Below, one piece after another: positions 1-64,000 of a stretch of 64,000 nucleotides of DNA. Below the pieces are notes generated by a model, which searched no databases, had not been told where the DNA came from, and saw nothing but the letters and a program-made list of their open reading frames with translations. How positions within the stretch are numbered: the stretch's first letter is position 1; each line of letters begins with the position of its first letter. A program made the position numbers and the translations under genes. Source of the stretch: Caldilineae bacterium (lineage in GTDB: Bacteria; Chloroflexota; Anaerolineae; DUEN01); the NCBI GenBank assembly GCA_011176545.1, contig DUEN01000004.1:1-64000 (forward strand), written 5' to 3'.

Positions 1-112
1 TTAACCGGACTTGGGAAGATACTCAATGTTTGATGAAATGGGCTCCAAATCCCAGTTCACACGGCTCCGAATTTTTAGATGCCTCGAAGGGTTCTTCGTC
101 GCTCTCTCTGCC

Positions 113-238
113 TTAGAGCGTGTCTGAGAATCCCCTTGTTGAGACGGCGGCGGTTAAAAACGCGCCGTCTGGATGGCTCTGGTACCCAGGCACTGGCTAA
201 AAGCCCGGTGCCTGACCATCATTCAGATACGCTTCTAG
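113..238. repeat. MITE-like three-hairpin element, copy 1
   Basis: Imperfect terminal inverted repeats tagagcgtgtctgagaat / attcagatacgcttcta, with two internal hairpins (gacggcg..cgccgtc and caggcac..gtgcctg). Closely related to 24436-24557. Confidence 0.7.
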
Positions 239-288
239 CCCTTACACCCCGGTCGATCGCTATAATACGTCTCACTGCGAGACTTCCG

Positions 289-317
289 TTGACTTGTGCG
301 GACAATTTGGGTATACT
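289..317 (+). promoter_or_regulatory. Sigma70-type promoter TTGACT-17-TATACT
   Basis: Spacing of exactly 17 nt, upstream of the CDS starting at 642. Confidence 0.5.
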
Positions 318-641
318 AACCTTAGCCCTGCCATGGGGTTGAGCCCGGTTGTCACGAGGGCCGATTGCGCCTCTGCATGAGCCCCATCCATGGCCCGTCC
401 TGTACGACATCGTTTCACATAAGCCGGCCGCTCATTGAACACGTGTAGACCCCGGATGAAATCTCCATATATCGCGTGAGAATCGTCGAGTGCCCGGATA
501 CACATTGTGAGGTCGCGGCACACTCCGCTATGGTGACACCTCAAGAACGCCACAACGCTATATACGCTGTCCGAGCCAAGCTCACCCCCTATGAAGGGCC
601 CATCGGCGACAAGTGGGTCCTACCAGAGAAAGGGGGGACAG

Positions 642-3584
642 ATGAAAAGGTATACGGCGCGTTTAAAATACCTTGGTCTTCTGTTCGCCTTGGGGGCGTT
701 GACGGCTGCGATGTCTCTCTTGAGCCTCACCATCGTGACGGCTAATGAGCGCCCCCTGATCGTGAGCAGGTGGCTCACCACGACGCCGGTGATCGACGGG
801 GTGATCTCAAACACCGAGTGGCAGGATGCGACCCTGATCGACATCAGCTCAGGCGGCAAGGAGGCCTACGCTTACTTCAAGAACGACGGGAATTGGTTAT
901 ACGTAGCCATCGATGCCGTGTTTAACGAGGCGTACCAAAGCGACCCCGGTCTACCCTGGGATGAGGTGAGAATCTTCTTCGACGCGGGCGATGACGGCAA
1001 CTTACTATTTGACTGGCGTCTCATATTCGGGGCTCCGACAAGGAAGGGAGAGGCTGAGGCACTTCGGATCTTAGGCGCCTGTTCATTCACGGGGGTAGAA
1101 GGCGGGTTAGGCGCGGTCAACGACGCGGCCGGGCATGTACAGTACGAGTTGAAGATCCCCTTATATGTCAACATGGCTCCATTGGTAGGCGGTCCGGGTG
1201 AGACAACAGGCATGGTGATCGCCGTGAACGATGGGTGTGGCTTTGGCGGATGTCGTAACGTGCTCCTATATCCAGGTGACGCAAACGTGTATTATACATG
1301 CGGGAATGACCAAGAGGTCGTCCAGACCTGGGCTCTCTTGCGATTAAGCACACCGATGGTACAGAGCGGATGCTATGACATAACCTATGACGCTCATCTG
1401 GATGATCGCTACGATATAGAGCCGGGATGCACTTACTATGAGGGAGACTACGATATCCACAGGGTGGGAGCCACGTGTGATGATGCCTACCTCTACTTCC
1501 TGTGGGAGATCGAGGGAGCTGTAGGTCAGCCATCCGATGCCAACTTTCTCTTTTGGGCCTATCTGGATGCCGACGACGACGCCTCCACTGGTTGGATAGG
1601 GGCCGAATATCTCGTTCACTTTGCCATGCAGGACGGCCATCTTCGCAGCGACTGGTCGGGGCTCTTCGATGCAGCCGCAGGTGAATGGCCTCCCCGGCAG
1701 ATTTATAGCCTGACCGAGGACGATTATTGCATCTGGGGATCTTACATTGAGGTCAAGGTGCCCAAATCCTACGTTCGGTCCTATGGCACGGACATCAACG
1801 TCTGGATGGGGGTGGATGTGAACGCCTTTGGGCCGGGCAGCATATGCATGGATGAGGTGGATGCGTTCTATATTCCCGCCGGATGCGCCATCCCCCCCAC
1901 CACGCCGACCAGCACACCTCCGCTAACCCCTACTTCCACGCCTACGGCGACCCCATCTCCTACCCCTACCCCGACGGCCACGCCGACGGCAACCAACACA
2001 CCTACGCCCATGCCCGGAGTACATGGCATGGTCTATGTAAGGGATAGGGGGCATCCATTGAAAAATGTGAGGGTGTCGTTGTGCCGGTCAACCGAGTCAA
2101 CCGAATGCGACATGACCAACACCGATGAGAACGGGGAGTATGCCTTCGAGAAGTCATTAAACGGTCAATTCACACTCGAGGTGCTTTTGGGACATGGGTC
2201 TGGTGATACGCACTATTTCCAGGTACGGTATAAAGATAGTGGCCCTCGGGTTTGGGTGCGGACACAGCCCTTCTCGATGAGACCAGGGGAATCGAAGACT
2301 ATAGACATCGATTTTGCCGATCAGAACCTCGATTCCTGCGTTGACCCTAAAGATAGGACGGATGATCTGGCCTTCATATACTTCTATGTTAAGCAGGCCT
2401 TCGACTTCATGAGCAGCGAATTGAGGAGGGTGCCGACGTACAACATGCCTTTGAAAGTCTATGGCTATTCCACAGCGTGCTCTCCTCCGGACAGGAGCTG
2501 CTATATGTGGGGTGATACCTTCGCAGAGGTGCACATCTCCGTAGATGACTCTCAGGTCGGCTCTGCTTACCCGCCCATAGCATGGCATGAGACCTTCCAC
2601 CACTTGATGCAAGACGCCATCACGATCCCTCCCCGGGGAGAGGGGAACACGAATCATGGAGGGTACGCCAACAGCAGTACCTCGGACTCTTGGGCCGAGG
2701 GATGGGCTGAATTCTGGCCCGTGGTCCTTAATCATCATGTGAACCCGACCGATCCATATCCATATGTGTATCGCACCGGCGTGAGCTTTGAGCAGAACTG
2801 GAAGGCTTGGGACAGGCAGACAGGTTCGGGCGGAAGGGATATATACCGTGAGGATTTCGCCGTCGCTAGCCTTCTGTGGGATCTCTACGATGATTGGGCT
2901 TATAAGCACGCCGATTGTGGTATGTTGACCTGGGTTTGTCGTGATACAGACTACTGTGATTATATAGACTTAAACACTTCGCAGATTTGGCAAGTGATCG
3001 GCATGACCGACACGAACCAACTTCGCGATATGAAGGATGTCTATGACGCTCTGGTGGAAGGCGGCGTCGGTCAAAAGGACTATGATAACGACGGTATGAA
3101 CGATCTGGACGAGCTCTTCGTGTTACATGGCTTCTTCGCGGACACGAACGACAACTGCATGTATGATCCCGGGGAAGAGATCGGCAGGGCGGCCGACAGG
3201 GCACGCCCAGGCCGACGGAGACCGCCACGCGTCCCCGGAGCCTACCTTAAGCTGAATTTCCGAGATCCTGACGGCCGTCCTGTAGGCGACAACAAACTAC
3301 ATATAGAGGTCATCTATCCGTCTCCCCACGAGTACTTCAACTACGCTTACCAGATCGAGGTCCCACAGGCGACAGGGGCCCTGGTATATCTGGAGTTACC
3401 ACCGGAATCCGTCTCTTGCTCAGTACACATCCATCCGGAGAACGGCCGCCCAAGCACTGACCTCACCATGAGCAACGCCGATTACTGGCAAGCCGTGCGG
3501 ACCTCAACCACCGGTTACGCCATCGAGCATACCTTCATCGTTGAGCACAAGACCCTCATCTACTTGCCTCTTATCATGAGGTGA
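642..3584 (+). CDS. Secreted multidomain protein: CBM9/DOMON-like N-terminal region, TP-rich linker, carboxypeptidase-regulatory-like domain, putative HExxH metallopeptidase domain
   Basis: Signal-peptide-like start MKRYTARLKYLGLLFALGALTAAMSLL; PVIDGVISNTEWQDA; long PTPT linker; GVHGMVYVRDRGHPLKNVRV; HETFHHLMQ followed by SWAEGWAEFW; ends YLPLIMR. Start moved from 591 to the internal ATG after a purine-rich RBS. Confidence 0.7.
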   Translation: MKRYTARLKYLGLLFALGALTAAMSLLSLTIVTANERPLIVSRWLTTTPVIDGVISNTEWQDATLIDISSGGKEAYAYFKNDGNWLYVAIDAVFNEAYQSDPGLPWDEVRIFFDAGDDGNLLFDWRLIFGAPTRKGEAEALRILGACSFTGVEGGLGAVNDAAGHVQYELKIPLYVNMAPLVGGPGETTGMVIAVNDGCGFGGCRNVLLYPGDANVYYTCGNDQEVVQTWALLRLSTPMVQSGCYDITYDAHLDDRYDIEPGCTYYEGDYDIHRVGATCDDAYLYFLWEIEGAVGQPSDANFLFWAYLDADDDASTGWIGAEYLVHFAMQDGHLRSDWSGLFDAAAGEWPPRQIYSLTEDDYCIWGSYIEVKVPKSYVRSYGTDINVWMGVDVNAFGPGSICMDEVDAFYIPAGCAIPPTTPTSTPPLTPTSTPTATPSPTPTPTATPTATNTPTPMPGVHGMVYVRDRGHPLKNVRVSLCRSTESTECDMTNTDENGEYAFEKSLNGQFTLEVLLGHGSGDTHYFQVRYKDSGPRVWVRTQPFSMRPGESKTIDIDFADQNLDSCVDPKDRTDDLAFIYFYVKQAFDFMSSELRRVPTYNMPLKVYGYSTACSPPDRSCYMWGDTFAEVHISVDDSQVGSAYPPIAWHETFHHLMQDAITIPPRGEGNTNHGGYANSSTSDSWAEGWAEFWPVVLNHHVNPTDPYPYVYRTGVSFEQNWKAWDRQTGSGGRDIYREDFAVASLLWDLYDDWAYKHADCGMLTWVCRDTDYCDYIDLNTSQIWQVIGMTDTNQLRDMKDVYDALVEGGVGQKDYDNDGMNDLDELFVLHGFFADTNDNCMYDPGEEIGRAADRARPGRRRPPRVPGAYLKLNFRDPDGRPVGDNKLHIEVIYPSPHEYFNYAYQIEVPQATGALVYLELPPESVSCSVHIHPENGRPSTDLTMSNADYWQAVRTSTTGYAIEHTFIVEHKTLIYLPLIMR

Positions 3585-3619
3585 CACATACTGAGTGTGC
3601 GGTCAAATCGCTCTATTAC

Positions 3620-3687
3620 TGATCTTCGCTCAGATAAAGCAACATAGGAATTCTGCCTTCCGTAGGGGCGACGCATGCGTCGCCCTC
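3620..3687. repeat. Palindrome-family element with linker A
   Basis: tgatcttcgctcagataaagcaaca (linker A) followed by gtaggggcgacgcatgcgtcgccc. Confidence 0.65.
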
Positions 3688-3730
3688 GGGTAGATATCAT
3701 GAGACCTTAATCTGTTGAGGAGGTCACGAG

Positions 3731-4282
3731 ATGCGACGTGTCTTGTGGATATCCTTGCTTCTCCTCTTGAGCTTCTTGACCGCGTGTGCGAAGCCTTCAC
3801 CCACGCCTTCGCCCGAGCTGCCGTCATTTCCTTTAAACAGCGCGGCTTTCGAATACGGACAGCCTATCCCGCGCCGATACACCTGTGACGGGGATGACGT
3901 CTCCCCGCCACTACGATGGGAGGATCCCCCGGAGAACACCCGTAGCTTCGCCCTCATCGCCGATGATCCGGACGCGCCGGCCGGCACCTGGGTCCACTGG
4001 GTGCTCTACAATATCCCGGCCGACGCGCGCTCCCTCCCAGAAGCGCTCCCACCCGACCCGGAGCTGCCCGATGGCAGCCGGCACGGCCGCAATAGCTGGG
4101 GCCGCCCCGGGTACGGTGGGCCCTGTCCCCCCAGCGGCACTCACCGCTATTTCTTCAAGCTCTATGCCCTGGATACGACCCTGGATCTGCCGCCCGAGGC
4201 GGACAAAAAGCAGCTCCTTAAGGCGATGGAAGGACACATCCTGGCTCAGGCAGAGCTCATGGGCACCTACGGACGTCAATAG
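3731..4282 (+). CDS. YbhB/YbcL (PEBP, Raf kinase inhibitor-like) family lipoprotein
   Basis: Lipobox LSFLTAC; YTCDGDDVSPPLRWEDPPENTRSFALIADDPDAPAGTWVHWVLYNIPAD is PEBP-typical. Confidence 0.92.
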   Translation: MRRVLWISLLLLLSFLTACAKPSPTPSPELPSFPLNSAAFEYGQPIPRRYTCDGDDVSPPLRWEDPPENTRSFALIADDPDAPAGTWVHWVLYNIPADARSLPEALPPDPELPDGSRHGRNSWGRPGYGGPCPPSGTHRYFFKLYALDTTLDLPPEADKKQLLKAMEGHILAQAELMGTYGRQ

Positions 4283-4337
4283 AGGCATTGCCCTCCTCCC
4301 CGCGCGGGTGGTCAACTATACGTAACCGCGCGGGCCT

Positions 4338-4366
4338 TTGTCAATCAAATGGAATGTTGGTATAAT
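4338..4366 (+). promoter_or_regulatory. Sigma70-type promoter TTGTCA-17-TATAAT
   Basis: ttgtca at 4338, tataat at 4361, 17 nt spacer, about 48 nt upstream of the CDS at 4414. Confidence 0.7.
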
Positions 4367-4413
4367 GCGACGAACGACGTCCCGGGTCGGCCTTCGCTCG
4401 CCGGAGCAATCCC

Positions 4414-4998
4414 GTGATCGAGAGCATTGACAATCGGTTATATATCATCGGAAAGCCGCCCGAGCCTACCCGCTCCGTTCTGCGGGACTTATTCGTACGT
4501 CTGGCTCAGGAAGCGGGTGGCACGCCTAATCCCGAGCCGCGATTGACGATCCAGGCCATCTATGGCCTCCACCTGGCCGAGGTGGTGCAAGAGCGGGTGG
4601 AGACGGTTGTACGTGATCTACCTCCGATCCACGTTCGCGCCAGCGGCCTCATCGCCTTCGCCTTGCGCACGCCGCATCAACGCCTGGTGATCCCGGTGGA
4701 GAAGACGCCCGCCTTGCGCTATATCTATCAGGTCATCGCTGAAGAGGTGGAGAGCCTTGGCGTGCCGACGCAGCCCTTCGACCTGGAAACCTGGCAGCCG
4801 CATATGACGGCCGTCGAGGGGGACTGGGAAGACGCAGAGGCCGTCGCTCGCCAGCTGGCTCCTCAAGTGCCGGAGATCCAGTTCCTCATCGATCGGCTAT
4901 GGATGAGCGTGTTGCGGGCACCCGGGACGTGGATGGAACTGGGCATCTGGCCCTTGAGAGGGAGGCTACCGGATGAGCATCCCGATCGCGGGACGTGA
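4414..4998 (+). CDS. 2H phosphoesterase / 2'-5' RNA ligase-like protein
   Basis: Size and layout fit; second HxT-like motif WQPHMTAV; first motif position reads RLTI. Confidence 0.5.
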   Translation: MIESIDNRLYIIGKPPEPTRSVLRDLFVRLAQEAGGTPNPEPRLTIQAIYGLHLAEVVQERVETVVRDLPPIHVRASGLIAFALRTPHQRLVIPVEKTPALRYIYQVIAEEVESLGVPTQPFDLETWQPHMTAVEGDWEDAEAVARQLAPQVPEIQFLIDRLWMSVLRAPGTWMELGIWPLRGRLPDEHPDRGT

Positions 4999-6755
4999 GG
5001 GTGAAGCAAGCCATGGACCAGGCGCCCAGTAACAAACAGGTCGCCGCGCTGCTACGCCGGATCGCTGGCATCCTGGATATCCAGGGCGAGAATCGCTTCA
5101 AGGTCATGGCCTATCGGCGGGCGGCCGATAACATCGAGGCCCTGCCGCGAGACCTGGCTGACTATTGGCGGGAGGGACGGCTGCGTGAGATCCCCGGGAT
5201 CGGTGAGGCGCTGTCGGAGAAACTGGACGAGCTCCTCCGCACCGGTCGCATGAGCTACCTGGAGGAGCTGGAGCAGCAGGTCCCGCCCGGCGTCGTGGAG
5301 ATGTTGGAGATCCCAGAGGTCGGGCCTAAGACGGCCCGCCTGGTATGGGAGAGACTGGGAATCACTTCCATCGAACAGTTGCGGGAGGCTGCCGAGACGG
5401 GGCGGCTTCGCCAACTGCCCGGCATGGGCGCCAAGACGGAACAGCGCATCCTGGCTGGCATCCAGGCACTGACCCACCGCAGCCAGCGCATACCTATCGG
5501 GGAAGCACGCCCGGTCGCGCTCGCCCTACTCAGCGGGTTGAGGGCGTCCGTCTCTTCCCTGGTGAAGACCGCCGTGGCGGGCTCTCTTCGACGTTGGCGG
5601 GAGACCATCGGCGATGTGGATCTGCTGGTTGCCGCCGAGGACCCCGAGCCAGTGATGGAGGCGTTCACCCGGCTCCCAGATGTGGCTGAGGTCATCCTGC
5701 GGGGATCCACGAAGACGTCGATCCGCACCCGGGATGGCCTGCAGGTCGATCTGCGGGTGGTGCCACCGGAGCGCTGGGGTACGGCGCTTCAGTACTTTAC
5801 CGGCTCTCAGGCGCATAACATCGCTCTGCGCGAGCGAGCCCTCAAGCGGGGGCTTAGCCTGAGTGAGTATGCCTTGAAGCGCGAGGATGGGAAGGAGATT
5901 CTTTGCGCCGAAGAGGAGGAGGTCTACGCGGCACTCGAACTGCCGTGGATCCCTCCCGAGCTGCGCGAGAATCGGGGTGAGATCGAGGCGGCCGAAGAGG
6001 GCCGGCTGCCGCGTTTGATCGAGGTCAGCGATCTGGAGGGCGAGCTGCACGCTCATTCGACGTGGAGCGATGGCACCGCCACGATCGAGGAGATGGCCGA
6101 GGCGGCGCGAGCGCGCGGATACCGTTACCTGGTGATCACGGATCATAGCGAGAGCTTGGGCGTTACCGGCGGCCTCACCGTGGAGCGCCTGCGTGAACAG
6201 CGTGCGGAGATCGAGCGTCTCAACAAGCGTTGGTCTGATTTCCGCCTCCTCCATGGCATAGAGGTGGAAATACGCGCGGATGGCACGCTGGATTACCCCG
6301 ACGAGGTATTGGCGGAATTGGATTGCGTTGTGGCCTCGATACACACTGGCTTGCGTCAAGACCGAGAGCAGATCACGGCGCGGGCGTTGGCCGCCGTGCG
6401 CAATCCCCATGTGGATATCCTGGGACATCCATCCGGCCGCCTGTTAGGCCGTCGGGAGGAGAGCGCCGTTGATCTGGAAGTGGTGCTGCAGACCGCCGCT
6501 GAGACTGGAGTGGCCATGGAGATCAACGCGCATCCGTCTCGGCTCGATTTGGATGATGTGCACGTCCGTCGTGCCATCGAGCTGGGCGTCCCCCTGGTCA
6601 TCAACTGCGACGCTCATAGCCCGGCGGACTTTGATCTGATCGAGTACGGCGTGGCAACCGCTCGTCGAGGGTGGGCGGCGCCTGAACATGTGTTGAACGC
6701 GCTTCCGTTAGAGCGCTTGGAGGAGTGGTTGCGTCGCCGTGGCAGTGGAGGCTGA
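4995..6755 (+). CDS. polX: DNA polymerase X family protein with C-terminal PHP domain
   Basis: Helix-hairpin-helix repeats (IPGIGEALSEKLDELL, IPEVGPKTARLVWERLG), GSLRRWRETIGDVDLLVA palm, AHNIALRERALKRGLSLSEYAL, PHP start ELHAHSTWSDGTATIEEMAEAARARGY. Confidence 0.95.
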   Translation: MRVKQAMDQAPSNKQVAALLRRIAGILDIQGENRFKVMAYRRAADNIEALPRDLADYWREGRLREIPGIGEALSEKLDELLRTGRMSYLEELEQQVPPGVVEMLEIPEVGPKTARLVWERLGITSIEQLREAAETGRLRQLPGMGAKTEQRILAGIQALTHRSQRIPIGEARPVALALLSGLRASVSSLVKTAVAGSLRRWRETIGDVDLLVAAEDPEPVMEAFTRLPDVAEVILRGSTKTSIRTRDGLQVDLRVVPPERWGTALQYFTGSQAHNIALRERALKRGLSLSEYALKREDGKEILCAEEEEVYAALELPWIPPELRENRGEIEAAEEGRLPRLIEVSDLEGELHAHSTWSDGTATIEEMAEAARARGYRYLVITDHSESLGVTGGLTVERLREQRAEIERLNKRWSDFRLLHGIEVEIRADGTLDYPDEVLAELDCVVASIHTGLRQDREQITARALAAVRNPHVDILGHPSGRLLGRREESAVDLEVVLQTAAETGVAMEINAHPSRLDLDDVHVRRAIELGVPLVINCDAHSPADFDLIEYGVATARRGWAAPEHVLNALPLERLEEWLRRRGSGG

Positions 6756-6807
6756 ACGTGAGAAGTCGCCTCTTTCGCGTGCTCGTTAAGTTGAGGAGGA
6801 GGCCATC

Positions 6808-7473
6808 ATGACCGATGAATTCCGTCCCTCTTCGTCCCGGCCGAGTGAGGAGTCACCCGAGGAGGCATGGGAGGATACTCCCTTTGAGACAGACGTGGAG
6901 TCCAGCGTAGACGCTGAGCCTACGCCCATGTATGGCCGACCCGCCGAACGCCGCCTGGGTCGAGAGATTCCCTTATGGGCCATCGGGGCGGCCATCCTGG
7001 TGGTCATCGCCGTCCTCGCCCTGTTGGTCTCCATGGTGGGAGGCGGCGAACCCGAGGGTACGCCGACCCCCAACGCGGCCACGGTGGCGTTTCAACAGAC
7101 CATGGAGGCGATGAAGACGCGGGCCGCCACGCCCACGCCGGTGCCGCCGACACCTACGCCCACCCCTACACCTGAGCCGAAGTTGGTGGTCGGCCGGAAG
7201 GCGGTCGTCACCGGCAGCGAACCGGAAGGGCTGCTCCTGCGCGGCGGCCCTGGTCGTGAGAGCCCTGCCCTGGTGATCCTGAAGGATGGGACCATCCTGG
7301 AGTTGTTGCCCAAGCCGGCGAACGTCGCCCAGTATCCCGTTGAGGCGGATGGCTACACCTGGTGGCGCGTGCGGGTTTTGAGCGGCGTCGAGAAGGGACT
7401 CGCCGGCTGGGTCGCCGCCGATTGGTTAGAGCCGATGTCTGAGGAGGCCACACCGGCTTCATCATCTCAATGA
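6808..7473 (+). CDS. Membrane-anchored SH3-like domain protein
   Basis: Single TM (IPLWAIGAAILVVIAVLALLVSMV), PTPTPTPTP linker, C-terminal bacterial SH3-like region. Confidence 0.7.
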   Translation: MTDEFRPSSSRPSEESPEEAWEDTPFETDVESSVDAEPTPMYGRPAERRLGREIPLWAIGAAILVVIAVLALLVSMVGGGEPEGTPTPNAATVAFQQTMEAMKTRAATPTPVPPTPTPTPTPEPKLVVGRKAVVTGSEPEGLLLRGGPGRESPALVILKDGTILELLPKPANVAQYPVEADGYTWWRVRVLSGVEKGLAGWVAADWLEPMSEEATPASSSQ

Positions 7474-7547
7474 TCCTGAACCCTGGACTCGTGGAGGAGC
7501 GCGCTCGCGGGCCTTGGCCCTCGCGGGCGCGTTTGCCCATTGTGTGA

Positions 7548-9596
<2,049 letters not shown>

Positions 9597-9623
9597 GGGA
9601 CGGGGGAGGTTATCAGAACGCAT

Positions 9624-10883
9624 ATGGTAGCGCGTCAACATCGGGTTTCCGAGACCATCGCCCTGAAAGGGCATATCATCGACTCGCTGATCCTGACCCG
9701 GGTGATGGACTCCATCATGGACCTGGGGGGAGATTTCCACGTTGAGGAGATCCGGGTAGGGCGGCATAAGCAGGAGCCCAGCTATGCGCGCCTCCAGGTC
9801 TTCGCGGACAGCGAGCCTCAGATGCGCCAGATCCTGACGACTCTCCAAGAATTCGGCGCTCAGATCATCAACGGCGGCGATGTGCGCACCGAGCCAGCGC
9901 CGATCGATGGGGCCGCTCCTGAGGACTTCTACTCCACTACGAATTTGCCGACACAGGTGCGCCTAAACGGGCGCTGGGTCGATGTGGAAGGCACGGAGAT
10001 GGATCTGGTGATCGTCGTGGATCGGGAGCAGGGGCGGGCCTGGACCTGTCCCATCGCCGATCTCAAGGCCGGCGATCAGGTCGCCGTCGGGCATGAGGGG
10101 ATCCGCGTGTTCCCCATGGAGCGCGAGCGTGAGCAAGAAGTGTTCAGCTTCATGCGCTCGACCGTGTCCTCGGAGCGGCCTAATGCGCTGGCCATCGCCC
10201 AGATCGCCCAGGTCATGCATCAGGTCCGGGAGCAGGGCGGCAGGATCCTGTTCGTGGTCGGCCCGGCCATTATCCACAGCGGCGCGGGGGAGTATCTGGC
10301 CCGCCTCATCCGTGACGGATATGTCCACGTCCTGTTCGGCGGCAACGCCATCGCCGTACATGATGTGGAGTCCCAACTGTATGGGACGTCCCTGGGCATC
10401 GACTTGAAGACCGGGCTGCCGGTGCCTGGTGGACACCGCAACCACATGCGGGCCATCAACGCCATACGTCGGGTCGGGTCGATGGAGAAGGCCGTCGAGG
10501 TCGGATTGCTGCGCTCGGGCGTCATGTACGAGGCGATCCGCCACGGCGTCGAGGTCGTGCTGGCCGGGTCCATCCGGGATGATGGTCCCATGCCGGGCGT
10601 GATCACGGATGTAATCGAGGCCCAACGCCGGATGCGGGCGGCGTTGAAGGGCGTCGAGATGGCCATTATGGTGGCCACGATGCTCCATTCCATCGCCACC
10701 GGGAACCTCTTGCCCGCACACGTGAAGGTCGTGGTCGTCGATATCAACCCCGCGACGGTAACCAAGCTGGCCGATCGGGGGAGCTTCCAGGCCATCGGCA
10801 TGGTCACCGACGCCGAGTTGTTCCTGCGAGAGTTAACGGAAGAGCTGGAACTGTTTCAATCACGAGATCAGTCGAGAGAGTGA
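9624..10883 (+). CDS. TIGR00300-type LOR/SDH conserved-domain protein (putative archaeal-type ornithine cyclodeaminase)
   Basis: ALKGHIIDSLILTRVMDSIMDLGGDFHVEEIRVGRHKQEPSYARLQV and HVLFGGNAIAVHDVESQLYGTSLGIDL resemble this family. Confidence 0.7.
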   Translation: MVARQHRVSETIALKGHIIDSLILTRVMDSIMDLGGDFHVEEIRVGRHKQEPSYARLQVFADSEPQMRQILTTLQEFGAQIINGGDVRTEPAPIDGAAPEDFYSTTNLPTQVRLNGRWVDVEGTEMDLVIVVDREQGRAWTCPIADLKAGDQVAVGHEGIRVFPMEREREQEVFSFMRSTVSSERPNALAIAQIAQVMHQVREQGGRILFVVGPAIIHSGAGEYLARLIRDGYVHVLFGGNAIAVHDVESQLYGTSLGIDLKTGLPVPGGHRNHMRAINAIRRVGSMEKAVEVGLLRSGVMYEAIRHGVEVVLAGSIRDDGPMPGVITDVIEAQRRMRAALKGVEMAIMVATMLHSIATGNLLPAHVKVVVVDINPATVTKLADRGSFQAIGMVTDAELFLRELTEELELFQSRDQSRE

Positions 10884-10908
10884 ACCCCTTCGACGATAGG
10901 TAAGGAAG

Positions 10909-12243
10909 ATGGCTACGAAACAACGCATGCCGGTTCAATGTCCCAATTGTCATATGTCGTTTGTCGCCGAGGTCTATCACATCATCGACGTGGGTAAGGA
11001 GCCCGCCTTAAAGCAGCAATTCCTGGCCGGGCAGCTCAACCAGACCGCCTGTCCCTCCTGTGGCACTCCGATCACGCTGACGGCGCCCATCCTGTATCAT
11101 GACCCGGCCAAGGAATTCCTGGGCGTGTTTGTGCCGCCGCAGGCCAATTTGACCAACCTGGAACAGCAGCAGCGCATAGGCGAGCTGACGAACACATTGA
11201 TGAACTCCCTGCCACCTGAACAGCGCAAGGCGTATCTGCTCCAGCCGAGACAGTTCCTGACCCTGGAGAGCATGGTGGAGGCGATCCTGGAGGCGGACGG
11301 CATCACCCGTGAGATGCTGGACGCCCAGCGAGAGCGCCTGAGCCTGCTTCAGCGCCTGGTTCAGGCCGTGGAAGACGATGAGCGGTTGCGGATCATCGCG
11401 GCCGAGAACGATGAGAAACTGGATGAGGACTTCTTCGCCTTAGCCAGCGCGATGATAGAGAGCGCCGCCGCTCAGGGAGACGCGCACTCGGCCCAACAAT
11501 TGTCCACGTTGCTCAACAAGTTGATGGATATGACCACGCTGGGGCGGCGGATCCGGGCGCAGCAGGAGATCCTGTCCGGGTTGGATGAGAACACGACGCG
11601 CGAGGACATCTTGGAGCGTCTGATCAACGCCAAAGAGGACGCGGCCATCGAAGCCCTGGTAGCCGTGGCGCGCCCCCTCATGGACTATTTCTTCTTCCAG
11701 CAGTTAGCCGAGCGTATCGAGCAAGCCGTGCGGCGTGGGGATCAGGCGGAGGCTCAGCGGCTGAGGGACCTGCGCGATCGGGTGTTGGAGCTCCAGCGCC
11801 AGCAGGATGAGACGATCCGGCAGATCCTCGAGCGAGCCTCTCGGCTACTCCAGGCCGTGTTGGAGAGCGACGACCCGGCGGCCACGCTGCGCGCTAGGAA
11901 GGAGGAGATCAACGAGACGTTCATGAACGTGCTGGCGGCCAACATCGAGGCCGCCGAGCGCCAGGGAGCTATCGGGGCGGTGCGTCGCCTGCGCGAGATA
12001 TGGGAGATGACGTTGAATTTGTTGGAGGAAGATCTGCCCTCCGACTTGCGGCTCCTGAACCGGCTGCTGAGGGCGGAGTATCCCGATGGCACGCGCCAGC
12101 TTCTCATGGAGAACCGGGATGAGCTGGATCAGGAGTTCGTGGAGTCCATGCGGATGATGGCGGAGTCCATGCGAGCGCAGGGTCAGGAGGAGCTGGCCAA
12201 GCGGCTGGACAATATCCGGGCGCAGGCCATGCTCATGATGTAA
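10909..12243 (+). CDS. CpXC domain-containing protein with long helical C-terminus
   Basis: VQCPNCHMSFVAEVYHIIDVGKEPALKQQFLAGQLNQTACPSCG. Confidence 0.8.
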   Translation: MATKQRMPVQCPNCHMSFVAEVYHIIDVGKEPALKQQFLAGQLNQTACPSCGTPITLTAPILYHDPAKEFLGVFVPPQANLTNLEQQQRIGELTNTLMNSLPPEQRKAYLLQPRQFLTLESMVEAILEADGITREMLDAQRERLSLLQRLVQAVEDDERLRIIAAENDEKLDEDFFALASAMIESAAAQGDAHSAQQLSTLLNKLMDMTTLGRRIRAQQEILSGLDENTTREDILERLINAKEDAAIEALVAVARPLMDYFFFQQLAERIEQAVRRGDQAEAQRLRDLRDRVLELQRQQDETIRQILERASRLLQAVLESDDPAATLRARKEEINETFMNVLAANIEAAERQGAIGAVRRLREIWEMTLNLLEEDLPSDLRLLNRLLRAEYPDGTRQLLMENRDELDQEFVESMRMMAESMRAQGQEELAKRLDNIRAQAMLMM

Positions 12244-12276
12244 CGCCCCTGTGAGCGGTACCGCCGTTTTGCAAAA

Positions 12277-12304
12277 GTAGGGGCACAGCATGCTGTGCCC
12301 CTAT
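12277..12304. repeat. Palindrome-family copy
   Basis: gtaggggcacagcatgctgtgcccctat. Confidence 0.7.
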
Positions 12305-12470
12305 CGCTACGTCTGGGGTAGGGGTACAGTGCCGTATTACCCGGTATGGGTTGTTCCCCAGACGCAGACCCGACATTAAGTCGTACCCACGTATCGCACT
12401 ACGATCAGGCGTTCAGCTCCGAGAGAGTTATCTTCAGGTGGCCCTCATCCCCTCGACCCCCGTCCCCGCA

Positions 12471-13661
12471 TCATTGAAGTGATGGGAGTCTTGGGGCCAG
12501 GGAGAAAACCCGCTTGGATCGCCTTTTCGCCGCGATCAGTTCCTGATACAGCTCCAGGATGTGCTCCGTCGTACGCGTAATGGAGTACCGTTCGCCGGAC
12601 TCACGAGCGCCCTGCCCCAGCCGCTCCCGTAGATCGTCGTCCTGGAACAGGCGCGCCATCTTCAGGGCGAAGGCGATGGGATCCTCCTGCGCGAGCAAAC
12701 CATTATATCCGTGTTCGATGCTGTCCGCGATCCCGGGAGAATGGATGCCCAGGACGGGCAGCCCGGCGGCGATCGCCTCCAGCACGGTGAGGGGATGGAC
12801 CTCGCTGATGGAGGCGGTCGCGAAGAAGTCCGCCAGGGCCAGATATCCAGGGATCTCCTTATAAGGTACCTGGCCGGTGAAGTGGACCCGGGCGTCAACG
12901 CCCAATTCGCTGGCCAGCGAGCGGTATTCCTCTAACCGCGGGCCGCCGCCGATCAACAGGAGATGGGCGTAGGGCACCTCCTGGGCCACGGGGGCGAAGG
13001 CGCGTAAGAGGAACGCGACGTTCTTCTCGCCCGACATGCGGCCCACGAACACCGCTACCCGGGCGTCCTCCGGGATGCCCACCTCGGCGCGACGGTGACG
13101 GACCACGGGCTGGCGAAACGCCTCCACGTCGATGCCGTTGGGCACGATCTCGATGCGGCACCGTGTCCCCCAGGAGCGCAGGAGATCGTAGATGCCCTGC
13201 GAGGGGGCGATGACCAGATCACAGCGCTGCGTGAAGGCGGGGAAGAACGTCTCCAGAAACGTCTCTGAGAGGGAAGGAGGCACCAGGGGGAGGTATTGCT
13301 GAGCGTATAGATCGTAGCGCGTATGGTTGGTGAAGACCACGGGGATATCATAACGCTGACCGAAGGCTGCGGCGATGATGCCGCTCAGGAACGGATGCTG
13401 AGCGTGCAGGATATCCATCTCTCGCAGGATGCGGCGGGTGCGTCGATCATAGCCGAAGCTGAGGTGATATCCCGTGTCCGATAGGGGGAAAGCCTTGGAG
13501 CGTACGACGCGCGGCTCGTCATCCTGATAGTCGGTATGTCCAGGGGTGAACACCCAGACCTCATGCCCGCGGCGTTCCAGCTCCCGCTTATGCAGGCGTA
13601 TGAAGTTAGTCACGCCGTTCACGACGGGTGTGTACACGTCTGTCAGCAACCCGATACGCAT
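12471..13661 (-). CDS. Glycosyltransferase family 4
   Basis: MRIGLLTDVYTPVVNGVTNFIRLHKRELERRGHEVWVFTPG; VFVGRMSGEKNVAFLLRAFAPV; EVHPLTVLEAIAAGLPVLG. Start trimmed from 13802. Confidence 0.93.
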   Translation of the reverse strand: MRIGLLTDVYTPVVNGVTNFIRLHKRELERRGHEVWVFTPGHTDYQDDEPRVVRSKAFPLSDTGYHLSFGYDRRTRRILREMDILHAQHPFLSGIIAAAFGQRYDIPVVFTNHTRYDLYAQQYLPLVPPSLSETFLETFFPAFTQRCDLVIAPSQGIYDLLRSWGTRCRIEIVPNGIDVEAFRQPVVRHRRAEVGIPEDARVAVFVGRMSGEKNVAFLLRAFAPVAQEVPYAHLLLIGGGPRLEEYRSLASELGVDARVHFTGQVPYKEIPGYLALADFFATASISEVHPLTVLEAIAAGLPVLGIHSPGIADSIEHGYNGLLAQEDPIAFALKMARLFQDDDLRERLGQGARESGERYSITRTTEHILELYQELIAAKRRSKRVFSLAPRLPSLQ

Positions 13662-13760
13662 GGCCTCCCCCTTTGCCCTCATGTGTTTCGTCGCCTTAAC
13701 TATAGCACAAATATCACCATCGTGACACGACTTTGGAAAAGCCCTGCTACCAGTCGATGA

Positions 13761-13789
13761 TTGACACGTGGCGGGGTTCATGATACGAT
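13761..13789 (+). promoter_or_regulatory. Sigma70-type promoter TTGACA-17-TACGAT
   Basis: ttgaca at 13761, tacgat at 13784, 17 nt spacer, upstream of the CDS at 13854. Confidence 0.65.
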
Positions 13790-13853
13790 ATTGAGCGCCC
13801 AATCACCAATAGCAGGCGTGTATCCATATCGTCGCAGAGAAAGGAGTGTAGCT

Positions 13854-14978
13854 ATGAAGGTTGGCTTCTATGGTCATGTCCGGCAGTATCACAACATTAA
13901 GGACGAGATCGACGCGAACATCCAAAAGGTGATTGAGAGCGGGAAGTACGTCCTGGGCCCCATGCTGGAGCAGTTTGAGAAGGAACTGGCCGAGTACATG
14001 GGCATGAAGTATGCCGTGGGGGTGAACAGCGGCACGGATGCCCTCTGGTTGGCCTTCATGGCCCTCGGCATCGGCGAGGGCGACGAGTGCATCACGACCG
14101 CGAATACCTTCTTTGCCACGGCTGAGGCCATTTGGATCGCGGGAGCCACCGCGGTGTTCGTAGATACGGATCCCAAGACGAACTGCATCGATCCGTCCAA
14201 GATAGAGGCCGCGATCACGGAGAAGACGAAGGCCATTGTTCCCGTGCATCTCTACGGTCAATGCGCCGACATGAAGGCCATCCGCGAGATCGCGGATAAA
14301 TATAACCTATTGGTGGTTGAGGATAACGCTCAGGCGATCGGCGCCCATGGCGATGGGTTTAAGATCGGGGAGCTCAGCGATGCCGTCTGCCTCAGCTTCA
14401 TCGCCCAAAAGAACCTGGGCACCTTTGGCGACGCAGGCGGCGTCGTGACGAATAACGAGGAAGTCGCCACAACCATCCGCAAACTGCGCAATCATGGCTC
14501 GCTGAAACGCTCTTATCACAGCATGGGATATAACAGCCGCCTGGATGATATCCATGCAGGTGTACTGAGCGCCAAGCTGAAGCACATCGACGAGTGGAAC
14601 GACCTGAGGCGGAAGTGGGCCGCCCGTTACAGCGAGGGCCTCAAGGATGCCGCGAACATCACCCTCCCATATGAGAAGCCGGGCTATCGTCACGTGTACC
14701 ATCTCTACGTGATCGAGACCAAGAAGCCCGAGCATCGCGATCAGCTCCTGCAGCACCTCATCAACAGTGGCATCGATGCGAAGTGCCACTACCCGATCGC
14801 GATCCATCAGCAGGAGGGGTTCCCCTGGGGGAAGGGCGCGCGCATCGTCGGCTCGCTGACCAACACGGAGCGCAACGCGGCGTGCTGCATCTCGCTGCCG
14901 ATGTACCCCGAGTTGACCGAAGAAGAGGTCGATTACGTGATCGAGAAGGTCCTCGAGTGGGATAAGTCCGTCTCTTGA
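13854..14978 (+). CDS. DegT/DnrJ/EryC1/StrS family aminotransferase
   Basis: VNSGTDALWLAFMALGIGEGDECITTANTFFATAEAI; VVEDNAQAIGAHGDGFKIGELSDAVCLSF; start corrected to the ATG after aaggagtg. Confidence 0.95.
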   Translation: MKVGFYGHVRQYHNIKDEIDANIQKVIESGKYVLGPMLEQFEKELAEYMGMKYAVGVNSGTDALWLAFMALGIGEGDECITTANTFFATAEAIWIAGATAVFVDTDPKTNCIDPSKIEAAITEKTKAIVPVHLYGQCADMKAIREIADKYNLLVVEDNAQAIGAHGDGFKIGELSDAVCLSFIAQKNLGTFGDAGGVVTNNEEVATTIRKLRNHGSLKRSYHSMGYNSRLDDIHAGVLSAKLKHIDEWNDLRRKWAARYSEGLKDAANITLPYEKPGYRHVYHLYVIETKKPEHRDQLLQHLINSGIDAKCHYPIAIHQQEGFPWGKGARIVGSLTNTERNAACCISLPMYPELTEEEVDYVIEKVLEWDKSVS

Positions 14979-14990
14979 GGGCCGACGGGC

Positions 14991-15016
14991 AGGCATCGTG
15001 CTTTTGGCCGATGCCT
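14991..15016 (+). terminator. Hairpin 3' of the DegT gene
   Basis: aggcatcg..cgatgcct inverted repeat about 13 nt after the stop codon; weak U tract. Confidence 0.35.
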
Positions 15017-15073
15017 AGAGCGAAAGATGAAGATCTTGAGGATCACCACGAAGTTTATTAACCTGGCTGAGCC

Positions 15074-15102
15074 GGAACGGGGGCCATACAAGCCCCCGTT
15101 CC
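15074..15102. repeat. Perfect 11-bp-stem hairpin between the DegT and Gfo/Idh/MocA genes
   Basis: ggaacgggggc catacaa gcccccgttcc. Confidence 0.6.
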
Positions 15103-15130
15103 TTACATCAACATCTGGGGAGGATCGCGT

Positions 15131-16210
15131 ATGAGCAGGACATATCGAGTCGTCGTCGTGGGCCTGGGAAAGCGAGGAACTCACCACGCATTGGCGTTTC
15201 ACGCCAATGATCGGTTCGAGGTGGTGGGTATCTGCGATATCGATCGATCGCGGATGGAGGCGGTGGCCCCCAAGCTGGGCAACCCGAAGATGAGCACCGA
15301 CGCGGCCGAGCTCGCGAAGTCGCTCAAGCCGGATGTGTTCTGCTTCGCCACATTGCCTAACCTTCGCCTGGAGATGGTCCGGATCGGCGTGGAGAGCGGT
15401 GCCAAGCTCATCGATTTCGAGAAGCCCATCGCCCTGTCCAGCGCGGAGGCCATGGAAATCAAGAAGCTGTTGGACGATAACGGCGTCAAGGCGGTCGTCA
15501 GCCATCAGCATCGGTACGGCGAACACTACAAGAAGGTCAAGGAGATCATCGACAGCGGGGCGCTGGGCCGGATCCACACAGTGTACGCCACCGCGACGGG
15601 CTGGATGATGCACATGCTCAGCCACCTGATCGACTATATCCGCTGGTTTAACGACAACGTGGAGGCCGAGTGGGTCATGGCCCAGGCCGCAGGCCGCGGG
15701 AAGCTCTCCGACGTCCACGCCTCCCCGGACTACATCGCCGGGTTTATCCAGTTCGCCAACGGTGTGCGCGGGATCGTCGAGTGCGGCGCGGGGGCGCCGG
15801 ATGTCCCCGAGGTGGACTACTGGTGGCGGAAGAACCGCATCGGCGCCCAGGGCACGGACGGCTTCGCCGAGGTGCTGACGGGCGGCGGATGGCGCGCGGT
15901 GACCAAGGAGGGTACCTCCTCCGGGCCGGGCAACATGGACTACGACCACGATACGCCTCCCTACATTCAGGACATCGCCGACTGGCTGGATGATGATAGC
16001 AAGGTGCATCCGTGCAACTTTGATAGCGCCTACAAGGGACACGAGATCATGATGGCCATGTGTCGCTCGGTCCTGGAGGGCGGACAGGTCGCCCTGCCGT
16101 TGACCTCCGGGATGGACGAGATACAGGCGCTGCGGGAGAAGTTGCCGGATAAGCCCGTGCTCTTCTCCATGCCGGAGAATGAGAAGGAATATGGCCCCGC
16201 CGCCGGATGA
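15131..16210 (+). CDS. Gfo/Idh/MocA family oxidoreductase
   Basis: VVVVGLGKRGTHHALAFHANDRFEVVGICDID Rossmann start; FEKPIALSSAEAMEIKKLLDDNGVKAVVSHQHRY. Confidence 0.92.
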   Translation: MSRTYRVVVVGLGKRGTHHALAFHANDRFEVVGICDIDRSRMEAVAPKLGNPKMSTDAAELAKSLKPDVFCFATLPNLRLEMVRIGVESGAKLIDFEKPIALSSAEAMEIKKLLDDNGVKAVVSHQHRYGEHYKKVKEIIDSGALGRIHTVYATATGWMMHMLSHLIDYIRWFNDNVEAEWVMAQAAGRGKLSDVHASPDYIAGFIQFANGVRGIVECGAGAPDVPEVDYWWRKNRIGAQGTDGFAEVLTGGGWRAVTKEGTSSGPGNMDYDHDTPPYIQDIADWLDDDSKVHPCNFDSAYKGHEIMMAMCRSVLEGGQVALPLTSGMDEIQALREKLPDKPVLFSMPENEKEYGPAAG

Positions 16211-16276
16211 CGAGAGGAATTTCAGGCCTCAGTAAAGCTCAGATAACCTCATATGGACGAATGCTGGGCGAATTTT

Positions 16277-16364
16277 GTAGGGGCGACCGGCCGGTCGCCC
16301 CTACAGGGCTCCGTCGTCCCCCGGAAGTCAGGATTTATGTGTTGCTTTATCTAGACGAAAATCT
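16277..16364. repeat. Palindrome-family element with linker A (inverted orientation)
   Basis: Perfect 28-nt palindrome gtaggggcgaccggccggtcgcccctac at 16277-16304; linker A tgttgctttatctagacgaaaatct at 16340-16364. Confidence 0.8.
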
Positions 16365-16374
16365 GACCTAATAG

Positions 16375-16429
16375 ATTTGCTCGTGTTGGCATACACCACA
16401 CATGTAAGGCGAGGTATCCTCGCCCCTAC
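16375..16429. repeat. Linker B plus palindrome-family copy
   Basis: atttgctcgtgttggcatacac followed by gtaaggcgaggtatcctcgcccctac. Confidence 0.65.
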
Positions 16430-16444
16430 CCAAACGGCCGAATT

Positions 16445-16473
16445 GTGGGGGCGCAACGGCACTGCGCCCCCAC
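16445..16473. repeat. Palindrome-family copy
   Basis: gtgggggcgca acggcac tgcgcccccac, perfect 11-bp stem. Confidence 0.7.
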
Positions 16474-16611
16474 AAAGCACGCTTTTTAAGGGAGTAGGCT
16501 TGCCTATTCCAATAGATTAAAAGGTGGAGGTACGGCGCCGCCGTGCCCCTACCGCTCAGATGCCAACGCTTGTGAGCCCTCGCCTCCGTCATGAAGTCAA
16601 GAGAGGATGCC

Positions 16612-17652
16612 ATGTCATTACTCGAGCGTGAAATCCACGAACAGCCGATGGTCCTGTCCCGCCTTTTGGACCTCACCCGTGGCACGGTGGAGTCGCTGGC
16701 CGCGGCCATGCGCGAGCGGGATGTGCGGTATATCGTCATCGCTGCCCGGGGCACATCGGATAACGCGGGCGTGTACGCGAAGTATCTGTTCGCGGCGCAC
16801 AACGGCCTGCCGGTCGCGCTGACGACGCCCGTGCTGTTCACGCTTTATCATCAGCCGCCGCGCCTGCGAGATGCCCTGGTGCTGGGCATCTCCCAATCCG
16901 GCCAATCTCCCGACATCGTGGAGGTCATACGAGAGGCCAGACGACAAAGCTCGTTGACTGCCGCCATCACGAACGATCCCTCCTCGCCGCTGGCCCAGGC
17001 GGCCGAGTTTGTGCTAGACTTACATGCGGGGCCGGAGAAGGCGGTGGCCGCCACCAAGACGTATACGGCATCCCTGACGATGCTGGCGCTGTTGTCAGCG
17101 ATACTGGGGAAGGATGAGGAGAGGATTGCTCAGCTCGTCCAGTTGCCCGACGCTGTGGCCCAGACGTTGGAGATGACGGAGGACGTGATCCAGCAGCGCG
17201 TCGAGCGCTATCGTTACATGGAAGACTGTGTGGTCATCGGCCGTGGCTACAACTACGCTACTGCCTTCGAGATTGCCCTGAAGGTGAAGGAGTTGACCTA
17301 CGTCGTCGCGGAGGCCTACTCCTCGGCGGATTTCATGCATGGCCCCATGGCCCTCATCGAGCCAGGGTTCCCCGTGCTCGTCGTCGCGCCAGATGGCGTA
17401 CCCTTCTCAAACCTGTTGGCGTTTTTAAAGCAGCTACGGGAGCGCGCGGCGGAGATCCTGGTCATCTCCGATCGATCGGAGGCGTTGGAGGTGGCTCGCA
17501 CGGCCATGCCCCTCCCCGCTCATGTGCCGGAGTGGCTCTCGCCGGTGACGGCGGCGGTTCCCGGCCAGCTGCTGGCCCTCCACCTGGCCCTGGCTAAGGA
17601 TCTCGACCCAGACGCTCCCAGGGGGCTCACGAAGGTCACGGTGACCAAGTAG
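16612..17652 (+). CDS. SIS domain protein (GlmS C-terminal / sugar-phosphate isomerase-deaminase type)
   Basis: [58 protein letters not shown]; ends GLTKVTVTK. Confidence 0.9.
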
Positions 17653-17669
17653 CTGGGGGAGGTGTCCTC

Positions 17670-18362
17670 ATGAAACGTTCAGAGATCAACGCCCTCATCC
17701 GTGAGGCGGACGCGTTCTTCAAGCAACACCAGTTTTACCTGCCCCCCTTCGCCTATTGGACGCCCGAGGAGTGGGCGACCAAGGGGGAGGAGGCTCGACA
17801 GATCGTCGAGCGCCGGCTGGGGTGGGATATCACTGATTTCGGCCAAGGCGATTTCGAGCGCGTCGGGCTGCTCCTCTTCACCTTACGCAACGGATCACTG
17901 GACGACTTAAAGCGCGGGAAGGGGGAACTCTACTGCGAGAAGGCCTTGATCGTGAACGTGGACCAGGTGACGCCGTTGCATTTTCATTGGACTAAGACGG
18001 AGGACATCATCAACCGCGGCGGCGGCAAGCTGGTCATCCAACTATATAACGCCACGGAGGATGGGGAGCTGGCCGATACTGAGGTCATCGTGCGCACGGA
18101 TGGCGTCGTGCGAAGGGTGGAAGCCGGTGGCACCATCATTCTAAGCCCAGGCGAGAGCATCACCCTAGTGCCTTATTGCTACCATAAGTTCTGGGCGATC
18201 GAGGGCCGCGTCCTGGCGGGCGAGGTCTCGGTCGTGAACGACGACGAGAGGGACAACCGCTTCTACGAGCCCGTCGGGCGCTTTCCCGAGATCGAGGAGG
18301 ACGAGCCTCCGCTATATCTCCTGGTCGGCGATTATGACCGATACTACCGACCCGGCGGATAA
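17670..18362 (+). CDS. D-lyxose / D-mannose isomerase-like cupin protein
   Basis: MKRSEINALIREADAFFKQHQFYLPPFAYWTPEEW; LIVNVDQVTPLHFHWTKTEDIINRGGGKLVIQLYN. Confidence 0.85.
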   Translation: MKRSEINALIREADAFFKQHQFYLPPFAYWTPEEWATKGEEARQIVERRLGWDITDFGQGDFERVGLLLFTLRNGSLDDLKRGKGELYCEKALIVNVDQVTPLHFHWTKTEDIINRGGGKLVIQLYNATEDGELADTEVIVRTDGVVRRVEAGGTIILSPGESITLVPYCYHKFWAIEGRVLAGEVSVVNDDERDNRFYEPVGRFPEIEEDEPPLYLLVGDYDRYYRPGG

Positions 18363-18602
18363 GGAGCAGTAGGGGCGGACCGGCCGATCGTCCCATAGGC
18401 ATCCATTAAGCGATTTGCTCATATTGGAATAAGCAAAGCAGCTCCACACTTAACTGTGGTTGTTGCAAAAGCGCTATATCCATGTAGGGTCGATCTTCAT
18501 ACCGGACACAAGAGGGTGGGTAAGAAACCCGCCCTACATGCTCTCCACGGTTGAATGGGGTGCCACCATGAGCAACACCCGCTTTCTTAAAGGTGAGTAG
18601 TA

Positions 18603-18631
18603 GTAGGGGCGCAGCGGTGCTGCGCCCCTAC
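18603..18631. repeat. Palindrome-family copy
   Basis: gtaggggcgcagc ggt gctgcgcccctac, perfect 13-bp stem; related imperfect copy at 18369-18394. Confidence 0.75.
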
Positions 18632-18647
18632 GAATATGAGCGTTTGT

Positions 18648-19655
18648 TTATTGACCCAGATCGATGGGGCCGCTCAGGAAGCCGATGATCAGGCGCACGG
18701 TGTTCAGGACGTCATCGTAGTCCACCATCTCGGAGGGGGTGTGCAGATAGCGCGTGGGGATGGAGACGCATCCAGTAGGCACTCCCTCGCGGCTCACCTG
18801 GATAGACATGGCATCCGTGGTGCCGGCCTCCAGCACCTCCAACTGGTGGGGGATCTCCAGCCGCTCGGCCGTCTCCACCAGGAGCTCCTTCACCTTGGGA
18901 TGAGACAACATCCCCCGGTCCTTTACCTTAATGGCGGGGCCTTTCCCCAACTGCATAGGGCGCTTCCTGGCCTCGGGCGTATCTCCTGTCATGGTCACGT
19001 CGATGGCCAGGGCCAGCTCGGGTTTCACGCCGAACGCTGACGTCATCGCGCCGCGAAGCCCCACCTCCTCCTGGACGGTGAAGACCCCGATGACCTCATG
19101 GGGCGTCTCCTGAAGCCTTTTCATGACCTCGATGAGGATGGCGCACCCGATGCGGTCGTCGAACGCCTTGGCTACGAGCCGCTTCCCCAGATCTGAGAAA
19201 TCCCGCAGGAACACGGCCGGGTCACCCACCTTGATCGGGCAATCCTCCCGCGATGTGGCGCCCACGTCGATATACATCTGAGCCAGCGTCGGCTCCCCCT
19301 CGGCCTTCTCCTCCCGGCCGATCACGCCCACGCGGCCATCCTGGAATTGCACGCGTGCCCCGCGCAGGTTCAGCGGATGCACGCCCCCGATGTTGGTGAA
19401 CCGCACAAAACCCTTCTCATCCACGTGGGTCGCCATGATGCCGATCTCGTCCATGTGCGCGGCCAACATGACGCGCTTCCCGTTACCCTGACGGGTCGGC
19501 TTCTTCACCGTGATTAAGTTCCCCAGCGCGTCCACGCGCCATTCATCAACGGCGTCAGCCACTTCGGCGCGGATCAGCTCACGCACCTGATCCTCATAGC
19601 CAGATGGTCCCCACGTCTCCACCAAGCGTTGAATGAGTTCCTTCACTTCGACCAC
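18648..19655 (-). CDS. M42 family metallopeptidase (tandem copy 1)
   Basis: VMLAAHMDEIGIMATHV; KAFDDRIGCAILIEV; FTVQEEVGLRGAMTSAF. Confidence 0.93.
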   Translation of the reverse strand: MVEVKELIQRLVETWGPSGYEDQVRELIRAEVADAVDEWRVDALGNLITVKKPTRQGNGKRVMLAAHMDEIGIMATHVDEKGFVRFTNIGGVHPLNLRGARVQFQDGRVGVIGREEKAEGEPTLAQMYIDVGATSREDCPIKVGDPAVFLRDFSDLGKRLVAKAFDDRIGCAILIEVMKRLQETPHEVIGVFTVQEEVGLRGAMTSAFGVKPELALAIDVTMTGDTPEARKRPMQLGKGPAIKVKDRGMLSHPKVKELLVETAERLEIPHQLEVLEAGTTDAMSIQVSREGVPTGCVSIPTRYLHTPSEMVDYDDVLNTVRLIIGFLSGPIDLGQ

Positions 19656-19685
19656 TCCTTCGTCCTGTGATCGTGAGATGCCTCG

Positions 19686-20726
19686 TCAGCGAGCCAGCAC
19701 ATCTCGCGAGATGCCGCGCAGGGCGGCCTGCATTAACTGCAACGTCCAGTTCAGATCCTGTTTATCGAGCACGGATGCTGGGCCGTGGATGTATCGACAG
19801 GGGACGGCCGCGACGGCGCTGGGCACGCCCTCCCGTGCCAAATGGATGCGCCCCGCATCCGTCCCTCCCACTCCAGGCTGCTTCACCTGATAGGGGATAC
19901 CCTCCGCCTCCGCCGTCCTGATCAGGAACCGCAGGAGCCGTGGATCGACGATGACGGAGCGATCCATCACGGTGAGGGCAGGCCCTTTGCCCAGCTCGGT
20001 CGTCGGGCTCTCGTCCTTCTCCTTGGGCAGATCATCGGCGACGGTGCCCTCCAGCACGAAGGCCACGTCGGGGTTGATGTCATAGGCGGCCACGCGGGCT
20101 CCGCGCGCGCCGATCTCCTCCTGGGTGGCGAAGACGGCGTACAGCTCGACGGGGTAGGGCCCGGCCGCGAGCAACCCGCCGAGGATGGCACATCCGACCC
20201 GATCGTCGAAGGCCTTGCCCTTCACGCGCAGCCCTAAGTCGTCGAAGGCCGTGTCGAACACGGCCCGATCGCCGCGCTTGACCAGCCGCTCGGCCTCCTC
20301 CTGGCTGGAGACGCCGATGTCGATGAACAGGTCGTCCACGCCGAGCACCCGCTTCTTCTCCTCGCCCTTCAGGAGGTGGATCGGCTTGATGCCGATGACC
20401 CCCGGGATGCCCTCCTTACCCACCTTCACTCGCTTGGCGGGGAGGATGCGATCATCGATGCCGCCCACCTTACGGAACCGCAGGTGGCCGTTCTTCTCCG
20501 CGCGGATGACCATGAGGCCGACCTCGTCCATGTGCGCCTCCACCATCACCCGCATGGGGTTCTCCTGGGTGGCGCGGCGCACCGCGATGAGGTTGCCCAA
20601 GGCGTCAACCCGCATCTTGTCCACGTACGGCTTGATGGCCTCCTTCAGGATCGTTCGCACAGCCCCCTCGTCCCCGGAGACGCCGGGAGCCTCAGACAAT
20701 CGGCCGAGCAGTTCGAGAACGTCCAT
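19686..20726 (-). CDS. M42 family metallopeptidase (tandem copy 2)
   Basis: VMVEAHMDEVGLMVI; KAFDDRVGCAILGGL; FATQEEIGARGARVAAY. Confidence 0.93.
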   Translation of the reverse strand: MDVLELLGRLSEAPGVSGDEGAVRTILKEAIKPYVDKMRVDALGNLIAVRRATQENPMRVMVEAHMDEVGLMVIRAEKNGHLRFRKVGGIDDRILPAKRVKVGKEGIPGVIGIKPIHLLKGEEKKRVLGVDDLFIDIGVSSQEEAERLVKRGDRAVFDTAFDDLGLRVKGKAFDDRVGCAILGGLLAAGPYPVELYAVFATQEEIGARGARVAAYDINPDVAFVLEGTVADDLPKEKDESPTTELGKGPALTVMDRSVIVDPRLLRFLIRTAEAEGIPYQVKQPGVGGTDAGRIHLAREGVPSAVAAVPCRYIHGPASVLDKQDLNWTLQLMQAALRGISRDVLAR

Positions 20727-20736
20727 GCGATCCCCC

Positions 20737-21792
20737 TCATTCCATCTTCAGTGCTTCGAGAAAGGTGTCGTCCAGGCTGGCGATGAAGTGCGCCAGCAGC
20801 CGGCCGGCCCGCCGGATGTCCCGCAGGGACAGCGTCTCCACAGACGTGTGCATGTTACGGAGCGGGATGGAGACCAGCCCGGTCGGGATGCCGGCCCGCG
20901 TGACCTGCATCGCCCAGGCGTCGGTGCCCGAGGCGGCCGGTATGGGATCCACCTGATAGGGGATCTCCTGTGCCTTGGCCGTCTCCTCCAGGCGCTCGAA
21001 GATTGCGGGGTGGATGTTGGGGCCAAGAGCGATCGCCGGCCCCTTGCCTACCTCCATGGTCTCCGCCTCGTTCACGCCAGGCTGGTTGCCGAAGGTCACG
21101 TCCAGGGCGATGCCCACCGTCGGCGTGATGGCGAAGGTGCTGGTCATCGCTCCCTTCAGCCCGACCTCCTCTTGCACGGTGGCCACGGCGTACACGTCCC
21201 AGGCATGCCGCATGCCTTGCAGGTTCTCCAGGCAGGCCAATATGACGGCCACGCACGCGCGATCGTCGAAGGCCTTACCCGCGACAAGCTCGTTTTTCAG
21301 CTCGATGAAGGGACGTCGTATGGTGATTAGGTCACCGGGGCGTACCAGGGACGCGACCTCCTCAGCGGGGAGGCCGACGTCGATCAGGAGATCCTCCAGG
21401 GGGATCACCTTCTCGCGGGTTGCCGGTGGGAGCACATGGGGGGGACGATGGCCGATCACGCCGGGCAGCGGCCGGCGGCCATGGACCACGACCTCCTGCC
21501 CCAGCAACACGCGGTCATCAAAGCCCCCTACCGTGGTGAATCGGATAAACCCCTTCTCCACTCCGGTTACGATCAGCCCGATCTCGTCCATGTGGGCGGC
21601 CAGCATGACGCTGGGGCCTTTCCCTTGAGCGACCTCCCCGCGACGCAGGCCGATCACGTTACCTAACGCGTCAGTGCGCACCTCGTCCGTCAAGGGACGC
21701 ATCTGTTCGGCGATCAACGTGCGCACCTCGTCCTCGTAGCCGGAGACCCCGTGAGCCTCCGAGAGCTGTTGTAACGTCGCTTTCACGTCCAC
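20737..21792 (-). CDS. M42 family metallopeptidase (tandem copy 3)
   Basis: VMLAAHMDEIGLIVTGV; KAFDDRACVAVILACL; ATVQEEVGLKGAMTSTF. Confidence 0.93.
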   Translation of the reverse strand: MDVKATLQQLSEAHGVSGYEDEVRTLIAEQMRPLTDEVRTDALGNVIGLRRGEVAQGKGPSVMLAAHMDEIGLIVTGVEKGFIRFTTVGGFDDRVLLGQEVVVHGRRPLPGVIGHRPPHVLPPATREKVIPLEDLLIDVGLPAEEVASLVRPGDLITIRRPFIELKNELVAGKAFDDRACVAVILACLENLQGMRHAWDVYAVATVQEEVGLKGAMTSTFAITPTVGIALDVTFGNQPGVNEAETMEVGKGPAIALGPNIHPAIFERLEETAKAQEIPYQVDPIPAASGTDAWAMQVTRAGIPTGLVSIPLRNMHTSVETLSLRDIRRAGRLLAHFIASLDDTFLEALKME

Positions 21793-21852
21793 CTGAGATG
21801 CCTCCTCGCGATCTCATTAGAGATTGGGGATTGGAGACTGGAAACTGGAGAT

Positions 21853-24399
21853 TCATGCCCAACGCACCAGTCGGACGTCGAATTTATCTGGCAGGGCCTG
21901 ATGCGTCGGCATCACCCGAACGCCATACGCGTAGTTGCCGCTGGTATGCGGGCGTAACAGGGCCCAATAGCGGTAGCGTCCCTCTCCCAGGGCCTCCTCC
22001 ATACTCATCGGCACAGCTTTCAGCTCCTCGAATGTGTCATCGCGCCGCGGCCCGTAGACCAGCTCCACGACGACCTCATCCGGTGAGAGCTCGCCCAGAT
22101 CGACCTCCGCGGTCACCTCGACGGCCTCACCCAGGGTCATCGCATAGTCCTGCGGGCCCTGCGCCGTCACAGAGACTTGCGGCCATAAGGTTGTCACCCG
22201 TTCTCGCCAGGCGGCCAACGCTTTCGCCAGGGCGAACCCGTCATCAGATAGCGCGTGCTCATGTGCTGCCGTGGGCAGGTACATCTCCTGGAGGTATTCT
22301 CGAAGCATGCGTCGCGTGTTGAAGCGTGGGGTCACGGATCGGATCGCCTCCTTCATCCGACGTACCCAGCCGCGCGGCACGCCGGCCTCGTCGCGCTCGT
22401 AGAAGAGCGGAATGACCTCGTGCTCCAGGACCGCGTACAACGCCAGGGCATCCGCCTCGTCCTGCGCCTGCGGATCCGAAAGCTCCCGGGTCTCGCCGAA
22501 GGCCCAGCCATTGGCGCCGTTATACCCCTCGGGCCACCAGCCGTCCAGCGTGGAGCAGTTGAGGAGGCCGTTGATGGCTGCCTTCTGCCCGCTAGTGCCG
22601 CTGGCTTCGTTGGGACGACGTGGGGTATTGAGCCATAGGTCCACGCCTTGAACCAGATGTCGGGCGATGTTCAGGTCGTAATCCTCCACGAAGATGATCC
22701 GGCCCAGGAAGTCCGCCTGCTGCGAGAGCTGATGGATCTGCTGGATGAGCTTCTTGCCTGGGTCGTCGGCCGGATGCGCCTTGCCCGCGAAGATGATCTG
22801 GACGGGCCGATTCGGGTTGTTGAGCAGACCGCGCAGCCGATCCAGGTCCCAGAAGATGAGCGTCGCCCGTTTGTAGGTGGCGAAGCGTCGGGCGAAGCCG
22901 ATCGTCAGAGCGTTGGGGTCGAGCAGTTCAGCGGCGGCGGCCACCTGGCTCATCGAGCTGCCATGACGCAGGCGCTGGCGCCGGACCCGGTCGCGGATGA
23001 AGTCGATCATCTCGTGCTTGAGCCGGACGTGCGTCATCCATAGCTCTTCGTCCGGGATCTCCAGGATCGCCTTCCATGTCTCGGGATCCTCCAGCCGGTC
23101 GCGCCAGTCGGGAGGCAGATATCGGTCGTACAAGGCGGCCATCTCCGGCGCCAACCACGACTCCACGTGAATGCCATTGGTGATAGCCCCGATGGGGACC
23201 TCTTCCACCGGCGTCCCCGGCCATAAGGACTGCCACATCCGCCGGGAGACCGCGCCATGTAGCTGGCTGACGCCGTTGCGTCGGCCCGACATGCGCAGGG
23301 CCAACACCGTCATGCTGAACTGCGGCCCCCAGGGATAATCATACCGCCCCAGGTTCAGGAAGGTCTCCCGGTCGATGCCGAGCTGCGGCCAGAAGTGGCC
23401 GAAGTATCGGTCCATCAGATCGAACCCGAACGCGTCGTGTCCCGCGGGGACGGGCGTATGCGTGGTGAAGACCGTGCTCGCCTTCACGGCCTCGCAGGCC
23501 GCGGCGAACGGCACCCCCTGAGCGATCAACTCGCGCACGCGCTCCAACACGAGGAAGGCGCTATGTCCCTCATTCATGTGCCATACCGTGGGGTGAAGCC
23601 CGAGGGCGCGCAGGGCGCGCACGCCACCGATGCCCAGCATGACCTCCTGGGAGATGCGCATCTCCTTGTCGCCGGCGTAGAGGCGGGCGAAGAGCTCCCG
23701 ATCGGCGGGGGCGTTCTGAGCGACGTCCGTGTCCAGCAGATAGAGCGAGACCCGCCCTACCTGGAAATGCCACACACGAGCGTAGATCGTACGCCCCGGG
23801 AGCTCGACGGAGATCATGATCTGTTGCCCGTTGGCGTCCAGGGCCGGGCGTGCAGGCACCTCCGAGAAGTTGATCTTCTCATAGCGAGCCTGCTGCCATC
23901 CCGAGGCGTCGATGAGCTGGCGGAAGTACCCCTGAGGATAAAGGAATCCCACCCCCACTAGGGGGATGCCCAGATCGCTGGCCGTCTTGCAGTGATCTCC
24001 AGAGAGGACACCCAGGCCGCCGGAGTAGATCGGCAGGGCCTCGTGCAGGCCGAACTCGGCGGAGAAGTAGGCGATGAGCTCGTCCTGAGAGTCTGGATGT
24101 TGCTGGGAGAACCAGGTTGAGGAGGGATGCATATACGCGTCGAGGTCGCCCATGACCTTATCATATAGGGCCAGGTAGTCGGGATCCGCGGCGGCCCAAT
24201 TCAGACGGTCCTGCATGACCTCGCGCAGCAGCTTGACAGGGTTGTGATCCACCTGCTCCCAAAGCTCGGGATCCAGGAGGCGATAAAGCGCCTGCGCCTT
24301 CGGGTGCCAGATCCACCAGAGGTTATACGCCAGCTCATTGAGCCGGCCGATCCGTTCCGGTACAGCGGGGAAAACCGAGATGCGTCCTAATAACTTCAA
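21853..24399 (-). CDS. glgP: Alpha-glucan family phosphorylase with N-terminal DUF3417
   Basis: NELAYNLWWIWHPKAQALYRLLDPELWEQVDHNPVKLL; IAYFSAEFGLHEALPIYSGGLGVLSGDHCKTASDLGIPLVGVGFLY; NTPRRPNEASGTSGQKAAINGLLNCSTLDGWWPE. Confidence 0.95.
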   Translation of the reverse strand: MKLLGRISVFPAVPERIGRLNELAYNLWWIWHPKAQALYRLLDPELWEQVDHNPVKLLREVMQDRLNWAAADPDYLALYDKVMGDLDAYMHPSSTWFSQQHPDSQDELIAYFSAEFGLHEALPIYSGGLGVLSGDHCKTASDLGIPLVGVGFLYPQGYFRQLIDASGWQQARYEKINFSEVPARPALDANGQQIMISVELPGRTIYARVWHFQVGRVSLYLLDTDVAQNAPADRELFARLYAGDKEMRISQEVMLGIGGVRALRALGLHPTVWHMNEGHSAFLVLERVRELIAQGVPFAAACEAVKASTVFTTHTPVPAGHDAFGFDLMDRYFGHFWPQLGIDRETFLNLGRYDYPWGPQFSMTVLALRMSGRRNGVSQLHGAVSRRMWQSLWPGTPVEEVPIGAITNGIHVESWLAPEMAALYDRYLPPDWRDRLEDPETWKAILEIPDEELWMTHVRLKHEMIDFIRDRVRRQRLRHGSSMSQVAAAAELLDPNALTIGFARRFATYKRATLIFWDLDRLRGLLNNPNRPVQIIFAGKAHPADDPGKKLIQQIHQLSQQADFLGRIIFVEDYDLNIARHLVQGVDLWLNTPRRPNEASGTSGQKAAINGLLNCSTLDGWWPEGYNGANGWAFGETRELSDPQAQDEADALALYAVLEHEVIPLFYERDEAGVPRGWVRRMKEAIRSVTPRFNTRRMLREYLQEMYLPTAAHEHALSDDGFALAKALAAWRERVTTLWPQVSVTAQGPQDYAMTLGEAVEVTAEVDLGELSPDEVVVELVYGPRRDDTFEELKAVPMSMEEALGEGRYRYWALLRPHTSGNYAYGVRVMPTHQALPDKFDVRLVRWA

Positions 24400-24435
24400 G
24401 TTCGTGATCCTCCATAGCCGCGCGGGCGGGAAGTA

Positions 24436-24557
24436 AAAGCGCGTCTGAGAATTCCTTTGTCGAGACGGCGGCGGTTAAACACGCGCCGCCTGGATGGCGC
24501 CGGAGCCAGGCACCGAGCTTTTAGCCGGTGCCTGGCTATAATTCAGACGCGCTCTAA
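24436..24557. repeat. MITE-like three-hairpin element, copy 2
   Basis: Terminal inverted repeats aaagcgcgtctgagaat / attcagacgcgctct; internal perfect 11-bp hairpin gccaggcaccg..cggtgcctggc; aligns along its length with 113-238. Confidence 0.75.
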
Positions 24558-24724
24558 AGCCCACGCGCGCGAGATGGGATACCCTGGAATAACGCGCGCT
24601 GGACGGCGCATGCTCGCACCCTGCGCCGTCCAGTCACAGGAGAGTATACCCCCAGAGGGGAGTTCGGTCAATTCATTAACAGAACGGTGATCCCCCATTA
24701 GCCGACTTAATCTCACTCTTTCCT

Positions 24725-24794
24725 ACCGCAGAGGCCTCGAGAGCGCAGAGGTTTAAATTTCCCCCGTCTCCGCGCTCTCTGCGTCTCCGCGGTG
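24725..24794. repeat. Long imperfect inverted repeat (accgcagag..ctctgcggt type)
   Basis: accgcagaggcctcgagagcgcagag versus tctccgcgctctctgcgtctccgcggt. Confidence 0.6.
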
Positions 24795-24838
24795 AGAAGT
24801 GGGCAATCACCGCATTAACACAAGAGTGATCGCTGGGG

Positions 24839-25420
24839 CTAACCTACTTTGAGGGTGATCTCCAGGCCGCTGCCGATGGGCACCGTGATGGTCTCCAGCG
24901 CGGGATCCTCCCTCACCCTCTTCACATAAGAGGCCACAGCTTCGGCGTGGGAGAGGATGTTGTCAGCGACCACGACGCTACCAGGCAGGAGCTTGGGGAG
25001 GACCAGATCCAGAAACAGGGGATACCTGGGTTTGTCGGCGTCGATGAAGACGAAGTCGAAGGGGCCGCTGAGTTGTGGGATAGTCTCCTCCGCGTCTCCC
25101 ACGACGATCTCCACGATATCGGCGAGGCCGGCGCGCTCCAGCGTCTCACGAGCGGCTGCCGCCCGCTCCGCGGAGATCTCACAGGTGATGACGCGGCCCC
25201 CATTAGGCCGCGTAGCATCGGCCAGCCAGAGCGTGGAATATCCGAAGGACGTGCCGATCTCCAGCAGCCGGGTCGCCCGGATAGCCTGGATCAGCACGTG
25301 GAGGAAACGGGCGGCATCCGGATGGAGCGCCCACATCCGTGGCTCCGTTATCTCACCCGCTCGCTCGCGACGGGCGCGAGCTTCCAATTCCGCGATCACT
25401 TCAGCGATTCTGGGCTCCAT
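24839..25420 (-). CDS. SAM-dependent O-methyltransferase
   Basis: LLEIGTSFGYSTLWLADATRPNGGRVITCEIS; FDFVFIDADKPRYPLFLDLVLPKLLPGSVVVADNIL. Confidence 0.92.
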   Translation of the reverse strand: MEPRIAEVIAELEARARRERAGEITEPRMWALHPDAARFLHVLIQAIRATRLLEIGTSFGYSTLWLADATRPNGGRVITCEISAERAAAARETLERAGLADIVEIVVGDAEETIPQLSGPFDFVFIDADKPRYPLFLDLVLPKLLPGSVVVADNILSHAEAVASYVKRVREDPALETITVPIGSGLEITLKVG

Positions 25421-25456
25421 GATTCGCCTTCACTCCTTCTCTCAGGATATAACGAC

Positions 25457-25846
25457 TCATTCTCCTTCGCGTGATCGGAAGGCGGTCGCGGTCTGTGGCT
25501 GTATCAGATACCAGATCATGAGGGCTCCGATCACCGTGCCAAGGGGGAAATTGAAGAGGCGTAGGATGGATAGCCCGATGGCGCCAATGCGTGCCCATTC
25601 GACCATGCGCCATAGCCCCCAGCCGATGACCAGATCCGCCACAGCCAGGGCGAAGAGCAACGCCGCCCCCAATATCATGATTACGCCAACGATGGGCACG
25701 GCGACACGAGCGTCCGGATCGCCGCTCGCGGCCACTCCCACGATCAAGGGGATCGTTAACATCACACACGATCCCAACAAAGTGAGCGCTCCCACGACGA
25801 AATGGTAGAGCGCGATCACCAGCACGCCATCGGGCCGTCTTCTCAT
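25457..25846 (-). CDS. Small integral membrane protein of unknown function
   Basis: About four predicted TM segments; 16 nt after the upstream gene's stop. Confidence 0.6.
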   Translation of the reverse strand: MRRRPDGVLVIALYHFVVGALTLLGSCVMLTIPLIVGVAASGDPDARVAVPIVGVIMILGAALLFALAVADLVIGWGLWRMVEWARIGAIGLSILRLFNFPLGTVIGALMIWYLIQPQTATAFRSREGE

Positions 25847-25862
25847 GATGAGCCTCCCTTGC

Positions 25863-26984
25863 TCACTGTACCTGAACGAACGTATCGTCCTGCACCTGGA
25901 AGATGAACACCCTGGGATCTCGCAGGTCGCCGTTTTCGTTATAACTGACGGGGCCGATCACGGTGTCGATCCGCGCCTCCCGCAGGGCCTGGGCGACCTT
26001 CAGGCCTTCGATGTCATCCGCCCGCCGCGCGCCCTCCGCCAGCACGGTCATGGCCACATAGCCGTTGATGGAGTATGTGTCCGGGTTCCGATATTCCACC
26101 GCCTGATAGGCCTTGATCCAATCCTCATCCACCGCCAGGGCCGGGCTGGGTGCAAACGCGCTTACATACATCCCCTCCGCGGTCCCGTCGGATTCGTCGA
26201 TGGTGGCCGACAGGAAGGCGCCATCGCTGGCCAGCATGGGCACGGTAATCCCCGCGCGCACCAGGGCCGCCCGCAGGTAGGGCGCCTCGATCTCATAGCC
26301 GGCGTAGAAGATCGCGTCAGGCTTCGCCTCCTGGATGCGCCTCACCTCATCCGCGTATTCGGATTGCCCCTCGGCGACCTGAAGCGTGAGCACAACCTCG
26401 GCCCCCAGGCGCTCAAGCTCGCTGATGATCAGATCACGCAGTCCGACGCCATACTCGGTGTCATTATGCACCACGGCCACGCGTCGCGCGCCCAAGGTCT
26501 CCACGAGGAAGGCTGCATCGATTCGGGCCTGCACGGCGTCGTTGGCGTTCACCCGGAAGAAATTACGATACCCGCGCTGCGTGAGCGAGAGCTCTGAGGC
26601 GGTCGGCGTGATGACCACGATGGGGAGGTCCTTATAGATCTCCATCGCCGCCAGTGTCTGGCCGCTGTTGTAATGCCCGATGACGCCGAGCACGCGCTCC
26701 CCGCGCTGCACGGCCTCACGCACCTGTTCGGCTACCACCACGGCGACCTCGGAGTCGGACTCGTCATCCAGGGCGATCACCTTGATCTGATACCCTAACA
26801 GCCCTCCTGATCGGTTGATCTCCTCGGCCGCGAGCCGTACCCCGCCCACTACCGTCTGCCCCCCGTTGGCCTGGAAGCCGGAAAGGGGCGCGGCCACATA
26901 AACGATGACCTCCCCCTTCGGGCCAGGCGCGCATCCGGATACCAACAAGCCGAGCAGCCCTAACCACAGCACGACCCATCGCAT
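25863..26984 (-). CDS. Periplasmic ligand-binding lipoprotein (branched-chain amino acid SBP type)
   Basis: Lipobox LLVSGCAPG; AAPLSGFQANGGQTVVGGVRLAAEEINRSGGLLGYQIKVIALDDESD. ORF opens at 27026, but the extra N-terminus matches a simple repeat, so MRWVVLW is preferred. Confidence 0.85.
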   Translation of the reverse strand: MRWVVLWLGLLGLLVSGCAPGPKGEVIVYVAAPLSGFQANGGQTVVGGVRLAAEEINRSGGLLGYQIKVIALDDESDSEVAVVVAEQVREAVQRGERVLGVIGHYNSGQTLAAMEIYKDLPIVVITPTASELSLTQRGYRNFFRVNANDAVQARIDAAFLVETLGARRVAVVHNDTEYGVGLRDLIISELERLGAEVVLTLQVAEGQSEYADEVRRIQEAKPDAIFYAGYEIEAPYLRAALVRAGITVPMLASDGAFLSATIDESDGTAEGMYVSAFAPSPALAVDEDWIKAYQAVEYRNPDTYSINGYVAMTVLAEGARRADDIEGLKVAQALREARIDTVIGPVSYNENGDLRDPRVFIFQVQDDTFVQVQ

Positions 26985-27022
26985 CCCCAATCTCCCCCTC
27001 CTAATCTCCAATCTCCCCTTCT

Positions 27023-27838
27023 TCATGGCGCCTCATATACCTCTTCAATCGCCTGCACGATGTCCTGCAACGCGGCGATCTGGTCCGCGATATCCTGCCG
27101 CAGCCGGCGCGCCCGATCGCTGTCCACGTCTCGTGCGCCGATCAACTGGATCTGAGAGTAGATCGTCCCCAACGCCGAGATGGTGGACTCGAGCTGATAG
27201 CGCGCCCGATCCATCGTATTATCCAACGCCTCCAGGCTGCGCCATTGGGCCTCCCGGCTGGCCAGCGCGGCCTCCAACTGAGTCCTCACATCGGGATCGT
27301 CCTCCCTGCGTAGCTGGGCACGCAGCCGGCGGATGTCCTCCGGCACCTTCTCTCGATCGCGGCGGATGATCGGGTCAGACTGGTACGCATCCAGCTTCTG
27401 AGCCAGCCGATAGAGGTTCTCCAGCCAATCCTCCAACTGCCGGATGGTATCCAGTAAATGATCCCGCAACACGCCGGCGCGCTGCTGCCGCACCAGCCGC
27501 TCCATGCGTTCGTGATAGCCCAAAGCCTGCTCGACCTGGGCGCGCAGCGACGGGTTGCGGATCCGCCGCGGGTTAAATCGCTGGCGGAACAGATCCGCCA
27601 CCACGCGGGCATTGACCTCCGGATCGGTCAGGCTCGTGTAGAAGATGAGGACCTCGGCGACGAGAGCCATCGCCCCCCATCCCCAGATCGGCCAGCCCGG
27701 GAACGGCTGAGGCAGAAAGGCCGTGAGCAGGATGGCGCCAGCGATGATCACCGCGCTCTCCCATCGGAAGAGCGCGTATTGTATCATTGCTTGACGCGCT
27801 TGTCGTTCGATCTGATCGCGTAACCGTTCGCGGCTCAT
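27023..27838 (-). CDS. Two-TM protein with long coiled-coil cytoplasmic region, unknown function
   Basis: Two hydrophobic segments (AVIIAGAILLTAFLP, WGWGAMALVAEVLIFYTSL) then heptad-rich helical sequence. Confidence 0.6.
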   Translation of the reverse strand: MSRERLRDQIERQARQAMIQYALFRWESAVIIAGAILLTAFLPQPFPGWPIWGWGAMALVAEVLIFYTSLTDPEVNARVVADLFRQRFNPRRIRNPSLRAQVEQALGYHERMERLVRQQRAGVLRDHLLDTIRQLEDWLENLYRLAQKLDAYQSDPIIRRDREKVPEDIRRLRAQLRREDDPDVRTQLEAALASREAQWRSLEALDNTMDRARYQLESTISALGTIYSQIQLIGARDVDSDRARRLRQDIADQIAALQDIVQAIEEVYEAP

Positions 27839-29577
27839 TAGAAGTAGCTGGATAGGATCTTATAGAGTTGGCGGATCGTCTCCAGGTCGCCCTGGCGTAC
27901 CTGTCCTCCCGACGCCTCCGCCAGTGCCTTCAGCACATCGTAATCGGCATCTTCTCCATAGGCGATGGCGAAGATCACCACTGGCGGCCCCTCCTCGTTG
28001 TCGGTCCGTATCTCACGGACTAGCACTTCCAGGTTCGTGTCAGAAGCGTTCTCCTTGCCATCGGTCATCACGACGATGGCGTTAATGCGCTCCGTGTCAT
28101 TCAGCCGCCGCAGGCGCACATAGGCGGCGCGCACAGCATCCAGCAGGGCAGTGTTGCCGCTCGCCTCCAACTGGTCGATACGCTGCATTAGGATTTCCCG
28201 ATTTTCCCCCAGCTCTGCCAATGGTTCAATGTGGGTGATCTGGCTGTTGAACTCGATCATCCCCACCCGCTCCAGATCGCCCTTGATCTGATCCAGGAAG
28301 ATGCGCAACGCCTGCTGGGCGGCCTCCAGCTTCTCCCCGGCCATGCTGCCCGATGTATCCACTACCAGGAAGACGTTGGTATGGCGCTTGGTGTACCACC
28401 ATACGTTGCGCACTACCTCGACCACCTGGGGACTGGGGATCTGAAGCGTGGTCTGCGGCTGGGCCGGATCGACGCCGTTCTTCGCGGTAAGGGGAGAATC
28501 CGGCCCAGTCAGCGGGATGCTCAGATCAGCCGGGCGATATCCGGCCGCCAGGATCGCCTGCTGTATTGGGCGAGATAGCAGGTACTCGCGGAAGGCTTGA
28601 AACGTCCGACGCTGATTGGCCGTCGGCTCCGGTCGTTCCAGGAGGGCCAGCGGATGGTCAGCCCACAGCGTCCCTTCCACAGGGTAGATAGCCACCAGCC
28701 GTTCGGAGGGATTCTCCCGATTGAACTGGACGACGAGCTGTTCCTGGATCACAAACGCGTCCAAATAGCGGCGACCCTCCGCTCGAGCGCGCTCTAGGAC
28801 CGCGAGCTCTCCCTCGCCATAATATCGCACCGTCCGCTCGATGGCCGCCACATACTCCAGCGTCGCCGGGGCCTGCGCGTCCTCGATCGTCAGATCGCGT
28901 ACCTTCCCCGCGGCGGCGTAGAATTCGGCCAGCGTCGCCAGCAGGCCGCTGGCGTGAGCGGTAGACGCGTGGTTCCACTTGAAGTTCGGGTCCTCCTGAG
29001 CCTTGCGCTGGATATCCTGCCATCCCACCGGGCGGTCCGGCCAACCCAGATCGCGAGCGACCGATTCCCACGCGGCGATGACGATGGGGCTGATCGCATA
29101 GCGGATCGTATCGGCGATCATGCGCGGCGCGATGATTCCCTCTTCCCCCACGCGGTCGGCGTACTCCCGATCGAGCTGGTCCAGCCAGAGGGAGGAGTCC
29201 GGGTTAAGCGCCTGGATCGAGGCCGGTGTATCCTGCTCGGACAGCGCCTGCGCCAGCGCCACCTCGACCATCTGCTCGGGGTCCATGACCTGGATCTGGA
29301 CGGACATTACTCGGCCGTCGGGGGTGCGCAGCTCCTGATCATTAAATTGCTCCGCCAGCTTACGAAGCAACGCCTCCTTCTCGGGCGAGACGGCCACCAC
29401 CAAGACGGCCGAGCGGGAGTCCGACGGGGTGACCTGGGAGGTGACGGACGGCTTTTTGGTGACGACCCATAGGGCGAAGATGAACACACAGCAGGCTAGC
29501 AAGATACTGGTAGTAGCCAGAGCGATCCCGATCAGCAGGCCCCGAGAGGAGCGAACCCTACGCATACGTGGGGACAT
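27838..29577 (-). CDS. Membrane-anchored solute-binding domain fused to von Willebrand factor A domain
   Basis: N-terminal TM LLIGIALATTSILLACCVFIFAL; SBP-like middle region; MIDAS NVFLVVDTSGSMAGEKLEAAQQALRIFLDQI. Confidence 0.85.
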   Translation of the reverse strand: MSPRMRRVRSSRGLLIGIALATTSILLACCVFIFALWVVTKKPSVTSQVTPSDSRSAVLVVAVSPEKEALLRKLAEQFNDQELRTPDGRVMSVQIQVMDPEQMVEVALAQALSEQDTPASIQALNPDSSLWLDQLDREYADRVGEEGIIAPRMIADTIRYAISPIVIAAWESVARDLGWPDRPVGWQDIQRKAQEDPNFKWNHASTAHASGLLATLAEFYAAAGKVRDLTIEDAQAPATLEYVAAIERTVRYYGEGELAVLERARAEGRRYLDAFVIQEQLVVQFNRENPSERLVAIYPVEGTLWADHPLALLERPEPTANQRRTFQAFREYLLSRPIQQAILAAGYRPADLSIPLTGPDSPLTAKNGVDPAQPQTTLQIPSPQVVEVVRNVWWYTKRHTNVFLVVDTSGSMAGEKLEAAQQALRIFLDQIKGDLERVGMIEFNSQITHIEPLAELGENREILMQRIDQLEASGNTALLDAVRAAYVRLRRLNDTERINAIVVMTDGKENASDTNLEVLVREIRTDNEEGPPVVIFAIAYGEDADYDVLKALAEASGGQVRQGDLETIRQLYKILSSYF

Positions 29578-29581
29578 GGCG

Positions 29582-30826
29582 CTACCTCTGCGCCACGTTC
29601 AGGTCGAACCAACGCAGGAGGGCCAGCAACACGTCCCGATCCGGCGAACGCATGGCCTCGGTGCGCGGCACCACGGGGCGCACGCCTCGATCCTGATAAC
29701 GCACGAACAGGCTGTCCCCCTCGGTGACGGACACCTCCGGGTTGGCCGGGCGGAGCCCGTATGCCACCGCCTGCCGCTGGATCTCGGGAGAGAGGAGGAA
29801 CCGCTCGAATTCCAGGGCCGCGTTCTTCTCCGGGGCGGTGGTCTCCGGCCCCATCCACACGGTGAACGGGAAGTCGAACCAAGTGACGTACTTGGGGTAA
29901 TAGATGCGCAGCGGCTCCGCCCAGCGCGTCTCGATGCCGATCATATTGGTCAGCAGATCGCTCTCCAGGAGTTGGCCCCCATCGCCTACGGAGTAGCCAA
30001 AGAGGGCGAAGTCCTCCGCTGTGTAGGCGCTGCCGCCGCTCACGTCGGTGACCGCGCTCATGAGCTCGCCCAGCCAGCGCTGGAACTCGGGATTCGTCAC
30101 GTCCGCCGTGGAGATGTCAGGACGGCCGTAGTACTCGCCAGCGGCGGCGATCATGGCCGCCAGCCCGCCCACGTTCTTGCGTGGGTTGGGGACGACGAGC
30201 TTGAAGAAGCCCCACTCAGGAGGGCCGCCCAGCTCCGGCCAGCCCCCCTTGGCGATCGCCGCGTCGTGAATGGTGTGCCAGTTGATCTCGCCGAAGCGAG
30301 CCTCCAGGACCCGCGCTCGGCTCTCGTAGATCCCCCAGGCGAACAGCGAGATGGCGATGGGGCGCGCCCGATACTCGCCGTCCGTGAGGAAGACGTCGCG
30401 CCCCAGCCGTTCCTTGTACGTGACATTGGCCAGCTCTACCAGATAGCGGGAGTCCGGGATCCAGACGGTGGGGAAACGCTCCAGGCGCTCGCGCTCCTCC
30501 ACGCTGAGTTCCTCCAGCGAGCGTTCCCCTAGCACGCCGAACTCGTCCCGGTCCCACTTGCCCAGCGCGGCCAGCCCATCCATGGCGATGATCTCTACTT
30601 GGATGGGCTCGCCCTCCAGCTTGTGTTCTTTATCGTTGAACTGCCGGGCCGCCGCCCGCACCCAGGGCTCCACGGGCAGCGCGGTGATGACCCGCACCTG
30701 AATGGGGCCGCGCGGCTTCACCGTGAGGGGCTCGGGCTGACGAAGCGCCCGCCAGGCGAGGGAGGCGCCGACGATGATCAGCGCCAGCAGCACGACGACG
30801 AAGAAGACGATCCGTGTTCGGTTCAT
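29582..30826 (-). CDS. Membrane-anchored extracellular solute-binding protein
   Basis: N-terminal TM IVFFVVVLLALIIVGASLAW; SBP-like sequence with FLLSPEIQRQAVAYGLRPANPEV. Confidence 0.8.
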   Translation of the reverse strand: MNRTRIVFFVVVLLALIIVGASLAWRALRQPEPLTVKPRGPIQVRVITALPVEPWVRAAARQFNDKEHKLEGEPIQVEIIAMDGLAALGKWDRDEFGVLGERSLEELSVEERERLERFPTVWIPDSRYLVELANVTYKERLGRDVFLTDGEYRARPIAISLFAWGIYESRARVLEARFGEINWHTIHDAAIAKGGWPELGGPPEWGFFKLVVPNPRKNVGGLAAMIAAAGEYYGRPDISTADVTNPEFQRWLGELMSAVTDVSGGSAYTAEDFALFGYSVGDGGQLLESDLLTNMIGIETRWAEPLRIYYPKYVTWFDFPFTVWMGPETTAPEKNAALEFERFLLSPEIQRQAVAYGLRPANPEVSVTEGDSLFVRYQDRGVRPVVPRTEAMRSPDRDVLLALLRWFDLNVAQR

Positions 30827-30856
30827 CCACGGCCCTTTCGCGACGACCCACGCCGA

Positions 30857-31534
30857 TTATAGAAGCCCAAGCCGCTTCTTACGCTCCGCGAGCTGCGCCT
30901 CCAGCTTGTGGCGCTCCAGCACCTCGTCCATCTGGGCATCCAGGCGCTGGGCATACATCTCAGACTGCGCCTGGGCCTTGTCCAGGCGGGCCCGGATACT
31001 CTCGGCCACACGGGCGATATCCGAATCGCCGATTCCCACCAAGTCATCCAGCGAGCGAATGGCCTGAACCGTGATCTCCTTCGACTTGGCCAAATCCAGG
31101 AGCGCCCGCAACTCTTCCCGCTCCTGCTTCACGGTCGTCAGGCGGGCCTCCAGCTTCAGCTTGGCGTCCAGCAGCTTCTGATATTCCGCCTCCTGGCGGG
31201 CCAGTTGCTCACGGTAATTCTCAAGCAGGCGTTGGGTGGAGTTGAGCTTGCTCTGGGCGGCCATGGCCAGCTCTTCGCGCCCTTCCTGTAGGAAAAGGTC
31301 GATGTTGCGGTCCAGCTCCGCCACCTTCTGCTCGTATTCCTCGGTCTTGCGCTTCAGCGTCTTCACCTGCCCACCGACGGTGGCCGCCGCGTCCTCCAGA
31401 TCCTCCAGGTGGTCCTCGATCTGACGGATGTACTGATCGACGACCGCCAGGGAGTTGGCCTTCAGCGCTCGATCGACCAGGGCGTGCAGATTCGCCCGGA
31501 TCAGGGTATCCACTTTTTCCAACAGAGAAGCCAT
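30857..31534 (-). CDS. PspA/IM30 family protein
   Basis: MASLLEKVDTLIRANLHALVDRALKANSLAVVDQYIRQIEDHLEDLEDAAATVGGQVKTLKRKTEEYEQKVAELDRN. Confidence 0.88.
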   Translation of the reverse strand: MASLLEKVDTLIRANLHALVDRALKANSLAVVDQYIRQIEDHLEDLEDAAATVGGQVKTLKRKTEEYEQKVAELDRNIDLFLQEGREELAMAAQSKLNSTQRLLENYREQLARQEAEYQKLLDAKLKLEARLTTVKQEREELRALLDLAKSKEITVQAIRSLDDLVGIGDSDIARVAESIRARLDKAQAQSEMYAQRLDAQMDEVLERHKLEAQLAERKKRLGLL

Positions 31535-31562
31535 GATCTCGTCCTCCTTAACAGAGTTTCCC

Positions 31563-31595
31563 AGGTGCCCGGCACTTTCAAAGTGCCGGGCACCT
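31563..31595. repeat. Perfect inverted repeat, 16-bp arms, in the leader of the PspA-like gene
   Basis: aggtgcccggcacttt c aaagtgccgggcacct. Confidence 0.85.
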
Positions 31596-31701
31596 AGCCG
31601 GTATCATCATCGCGCTGGGAGGACATGGAGACATGACCCCCAACAGACGCGAAGCTGACAGATCGGGACGTTCATGTTGGGAATAGACGGTGTCATCCGT
31701 C

Positions 31702-31759
31702 GTAGGGACGCACGGCCGTGCGCCCCGTATTAAGGTGAGGGCGAGGCATGCCTCGCCCT
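31702..31759. repeat. Two adjacent palindrome-family copies
   Basis: gtagggacgcacggccgtgcgccccgta and agggcgaggcatgcctcgccct. Confidence 0.7.
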
Positions 31760-31782
31760 TATCCTATCGTCGTGTGTGCTAT

Positions 31783-31858
31783 AGATCTTCGTCTAGAAAA
31801 AGCAACACCTCTGGGAAGTGACAGGGTCCTGTAGGGGCGACCGGCCGGTCGCCCCTAC
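31783..31858. repeat. Linker A plus perfect palindrome-family copy
   Basis: agatcttcgtctagaaaaagcaaca then gtaggggcgaccggccggtcgcccctac (identical to 16277-16304). Confidence 0.8.
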
Positions 31859-32005
31859 AAAATCCGCACATTATGAGGTCATCCGAGCTCTACGTCGGTT
31901 CCAGAAGTTTATCCGAAACGAATGACAAAGCCACATGTTTCTTTCGCTGTGAGAAGGTCCGATAAATGATGGATCGAGAAGGCGGTTCCTGTATCCGAAC
32001 GGGGC

Positions 32006-33445
32006 TCAGCCGCCCACCAGCTTATAGCCGCGGCCGCGCACGGTGATCAGATAGCGCGGGTGGGATGGATCGGGCTCGATCTTCTGGCGCAGCCTGCTGA
32101 CGAGCTTCTCGATCCGGGCGTCGTCAACCTCGTTGATGTACGCCTCGCCCCAGACGGATTCCACGACGGTGTACTTATCACAGATCTTCCCCATACGCCC
32201 ATATAGCAACAACAGCAGCCGATATTCCAGGTTGGTCAACGCCGGCACCGGCTTTCCATCCACGTAGACCTCGCCCGAATCCACATCAACGACGATGCCC
32301 CGCGCCTCGGGGCGCTGGACCAGGTGCTGACGCTGGACATACTCTGTGAAGGCCCGGCTGAACAGCTGGGGATCATCGCCGTTGGCGACGAGGACCCGCT
32401 TTTGCCAGAGGGAGGTCAATCCGACGGGATTGGGCTGCTGTCCCGGATCGAAGAGTGCCAGGAGAGCGGCCTGTTCCTCGTCCGTGAGCTGGCGCCATAT
32501 CTTGGTGCACTCGGAGCGCACGTTCAGGCTAGAGCCGAGGCGCTCCTCGACCTGGCGGTGGATGATGCGATCCTGCAAAGCGTCCCGCACAGGCTCCCCG
32601 GTGACCGAGCCCAACTCCCAACATACGGCCTCCAGCAATCCGGGATGTCCCCCGGCCCACTCCAGAATGAAGCGTATGTCGGCCTCGTCAAACGTGACCG
32701 GCTCTCGCCGGATGAAGGCAGCGATGAACTGTCGCGCGTCCAACTCGCTGAGGGGGCCCAAATAGAAACGATGATGGGCGAACAACTCATTGAACTCGCC
32801 TACATCCTCGCCGCCGCGGATCTCCCCGAGCCGACGATTAGTTGCGGTGACATAGGTTAGGCAGCCCGGATACTGATCCCGCAGAGCTCGCAGGTTGAGG
32901 AAGACGCGGCCTTCAATGCGCGCCAGAGGGGCATCGAACTCATCGAACAGGAGCACCAGCCGGCGTTGTAACTGGTTGATCAGAGCGGTGATGGCCTGAT
33001 TGAAGCTGAGTGGGACGTGAAACGGGCTAGGAGGGCTCACGACGGCCTCGTAAGCTGTGCGTACCTCCCGGGTGAGGTCTCGGGCCTGTATCGGCTCGCG
33101 CAGCTGATCCAGGATGCAGCGAAGGACCAGCTCGTAGAATCCCTGATCGCTCATTTCCAGCATGCGGTTACAATCGATGTAAACTAACGCCAGCTGCTCA
33201 GCTTCCGATCCCAGATGGGCCCGCTGCACCTCGGGATCACAGAGCAGGCGCATAAAGAACGACTTGCCGATATTGCTGATGCCCACGACGGAGCACGGCT
33301 CCAATCGATGAATATAGCCCAGGAGCTCTCGGGCCTCTTGCCAGCGTGGATGGGTAGCTGTCCTGGCTTGGGCCTGGTCACACGTCATCGTCAAACGCTC
33401 CATCCTTTCTTCAGCGATTCGTAGGACACACAACGTCGCATGCAT
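32006..33445 (-). CDS. P-loop ATPase fused to C-terminal OmpR/PhoB-type winged-helix domain (transcriptional regulator)
   Basis: SVVGISNIGKSFFMRLL P-loop, RRLVLLFDEFDAPL Walker B; C-terminal LTNLEYRLLLLLYGRMGKICDKYTVVESVWGEAYINEVDDARIEKLVSRLRQKIEPDPSHPRYLITVRGRGYKLV. Start may be internal, near 33403. Confidence 0.85.
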   Translation of the reverse strand: MHATLCVLRIAEERMERLTMTCDQAQARTATHPRWQEARELLGYIHRLEPCSVVGISNIGKSFFMRLLCDPEVQRAHLGSEAEQLALVYIDCNRMLEMSDQGFYELVLRCILDQLREPIQARDLTREVRTAYEAVVSPPSPFHVPLSFNQAITALINQLQRRLVLLFDEFDAPLARIEGRVFLNLRALRDQYPGCLTYVTATNRRLGEIRGGEDVGEFNELFAHHRFYLGPLSELDARQFIAAFIRREPVTFDEADIRFILEWAGGHPGLLEAVCWELGSVTGEPVRDALQDRIIHRQVEERLGSSLNVRSECTKIWRQLTDEEQAALLALFDPGQQPNPVGLTSLWQKRVLVANGDDPQLFSRAFTEYVQRQHLVQRPEARGIVVDVDSGEVYVDGKPVPALTNLEYRLLLLLYGRMGKICDKYTVVESVWGEAYINEVDDARIEKLVSRLRQKIEPDPSHPRYLITVRGRGYKLVGG

Positions 33446-33522
33446 CGTCAGAGAGCAGGGGCCAGCACGCCGGCCCCCTACTTACGAATACCTCATTCGC
33501 CTTCACGGAGGCCCAGCCGCGT

Positions 33523-33789
33523 TTACGTTCGCCTCCCTATGCCTGGGGTGTGGATAGGGACCGCGAACGAGAAAGTGTTGCCTTTCCCCTCCTGGCTTTC
33601 CACCTAAATCTCCCCGCCGTGCACCTCGACGATGCGGCGCACGATGACCAGCCCCAACCCGGTACCCAAACCGTCACGTGGAGGAGCTGTCCGCCTGGTA
33701 GAATCGATCCCAGATCTTGTCCAGCTGACCCTTCAGGATGCCAATGCCCTGGTTCTCCACGTCAACCAGGACGAAGGCTCCCTCAAAAC
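33523..33789 (-). pseudogene. Decayed 3' fragment of a sensor histidine kinase (HATPase_c domain)
   Basis: Reverse strand reads [35 protein letters not shown]-stop, then after a frame change [53 protein letters not shown]-stop. In-frame stops at 33674-33676 and 33604-33606. Confidence 0.88.
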
Positions 33790-33877
33790 AAAATGACGGC
33801 GAGCCTCGATAAGGGAAAGAGGCGCCGTCTTCGTGAGCCTATCGTTCGAAGCAGATGCCTATGGGGGTGTGCGGCGA

Positions 33878-36886
<3,009 letters not shown>

Positions 36887-36903
36887 ACACGCCTTCTTCC
36901 CTG

Positions 36904-36925
36904 AACGCCATCATGAGATGGCGTT
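36904..36925 (-). promoter_or_regulatory. Perfect 9-bp hairpin in the secA 5' leader
   Basis: aacgccatc atga gatggcgtt, about 18 nt upstream of the secA start; a TATAAT-like -10 lies just beyond it on the minus strand. Confidence 0.5.
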
Positions 36926-37255
36926 TCAACCTCATTACGAGATTGCAAAGATTATACCACAAGTGAGATATGGGGCGAAAAGCTTATCAGCGAGGCCATT
37001 ACTTTACCTAACCGCAAAGGGCGCCAAGGACGCAAAGACAATTCAAAAGATTCCGTCTGGCATCAGGTAGTCTCCTCTGTTTGCGTTGATGAGTCGGAGA
37101 GGTGCGTCGCACCTTGAGAGTAATACAAATGAGGGAGACCACCTGGCATTAAAGCGTGGAGAAACACGTATTGACAACCTTAGCGCTCTTTGCGGTTCAG
37201 TTATTCGGACGTACAAGGAGAGCCAGAGGATCGTCTGAATAAGGGACACGTCGGC

Positions 37256-38629
37256 CTACACGAGACGGCGACGTATGAAGCGTCCATGGCCGACCAGGCC
37301 GATGAAGCGGCCATCCTCCACCAACACCCGTCCCCGGCTGATGGTCGCCCGCGGCCAGCCCCGCACCGTGATATCTTCGTAGATGGAATAATCCACCTGG
37401 CTGTGCAGGCGCTCAGCCGTGAGCGGCATCACGCGTTCGGGGTCAAAGATGACGATATCCGCGTCGGCGCCAACCTGGATCTTCCCCTTCCCAGGCAGCC
37501 CAAACAGCTCCGCCGGGCGGGTGCAGCACAGATTGACCCACTGTTGCGGCGTCAGGCGGCCGGCGCGCACGCCGAAGTGGTAGGTCAGCGACAGGCGCGT
37601 CTCGATCCCAGGGACGCCGCCGGGGATGCGGCTGAAGTCGCCGCGGCCGCGCTCCTTATCTTGCCACCACCATGGGCAGTGATCGGTAGAGATGACCTGC
37701 AGGGTGCCATCCGCCAGCGCCTTCCATAGAGCGGCCTGATCCTCCTCGGCGCGCAGTGGCGGGGAACACACATAGCGGGCACCCTCGAAGTCGGGGCGCT
37801 CGTAGACGTCCTGGGTCAGCACCAGGTACTGGGGACAGGTTTCGCCATAGATGGGGAGTCCCCGGGCGCGCGCGGCCCGAATCTGACAGACTACGGCTGC
37901 GCAGGAGATGTGAGCGATGCACGCGTGAGCACCGGCCATCTCCGCCAGAGCGATGAGCCGCCCGGTCGCCTCACCCTCCATGATGGCGGGACGGCTACGA
38001 GGGTGCCAGCGCGGCTCCGTCTTCCCCTCGGCCAGGAGCTCCCGCACGAACAAACGGATGATAGGGTAATTCTCGGCGTGGATCAGCGCCAGCGCGCCCA
38101 GCCGGGCGATCTCCCGCAGCGCCAGGTAGAGCTGATCGTCGGTCAGGCACTTCCCCTCGTAGGCCATGAACAGCTTGAAGGTGGGGATGCCGACGTCGAT
38201 CATCCGGGAAAGCTGGGCCAGCGTCTTGCCGCTCACGTCGGACAGCACCATGTGCAGCCCGTAGTCGATGCACGCCTGACCCTCCGCCTCGGCGAGGCGC
38301 TCCTCCAGCGCCTGCAGGGGCGGTTGCCCCGGCAGCGGGTCCACGAAATCGACGATGGAGGTGGTGCCGCCGTGCGCAGCCGCCATGGTGCCCGACCGCC
38401 AGTCATCGGACGAGGTGATGTCGCCTAGGGGCATCTGCAGGTGGACGTGGACGTCTACCGCGCCCGGGATGACCAGGCAGCCGCTCGCGTCGATAGTGCG
38501 TCGTCCGCGTAGCCCTCGGCCGATGCAGGCGATCTTCTCGCCTCGCACGCCGATATCGGCTGTGTACGTGTCGGCGGCCGTGACGATCTGCCCGTTCGCG
38601 ATGACTAGGTCGAATGGCTCCATGTTCAT
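37256..38629 (-). CDS. Dihydropyrimidinase / hydantoinase family amidohydrolase
   Basis: FDLVIANGQIVTAADTYTADIGVRGEKIACIG; GAVDVHVHLQMPLGDITSSDDWRSGTMAAAHGGTTSIVDFV; ISTDHCPW. ORF N-terminus upstream of 38629 is repeat-derived. Confidence 0.92.
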   Translation of the reverse strand: MNMEPFDLVIANGQIVTAADTYTADIGVRGEKIACIGRGLRGRRTIDASGCLVIPGAVDVHVHLQMPLGDITSSDDWRSGTMAAAHGGTTSIVDFVDPLPGQPPLQALEERLAEAEGQACIDYGLHMVLSDVSGKTLAQLSRMIDVGIPTFKLFMAYEGKCLTDDQLYLALREIARLGALALIHAENYPIIRLFVRELLAEGKTEPRWHPRSRPAIMEGEATGRLIALAEMAGAHACIAHISCAAVVCQIRAARARGLPIYGETCPQYLVLTQDVYERPDFEGARYVCSPPLRAEEDQAALWKALADGTLQVISTDHCPWWWQDKERGRGDFSRIPGGVPGIETRLSLTYHFGVRAGRLTPQQWVNLCCTRPAELFGLPGKGKIQVGADADIVIFDPERVMPLTAERLHSQVDYSIYEDITVRGWPRATISRGRVLVEDGRFIGLVGHGRFIRRRLV

Positions 38630-38716
38630 AGTCCACTCTGGTGTGCTCGCCGGGAGCGGTTTACGAATCGCCCCGGCCTGCTGTATCCCTGGGGAGGCCT
38701 GGAGGGGCTGACCTCT

Positions 38717-38745
38717 GTAAGGGCGACCCGTCGGGTCGCCCCTAC
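38717..38745. repeat. Palindrome-family copy
   Basis: gtaagggcgacccgtcgggtcgcccctac. Confidence 0.75.
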
Positions 38746-38798
38746 GGGGGCCGCGCCCCTCAAAGCCTCCGCTGCCAAGGCGCATGGTTAATGGCTAC

Positions 38799-39524
38799 TC
38801 ATGCTACCTTTCGGAGGATGGCCACATACATGCCTGCTTCCCCATCGATGAACGTCTCCACCTCCCAGCCGGTCCCCTGAATGATACCCTTCAGCTCGTC
38901 TTGAGAGAACAATAGGTACCACGGCGTGACCAGCTTCTTGTATCGCACGCGGATCCGCAATTGGCCGGGTAGGCGGCCTCGCTTGCGGTTGAACTCGTGA
39001 TACTCCAGGTGCTCCGGGGTTTCGGTGACATATGGGTCGCGGCTTTCCCCGATGATGCGCGCCTCACACGACGTCATCGCGCGGAACCGTCTCAGCAGCC
39101 AGCGGGCGCGCTTGGGGTTACCCAGCAGCCCCAGGTTATTCCCCATCATGATGATGGTGTCGAAGATGCCCAGCCTGCGGGAGACTCGGGTCACGGATAA
39201 GACGTGGGCGTGGCGCAGGCCGCGCCGCTTGCACACCTCGATGGCGCGGGGCGAGATGTCGATGCCGACGACCTCGAGCCCTCGCTCTTGCAGGTAGAGC
39301 GCGTGCCGCCCCGCGCCGCAGCCGACATCCAACACCCGGCCGCGGGCGTGCCTTATGGCCTCTCGCTGGTGCGCCGGCCACTGCCCATGGGGGATGAAAT
39401 ACGTCTGCGGGCCGCCACCCACCGAGAAGAAACCGTCATCCCGCTCGATGATCTCGAACCCGTCCCCCCGATGCAAATAATCGTACATCGCCTGACCGAA
39501 CGCGTCCTGTTGGCGTGTGAGCAT
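38799..39524 (-). CDS. Class I SAM-dependent methyltransferase
   Basis: GRVLDVGCGAGRHALYLQERGLEVVGIDISPRAIEVCKRRGL; start trimmed from 39692 (upstream part is repeat-derived). Confidence 0.9.
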   Translation of the reverse strand: MLTRQQDAFGQAMYDYLHRGDGFEIIERDDGFFSVGGGPQTYFIPHGQWPAHQREAIRHARGRVLDVGCGAGRHALYLQERGLEVVGIDISPRAIEVCKRRGLRHAHVLSVTRVSRRLGIFDTIIMMGNNLGLLGNPKRARWLLRRFRAMTSCEARIIGESRDPYVTETPEHLEYHEFNRKRGRLPGQLRIRVRYKKLVTPWYLLFSQDELKGIIQGTGWEVETFIDGEAGMYVAILRKVA

Positions 39525-39558
39525 GATCCGTCCCCTCGCTTTCTCGTTGGGCATGGGA

Positions 39559-39690
39559 GCGGGCGATCCCGCCCTACCGCGGATGGCGTGGCATCGGGCA
39601 CAGCAGTGCCGTGCCCGATGCCTGGGACAGGGGGACCCTGCCCCTACCGCCGGCAATGTAGCAATGTAGGGGCGACCGGCTGGTCGCCCC
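39559..39690. repeat. Cluster of three short palindromes
   Basis: gcgggcgatcccgc; gcatcgggcac agcagtgcc gtgcccgatgc; gtaggggcgaccggctggtcgcccc. Confidence 0.65.
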
Positions 39691-39744
39691 AAGACCGGGA
39701 GCGAGGCCCCTTACCCTGCTAAGCTGGTGGCAGGTCCCCGCTAC

Positions 39745-42270
39745 CTAATGTGCGATGCCCAATCGATGCATACGCCGGTGGATCGCCTCCAGCGCCTCCA
39801 GGAACGGCCGCTCCAGGTAGGCGAGATGATCCTCCTCGCCGTGAGGGTGGGTGACCGCGTCGGGCGGGTAGTATGCCGCCGTCTGGCGGATGTAGGCCAG
39901 CCCGCCCTCAATGAGCGTGAGCATATATTGCGCGGCGTCGTGGTCAAACAGCCACCACTCGTCGCCGCAGGCGATATAGATCGGCGATGTGTGGGCGAAG
40001 ATGCCACGCTGCCAGCAGTCATGATGCGGGATGGCGGTATAATCGGGGCCGCCGCACCGCGCCGCCAGCCATGTGTGCCCCTCGATCTTCAGCGACGCCT
40101 TCAGATGCAATCGCCGCGCGCCCTTCCTGTCCTCCGTCGAGGCCACGACCCGCCCCTGCTGGATGATCTGCAGGGTGTGGATCGGGAAGATGGACTCGGC
40201 CGTCGCCTCCACCTCCACCGTGCCGCCGCCGCTGGGCAGATGAATCGTATCGCCGATCATGGCGCCCTCGACGGTGAAGAAGAGCATGGGCCCGCCGCTG
40301 ATGAAAGTGCGCCCCAGACGTACCGCCTTGCACCAATTCTCGTACGTGAATGGCTCATCCGGCGGGACATAGGCGTAGGTCCGGTAGAGGCCGACGGGTA
40401 CCTCGCTGCTCATCTTGTCCGTGCCGCCCACCAGCGGCAGGCGGTAGCCGCAGTTGAGATAGCGGTAGTATTCCAGATGATTGTAATCGTCGTGCCGCAG
40501 CATCTCCACCGCGTCGGCGCGGCCGGTGGCGATGAGCACGGCGGGCTCCCCGTTAGGCATCGGGAAATGGGGGATGATGACCGTGCCGCCCTGCGCGTGG
40601 CACTGATCCGCCCAGTGGGACAGGGTGGTCTCCAGGGTCCCGCCCAGTTCCGCCTCCCCCGGCCCATCCGAACACCAGGGCATCACCGCCTCCTTCAGGC
40701 CCCACAGGATCAGGTGCCCCAGGATGTGCTGGCGATTCTCCTGGGAACAGTAGACGATGGTGCCGTTATCTTCGGAGATGGTGGGCCGGCCGATGAAATC
40801 CTCCGTGTTGGTGAACAGGTGGCCCCACTGCGATTGCAGGAGGTTGACGATGTCCAGGTCCTCGCCCGCCGCCTCGCGGTGCGCCCCCTGGGTGCCCAGG
40901 AAATGCACATGGGAGTCACCGCTGAACCATCGCCGGGCATTCATGTCCGTCCAGCGCTTGAGCCGCAGGACGAGCTCCCGCTGCCCCGGTTGGATATGCA
41001 CCTTCGTGCGCAACGGCTCGTACTCGAACCCGCGGGCGATGTCCACGATCACCTCGCCGCGGGGCAGCCAGCCCTGGCATCGGCCATCGATGTAGGCATA
41101 GGTGATCTGCCCCAGCCGCAGGTCGCCGCCGATGTCGATGTGCCAGGTGTCCAGGTTGGAGTTGACGTGGTTGTGATGGCCGTGCGGCTGGTAGGGGATC
41201 CCCTCGGGCGAGCGGAAGTGGACGCGGCAGGGGACGGGCCGGCCCGTATCCTCGTCCAGGACGGTGACGTGGACCCAGTTCCGGCCCCGATCCACGACCT
41301 CCAAGCGGAGGCGCGGCTGCTCCACGACGCGCTTCTCCTCCAGTTCACCCCACCGCACGCGGCCCAGCTCCTCATCACCCTCCTTCACCGTGACGGTCGC
41401 GGAGGGGATGGCGGCGATTTCCACGTAGGCCGGGCTGGCGTTCTCGTTCTGCGCCTCCCCCCAGCCCTTGAGATCATCGGCGAGAAAGGCCTCGGGCGGC
41501 TGCTTCGGTAAAGGGAACGGGTATGTGGCCACCCCTCGATCCACCTCCACGGCCAGATCAAAGGGTCTGTTCGCGTCCTCCGGCCGGGGCAGTGTGATCT
41601 TCACCTCTCGCCTGCCCGTCCGGTAGAAGGGGGGCTCATCGAGATGGCCGAGCGTGATGGCGGCGATCAGGAACTTCCGCCCCGCGGGCTCGATGGTGAT
41701 GGACTCGATGGGCACGTCGGGACGCGGGTTTTCCCAGGCCCACAGCCAGTAGCCGCGCGGGCCGGGGCGCTGGGCTTCCGTCTGGCGGCGTCCCATCGCG
41801 CCCCACTCGCCCTCATAGCGCGGCATCAACGTCTCCTTCTGATCGGACACTGCCAGGAACGGCGATCCGCCCCACGGCGATGGTACCATCGCGATCTCGA
41901 ACCGCTCCCGGATGGGCACCTGTATCCGCTCGCCGTCGGCGAGGCGGAAGACGTAATGGGCGATGACCTCTCCGACGGGGCCGCCCTCTAGGAGTCGCGA
42001 TTCCAGCAGCGCGTGGGCGAACAGGACGCGCCGGGCCGTCTGCCCGATGGACACCGTCACGGGGTCGTGATAGAGCCCCTCATCGCTGCCGAACCCCAGG
42101 AAACAGCGTGTCGGCGTGGGCTCCTGAGGTCCCACCTGGAATGGCAGCCCATGGAACGACTGGACGCCGATGGGGGGATCCATCTCGGCATCGAAGAGCT
42201 CGACGCCCGCGTTACAGAACTTGGACAGGTCTACAGGCTGATAGTCTCTCATAGCGATATCTCCTTCCAC
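39745..42270 (-). CDS. CehA/McbA-type metallohydrolase (PHP-like), large
   Basis: RWFSGDSHVHFLGTQGAHREAAGEDLDIVNLLQSQWGHLFTN; GGTVIIPHFPMPNGEPAVLIATGRADAVEM; LNCGYRLPLVGGTDKMSSEVPVGLYRTYAYV. Confidence 0.8.
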   Translation of the reverse strand: MEGDIAMRDYQPVDLSKFCNAGVELFDAEMDPPIGVQSFHGLPFQVGPQEPTPTRCFLGFGSDEGLYHDPVTVSIGQTARRVLFAHALLESRLLEGGPVGEVIAHYVFRLADGERIQVPIRERFEIAMVPSPWGGSPFLAVSDQKETLMPRYEGEWGAMGRRQTEAQRPGPRGYWLWAWENPRPDVPIESITIEPAGRKFLIAAITLGHLDEPPFYRTGRREVKITLPRPEDANRPFDLAVEVDRGVATYPFPLPKQPPEAFLADDLKGWGEAQNENASPAYVEIAAIPSATVTVKEGDEELGRVRWGELEEKRVVEQPRLRLEVVDRGRNWVHVTVLDEDTGRPVPCRVHFRSPEGIPYQPHGHHNHVNSNLDTWHIDIGGDLRLGQITYAYIDGRCQGWLPRGEVIVDIARGFEYEPLRTKVHIQPGQRELVLRLKRWTDMNARRWFSGDSHVHFLGTQGAHREAAGEDLDIVNLLQSQWGHLFTNTEDFIGRPTISEDNGTIVYCSQENRQHILGHLILWGLKEAVMPWCSDGPGEAELGGTLETTLSHWADQCHAQGGTVIIPHFPMPNGEPAVLIATGRADAVEMLRHDDYNHLEYYRYLNCGYRLPLVGGTDKMSSEVPVGLYRTYAYVPPDEPFTYENWCKAVRLGRTFISGGPMLFFTVEGAMIGDTIHLPSGGGTVEVEATAESIFPIHTLQIIQQGRVVASTEDRKGARRLHLKASLKIEGHTWLAARCGGPDYTAIPHHDCWQRGIFAHTSPIYIACGDEWWLFDHDAAQYMLTLIEGGLAYIRQTAAYYPPDAVTHPHGEEDHLAYLERPFLEALEAIHRRMHRLGIAH

Positions 42271-42435
42271 ACGCCACTTCTTCGGAGAGGATGTAGCTCA
42301 GCTAGACCGTCGTCAACCAGCCTACGCTCAGCCTCTCCCGAGTGCTATGGAGCTGAATCGCCTCGTCCAACACCTCAGGAATGCCCGTCTTCTGCTAGTG
42401 ACGGATCAAAGGTCAGCATGCTGACCCTCACCGAC

Positions 42436-43470
42436 CTAAGACGCGTACAGGTGACACTCCACCAGGCGACCGTCCTCCCACCGCACGAGGGGCACCGGCT
42501 CGCGGCACTTCGGCATCGCCCGGGGACATCGATCCTGAAATCGACAGCCCGGCGGCAGATGGATGGGCGTCGGCACCGACTCCTTGATGAGCAACGCGGA
42601 AGCCCGATGATGTGGATCGGGCACAGGCACAGCGGAGACGAGCGCCTGCGTGTACGGATGCAGTGGCTCGCCGATCACTCGCTCCGTGGGGCCCAGCTCG
42701 ACGATGCGCCCCAAATACATGATCGCCGTGCGTTCACACATGTATTGAATCAGTGACAGATCATGGGAGATATAGATCACGGCCAGGTTGAGCTCTCGCC
42801 GCATCTCCCGCATTAAGTTCAGGATGCCCGCCCTCACCGAGACGTCCAGCATGGAGACTGGCTCGTCGGCCACCAGGAAGATGGGCTCCAACACCAGGGC
42901 GCGAGCCAACACGACGCGCTGTAGCTGTCCCCCGCTCAACTGATGAGGATATTTGCCCAGGAAGTTCCCCGGCGGGCTCAGGTGGACCCGCTCCAATGCC
43001 TGGAAGACGCGCTCCTCCCGTTCCTGGGCATCGCCGATGCCGTGGATAAGCAACGGCTCCAGGATCGACCGATAGATGGTGAAGCGAGGATTCAGCGCTT
43101 CGTAGGGGTTCTGGAACATGAGCTGGGCGCGACGTCGGAAGAGCTTCAGATCTGCCCCCGATAGGTCCCGCAACGACCGGCCATCGAAGAGGATCTCCCC
43201 TTCCGTCGGCTCCATCAGCTTGAGCACTAGCTTCCCCGTCGTCGTCTTGCCACATCCGCTCTCCCCTGCCAGGCCCAGCGATTCCCCGGGATGGAGGTCA
43301 AAGCTCACGCCATCCACGGCCCGGATGGCCAAGCCGTCTCCCTGGCCGCGGAGCGCGGCCCAGAAGCCCTGACGCAGAGGGAAGTACTTCTTGAGATCCC
43401 GCACTCGGAGCAAAGGTTCGGCTGCGGCGCGTGTCTGGGCCTGTTCGGCCGCTACGCGAGGGTCTGCCAC
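42436..43470 (-). CDS. Oligo/dipeptide ABC transporter ATP-binding protein (DppF/OppF type)
   Basis: [47 protein letters not shown]; oligopeptide-type C-terminus [17 protein letters not shown]. Confidence 0.95.
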
Positions 43471-44462
43471 GTCTCCACCTCCTGCGCCCGAGCTCGTAGC
43501 TCCTCCACATCATCCGTGCGATGACAGGCCACCTGATGTCCTTCCTCTACCTCGATCAATTCTGGCTCCGCCTCCCGACAATCGGGCAGGGCGAAGGGAC
43601 ACCGATCGGCGAACCGGCACCCCGGCGGGGGATGGATCAGATCCGGGAGGTATCCCTCGATGGAAATCAGCTCATCCCGGGGTTGCGCCAGATTGGGAAA
43701 AGCCTGCTTCAAGCCCAGGGTATAGGGATGAAAGGGGTGATAAAAGATCTGATCGACGCTCCCCCACTCCATCATCTTCCCCGCATACATCACGATCACA
43801 GAGTCGCACGTCTGCGCCACGACCGACATGTCATGCGTGATCATCAGCACGGAGAGGGAGAGCTCATGCTGAAGCTCGCGGAAGCGCTGCAACACCTGAT
43901 GTTGCACGATGACGTCCAGCGCGGTCACGGGCTCATCGGCGATGATCAGGGCCGGCTCCAAAGCCAGGGACATGGCGATCACGGCGCGCTGCTTCATCCC
44001 CCCGCTGAACTCGTGAGGATAGTAGCGCAGCCGACTCGGATCGAGGCCCACCAGCTGGAAGAGCTCATGAGCCCGCTCCCAGGCGGCCCTCCGATCGTAT
44101 CCTCCTCGTTCCACCAGTACCTCAACGATCTGATCGCCGACGCGATACACGGGATCCAGGGCGTCCATGGACGATTGCGGGATCATGGCGATCTCACGCC
44201 AGCGGATATGTCGCATCTCCCGCTCTCTTAGCTTCAGCAAATCTTGCCCCTGAAACGAGATCTCCCCCTCCACGATCCGGGCGTTACGAGGCAGCACGCG
44301 AATGATCGCCCGCCCCACCGTCGTCTTCCCACAGCCGCTCTCGCCGATCAATCCCAGATGCTCCCCCTGCTCCATGGAGAAGCCCACGCCATCCACGGCC
44401 TTGACTGCGCCATGCCTTGTCTCGTAATAGACCCGCAAGTCATGGATGTCTAACAGGGCCAT
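43452..44462 (-). CDS. Oligo/dipeptide ABC transporter ATP-binding protein (DppD/OppD type)
   Basis: [72 protein letters not shown]. Confidence 0.95.
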   Translation of the reverse strand: MALLDIHDLRVYYETRHGAVKAVDGVGFSMEQGEHLGLIGESGCGKTTVGRAIIRVLPRNARIVEGEISFQGQDLLKLREREMRHIRWREIAMIPQSSMDALDPVYRVGDQIVEVLVERGGYDRRAAWERAHELFQLVGLDPSRLRYYPHEFSGGMKQRAVIAMSLALEPALIIADEPVTALDVIVQHQVLQRFRELQHELSLSVLMITHDMSVVAQTCDSVIVMYAGKMMEWGSVDQIFYHPFHPYTLGLKQAFPNLAQPRDELISIEGYLPDLIHPPPGCRFADRCPFALPDCREAEPELIEVEEGHQVACHRTDDVEELRARAQEVETWQTLA

Positions 44463-44472
44463 ACGACCTCCG

Positions 44473-45405
44473 CTACTGTCGCTGAAGCCGCGGGAAGAGG
44501 ACCTCCTCGAATCCCCTCCCGATGAAGAAGCCGGCCATCACCGTCAGCATGATGCACAGGCCGGGCGGGATGAACCAGTAATACGCCTGACGCGCCATGG
44601 CCTGAGACACATAAGCATCCTGCAGCATATAGCCCCAGCTGATGGTGTTGGGATCACCGAATCCCAGGAAGCTGACGGAGGCCTCCGTCAGGATGGCCCA
44701 GCCGATCGCCAGGGAGCCGTACAAGAAGCTGAGGGGCAGGATGTTCGGCGCGATGTATAAGAACATGATGCGCAAATCGCTGGCGCCGGAGACTCGCGCC
44801 GCCTCCACGAAGCTCCGCTCGCGCACCGTCAGCACCTGAGAGCGGATCACCCGGCCCGAGTCCCGCCACAAAAGCAGGGCCATGGCCGCCACGGTGTTCC
44901 AGATGCTGGGCTTCAAGAACGCGACCAGCACGATGACGAGCGGCAGGAAGGGAATGCCGAAGGCGATATCCGTGATACGCATCAGGATCGTATCCACGAT
45001 GCCCCCATAATACCCGGCGATCAACCCCACGACGGTCCCGATGATGGCCACGGCCAAAGCGGCGGTGAATCCGACCAGCAAGGCGGCGCGGGCCCCATAC
45101 ACGAGCTGGGAGAAGATGTCCCGCCCGACGTTCGTCGTGCCCAACAGGAACTTGGCCGACGGCTTCTGGTTCACCATCCAGTTGCCCGCCTCATCCGTGA
45201 CGATGACCTGAGGATCGTAGGGCGCGATATACGGGGCGAAGATCGCCACAAGCAGGAAGAAGAGGTAGATCAAAGCACCCACCAGCGCGAAACGGTCCTG
45301 GCGCAACACCTGGGCCGAGGCCCGCAGCGCGCTGACCAGGTTCTCCACCACCCATGAACGGCGCCAAGTCGCCTGCGGAACGGTCGCCATCGTTTCGCTC
45401 GTCAT
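44473..45405 (-). CDS. ABC transporter permease (DppC type)
   Basis: LLGTTNVGRDIFSQLVYGARAALLVGFTAALAVAIIGTVVGLIAGYYGG; EAARVSGASDLRIMFLYIAPNILP. Confidence 0.95.
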   Translation of the reverse strand: MTSETMATVPQATWRRSWVVENLVSALRASAQVLRQDRFALVGALIYLFFLLVAIFAPYIAPYDPQVIVTDEAGNWMVNQKPSAKFLLGTTNVGRDIFSQLVYGARAALLVGFTAALAVAIIGTVVGLIAGYYGGIVDTILMRITDIAFGIPFLPLVIVLVAFLKPSIWNTVAAMALLLWRDSGRVIRSQVLTVRERSFVEAARVSGASDLRIMFLYIAPNILPLSFLYGSLAIGWAILTEASVSFLGFGDPNTISWGYMLQDAYVSQAMARQAYYWFIPPGLCIMLTVMAGFFIGRGFEEVLFPRLQRQ

Positions 45406-46400
45406 CCCCCTGCCCTCCTGGCGGTTGAGACGCGCGGATCCAACAGCCCGTATAACAGATCGGCGACGAAATTCATCACGACCATGACGACGGCGATGAG
45501 GAAGAACGCCCCCTGAGCCAGCGGATAATCGCTGGAGCTGACCGCCCGGACCAACAGACGGCCGATCCCCGGCCAGCCGAAGACGTTCTCGATCACCACG
45601 TTCCCTCCGATGCTGTACCCCACGCCCAACGCCATCGCCGTCACGACAGGAAGCAACGCGTTACGAGCCGCATGCCGTAGCATGATGCGCCACTCGGATA
45701 GCCCCTTCATGCGGGCCATGATGATGAAGTCCTCCTCCAACACGTCCAGCATGTTATTGCGCATCAAGAGCAGCGGCAGTCCATGGAGATATAGAGCCAT
45801 CGTCAAGGCCGGGAGCGCCAGATGATGCCAGAAATCTAAGGATAAGATCTTGTCCAACTCCGAGGCGTAGACCGTGCCAGGGCTGGTGGCTCCGGAGGAG
45901 GGGAACCATCCCAGGCTGAAGGAGAAGATCGTCAGGGCGATCATGCCGACCCAGAACTCGGGGGCGGCGCGGGTCATCAGCGTGAAGATGAGCCCCGTCT
46001 TCTCCAGCCAGGTCCCCCGCTGCCAGGCCATGATAACGCCGCCGATCACCCCGAACACGTAGGCCAGGATAAGCGCGACACCCGTGAGGAAGACAGTGTT
46101 CGGGAAGGCCTCCCAGACTAGCTCAGCTACGGAGTCCCGGTAGAAGAACGACTGCCCCAACTCCCCCCTCAGGAGGTTCCCGAGGTAGACGAAATATTGC
46201 ACCCACAGCGGCTTATCAAGCCCGAACTGACGCAGCAGGGCCTCCTGCTGCTCCTCGGTGAACGTGGGGTCGATATAAGCCACCAGCGGATTACCTGGGG
46301 CCAGCCGGAAGATCAGAAAGAGGATCGTGACGATGACCCAAAGCACCAAAACGCTCTGCAACAGGCGACCGACCAGGTAACGCCAGCGCCCTTGTGCCAT
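45402..46400 (-). CDS. ABC transporter permease (DppB type)
   Basis: WRYLVGRLLQSVLVLWVIVTILFLIFRLAPGNPLVAYIDP; MARMKGLSEWRIMLRHAARNALLPVVTAMAL. Confidence 0.95.
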   Translation of the reverse strand: MAQGRWRYLVGRLLQSVLVLWVIVTILFLIFRLAPGNPLVAYIDPTFTEEQQEALLRQFGLDKPLWVQYFVYLGNLLRGELGQSFFYRDSVAELVWEAFPNTVFLTGVALILAYVFGVIGGVIMAWQRGTWLEKTGLIFTLMTRAAPEFWVGMIALTIFSFSLGWFPSSGATSPGTVYASELDKILSLDFWHHLALPALTMALYLHGLPLLLMRNNMLDVLEEDFIIMARMKGLSEWRIMLRHAARNALLPVVTAMALGVGYSIGGNVVIENVFGWPGIGRLLVRAVSSSDYPLAQGAFFLIAVVMVVMNFVADLLYGLLDPRVSTARRAGG

Positions 46401-46472
46401 AGCCCAACCTCTCTTAAGCGACCGGACGTCTCACAGTCCTGAACCCTTCATCCACGAGATCGAGGCCAAAAG

Positions 46473-46499
46473 GCGGGGCGCAGCGCCGCTGCGCCCCGC
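46473..46499. repeat. Palindrome-family copy
   Basis: gcggggcgcagcg c cgctgcgccccgc, perfect 13-bp arms. Confidence 0.75.
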
Positions 46500-46535
46500 A
46501 CTTCACGATATCTATCCCGACGGATGAATAAGGGA

Positions 46536-48284
46536 TTATTCGCTCTCCAGCGTCTCCACCTGTCCTTTGGGATACAGGAGGCGCCCCTCATCATCCCACT
46601 CATACCCGGCGTCGACCAGGATCTGCTTGGCCTTCTGGATATCCCCCTCGCCGAACTTGGGCAGGTTGGGATTATGCCAGTACTCCAACGCCGACGAGAC
46701 ATGGGAGTCCGCGATCACGCCGAATCCCTTGTAGACCGACTGCAGGATCACCTGCTTGGGGATGGCGGTGGCCACCGCCCGTCGGAAGGCCACGTCGTCG
46801 AAGGGCGGCCGACGCAGGTTGAAGGCCAGGAAGCGAAAGCCCACCTCGACGGTGGAGACCATGGTCAGGTTATCCTGCTTGTCCACCTGGCTCTTCAGCA
46901 GCTCGAAGTCGCCGGTGTAGTCCGACAGGAAGTTGAGCTCGCCGGTCTTCAGCATCCCCAACGTCGCCTCCACATTGGGGATCATGCGCAGGATCCAGCG
47001 ATTCATCTTCGGCGGGCTGAAGTGATCCGGGTTCGCCTCCAGGATGACCTCCTCGGCCGGCTTCCAGTGGACGAACTTGAAGGGGCCGGATCCGATGGGG
47101 ACCTCCTCTTGATAGGACTCCGCGTTCTCCGGCTTCTCCATCAGATCCTTCAGGATCGGCTCCCAGATGTGCTTGGGGATCAGGTTGATCTTGGCCAGCG
47201 AGGCGGTCTCGAACGCGGCGTAGGGCTCCTTCAGCTTGAAGCGCACAGTATTCTCGTCGATGATCTCGATGTCCTGAATCTTGGCCACGAAGGGCTTATA
47301 CATGGGGACCTCATCCCCCATCATGGGCGCCTGGAAGGAGAACACCACGTCCTCGACGGTCACCGGCTCGCCGTCATGCCACTTCATCCCCTGGCGCAGG
47401 GTAACCTCCACGGTGGTGTTGTCGATCCACTCCACCTTCTCAGCGGCCCATGGCTGGGGCAGGCCGTCGGGGCCGATGCGCATCAGCCGATCCCAGATCA
47501 GCTCCGTGATCCACGAATCGACGGCCCCGCTGATGAAGAGTGGGTTGATCGCCTGCACCACATCGGCGCTGTTGAGGATCATGTCCTTCTGATCACCCTT
47601 GGGCGTGGCATTGACGAAGGTCCAGAAGTTTTTGATCCCGATGCCGGCGGCGTCCACGATGGAGTCGGGCTCCCATACCTCGTTGTTATACACATAGCTG
47701 ACCAGTGGGTAGATCCAGAAGACGTACGGCTGATCGTTGGCGATGATCTCCTGGGCCTTGTAGACCAGCTCCCGACGCTTCTCGCGGTCTACCTCGGAAC
47801 GCTGAGCCTCCGCCACCTGATCGTACTCGGGGTTGATGTAGCCGACGAAGTTGTACCCGGAGGGCGCCGTGGAGGAGTGGAACAGATTGTAGATGAACTC
47901 ATCCGGGTCCATGCGCTCCGGACGGCCCACCATTCGCCAGGCGGTCAGGTCCCAGCTCTCGCGATTATACCAGACGAGATCGGCCTGCTGCTCCCATGGG
48001 ATCGCTCGATGCTCGACGTCCAACCCCAACTGCCGGAGCGTCTCGACCACGAGGCGGGCCGCCTCGAACTCCTGGGGATCCGCCCCCTGGACGTTGCTCA
48101 AGAGCACGATGTGCCGGATGCGTCGCGCGGCGACGTCCTCCGCCGGGGCCGCCGGTTGTTCCTCGGCAGGCTTCTCCGCCGCTGGCTTCTCCTCGGCCGG
48201 AGGCGCGGGCGTCGCCTGCGCACAGGCGGACAGGATCAAGGCGAGCAGGATCACGGAAGTCCACAGTACTTTCTTGAAACTCAT
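46536..48284 (-). CDS. ABC transporter substrate-binding protein, family 5 lipoprotein
   Basis: MSFKKVLWTSVILLALILSACAQATPAPPAEEKPA; WHDGEPVTVEDVVFSF. Start trimmed from 48341. Confidence 0.93.
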   Translation of the reverse strand: MSFKKVLWTSVILLALILSACAQATPAPPAEEKPAAEKPAEEQPAAPAEDVAARRIRHIVLLSNVQGADPQEFEAARLVVETLRQLGLDVEHRAIPWEQQADLVWYNRESWDLTAWRMVGRPERMDPDEFIYNLFHSSTAPSGYNFVGYINPEYDQVAEAQRSEVDREKRRELVYKAQEIIANDQPYVFWIYPLVSYVYNNEVWEPDSIVDAAGIGIKNFWTFVNATPKGDQKDMILNSADVVQAINPLFISGAVDSWITELIWDRLMRIGPDGLPQPWAAEKVEWIDNTTVEVTLRQGMKWHDGEPVTVEDVVFSFQAPMMGDEVPMYKPFVAKIQDIEIIDENTVRFKLKEPYAAFETASLAKINLIPKHIWEPILKDLMEKPENAESYQEEVPIGSGPFKFVHWKPAEEVILEANPDHFSPPKMNRWILRMIPNVEATLGMLKTGELNFLSDYTGDFELLKSQVDKQDNLTMVSTVEVGFRFLAFNLRRPPFDDVAFRRAVATAIPKQVILQSVYKGFGVIADSHVSSALEYWHNPNLPKFGEGDIQKAKQILVDAGYEWDDEGRLLYPKGQVETLESE

Positions 48285-48373
48285 GGCATACCTCCTACAT
48301 AGGATGATGGAATGAGGCCACTCGTAAAAAGCCCACGACACCTCCTTTCACGTATTCGATAACGATCGGGGGA

Positions 48374-49147
48374 TCACTCTCCTTTGGCCACGAGGAGCTC
48401 CCCGCTCCCTTTCACCTTCCCGATCGCCAGCTTGGGCGGCGTCATGTACGCGCGCTTGGAATGCGTCAACCGCGCACCTACCAGCATCTCCGCCACCTTG
48501 AGGCTGACTCGCGAGGGGTTGACAACCGGGATCCCCAGCGCCTTGGACATGTCCTCGGCTACCATGAGGAACCCCATGGTCATGCATCCCAGGACCAGGA
48601 CATCAGCCCCATCTTCCTCCATGGCCTTGCGGCCCTCCGCGATCATCCTCTCCAGCGTGGCCTCTCGGTCGCGCGCCAGCTCTAATACGGGGACGTCGAT
48701 GGAGCGCACCGAGGCCAGCTTCTCACCCACGCCCGCCTTGCGCACCTGCCATCGTGTAGGCGCTACCACGCTCTGCATGATAGTGATCACGGAGAACTGA
48801 TGGCCCAACATGGCCGCCGTGAGGAAGGAAGCCTCCCCTGGGCCGACGACGGGCATGGTCAGCAGCTCTCGCATCGCGTCGAGCCCGGGATCCCCAAAGC
48901 ACCCCAGGATGGCCGCGTCGTATCCCTGAGCCTCCATCTCCATCATCAGCTCCGCGGTCGCGGGGATGCTGATGTACTCCTCATACATGGACTCGATCGA
49001 GGCGGGCCCCTGGGCGACGTCGATGATGTCCACCTCGGTCTCCGGCGACGCGAACTCCCGAAGCAGACGGCCCCGTCGCTCCAGCTCGGCCTTCCCCTCA
49101 GGTGTGCTGCCCATAGGCCCGGGCACCACGTAGACGATCCGCATCAT
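48374..49147 (-). CDS. Aspartate/glutamate/hydantoin racemase family protein
   Basis: Paired catalytic-type Cys motifs AAILGCFGDPGLDAMREL and VLVLGCMTMGFL. Confidence 0.85.
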   Translation of the reverse strand: MMRIVYVVPGPMGSTPEGKAELERRGRLLREFASPETEVDIIDVAQGPASIESMYEEYISIPATAELMMEMEAQGYDAAILGCFGDPGLDAMRELLTMPVVGPGEASFLTAAMLGHQFSVITIMQSVVAPTRWQVRKAGVGEKLASVRSIDVPVLELARDREATLERMIAEGRKAMEEDGADVLVLGCMTMGFLMVAEDMSKALGIPVVNPSRVSLKVAEMLVGARLTHSKRAYMTPPKLAIGKVKGSGELLVAKGE

Positions 49148-50370
49148 GACACCTCCCCTACGAAATACGGGCGGTCAAACCGATCCCTGTGTGTGACGTC
49201 AGATAACGGCAGCCTAGGGCGCGCGGGCGGATGCTCTGCCGGATATCCCACGGCCAACAAGACGAAGGGCCGGACATGCTCGGGCAGTCTCAACGCTTCG
49301 GCGACCTCCTCCGGACGGAAGCCTCCTACCAGGCAAGTACCCAGCCCCATCGCCGTGGCGGCGATGACCATGTTCTCCACCGCGATAGCGCCGTCCACCC
49401 GCGCCCAGTAGCGCTTACCCTCCGGACCGTAACGGGCGCCGGTGCGCTTCGTGTCCACGCACACGGCGATCAACCCCGGCGCGTGGGCCAGCCATCGCTG
49501 CGGGTTGCCAGGGCCGGCATGGTACCCGGTAAACGTCGCCGCCACCAGCTTCTCCTTGACGCGCGGGTCCTCCACGATGATGAACTCCCACGCCTGCATG
49601 TTGCCGCTGGAGGGGGCAAGAGTGGCCGCCCTCAATAGCGTCGTCACCCACCCTTCCGGCAACGGGTCATCCGTAAACGCCCGGATGCTGCGTCTGCGGG
49701 CCAGGACGTCCATCACCTTCTCGATATCCCCGGAGAGCCTGGGTTGCGCGGGCTCGCTGACGGACCGCGGAGGGGGAGCGGATTGGGCATCTCCCTCAGC
49801 GCCGGGCCATCGCTCCCAGTGGAGGAACTCCTCGGGAGATAGCTTTGGCGGCGCCTCCAGGGAGACATCATCCGCCGGATATCCCAGGGCCAGCAGTCCC
49901 GCGGGCTCCACGTACCAGGGCAGGTTCAAGACGGAGCGTAGCGCCTCGTCGTCCACCTCCCGCACCCAGGCGCTGGCCAGGCCGCGCGCCAGAGCGACCA
50001 GCCGTAGATTCTGCACGGCCATCGCCACGTCCTGCTGCCCGAAGATCGAGCCGCGAGGGCCGAAGCGAGTGCGCGCCCGCTTGCCGTCTACCAGGACGGC
50101 GAGCACCAGGGGGGCGTCGATGAGCCATCCCTGGGCGCCATTGGAGCCCAGCGTCAACAGCGGGTCGAGGGTGGCCTCCACCAGCCGTTCCTTCACATCG
50201 CGCTCAGTAACTGCGATGACCTCCCAGCTCTGGGTATTGGCCATGGAGGGTGCGTAAGCGAACGCCCATAGCAGCTCCTGAACCACCTCCTCGGGTAAGG
50301 GGTCTGGGCGAAACGCCCGCGTGTTGACGATCCTCTGCATCAAAGTGGAAAGAGTATCAGGTTCGATCAT
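49144..50370 (-). CDS. Tandem double-domain nitroreductase family protein
   Basis: Two nitroreductase halves: NTRAFRPDPLPEEVVQELLWAFAYAPSMANTQSWEVIAV and RRSIRAFTDDPLPEGWVTTLLRAATLAPSSGNMQAWEFIIV. Confidence 0.88.
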   Translation of the reverse strand: MIEPDTLSTLMQRIVNTRAFRPDPLPEEVVQELLWAFAYAPSMANTQSWEVIAVTERDVKERLVEATLDPLLTLGSNGAQGWLIDAPLVLAVLVDGKRARTRFGPRGSIFGQQDVAMAVQNLRLVALARGLASAWVREVDDEALRSVLNLPWYVEPAGLLALGYPADDVSLEAPPKLSPEEFLHWERWPGAEGDAQSAPPPRSVSEPAQPRLSGDIEKVMDVLARRRSIRAFTDDPLPEGWVTTLLRAATLAPSSGNMQAWEFIIVEDPRVKEKLVAATFTGYHAGPGNPQRWLAHAPGLIAVCVDTKRTGARYGPEGKRYWARVDGAIAVENMVIAATAMGLGTCLVGGFRPEEVAEALRLPEHVRPFVLLAVGYPAEHPPARPRLPLSDVTHRDRFDRPYFVGEVS

Positions 50371-50382
50371 GGGTCATCACCG

Positions 50383-52167
50383 TTAAGAAGCGTCACTTTT
50401 GGAGAGGGCCCGCGCCACGATCGCGCGCGCTTCCCGCATCGCCCAGATCACGCGGTTCTGCCCGCGCACGAGATGGGCCTTCGTGAACCGGGCCTGATCG
50501 CTATCCGGATCGAGCGCGCCCAGCTCCATGATCGGCGCCAGATCAGGCAGAGGTGGGATGGAGACCGCAGGCTCGGTACGGAAGCGACCATGTCGGGTAT
50601 AGTTGATCGGCACCAATACCCGGGCCAGGCGCATCAAGGCCTCGTTGAAGGGGCCCGGATCCACCTCGGGATCCGAGGCTCGCTCATAGAACCGGACCAG
50701 ATCCTCGCGCAGCGCCCGCGCCTCGGCGATGGAGGGGGATAAGTCAAACCAGCCCTTACCGGCCTCCTGATATCGCGCCAGCGTGTTGAGGAACTCATCC
50801 GCCAGGTGCACGAAGTTGAAGGGGTATAATCGCGCGTTGAGGACGCGCGCGAGGGCGACCACATAGACGCGAAGGTCGCGTAAGAGGTTGTCCTTATCGG
50901 CCAGCTCCAGCGTGTCATCCTCGGTATGCCAGCCGATATTGCCGCCGCAACCGCCGACCGGATAGTAGCCCTTTTCCTCGATCAACTCCCGGGGCATGGT
51001 GGAGAGGAGCATGAAGAAAGAGGTGATGCCGATGTTGTTGAAGGAATAGTCCCCGGCCTGATAGGGACGGCCCCCCTCAGCCTCCTTCCCCGTGGCATCT
51101 TTAATCGCCCGCTTGCAGAACTCTTCAGCCTCCGCCATCCAGGAGATGTCGTAGTACTCCGTGGCCCAGCGGCAGCCCGGGCTATCGATGTTCACCTGGG
51201 CGATACAATGCTCCGCCAGGTCCAGGGCGAAGGTATCCGCATACCAGGTGGAACCCGCGTAGCGGCCCGTAGAGTGCCCCGACCACCAGGCGATGCGAAC
51301 GCTGCGCTTAAGCAGGTCACGATGCTTCCAGAAGACCCGCGCTAGTTCCAGGAGCGTCGCGTCTCCCACCGCGTTATCGCCGATGCCCACGTCCCAGGAG
51401 TCCAGGTGACCGTGTACGAGTACGAACTTCTCAGGCTCTTTCGTCCCCGGAACCTCGGCGACGATGAGGGGGCAGGTTGTCCACCCCTCTGTCAGGTCAG
51501 CGTGGATGGTTACCCGGACGGGTCCTTTGAACAGGGCTTCCTTCAGCGCCTCCCCATCGGAATGGTTGATGGCGACGACTGGCGTCCTGGGCTTGCGCGG
51601 GAGCGTATCGAGGTCGGGGGTCCCCCAGATGGTGGTGCAGATCCCCCAGTGGATGCGCTCGCCCGGGTTGATGAAGATCTGGCCGATGGCGCCTCGCTGC
51701 TCAAAATCATAGGCGGGACCAGGGCCGCCGAAGCCCTCCGCCAGCACGATCTTGCCTTGCACATCCACATTCGGATCCCCCATGGCGTCGAGGATCTCAT
51801 CGAAGGGCTTGACGTCCGTGGGCGGCACGTAGACGAGCTCGCCGGTAAGCCCTTCGGGGCCCGTGGAGGCCGAGAAGCTCTGGGCCTTCGCGCGCAGCGT
51901 GCGAGGGCTCGATCCATGCACCACGATGCTGGCTGAGCGGGGCACGCTTAAATACAACTCCGGCCAGTAGACTGTGTGGGGCACACCCAACGCCTGCAGC
52001 CGATCCGCGATATACTGAGCGGCGATGCGCTCATCCTCACTCCCTGATCCCCGGACGAGGGTGGAGAATCGCTCGATAAGCGCCCACGGCTCCTCGATGG
52101 AGATCTCTTCCAGCAGCACACGTTCAGCTTCGGTGGCGGGAACGGCCATCCCTTGAAAAGAGCCCAT
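50383..52167 (-). CDS. M28 family metallopeptidase
   Basis: VLVHGHLDSWDVGIGDNAVGDATLLELARVF; RIAWWSGHSTGRYAGSTWYAD. Confidence 0.88.
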   Translation of the reverse strand: MGSFQGMAVPATEAERVLLEEISIEEPWALIERFSTLVRGSGSEDERIAAQYIADRLQALGVPHTVYWPELYLSVPRSASIVVHGSSPRTLRAKAQSFSASTGPEGLTGELVYVPPTDVKPFDEILDAMGDPNVDVQGKIVLAEGFGGPGPAYDFEQRGAIGQIFINPGERIHWGICTTIWGTPDLDTLPRKPRTPVVAINHSDGEALKEALFKGPVRVTIHADLTEGWTTCPLIVAEVPGTKEPEKFVLVHGHLDSWDVGIGDNAVGDATLLELARVFWKHRDLLKRSVRIAWWSGHSTGRYAGSTWYADTFALDLAEHCIAQVNIDSPGCRWATEYYDISWMAEAEEFCKRAIKDATGKEAEGGRPYQAGDYSFNNIGITSFFMLLSTMPRELIEEKGYYPVGGCGGNIGWHTEDDTLELADKDNLLRDLRVYVVALARVLNARLYPFNFVHLADEFLNTLARYQEAGKGWFDLSPSIAEARALREDLVRFYERASDPEVDPGPFNEALMRLARVLVPINYTRHGRFRTEPAVSIPPLPDLAPIMELGALDPDSDQARFTKAHLVRGQNRVIWAMREARAIVARALSKSDAS

Positions 52168-52329
52168 GTGATCTTCCTTCCTGTAGGATGTTCACAAAAG
52201 CAACGAAACGAGATCCAAGGTGTTTCAACACGATGCTAGTCCCACATGCCTGCAACACGGGGAGGACATAAGGCGTCCTCTTCAACAAGTCTCGAAATTC
52301 ACCACTGGCGGGACACGCGTCTGCGATAG

Positions 52330-52350
52330 GGGCACGGCACCGCCGTGCCC
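52330..52350. repeat. Palindrome-family copy (partial)
   Basis: gggcacggc acc gccgtgccc preceded by atag. Confidence 0.55.
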
Positions 52351-52607
52351 ACAAAGCCTGGCCTCTTTGGCACCTTTGAGGCCTGGCAATGAGTTGGTCA
52401 GCGTCTCTTAGACACGCCCTAAAATGCTCAGCCCAGGTATCCAGAGTTCAGGTTAAGGATACCTCTTGTTGCTCGACGAGGTCGACATTGACCCGAGGGG
52501 ACGACTCTGTCGGAGGCTCATATTAAGTGAGGAACTCAGAGAAGCAGAGGAACGTGAAACAGGCACCCCGTTTGTTTCGCCTGAAGAAACTTCATTTTGC
52601 CAGTGAA

Positions 52608-52636
52608 ATGATAGCACAGTTCGTATTCGGGGTCAA
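52608..52636 (-). promoter_or_regulatory. Sigma70-type promoter TTGACC-17-TATCAT (minus strand)
   Basis: Plus strand atgata at 52608 and ggtcaa at 52631, 17 nt spacer. Confidence 0.5.
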
Positions 52637-53222
52637 ACGGATTTTGCCTTTCTAGGCCTCGTACATTTGCTCTGGCCCACAGATGTCCTGATTCATCGCC
52701 CCACGCCCTTTTGGGTTTTTGCGCCACCGGCCGAATTAGGGCAAAATTAATATAGCAATGGATTAATATAAGTGGATCGTAAGAGAGGGGATTCTCGTTA
52801 CCCAACAGCCTTCGAGCCTGCTGGTCAGATCTTGCCCTCCAAAGGCTCTACATCCCGACAGGAGCATAAGCTTGACAGGCTGGCCAATATCATACCTCTC
52901 AACGTAGAGGGCGCCAGGAAGAGCCACCGATGGTTCGTCACCCCATAAAGACGTGGAAGCTAGGTCACCTATCACCTTCATCGAGAGAAAGAGTGAGAAC
53001 GTGTGGAGTGATCGTACATACTGGGCGAGCGCCTCACTATCCAGGCAGATCTGTAAACCCCCTTGGCTCATTACCTCTGCAGTGCGAGCTGGCGAAGCAT
53101 CCGCTTAGATCACCCCGGACTTCGACCGACTCCTTCCATGCTCTCCTGGTTCATTTCTTTCCTAACGAAAAGAACGAGGCTGGCCATCCTGGCTTTTAAA
53201 CTTTAAGTGTGAGGAGGTTTTC

Positions 53223-55166
53223 GTGAGTAAGCGACAACAAGAACTCGCCTGGAGGGTAGGGGGCCCCCAGGGCAGCGGCGTTGACACCGCCGCGGGTATC
53301 TTCGCCCGCGCCTGCGCCATCGGCGGGCTCTACCTGTTCGGCCGCCGCGAGTACCACTCCAACATCAAAGGGCGACACAGCTACTATGACGTGCGAGTAG
53401 CCCACTACAAGGTAAGCTGCCATCGCGAGACGGTGGACTTGCTGACCACCTTTGAAATGGAAAGCGTGGCTCGCCATGCCATCGCTGTAGTGCCGGGAGG
53501 CGGCCTCGTCTATAACGCCAGCGACGTCGATATCCCGCTGGAAAAGATCCCCTTTTTGGGCAAACGGCTACGAGAGGACCTGCAGATGTACCTCGAAGAG
53601 CAAGGGCTCCCTCCCAACATCTCCGGCCTCCTCCAGGACGCGCGCCAGCGGGGCGTCCAGACGTACGCCGTGCCCTATGACGAGATCACCGGCGCGCTGG
53701 CCAGGCGCCTCGAAGTGCCCAAGGCCGTGGCTGAGCGAACGCTGAACACTATCGCTGTGGCCGTCTCCTGCGCGTTGCTGGACTATCCCTCCGATTATCT
53801 CATCAAGGCGTTGGAGAAAACCTTCCCCGGCCGTGCCAAGATCATCGACATGAACGCGCAGGCCGTGGAGTTGACCTACGAGTTCGTCCATGATCACTTC
53901 GACACGCGCGATCTCGATTTCCGCCTCACCCCCATGGAGACGAAGGAGCGGCGCCTTCTGGTGAGTGGGTTCCAGGCCGTGGCCATGGGGAAGCTAGCGG
54001 CCGGTTTGGCCTTTCAAACCTACTATCCCATCAGCCCGGCCACCGACGAGAGCACGTTTCTGGAGATGCATGCCAACCTCCCCACACGTGATGGGGAGAC
54101 GAGCTCCGTCGTCATCGTGCAGACGGAGGATGAGCTCTCAGCCATAGCGATGGCGTCTGGGGCGGCCCTCACGGGGGCGAGGAGCGCCACAGCGACCTCG
54201 GGTCCAGGATTCTCCCTGATGGCCGAGGGGTTAGGATGGGCGGGCATCAACGAAGTCCCGCTGGTCATCACGCTCTATCAGCGCGGCGGCCCCTCCACTG
54301 GGATGCCTACTCGCACAGAGCAGGGGGATCTGGAATTCGTCATCCATGCAGGTCATGGGGAGTTCCCCCGGATCGTCCTGGCCTCAGGGGATATCACCGA
54401 GGCCTTCTATGACGCGGCCCAGGCGTTCAACTACGCCGAGCGATATCAGGTGCCTGTGATTCACCTCCTGGATAAAGCGATATCCAGCATGACGGAAACG
54501 GTCCCTCCCTTCGACGTGAACGCGATCCGGATCGAGCGCGGCGATCTGTATACGCCTCCCCCCGAAGGCAGCGACCTCGATCACTATCCGCGCTTCGCTT
54601 TCACCGAGACAAGCGTAACACCTCGAGCGTTCCTGGGACAACCCGGAGCTTTGCACTGGCTCACGGGAGGAGAGCACACCGAATATGGGCGCGTCACCGA
54701 GGATCCTGTGATTCGCGAGCAAATGATGGAAAAGCGCATGCGGAAGCTTGAACTCATTGCCCGTGAGATCCCACCGGAAGAGAAAGTCAAGGTATACGGC
54801 GATCCTGACGCGACCTTCACCGTGGTGAGCTGGGGGACGAACAAAGGTAGCATCCTGGAAGCATTGGATCGGCTCCAGGCGGAAGGAGTCCCGGCCCGAC
54901 TGGTCCAGGTCCGGCTGTTATGGCCTTTCCCCGTCGATGTCCTCGTCCCCTTACTTGAGGCGGCAAAGCCCCTCGTGGCTGTCGAATGCAACTACTCCGG
55001 CCAGCTTGCCCAGTTGCTCCGGGAGCTCACCGGCCTGGCATGTGATTACCTCATCCTCAAGTACAACGGCCGCCCGATATCGGGCTTAGAGGTCTATCGG
55101 GCGCTCAAGGCCATCCGAGAGGGCACGAGCGAGCGTCGTATCGTATTGCGCAACCCTTACGAGTAG
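53223..55166 (+). CDS. 2-oxoacid:acceptor oxidoreductase subunit alpha (gamma-alpha fusion)
   Basis: WRVGGPQGSGVDTAAGIFARACAIGGLYLFGRREYHSNIKGRHSYYDVRV; QAVAMGKLAAGLAFQTYYPISPATDESTFLE; YQVPVIHLLDKAIS. Confidence 0.93.
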   Translation: MSKRQQELAWRVGGPQGSGVDTAAGIFARACAIGGLYLFGRREYHSNIKGRHSYYDVRVAHYKVSCHRETVDLLTTFEMESVARHAIAVVPGGGLVYNASDVDIPLEKIPFLGKRLREDLQMYLEEQGLPPNISGLLQDARQRGVQTYAVPYDEITGALARRLEVPKAVAERTLNTIAVAVSCALLDYPSDYLIKALEKTFPGRAKIIDMNAQAVELTYEFVHDHFDTRDLDFRLTPMETKERRLLVSGFQAVAMGKLAAGLAFQTYYPISPATDESTFLEMHANLPTRDGETSSVVIVQTEDELSAIAMASGAALTGARSATATSGPGFSLMAEGLGWAGINEVPLVITLYQRGGPSTGMPTRTEQGDLEFVIHAGHGEFPRIVLASGDITEAFYDAAQAFNYAERYQVPVIHLLDKAISSMTETVPPFDVNAIRIERGDLYTPPPEGSDLDHYPRFAFTETSVTPRAFLGQPGALHWLTGGEHTEYGRVTEDPVIREQMMEKRMRKLELIAREIPPEEKVKVYGDPDATFTVVSWGTNKGSILEALDRLQAEGVPARLVQVRLLWPFPVDVLVPLLEAAKPLVAVECNYSGQLAQLLRELTGLACDYLILKYNGRPISGLEVYRALKAIREGTSERRIVLRNPYE

Positions 55167-55184
55167 CAGTGAAAGAAAGGTGGT

Positions 55185-56171
55185 ATGGGGAAAATGGCGA
55201 CGGTGACGATGACCCAAATGACGGCAAGGGACTATCGCGTTGAGGGAGCGATCGACTGGTGCCCCGGCTGTGGGGACTATGGCATCCTCAACGCCATTCA
55301 CCAGGCGCTGGCCAAGCTTAACCTTCCCCCTCATAAAGTGGCCGTTTTCGGCGGCATCGGCTGTTCCGGAAAGACGCAGTATTACGTCAACGCTTATGGG
55401 GTCCATACGCTACACGGCCGCGTGTTGCCGTACGCGATGGGCGCCAAACTGGCCAACCCCGAGCTCACGGTGATCGCCGTCGGCGGCGACGGCGATGGGT
55501 TCGCCATCGGCGCGGGACACTTCGTGAATTCCGGCCGCCGGAATGTCGATCTGACCTATATCCTCTTCAACAACGAGGTATACGGCCTGACCAAGGGTCA
55601 GGCCTCTCCCACCCTGCCCCTCGGGCTCCAGACGAAGGGGCTGCCGGAGCCTAACATGCAAGGGAAGGTCAACTCCCTGCTCCTGGCCTTGGCGTCAGGG
55701 TTCACCTGGATCGGGCGCGGCTACGCTTATAACATCCGTCAGTTGGTCGATCTCATCCAGAGGGCCATCAACCATCCCGGCCTGGCCTATCTGGAAGTGC
55801 TCCAGCCATGTCCCACCTACAACAACCTTCACACCCGGGATTGGTTCGCCGGCCAGGATTTGGAGGAGGGACGGCAGCGTCTCTACGACGTAGCGGAGGA
55901 AGGATACGATCCCGTCGTCCCGGCCGATGCGGATGAACAGTATCTCTATGACAAGATCTGCCGCTACTTCGAGAAGGCTCAGGAGTGGGGCGATCGTATC
56001 CCCACGGGTGTGTTCCTGGAGAATCGTCTGATCTCAACGTTCGAGGACCGCTTATGTCAGCGCACCCCAAGTTACTATGCGTCGCCCCCGGCCAAGCGCC
56101 CCATCGCCGATGAGGAAGGCCATCCGATCGTCGATCTCAGCGAAATCTTCGCCGAGCTGACGATGACGTAG
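55185..56171 (+). CDS. 2-oxoacid:ferredoxin oxidoreductase subunit beta
   Basis: WCPGCGDYGILNAIHQALAKLNLPPHKVAVFGGIGCSGKTQYYVNAYGVHTLHGRVLPYAMGAKLANPELTVIAVGGDGDGFAIGAGHF. Confidence 0.95.
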   Translation: MGKMATVTMTQMTARDYRVEGAIDWCPGCGDYGILNAIHQALAKLNLPPHKVAVFGGIGCSGKTQYYVNAYGVHTLHGRVLPYAMGAKLANPELTVIAVGGDGDGFAIGAGHFVNSGRRNVDLTYILFNNEVYGLTKGQASPTLPLGLQTKGLPEPNMQGKVNSLLLALASGFTWIGRGYAYNIRQLVDLIQRAINHPGLAYLEVLQPCPTYNNLHTRDWFAGQDLEEGRQRLYDVAEEGYDPVVPADADEQYLYDKICRYFEKAQEWGDRIPTGVFLENRLISTFEDRLCQRTPSYYASPPAKRPIADEEGHPIVDLSEIFAELTMT

Positions 56172-56287
56172 GGAACCTGCTGACGTCATGCTCAGCGGCA
56201 TTATTACTCTGTCGCCCATCCTGTAGGCATGCGCTCAGGGGACAGGCCCTAATGAGGACAATGAGGACGTAGATCACCAAAGGAAGG

Positions 56288-59200
56288 ATGAACATGGAGG
56301 CGCTCATGGATCCCCGTATCATCCAGATGAAGCTGGCTATCCTGCGTCGGCGGGCTGTGCTTCGATCGTGGCCCATCAGCCCTTACGAGGCACGCCTGGC
56401 GGATCATCTAGCGCCCGGGACGTATCGCTACGAAGGGGACTGGTATGCCGTAGAGGGCGAGGGATGGTGGCCCGCCGGGAAGACCGTCTTCCTGCGCGCC
56501 CGGGTTGAGCTGCCGGGCGACGTTCCTTCGGATCAACTCTACCTCGTCTTCGATGGCGAGGGGCTAGAGGGACTGGTGACCATCGACGGCCATCCCTACA
56601 CGGGCATCGATGCCAACCACACGCGCGTGCAGGTACCTCGCCAGGAGGCTTTCCTGCTGGAGGCGGAGTTCATCGCCATCCCGCGCGTCATGTGCCTGCC
56701 GGAGCTGGCAGGAGAGCGCGCCCGGCTGCGCCAGATCCGCATTGAGCAGGTCGATCGTGAGATCGAGGATGCCTGGTACGATCTCCATTTCGCCTGGGAG
56801 GCGGGTCAGGCCGTCCGGGATGATCGCCGCCGTCAGCGTATCCTGGACGCCCTGGAAGAGGCGCTGCTGGCCATCGACCTCACGCTACCCCACGATCGGT
56901 TTCGAGAGGAGGTGGCCCAGGCGCGCCGCATCCTTCGCTCTCACATCGAGCGGATCGCCCCTGATCCGGAGGGGGGTCGTATCTTCTTGACCGGGCACTC
57001 ACACATCGACACGGCATGGCTATGGCCGCTGCGGGAGACCATCCGGAAATGCGGGCGCACCTTCAGCACCGCTTGTCGGCTGATGGAGCGTTATCCGCAT
57101 TATCGCTTCTCCTGCAGCCAACCCCAGCTCTATGCTTATACTAAACGGTACTTCCCCTCCCTCTACGAGGAGATCAAGAGATGGATACGGGAGGGACGCT
57201 GGGAGACCACCGGTGGCATGTGGGTGGAGGCGGATTGCAATGTCTCCTCCGGAGAGGCCCTCATTCGCCAGATCCTGCATGGGCTTCGCTTCTTCCGGGA
57301 GGAGTTCGGGACGCGTCCACGCGTGTGTTGGTTGCCGGACGTGTTCGGCTATCCCGGCAATCTGCCTCAGATCCTGCGTGGCTGCGGCCTGCATTCCTTC
57401 TTCACGACTAAATTGCACTGGCAGGCTCGTAATCCCTTCCCTTATCACCTCTTCTGGTGGGAGGGGATCGATGGCACGCGTGTCCTGGCTCACATCCCCC
57501 GACTGAAGCGTGGCTACAACGGCCATCCCACGCCAGAGGAGCTGGTCCTGGCCTGGGAGAACTTCAATGAAAAGGCGAGCTACGAGGAGGTCCTCTTCCC
57601 CTTCGGCTTCGGCGACGGCGGAGGCGGCCCCACCGAGGAAATGCTGGAATACGCCGCGCGGGCGGAACGATATCCGGGGCTCCCCGCGTGCCGGCAGGGG
57701 CTGGAGGAGGCCTATTTCGAGCGCGTCCATGCCACCGCCCCCGATCTCCCCGTATGGCACGGGGAGCTGTATCTGGAGACGCATCGGGGGACGTACACCA
57801 CACAGGCCGCGACGAAGCAGGCGAATCGGAAGAATGAGCTGTTGCTGCGCGAGGCCGAGATCGCCAGCGTGATCGCGAGCTGGCTTGGGCAGCACATCGA
57901 TCTGGAGCCCCTGCGCGCGGCCTGGGAGAACCTCCTGCTCCTCCAGTTCCATGATATCCTGCCGGGCTCCTCCATCGGACAGGTGTATGAGGAGGCCGCC
58001 CAGGACTATGCTCGCATCGAGCAAACCGCTCGTTCAGTGCGTGACGCGGCCCTGCAGGTGATCGCCCGGCATGTCCCGGCCGCCGACCTGCTGGTCTTCA
58101 ACAGCCTCTCATGGGAGCGCAACGATGTCACCACAGCTGTCATCCCGCTCCCGCAGGGCCCCGTGGAGCTCGTCGATCCCGAGGGACGGGCGACTCCGGC
58201 TCAGATCATCGCACAGGAAGGCGATCAAGCCACGATCGCCTTCGCTCCGCCACAGGTCCCCCCTGTAGGATATACCACGCTCTCGATTCGCCCCGCGGCG
58301 GGGCCTTTTGAACACTCCCTCGACATCTCGACACGCCGCTTGGAGAATCGCTTCTTCGTCATCGAGATCAACGAAGTGGGCGAGATCACCCGACTTTACG
58401 ATAAGCGCTATGACCGTGAGGTCGTCCCGCCTGGGCAGCGTGCGAACCGCCTGCAGCTCTTCCAGGATGGGCCGGAACGAGAGGCGGCCTGGAACGTGCA
58501 CGCCACGTTCGAGCGGCGGGAATACCCATTTGAGGGGGAGAGCTCCATCGAGGTCGTGGAGACCGGGCCCGTGCGAGGAGTGGTACGGGTCGTCCGCCAC
58601 CACCGCGAGAGCCGAATTGAGCAGGATATCATCATCTATGACGCGCTGCCGCGGATCGACTTTGTGACCCGCGCGGACTGGCAGGAACGGCAGGTGATGC
58701 TGAAGGTAGCCTTCCCGGTGGAGATCCTAGCCGACCAGGCGACGTTCGAGATTCAATTCGGGGCGATCCAGCGGCCGACCCACCGGAACACCTCCTGGGA
58801 CCAGGAGAAGTTCGAGGTGCCCGCGCATCGCTGGGCTGACCTGTCCGAGGCCGGATATGGCGTCAGCCTGCTGAACGACTGCAAATATGGGTATGATGTC
58901 AAGGGGAACGTGCTGCGGTTGACGCTCCTGCGGGGGCCCGAATGGCCGGATCCTCACGCCGACCGCGGCCATCACGAGTTCACCTACGCGTTATGGCCTC
59001 ACGGGGGCGACTGGCGCCAGGGAGAGACGGTGCGCCGCGCATGGGAGTTGAACGTGCCGCTGGTTTGCCTGTCGGCTACCGAGGGCGTAGGAGACCTCCC
59101 GGCGATGCATCGTTTCCTCCAGGTGGATGGCCCGGCTATCTTAGAGGCGCTAAAGCCAGCAGACGACGGCAATGGGTGGATCCTGCGGGTATATGAACCA

Positions 59201-59365
59201 CATGGCGGCCGCGGGCGAGCCTCAGTAATCGTGGGCATCCCTCTTCAGGAGGTTGCCGCCTGTAACCTAGTCGAGGAAACGGATGGGCCTCAGCCGTTTG
59301 AACGTGATCGGTTCACCTTCGGTATCCGCCCCTATCAGATCCGCACCTTCCGCCTTCAAACGTAG
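56288..59365 (+). CDS. Alpha-mannosidase, glycoside hydrolase family 38
   Basis: LTGHSHIDTAWLWPLRETIRKCGRTFSTACRLMERYPHYRFSCSQPQLYAYTK; WEGIDGTRVLAHIP; LQFHDILPGSSIGQVYEEA. Confidence 0.95.
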   Translation: MNMEALMDPRIIQMKLAILRRRAVLRSWPISPYEARLADHLAPGTYRYEGDWYAVEGEGWWPAGKTVFLRARVELPGDVPSDQLYLVFDGEGLEGLVTIDGHPYTGIDANHTRVQVPRQEAFLLEAEFIAIPRVMCLPELAGERARLRQIRIEQVDREIEDAWYDLHFAWEAGQAVRDDRRRQRILDALEEALLAIDLTLPHDRFREEVAQARRILRSHIERIAPDPEGGRIFLTGHSHIDTAWLWPLRETIRKCGRTFSTACRLMERYPHYRFSCSQPQLYAYTKRYFPSLYEEIKRWIREGRWETTGGMWVEADCNVSSGEALIRQILHGLRFFREEFGTRPRVCWLPDVFGYPGNLPQILRGCGLHSFFTTKLHWQARNPFPYHLFWWEGIDGTRVLAHIPRLKRGYNGHPTPEELVLAWENFNEKASYEEVLFPFGFGDGGGGPTEEMLEYAARAERYPGLPACRQGLEEAYFERVHATAPDLPVWHGELYLETHRGTYTTQAATKQANRKNELLLREAEIASVIASWLGQHIDLEPLRAAWENLLLLQFHDILPGSSIGQVYEEAAQDYARIEQTARSVRDAALQVIARHVPAADLLVFNSLSWERNDVTTAVIPLPQGPVELVDPEGRATPAQIIAQEGDQATIAFAPPQVPPVGYTTLSIRPAAGPFEHSLDISTRRLENRFFVIEINEVGEITRLYDKRYDREVVPPGQRANRLQLFQDGPEREAAWNVHATFERREYPFEGESSIEVVETGPVRGVVRVVRHHRESRIEQDIIIYDALPRIDFVTRADWQERQVMLKVAFPVEILADQATFEIQFGAIQRPTHRNTSWDQEKFEVPAHRWADLSEAGYGVSLLNDCKYGYDVKGNVLRLTLLRGPEWPDPHADRGHHEFTYALWPHGGDWRQGETVRRAWELNVPLVCLSATEGVGDLPAMHRFLQVDGPAILEALKPADDGNGWILRVYEPHGGRGRASVIVGIPLQEVAACNLVEETDGPQPFERDRFTFGIRPYQIRTFRLQT

Positions 59366-59392
59366 TTGAAGCGGCGCCGCCGTTCTGCGAAG

Positions 59393-59421
59393 GTAAGGGC
59401 GCAGCGTCGCTGCGCCCTTAC
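59393..59421. repeat. Palindrome-family copy with compensated outer stem
   Basis: gtaagggcgcagc gtc gctgcgcccttac, perfect 13-bp arms; linker B-like sequence gtgtatgccaatatgagcgaaa at 59470-59491. Confidence 0.75.
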
Positions 59422-59493
59422 ATCAAGGCGTTACCGAGGCAACACATGCGTTGCCCTCACATGATTATCGTGTATGCCAATATGAGCGAAAAA

Positions 59494-59521
59494 GAAAACC
59501 AGCCTGCACAGGCTGGTTTTC
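59494..59521 (-). terminator. Intrinsic terminator of the rnpB-tRNA operon
   Basis: gaaaaccagcct gcac aggctggttttc 12-bp stem; on the minus strand followed by tttttc. Confidence 0.85.
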
Positions 59522-59534
59522 TCTAGGAATTAGG

Positions 59535-59605
59535 CTCGGGGACGAGGACTCGAACCTCGACTAAGGGATCCAAAGTCCCCTGTCCTGCCATTAGACCATC
59601 CCCGA
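59535..59605 (-). tRNA. tRNA-Gln (TTG)
   Basis: Acceptor TCGGGGA/TCCCCGA; anticodon loop ctTTGga; T arm GAGGTTCGAGTCCTC. Confidence 0.95.
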
Positions 59606-59621
59606 CCGCGACGCGGTCCTG

Positions 59622-59697
<76 letters not shown>

Positions 59698-59709
59698 AAA
59701 CCCATCAGG

Positions 59710-59781
<72 letters not shown>

Positions 59782-59856
59782 TCGTAGCGACCGGAGCATG
59801 AGATAGAGATAGAGGAAACCTCCATCCCTATCGCTTGCCCCTATCTCTATCGCTCG

Positions 59857-59929
<73 letters not shown>

Positions 59930-59951
59930 AAACGACCAGGTCTCCCGGGCG

Positions 59952-60041
<90 letters not shown>

Positions 60042-60050
60042 AACCCACAT

Positions 60051-60482
<432 letters not shown>

Positions 60483-60523
60483 ACACTCGGTACCTTCTTA
60501 AGGTTCACCCTTTTGCGGGCAAG

Positions 60524-60552
60524 ATTATAACACACCGCCGCATCCATGTCAA
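60524..60552 (-). promoter_or_regulatory. Perfect consensus promoter TTGACA-17-TATAAT for rnpB-tRNA
   Basis: Plus strand attata 60524-60529 and tgtcaa 60547-60552, exactly 17 nt apart. Confidence 0.92.
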
Positions 60553-60573
60553 CTGTTTTTTGCCTTCGCGCCA

Positions 60574-60603
60574 TTGACGCGAGCCTGGAGCCTATGCTAT
60601 GAT
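60574..60603 (+). promoter_or_regulatory. Sigma70-type promoter TTGACG-18-TATGAT
   Basis: Divergent from the rnpB promoter, upstream of the CDS at 60648. Confidence 0.65.
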
Positions 60604-60647
60604 CGGCCTGAACAAGACGGTCCTTCTGCCCCAGAACGGAGGTAACG

Positions 60648-61463
60648 ATGTCCTTCCCCACTACATACGTAGAGGATGTGGAGATTTCCCGGCTCATCTG
60701 TGGCACCAATGGGTTTCTGGGATATTCCCATTTCAGCGCCGCCCGAGACCGCTGGATCCGGGAGCATTTCACCGTCGAGCGCATCGCGGAGGTGATCAGC
60801 CGCTTCGCCGAGCTGGGCGTGAACGCGGTGATGGGCCCTCTGGATGATAAGCTCATCGCCGCGCTGGATCAGGTCGAGCGGGCCACGGGTACCCGCATGG
60901 TCTACATCGCCACGCCAGGAGGCCATACCGTAGAGGAGGTCATCCAGGGAGTGCGTCGCTCGGCTGAGGCGGGAGCTCGCATCTGTATGCCGCACCAGAT
61001 GTACACCGACACCCATCTGCTGCCAGCGGAGACGCGCATCGTGGGCATCGAGCCGATCCTGGCGGAGATCCGCCGGTTGGGCATGATCCCCGGGCTGAGC
61101 ACGCATCGGCCAGAAACGATCATCGTGTGCGACAAGGCGGGCTACGATGTGGCGACGTACATCCAGCCCTACAACGCCGCGGGCTTCCTCTGCCAGGTGG
61201 AGACCGATTGGATCGGCCGGGTGATCCGGAACACCCCCAAACCCGTCATGTGCATCAAGCCGCTGGGGGCGGGTCGCATCCTCCCTCCGACCGGCCTCCA
61301 ATTCGTTTTCAACACATGCAAACCCAACGACATGGTGGTCATCGGCACCATGAACGTCTACGAAGCCGAGGAGGATGTTCAATTGGCCCTGGAGATATTA
61401 ACGGGCCAATCGTCCGAGCGGAAGTTGACCTTCTCACGCAGCAAATCCGTTCTGAGCGACTAA
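60648..61463 (+). CDS. TIM-barrel-like protein of unknown function
   Basis: RBS acggaggt; no family recognised confidently; [49 protein letters not shown] looks barrel-like. Confidence 0.6.
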
Positions 61464-61474
61464 GGAGGCGATGT

Positions 61475-61957
61475 ATGGAGCTTAAAATCGTACGCATCGA
61501 GAAGCCGGAGGACCTGAACTTCATTCTGGGACAGAGCCACTTCATCAAAACCGTGGAGGACCTCTACGAGGCGATCGTTGGGACGGTACCTGGGGCCCAA
61601 TTCGGCCTGGCCTTCTGCGAATCATCGGGGCCGGCGCTGGTGCGCGCGGCCGGGACGGACGAGGAACTGGTTGAGCTGGCCAAGAAGAACGCTCTGGCCC
61701 TCTCCGCCGGCCATTGCTTCATCATCTTCATGCGGAACTTCTATCCCATCAATGTTCTCAACGCCATCAAGATGGTGCCCGAGGTATGTCGGATCTTCTG
61801 TGCCACCGCCAATCCCGTCGAGGTCATCATCGCCGAGACCGAACAGGGCCGCGGCATCCTGGGCGTAATCGACGGCGTTAAGACGAAGGGGATCGAGACG
61901 GAAGAGGACGTGGCCAAGCGGAAGAGCTTCCTGCGTCAGATCGGATACAAGCTCTGA
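61475..61957 (+). CDS. Adenosine-specific kinase family protein
   Basis: [77 protein letters not shown]. Start moved from 61127 to the ATG after taaggaggcg. Confidence 0.85.
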
Positions 61958-61989
61958 TCGCTCTCTCATGGCTCTCAGGAGGACCAACG

Positions 61990-62505
61990 ATGGACGTCTT
62001 CGAGTGCATACAACGGCGTCGTTCCATCCGCGCATACCAGGACCGTCCCATCCCGGACGAGGCGCTACGACGCATCCTGGAGGCGATCAACGCGGCCCCT
62101 TCCGCGGGGAATCTCCAGGCATACAAGGTGTTCCTCATACGCGATGCGGCCCGACGCCGCGCCTTAGCGGAGGCGAGCTATAACCAGGATTACGTCGCCC
62201 AGGCCCCCGTCGTGCTCGTCTTCTGCACGGACGCGGCCCGGTCCGCCAGCAAGTATGGCCGACGCGGCGAGAGGCTCTACTGCCTTCAGGACGCCACGAT
62301 CGCCTGTGCATATGCCCAGCTGGCCGCGGTGGCCTTGGGCCTGGGCACGGTGTGGATCGGCGCCTTTGATGACGACGCGGTGATCCGGGCCCTGAACCTG
62401 CCTCGCGGGCTGCACCCCGTGGCCATTCTGCCGATCGGATATCCAGACGAGTCCCCCGCGCCGCGTCCCCGCCGCGCGCTGGAGGATCTCGTTCAGGAGT
62501 TGTAA
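61990..62505 (+). CDS. Nitroreductase family protein
   Basis: MDVFECIQRRRSIRAYQDRPIPDEALRRILEAINAAPSAGNLQAYKVFLI. Confidence 0.93.
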   Translation: MDVFECIQRRRSIRAYQDRPIPDEALRRILEAINAAPSAGNLQAYKVFLIRDAARRRALAEASYNQDYVAQAPVVLVFCTDAARSASKYGRRGERLYCLQDATIACAYAQLAAVALGLGTVWIGAFDDDAVIRALNLPRGLHPVAILPIGYPDESPAPRPRRALEDLVQEL

Positions 62506-62563
62506 GCAGACAGATTCCCACGGCCCGTCGCACGTATTCCGTGGGAAAGATAGGAGGAGAACC

Positions 62564-62851
62564 ATGGCGACGTACGTGATGTTAAGCACGCTCACCGACG
62601 AGGGTGCCAAAACCATCAAGAAGAATCCCAGGCGCATCTTGGAGGTGAACCAGGAACTGGAGGAGATGGGGGTCAGGGTGGTCGCGCAATACGCTACCTT
62701 GGGGCCTTATGACTTCGTGAACATCGTCGAGGCGCCCAGCCATGAGGTGGTCGCCCGGGTGTCCGCGGAGATGGCCTCTCGCGGCACTGTCAAGCTGATG
62801 ACCATGGTGGCCATCCCCATCGAGGAGTTCATCGCCTCCCTTGAGCAGTAG
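62564..62851 (+). CDS. GYD domain-containing protein
   Basis: YVMLSTLTDEGAKTIKKNPRRILEVNQELEEMGVRVVAQYATLGPYDFVNIVEAP. Confidence 0.88.
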   Translation: MATYVMLSTLTDEGAKTIKKNPRRILEVNQELEEMGVRVVAQYATLGPYDFVNIVEAPSHEVVARVSAEMASRGTVKLMTMVAIPIEEFIASLEQ

Positions 62852-62880
62852 GTGCGCCTCTCCGTGGCACGCGCGCCAGG

Positions 62881-62912
62881 GGTAGCGGATCAACATCTCT
62901 GATCCGCTACCC
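62881..62912 (+). terminator. Hairpin after the GYD-domain gene
   Basis: ggtagcggatca acatctc tgatccgctacc, about 30 nt after the stop; no clear T tract. Confidence 0.4.
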
Positions 62913-63032
62913 ACCGGGTCATCTCCGCGATAGATCCAGGAACACAAAACTCTGGAGTGATGGCCTGTCCACTTCCTACCAAATCCGCTCAGTCAGCGGA
63001 TCTTCACTGACCTCCAGAGGGAAGGCTTTGCT

Positions 63033-63320
63033 ATGCCCATCGTGCGAGCTCATGTGTACATATCCGGCATCGTCCAGGGCGTCTTCTTCCGCGCCGAGAC
63101 GCAGCGTCTGGCGCGCGAGCTGGGCCTGACCGGCTGGGTACGCAATCTTTGGGATGGGCGGGTGGAGGCCGTCTTTGAAGGGGAGGAGCAGGACGTCCAG
63201 CATATCATCCAGTGGTGCTGGCGTGGGCCCGAGGAGGCGGTAGTGGAGAACGTTGAAGTGCGCTACGAGCCGCCGACGGGCAAATACCGGGATTTCTACA
63301 TCACGACGAGCAGCTACTAG
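63033..63320 (+). CDS. Acylphosphatase
   Basis: RAHVYISGIVQGVFFRAETQRLARELGLTGWVRNLWDGRVEAVFEGEEQDV. Confidence 0.95.
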   Translation: MPIVRAHVYISGIVQGVFFRAETQRLARELGLTGWVRNLWDGRVEAVFEGEEQDVQHIIQWCWRGPEEAVVENVEVRYEPPTGKYRDFYITTSSY

Positions 63321-63333
63321 AACCGACGCGATC

Positions 63334-63876
63334 ATGGCCGGCAAACAGGATCAGGGCATACATCAGAGCAGCGAACGATATCATGTAATCCCTCGCACCC
63401 TCTGCTTCGTCACCCATGGGGGGGACGTGCTCCTGTTGAAGGGGGCGCCGACGAAACGCATCTGGCCCAACCGCTATAACGGCGTCGGCGGACACGTCGA
63501 GCGTGACGAAGACGTCTACTCGGCCGCGATCCGGGAGATCCGCGAGGAGACCGGCTTAGAGGTCGAAGGGGTGCAACTGCGGGCGATCATCAATATCGAT
63601 GCGGGGGATCCCCTCACGGGGATCATGCTGTTCGTGTTCACCGCGCGGGCCCCCCATCGCGCGGTGCGCCCCTCTTCAGAGGGAACGCTGGAGTGGGTGC
63701 CGCGGGCCCGGCTGCAAGAATATGACCTCGTTGACGATCTGAAGGAGCTCCTGCCGAGGATCCTGGCGATGGAAGCTTCCACCGCGCCGCTATTCGGCCG
63801 CTACTACTACGACGCGAACGATCGCCTCGTCATCCAGTGGGCTGACGGGGCCTCCATCTACCATCACCAGAAATAG
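63334..63876 (+). CDS. NUDIX hydrolase (8-oxo-dGTP diphosphatase-like)
   Basis: GVGGHVERDEDVYSAAIREIREETGLEVEG Nudix box; start trimmed from 63253. Confidence 0.92.
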   Translation: MAGKQDQGIHQSSERYHVIPRTLCFVTHGGDVLLLKGAPTKRIWPNRYNGVGGHVERDEDVYSAAIREIREETGLEVEGVQLRAIINIDAGDPLTGIMLFVFTARAPHRAVRPSSEGTLEWVPRARLQEYDLVDDLKELLPRILAMEASTAPLFGRYYYDANDRLVIQWADGASIYHHQK

Positions 63877-64000
63877 CTATTTAGCCCCTCCGTACTATTG
63901 TGCACGCGTCACTCCAGCGCGAGGATGCCCTTGCGAACAGGCCAAGGGGGACAAGCATGATTCCTCAGGGAGGGTCCTTTGCATCCTCACGATCAGTTAC

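Follow-up and report, generated by a model that had tools for sequence, protein, structure and literature searches.

A six-gene operon on the minus strand of a Chloroflexota genome (25457–31534) appears to encode a transporter-less envelope-sensing and membrane-maintenance assembly, which we regard, with modest confidence, as the Chloroflexota form of the PSP response. The operon lies in the window, i.e., the whole 64,000-nucleotide stretch analysed here, from a metagenome-assembled genome (MAG) of Caldilineae bacterium that is 92.7% complete and 5.6% contaminated. It starts with gene A (30857–31534, 225 aa), a PspA/IM30 protein of the ESCRT-III superfamily (PF04012), and continues with B (29582–30826, 414 aa), an ectodomain with the fold of a solute-binding protein (SBP) behind an N-terminal anchor (AlphaFold and Foldseek); C (27838–29577, 579 aa), which by Pfam joins SBP_bac_11 and VWA domains, the latter with a complete MIDAS, to another N-terminal anchor; D (27023–27838, 271 aa), a transmembrane (TM) hairpin at about residues 26–71 followed by predicted cytoplasmic coiled-coil helices (alignment and AlphaFold); E (25863–27026, 387 aa), a LivJ-type (type I SBP) lipoprotein (PF13458); and F (25457–25846, 129 aa), a small multi-TM protein with homologues in 8 loci.

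The sequence-only reading had described this stretch as six same-strand genes with near-zero gaps or overlaps, headed by PspA/IM30 and including three solute-binding-type proteins, one of them fused to a MIDAS VWA domain, with no permease or ABC ATPase among them. The open reading frame positions confirm the coordinates as well as the spacing, namely 30 nt between A and B, 4 nt between B and C, overlaps of 1 nt between C and D and 4 nt between D and E, and 16 nt between E and F. The composition was borne out too: A matches PF04012 (PspA_IM30) at 62.4 bits (cut-off 33.9), the binding folds of C and E were recognized by Pfam and that of B by structure match, and neither a permease nor an ABC ATPase was found in A–F. 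The six genes held only in part as a unit, as the order A–E is conserved but F is optional and present at just 4 of 37 testable loci. After F comes a methyltransferase gene (24839–25420), which does not recur in the neighbourhoods of relatives and was rejected as a member of the system.

Upstream of A, on the same strand, gene R (32006–33445) encodes an AAA/STAND-like P-loop ATPase with an OmpR-type winged helix (Trans_reg_C 65.4 bits; AAA_16 weak by Pfam). Genomes with R have essentially one copy of it, usually in the same orientation as C and a few kb away, and R is probably the regulator that sets expression of the operon. Farther upstream in the window is SecA, and a SecA-like gene is likewise found upstream in several relatives. 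The 471-nt spacer between R and A (31535–32005, minus strand), with a strong Shine-Dalgarno motif (AAGGAGG) before PspA and short GC-rich palindromes, is the probable start of the A–F transcript; a promoter and terminator scan gave too much noise to locate this start.

Within the Chloroflexota class of the host, the neighbourhood is conserved. A contig search with C recovered 65 Chloroflexota loci from other genomes (L035–L099), the neighbours of which were scored with profiles of each family. At these loci, which are not phylogenetically independent of each other, B was directly before C in 53 of 54 testable cases, D followed C in 43 of 50, and E was no more than 6 kb away in 37 of 39; on the upstream side of B, PspA was found at a distance of up to 3.5 kb in 31 of 40. 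Similarly, a whole-genome collection, which is not fully independent of the contig set because some MAGs occur in both, contained full-length C at E<1e-160 in 24 of 41 relatives' genomes, most of them from different families, with B before C and D and E after it in most stretches long enough to show them. Identical gene order in dozens of genomes at 30–80% protein identity rules out a chance neighbourhood; the operon is thus ancient and maintained by selection as one unit, of which F is an optional member. The gene-neighbourhood check proposed in the sequence-only reading thus revealed conservation reaching far beyond the source genome.

The two anchored surface proteins are related to each other. 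B has a TM segment at residues 1–29 and falls below the Pfam SBP cut-off (21.6 versus 27), and a search of the PDB with its sequence returned no match; its AlphaFold model (mean pLDDT 87.4) matched 278 PDB chains in Foldseek at E≤0.001, and among the matches listed all are binding proteins. The top matches, i.e., 4r6y (solute-binding protein STM0429), 1sbp (sulfate-binding), MalE, PotF, and FbpA (ferric-binding), span many ligand classes, so that the ligand of B is not readable from its fold. B also weakly matches C, to whose SBP part it is paralogous. In C itself, both SBP_bac_11 (47.1 bits, cut-off 25) and VWA (60.1, cut-off 23.8) were detected, and the MIDAS residues (DxSxS, T, D; D407, S409, S411, T476, and D506) do not vary among 49 homologues. 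The SBP-VWA architecture is already annotated elsewhere, in genes that are 25–34% identical to C.

The third binding protein, E, offers a clearer view of its ligand. It matches Peripla_BP_6 (PF13458) at 175.1 bits (cut-off 31.7), its lipoprotein cysteine (Cys32) is invariant in 46 homologues, and its closest solved sequences (3ip5, an amino-acid-binding protein, 4n0q, and 1z15) include Leu/Ile/Val-binding proteins. Positions S121, T142, S144, Y192, and E245/E247 are nearly invariant and presumably align with the amino-acid pocket of these solved relatives; judging from these residues, E probably binds an amino-acid-like ligand.

On the cytoplasmic side, A belongs to a well-conserved family (64% mean column identity over 42 alignment rows) and is the sole PspA of the genome, being the only match of the A5 profile genome-wide. 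It is neither the E. coli PspA equivalog (TIGR02977, 36.9 versus 242.95) nor of the LiaH type (19.2 versus 380 for the LiaH model), and no Pfam match to PspB/PspC, LiaI/LiaF, or Toastrack was found in A–F or R. A PspC-domain gene is present in the genome, but on a different contig from the operon.

Membrane protein D may be the link to PspA. From its basic N-terminus and predicted TM hairpin, we infer that its coiled coil is cytoplasmic (AlphaFold pLDDT 80.9). A Pfam scan of the 54 members in its family alignment yielded no accepted Pfam family, and its fold had no PDB match at E<0.001, with a weak, non-significant likeness to BAR domains. XpaC (PF10112) was rejected as its identity, given that the scan of the 54 members gave weak matches for 4 (best 2.4e-5) and that none exceeds the cut-off in 41 genomes; a distant likeness of D to XpaC is possible. 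TelA, the usual partner of XpaC, is absent from all 41 genomes of the host class, which rules it out as a hidden partner there. D does track PspA: at loci judgeable at both ends, D is canonical in 33 and divergent in 2 where PspA is present, and missing in 5 and divergent in 3 where PspA is absent. Identity over the N-terminal/TM part of D is 45% among PspA-type loci and 43% between these and kinase-type loci (described below), whereas for the tail (residues 216–268) these values are 55% and 21%, a contrast that could also reflect descent, not partner matching, since the kinase-type loci form one small clade. The simplest reading of a tail conserved only among PspA-type loci is that it matches the cytoplasmic partner, and in the window's locus, on this sequence pattern, the tail would dock PspA.

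Variants of the locus indicate which parts belong together. Outside the host's class, B and C often occur without PspA and E, and many such loci carry a remote D, which is homologous to the window's D (hhalign 97.8%, E 7e-13), as B is to the window's B. The protein after the SBP-VWA gene in Miltoncostaea (Actinomycetota) matches this other-class D as well (hhalign 97.2%). Within Chloroflexota, Caldilineaceae loci have B, C, and E only, and these are among the 9 of 40 loci that miss PspA, which is therefore not indispensable to B and C. These comparisons point to B-C-D as the older module and to PspA and the LivJ protein as lineage-specific additions. The assembly outlined by the sequence-only reading needs qualification to that extent: B-C-D-E with PspA does recur, but PspA and the LivJ protein are not original to B-C-D.

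Other variants attach kinases or known PspA partners. In family f55 (genomes of 4–14 Mb, from another class), B is fused to an N-terminal Ser/Thr kinase at all nine loci with an intact B, each fusion stands directly before C, and a zinc ribbon precedes the kinase in the two fusions scanned with Pfam. Of all the evidence, this fusion speaks most strongly for B being a receptor ectodomain, and it lends support to a sensing role, which the sequence-only reading had put forward as putative. In the host class, a kinase gene directly adjoins B on its upstream side at three loci (L073, L087, and L089), with WD40 genes before the kinase; L073 and L087 also have PP2C genes before the kinase and a YfbK-type VWA gene downstream of E, identified by Pfam in L087 and by similarity in L073. 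PspA is absent from L073 and L087, and the contig of L089 begins only 2.7 kb before B. Ter-type kinase/PP2C/VWA triads are known gene sets; L073 and L087 combine such genes with B-C-D-E, while the window's locus is without them. Proteins of the SPFH/NfeD type are known partners of PspA, and in L051 the interval from D to E contains genes for NfeD and SPFH; L054 and L062 have an SPFH-cluster gene (assigned by clustering) at this position. These inserts, together with the sole PspA of the genome, lend support to membrane stress, the other putative role in the sequence-only reading. More broadly, B-C-D might be a widespread modular transmembrane receptor in which a pair of SBP-fold ectodomains, one of them with a MIDAS VWA, acts through a TM coiled-coil coupler on interchangeable cytoplasmic outputs (an ESCRT-III PspA polymer for Anaerolineae, a Ser/Thr kinase for other Chloroflexota, and possibly TelA for some proteobacteria), a generalization that we offer only tentatively and think rather less probable than its opposite.

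To look for transporters, we scanned 104 C-bearing loci with profiles derived from the Liv-type permeases, the BPD_transp_1 permeases, and the ABC ATPases of the window's genome. No import permease lies inside the operon at any of them, and the only locus with an ABC ATPase inside the operon (L046) pairs it with an ABC-2 membrane protein of the exporter type. A few loci do have transporter genes nearby (within 3 kb), namely Opp-type permeases, in the opposite orientation, at four related loci, Liv-type permeases, immediately upstream, at L090, and an ABC ATPase at L123; in the window, the nearest ABC transporter set is Opp-type, at about 42.9–46.1 kb. The locus hence has the substrate-binding proteins of an ABC importer (B, C, and E) and neither its permease nor its ATPase, and the scan rules out a transporter operon. 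Regular transporter genes at the locus in relatives would have counted against the sequence-only reading, and this pattern was not observed. B, C, and E could in principle feed ABC permeases encoded elsewhere, with PspA as a co-transcribed stress partner, given that SBPs without an adjacent permease are common and that permease matches in the genome number 12 for the Liv type and 144 for BPD_transp_1. However, the E paralogue that has LivHM and two ABC ATPases as neighbours, on contig C36, shares only 31% identity with E, B and C are membrane-anchored, and C bears a VWA domain, all of which, along with the operons free of import permeases, make distant import very improbable.

Two further explanations accept that the locus is not for import. 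VWA domains are typical protein-protein modules, and with the invariant MIDAS of C and the distance of B from all ligand-specific SBPs (no PDB sequence match, structural matches across many ligand classes), B, C, and E could be surface scaffolds, using SBP folds that have lost ligand signalling and a MIDAS VWA to build an adhesion or assembly structure at which PspA only protects the membrane. The amino-acid-type pocket retained in E does not fit such a role, and a cytoplasmic kinase fused to B at nine loci is the usual layout of a receptor, so we consider scaffolding unlikely. The same kinase fusion in another class, the kinase/PP2C/VWA genes beside B-C-D-E in L073 and L087, and the occurrence of B-C-D without PspA in other classes might instead mean that B-C-D is primarily a phosphosignalling (Ser/Thr kinase) receptor module, with PspA a secondary recruit in one lineage. 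We find this less probable still, as the window's type has no kinase in the operon and its conserved cytoplasmic partner is PspA (the 31 of 40 loci above).

Under the envelope-sensing and membrane-maintenance reading, the binding-protein folds of B, C, and E would sit on the outer face of the membrane and sense a ligand or the state of the wall, and the VWA-MIDAS of C would make metal-dependent contacts with partners and thereby couple the ectodomains. Signalling would run inward, with D, its hairpin through the membrane and its coiled coil in the cytoplasm, passing on the state of the ectodomains. On the inner face, the cytoplasmic tail of D may recruit or release PspA, which would shore up the membrane, while R, encoded upstream, would adjust transcription.

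With PspA present and the classical partners absent from the operon, the locus is best filed under the PSP kind, as a variant. It shares with the PSP response (PspA with PspBC, LiaIFSR, or ClgR-PspMN) the combination of a PspA/ESCRT-III core, an integral membrane partner, and an upstream regulator, but differs in having an SBP, an SBP-VWA protein, and a LivJ lipoprotein in place of PspB/C, LiaI/F, and Toastrack. D resembles PspM (Rv2743c) in outline (predicted two TM), and PspM is reported only in Actinobacteria in a comparative study of PSP partners (PMC11237479). The nearest case in that study is that of PspA operons with an ABC ATPase, a permease, and a PBPB-OmpA protein; these likewise unite PspA with a surface protein of the solute-binding fold, but they have a transporter and an AAA+ ATPase, whereas the window's locus has no permease and adds two further SBP-fold proteins and a VWA domain. 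Recruitment of PspA to the membrane in B. subtilis requires the SPFH protein YdjI together with YdjG/H (PMC8581546), and ydjFGHI resembles our loci in combining PspA with membrane proteins, with SPFH also in the loci with inserts between D and E; unlike the window's locus, it is without SBP or VWA surface proteins. The term VWA is absent from the main text of PMC11237479, and VWA, solute, substrate-binding, and Chloroflexi do not occur in the text of a second survey (PMC9239133). Genes annotated as “Substrate-binding and VWA domain-containing protein” in Actinomycetota and Pseudomonadota have the same SBP-VWA architecture as C, and in the stretches read around them no PspA or LivJ genes are annotated. 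The Variovorax gene adjoins TelA instead of PspA, with a flotillin gene nearby, and no homology of its neighbouring TM-coiled-coil and upstream genes to D and B was detected. An anti-phage defence role was set aside after PADLOC gave no convincing match. Overall, a search of open-access papers revealed no description of a system with this composition, in agreement with the sequence-only reading.

How, in bacteria other than E. coli and Bacillus, stress outside the cell reaches PspA is an open question, and the locus offers a specific testable chain in which surface binding domains would connect, via a single membrane protein, with an ESCRT-III homologue. The phylum has almost no genetics, and the kinase-fused homologues open a direct route to identifying the stimulus that B would sense. 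Binding proteins that lack a transporter class-wide would be a clear case of SBPs acting as receptors, and if the modular-receptor reading is true, the window's type would be a ligand-gated ESCRT-III response.

Upstream of the PspA gene of the operon lies a conserved and nearly single-copy candidate regulator gene (window 32006-33445, minus strand), whose product joins a P-loop ATPase domain to a C-terminal winged helix of the OmpR type. The transporter closest to the operon is of the Opp-type ABC family (window about 42856-46052), at a distance of more than 11 kb.

Among the loci from other genomes that bear the SBP-VWA gene (C), five (L040, L042, L045, L047, and L098) carry a tandem PspA pair ahead of the anchored SBP-fold gene (B), the second copy sharing only some 41-46% identity with the PspA of the window. 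Caldilineaceae loci within L091-L099 are mostly reduced to B-C-E or B-C, lacking the coiled-coil gene (D) and, where sequence covers the upstream region, PspA; L094 and L098, which fall within this range but are not Caldilineaceae, are complete. HEPN_Swt1-like genes lie a short distance upstream of B in L080 (4463-5329) and L099 (5292-6362). In L049, L052, and L053, a related gene comes after the lipoprotein gene (E), and its start resembles, by eye only, that of a prolipoprotein diacylglyceryl transferase. On a Variovorax plasmid (L154), the SBP-VWA gene adjoins a TelA gene; this pair is flanked by flotillin and OB-fold genes in one direction and by Wadjet (Jet) genes in the opposite one.

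Kinase genes accompany B and C in two arrangements. In L073 (886-5896) and L087 (246-6135), B-C-D-E is immediately preceded by a kinase gene with PP2C, leucine-rich-repeat, and WD40 genes, a putative phosphosignalling cluster that takes the place of PspA; a YfbK-type VWA gene lies downstream. In the nine loci with an intact B in family f55 (L114, L115, and L131-L137), which lies outside the window's class, the extracellular SBP domain is fused to a Ser/Thr kinase, with the SBP-VWA gene immediately next, and both fusion proteins scanned against Pfam contain a Zn ribbon. This predicted receptor kinase architecture merits separate study.
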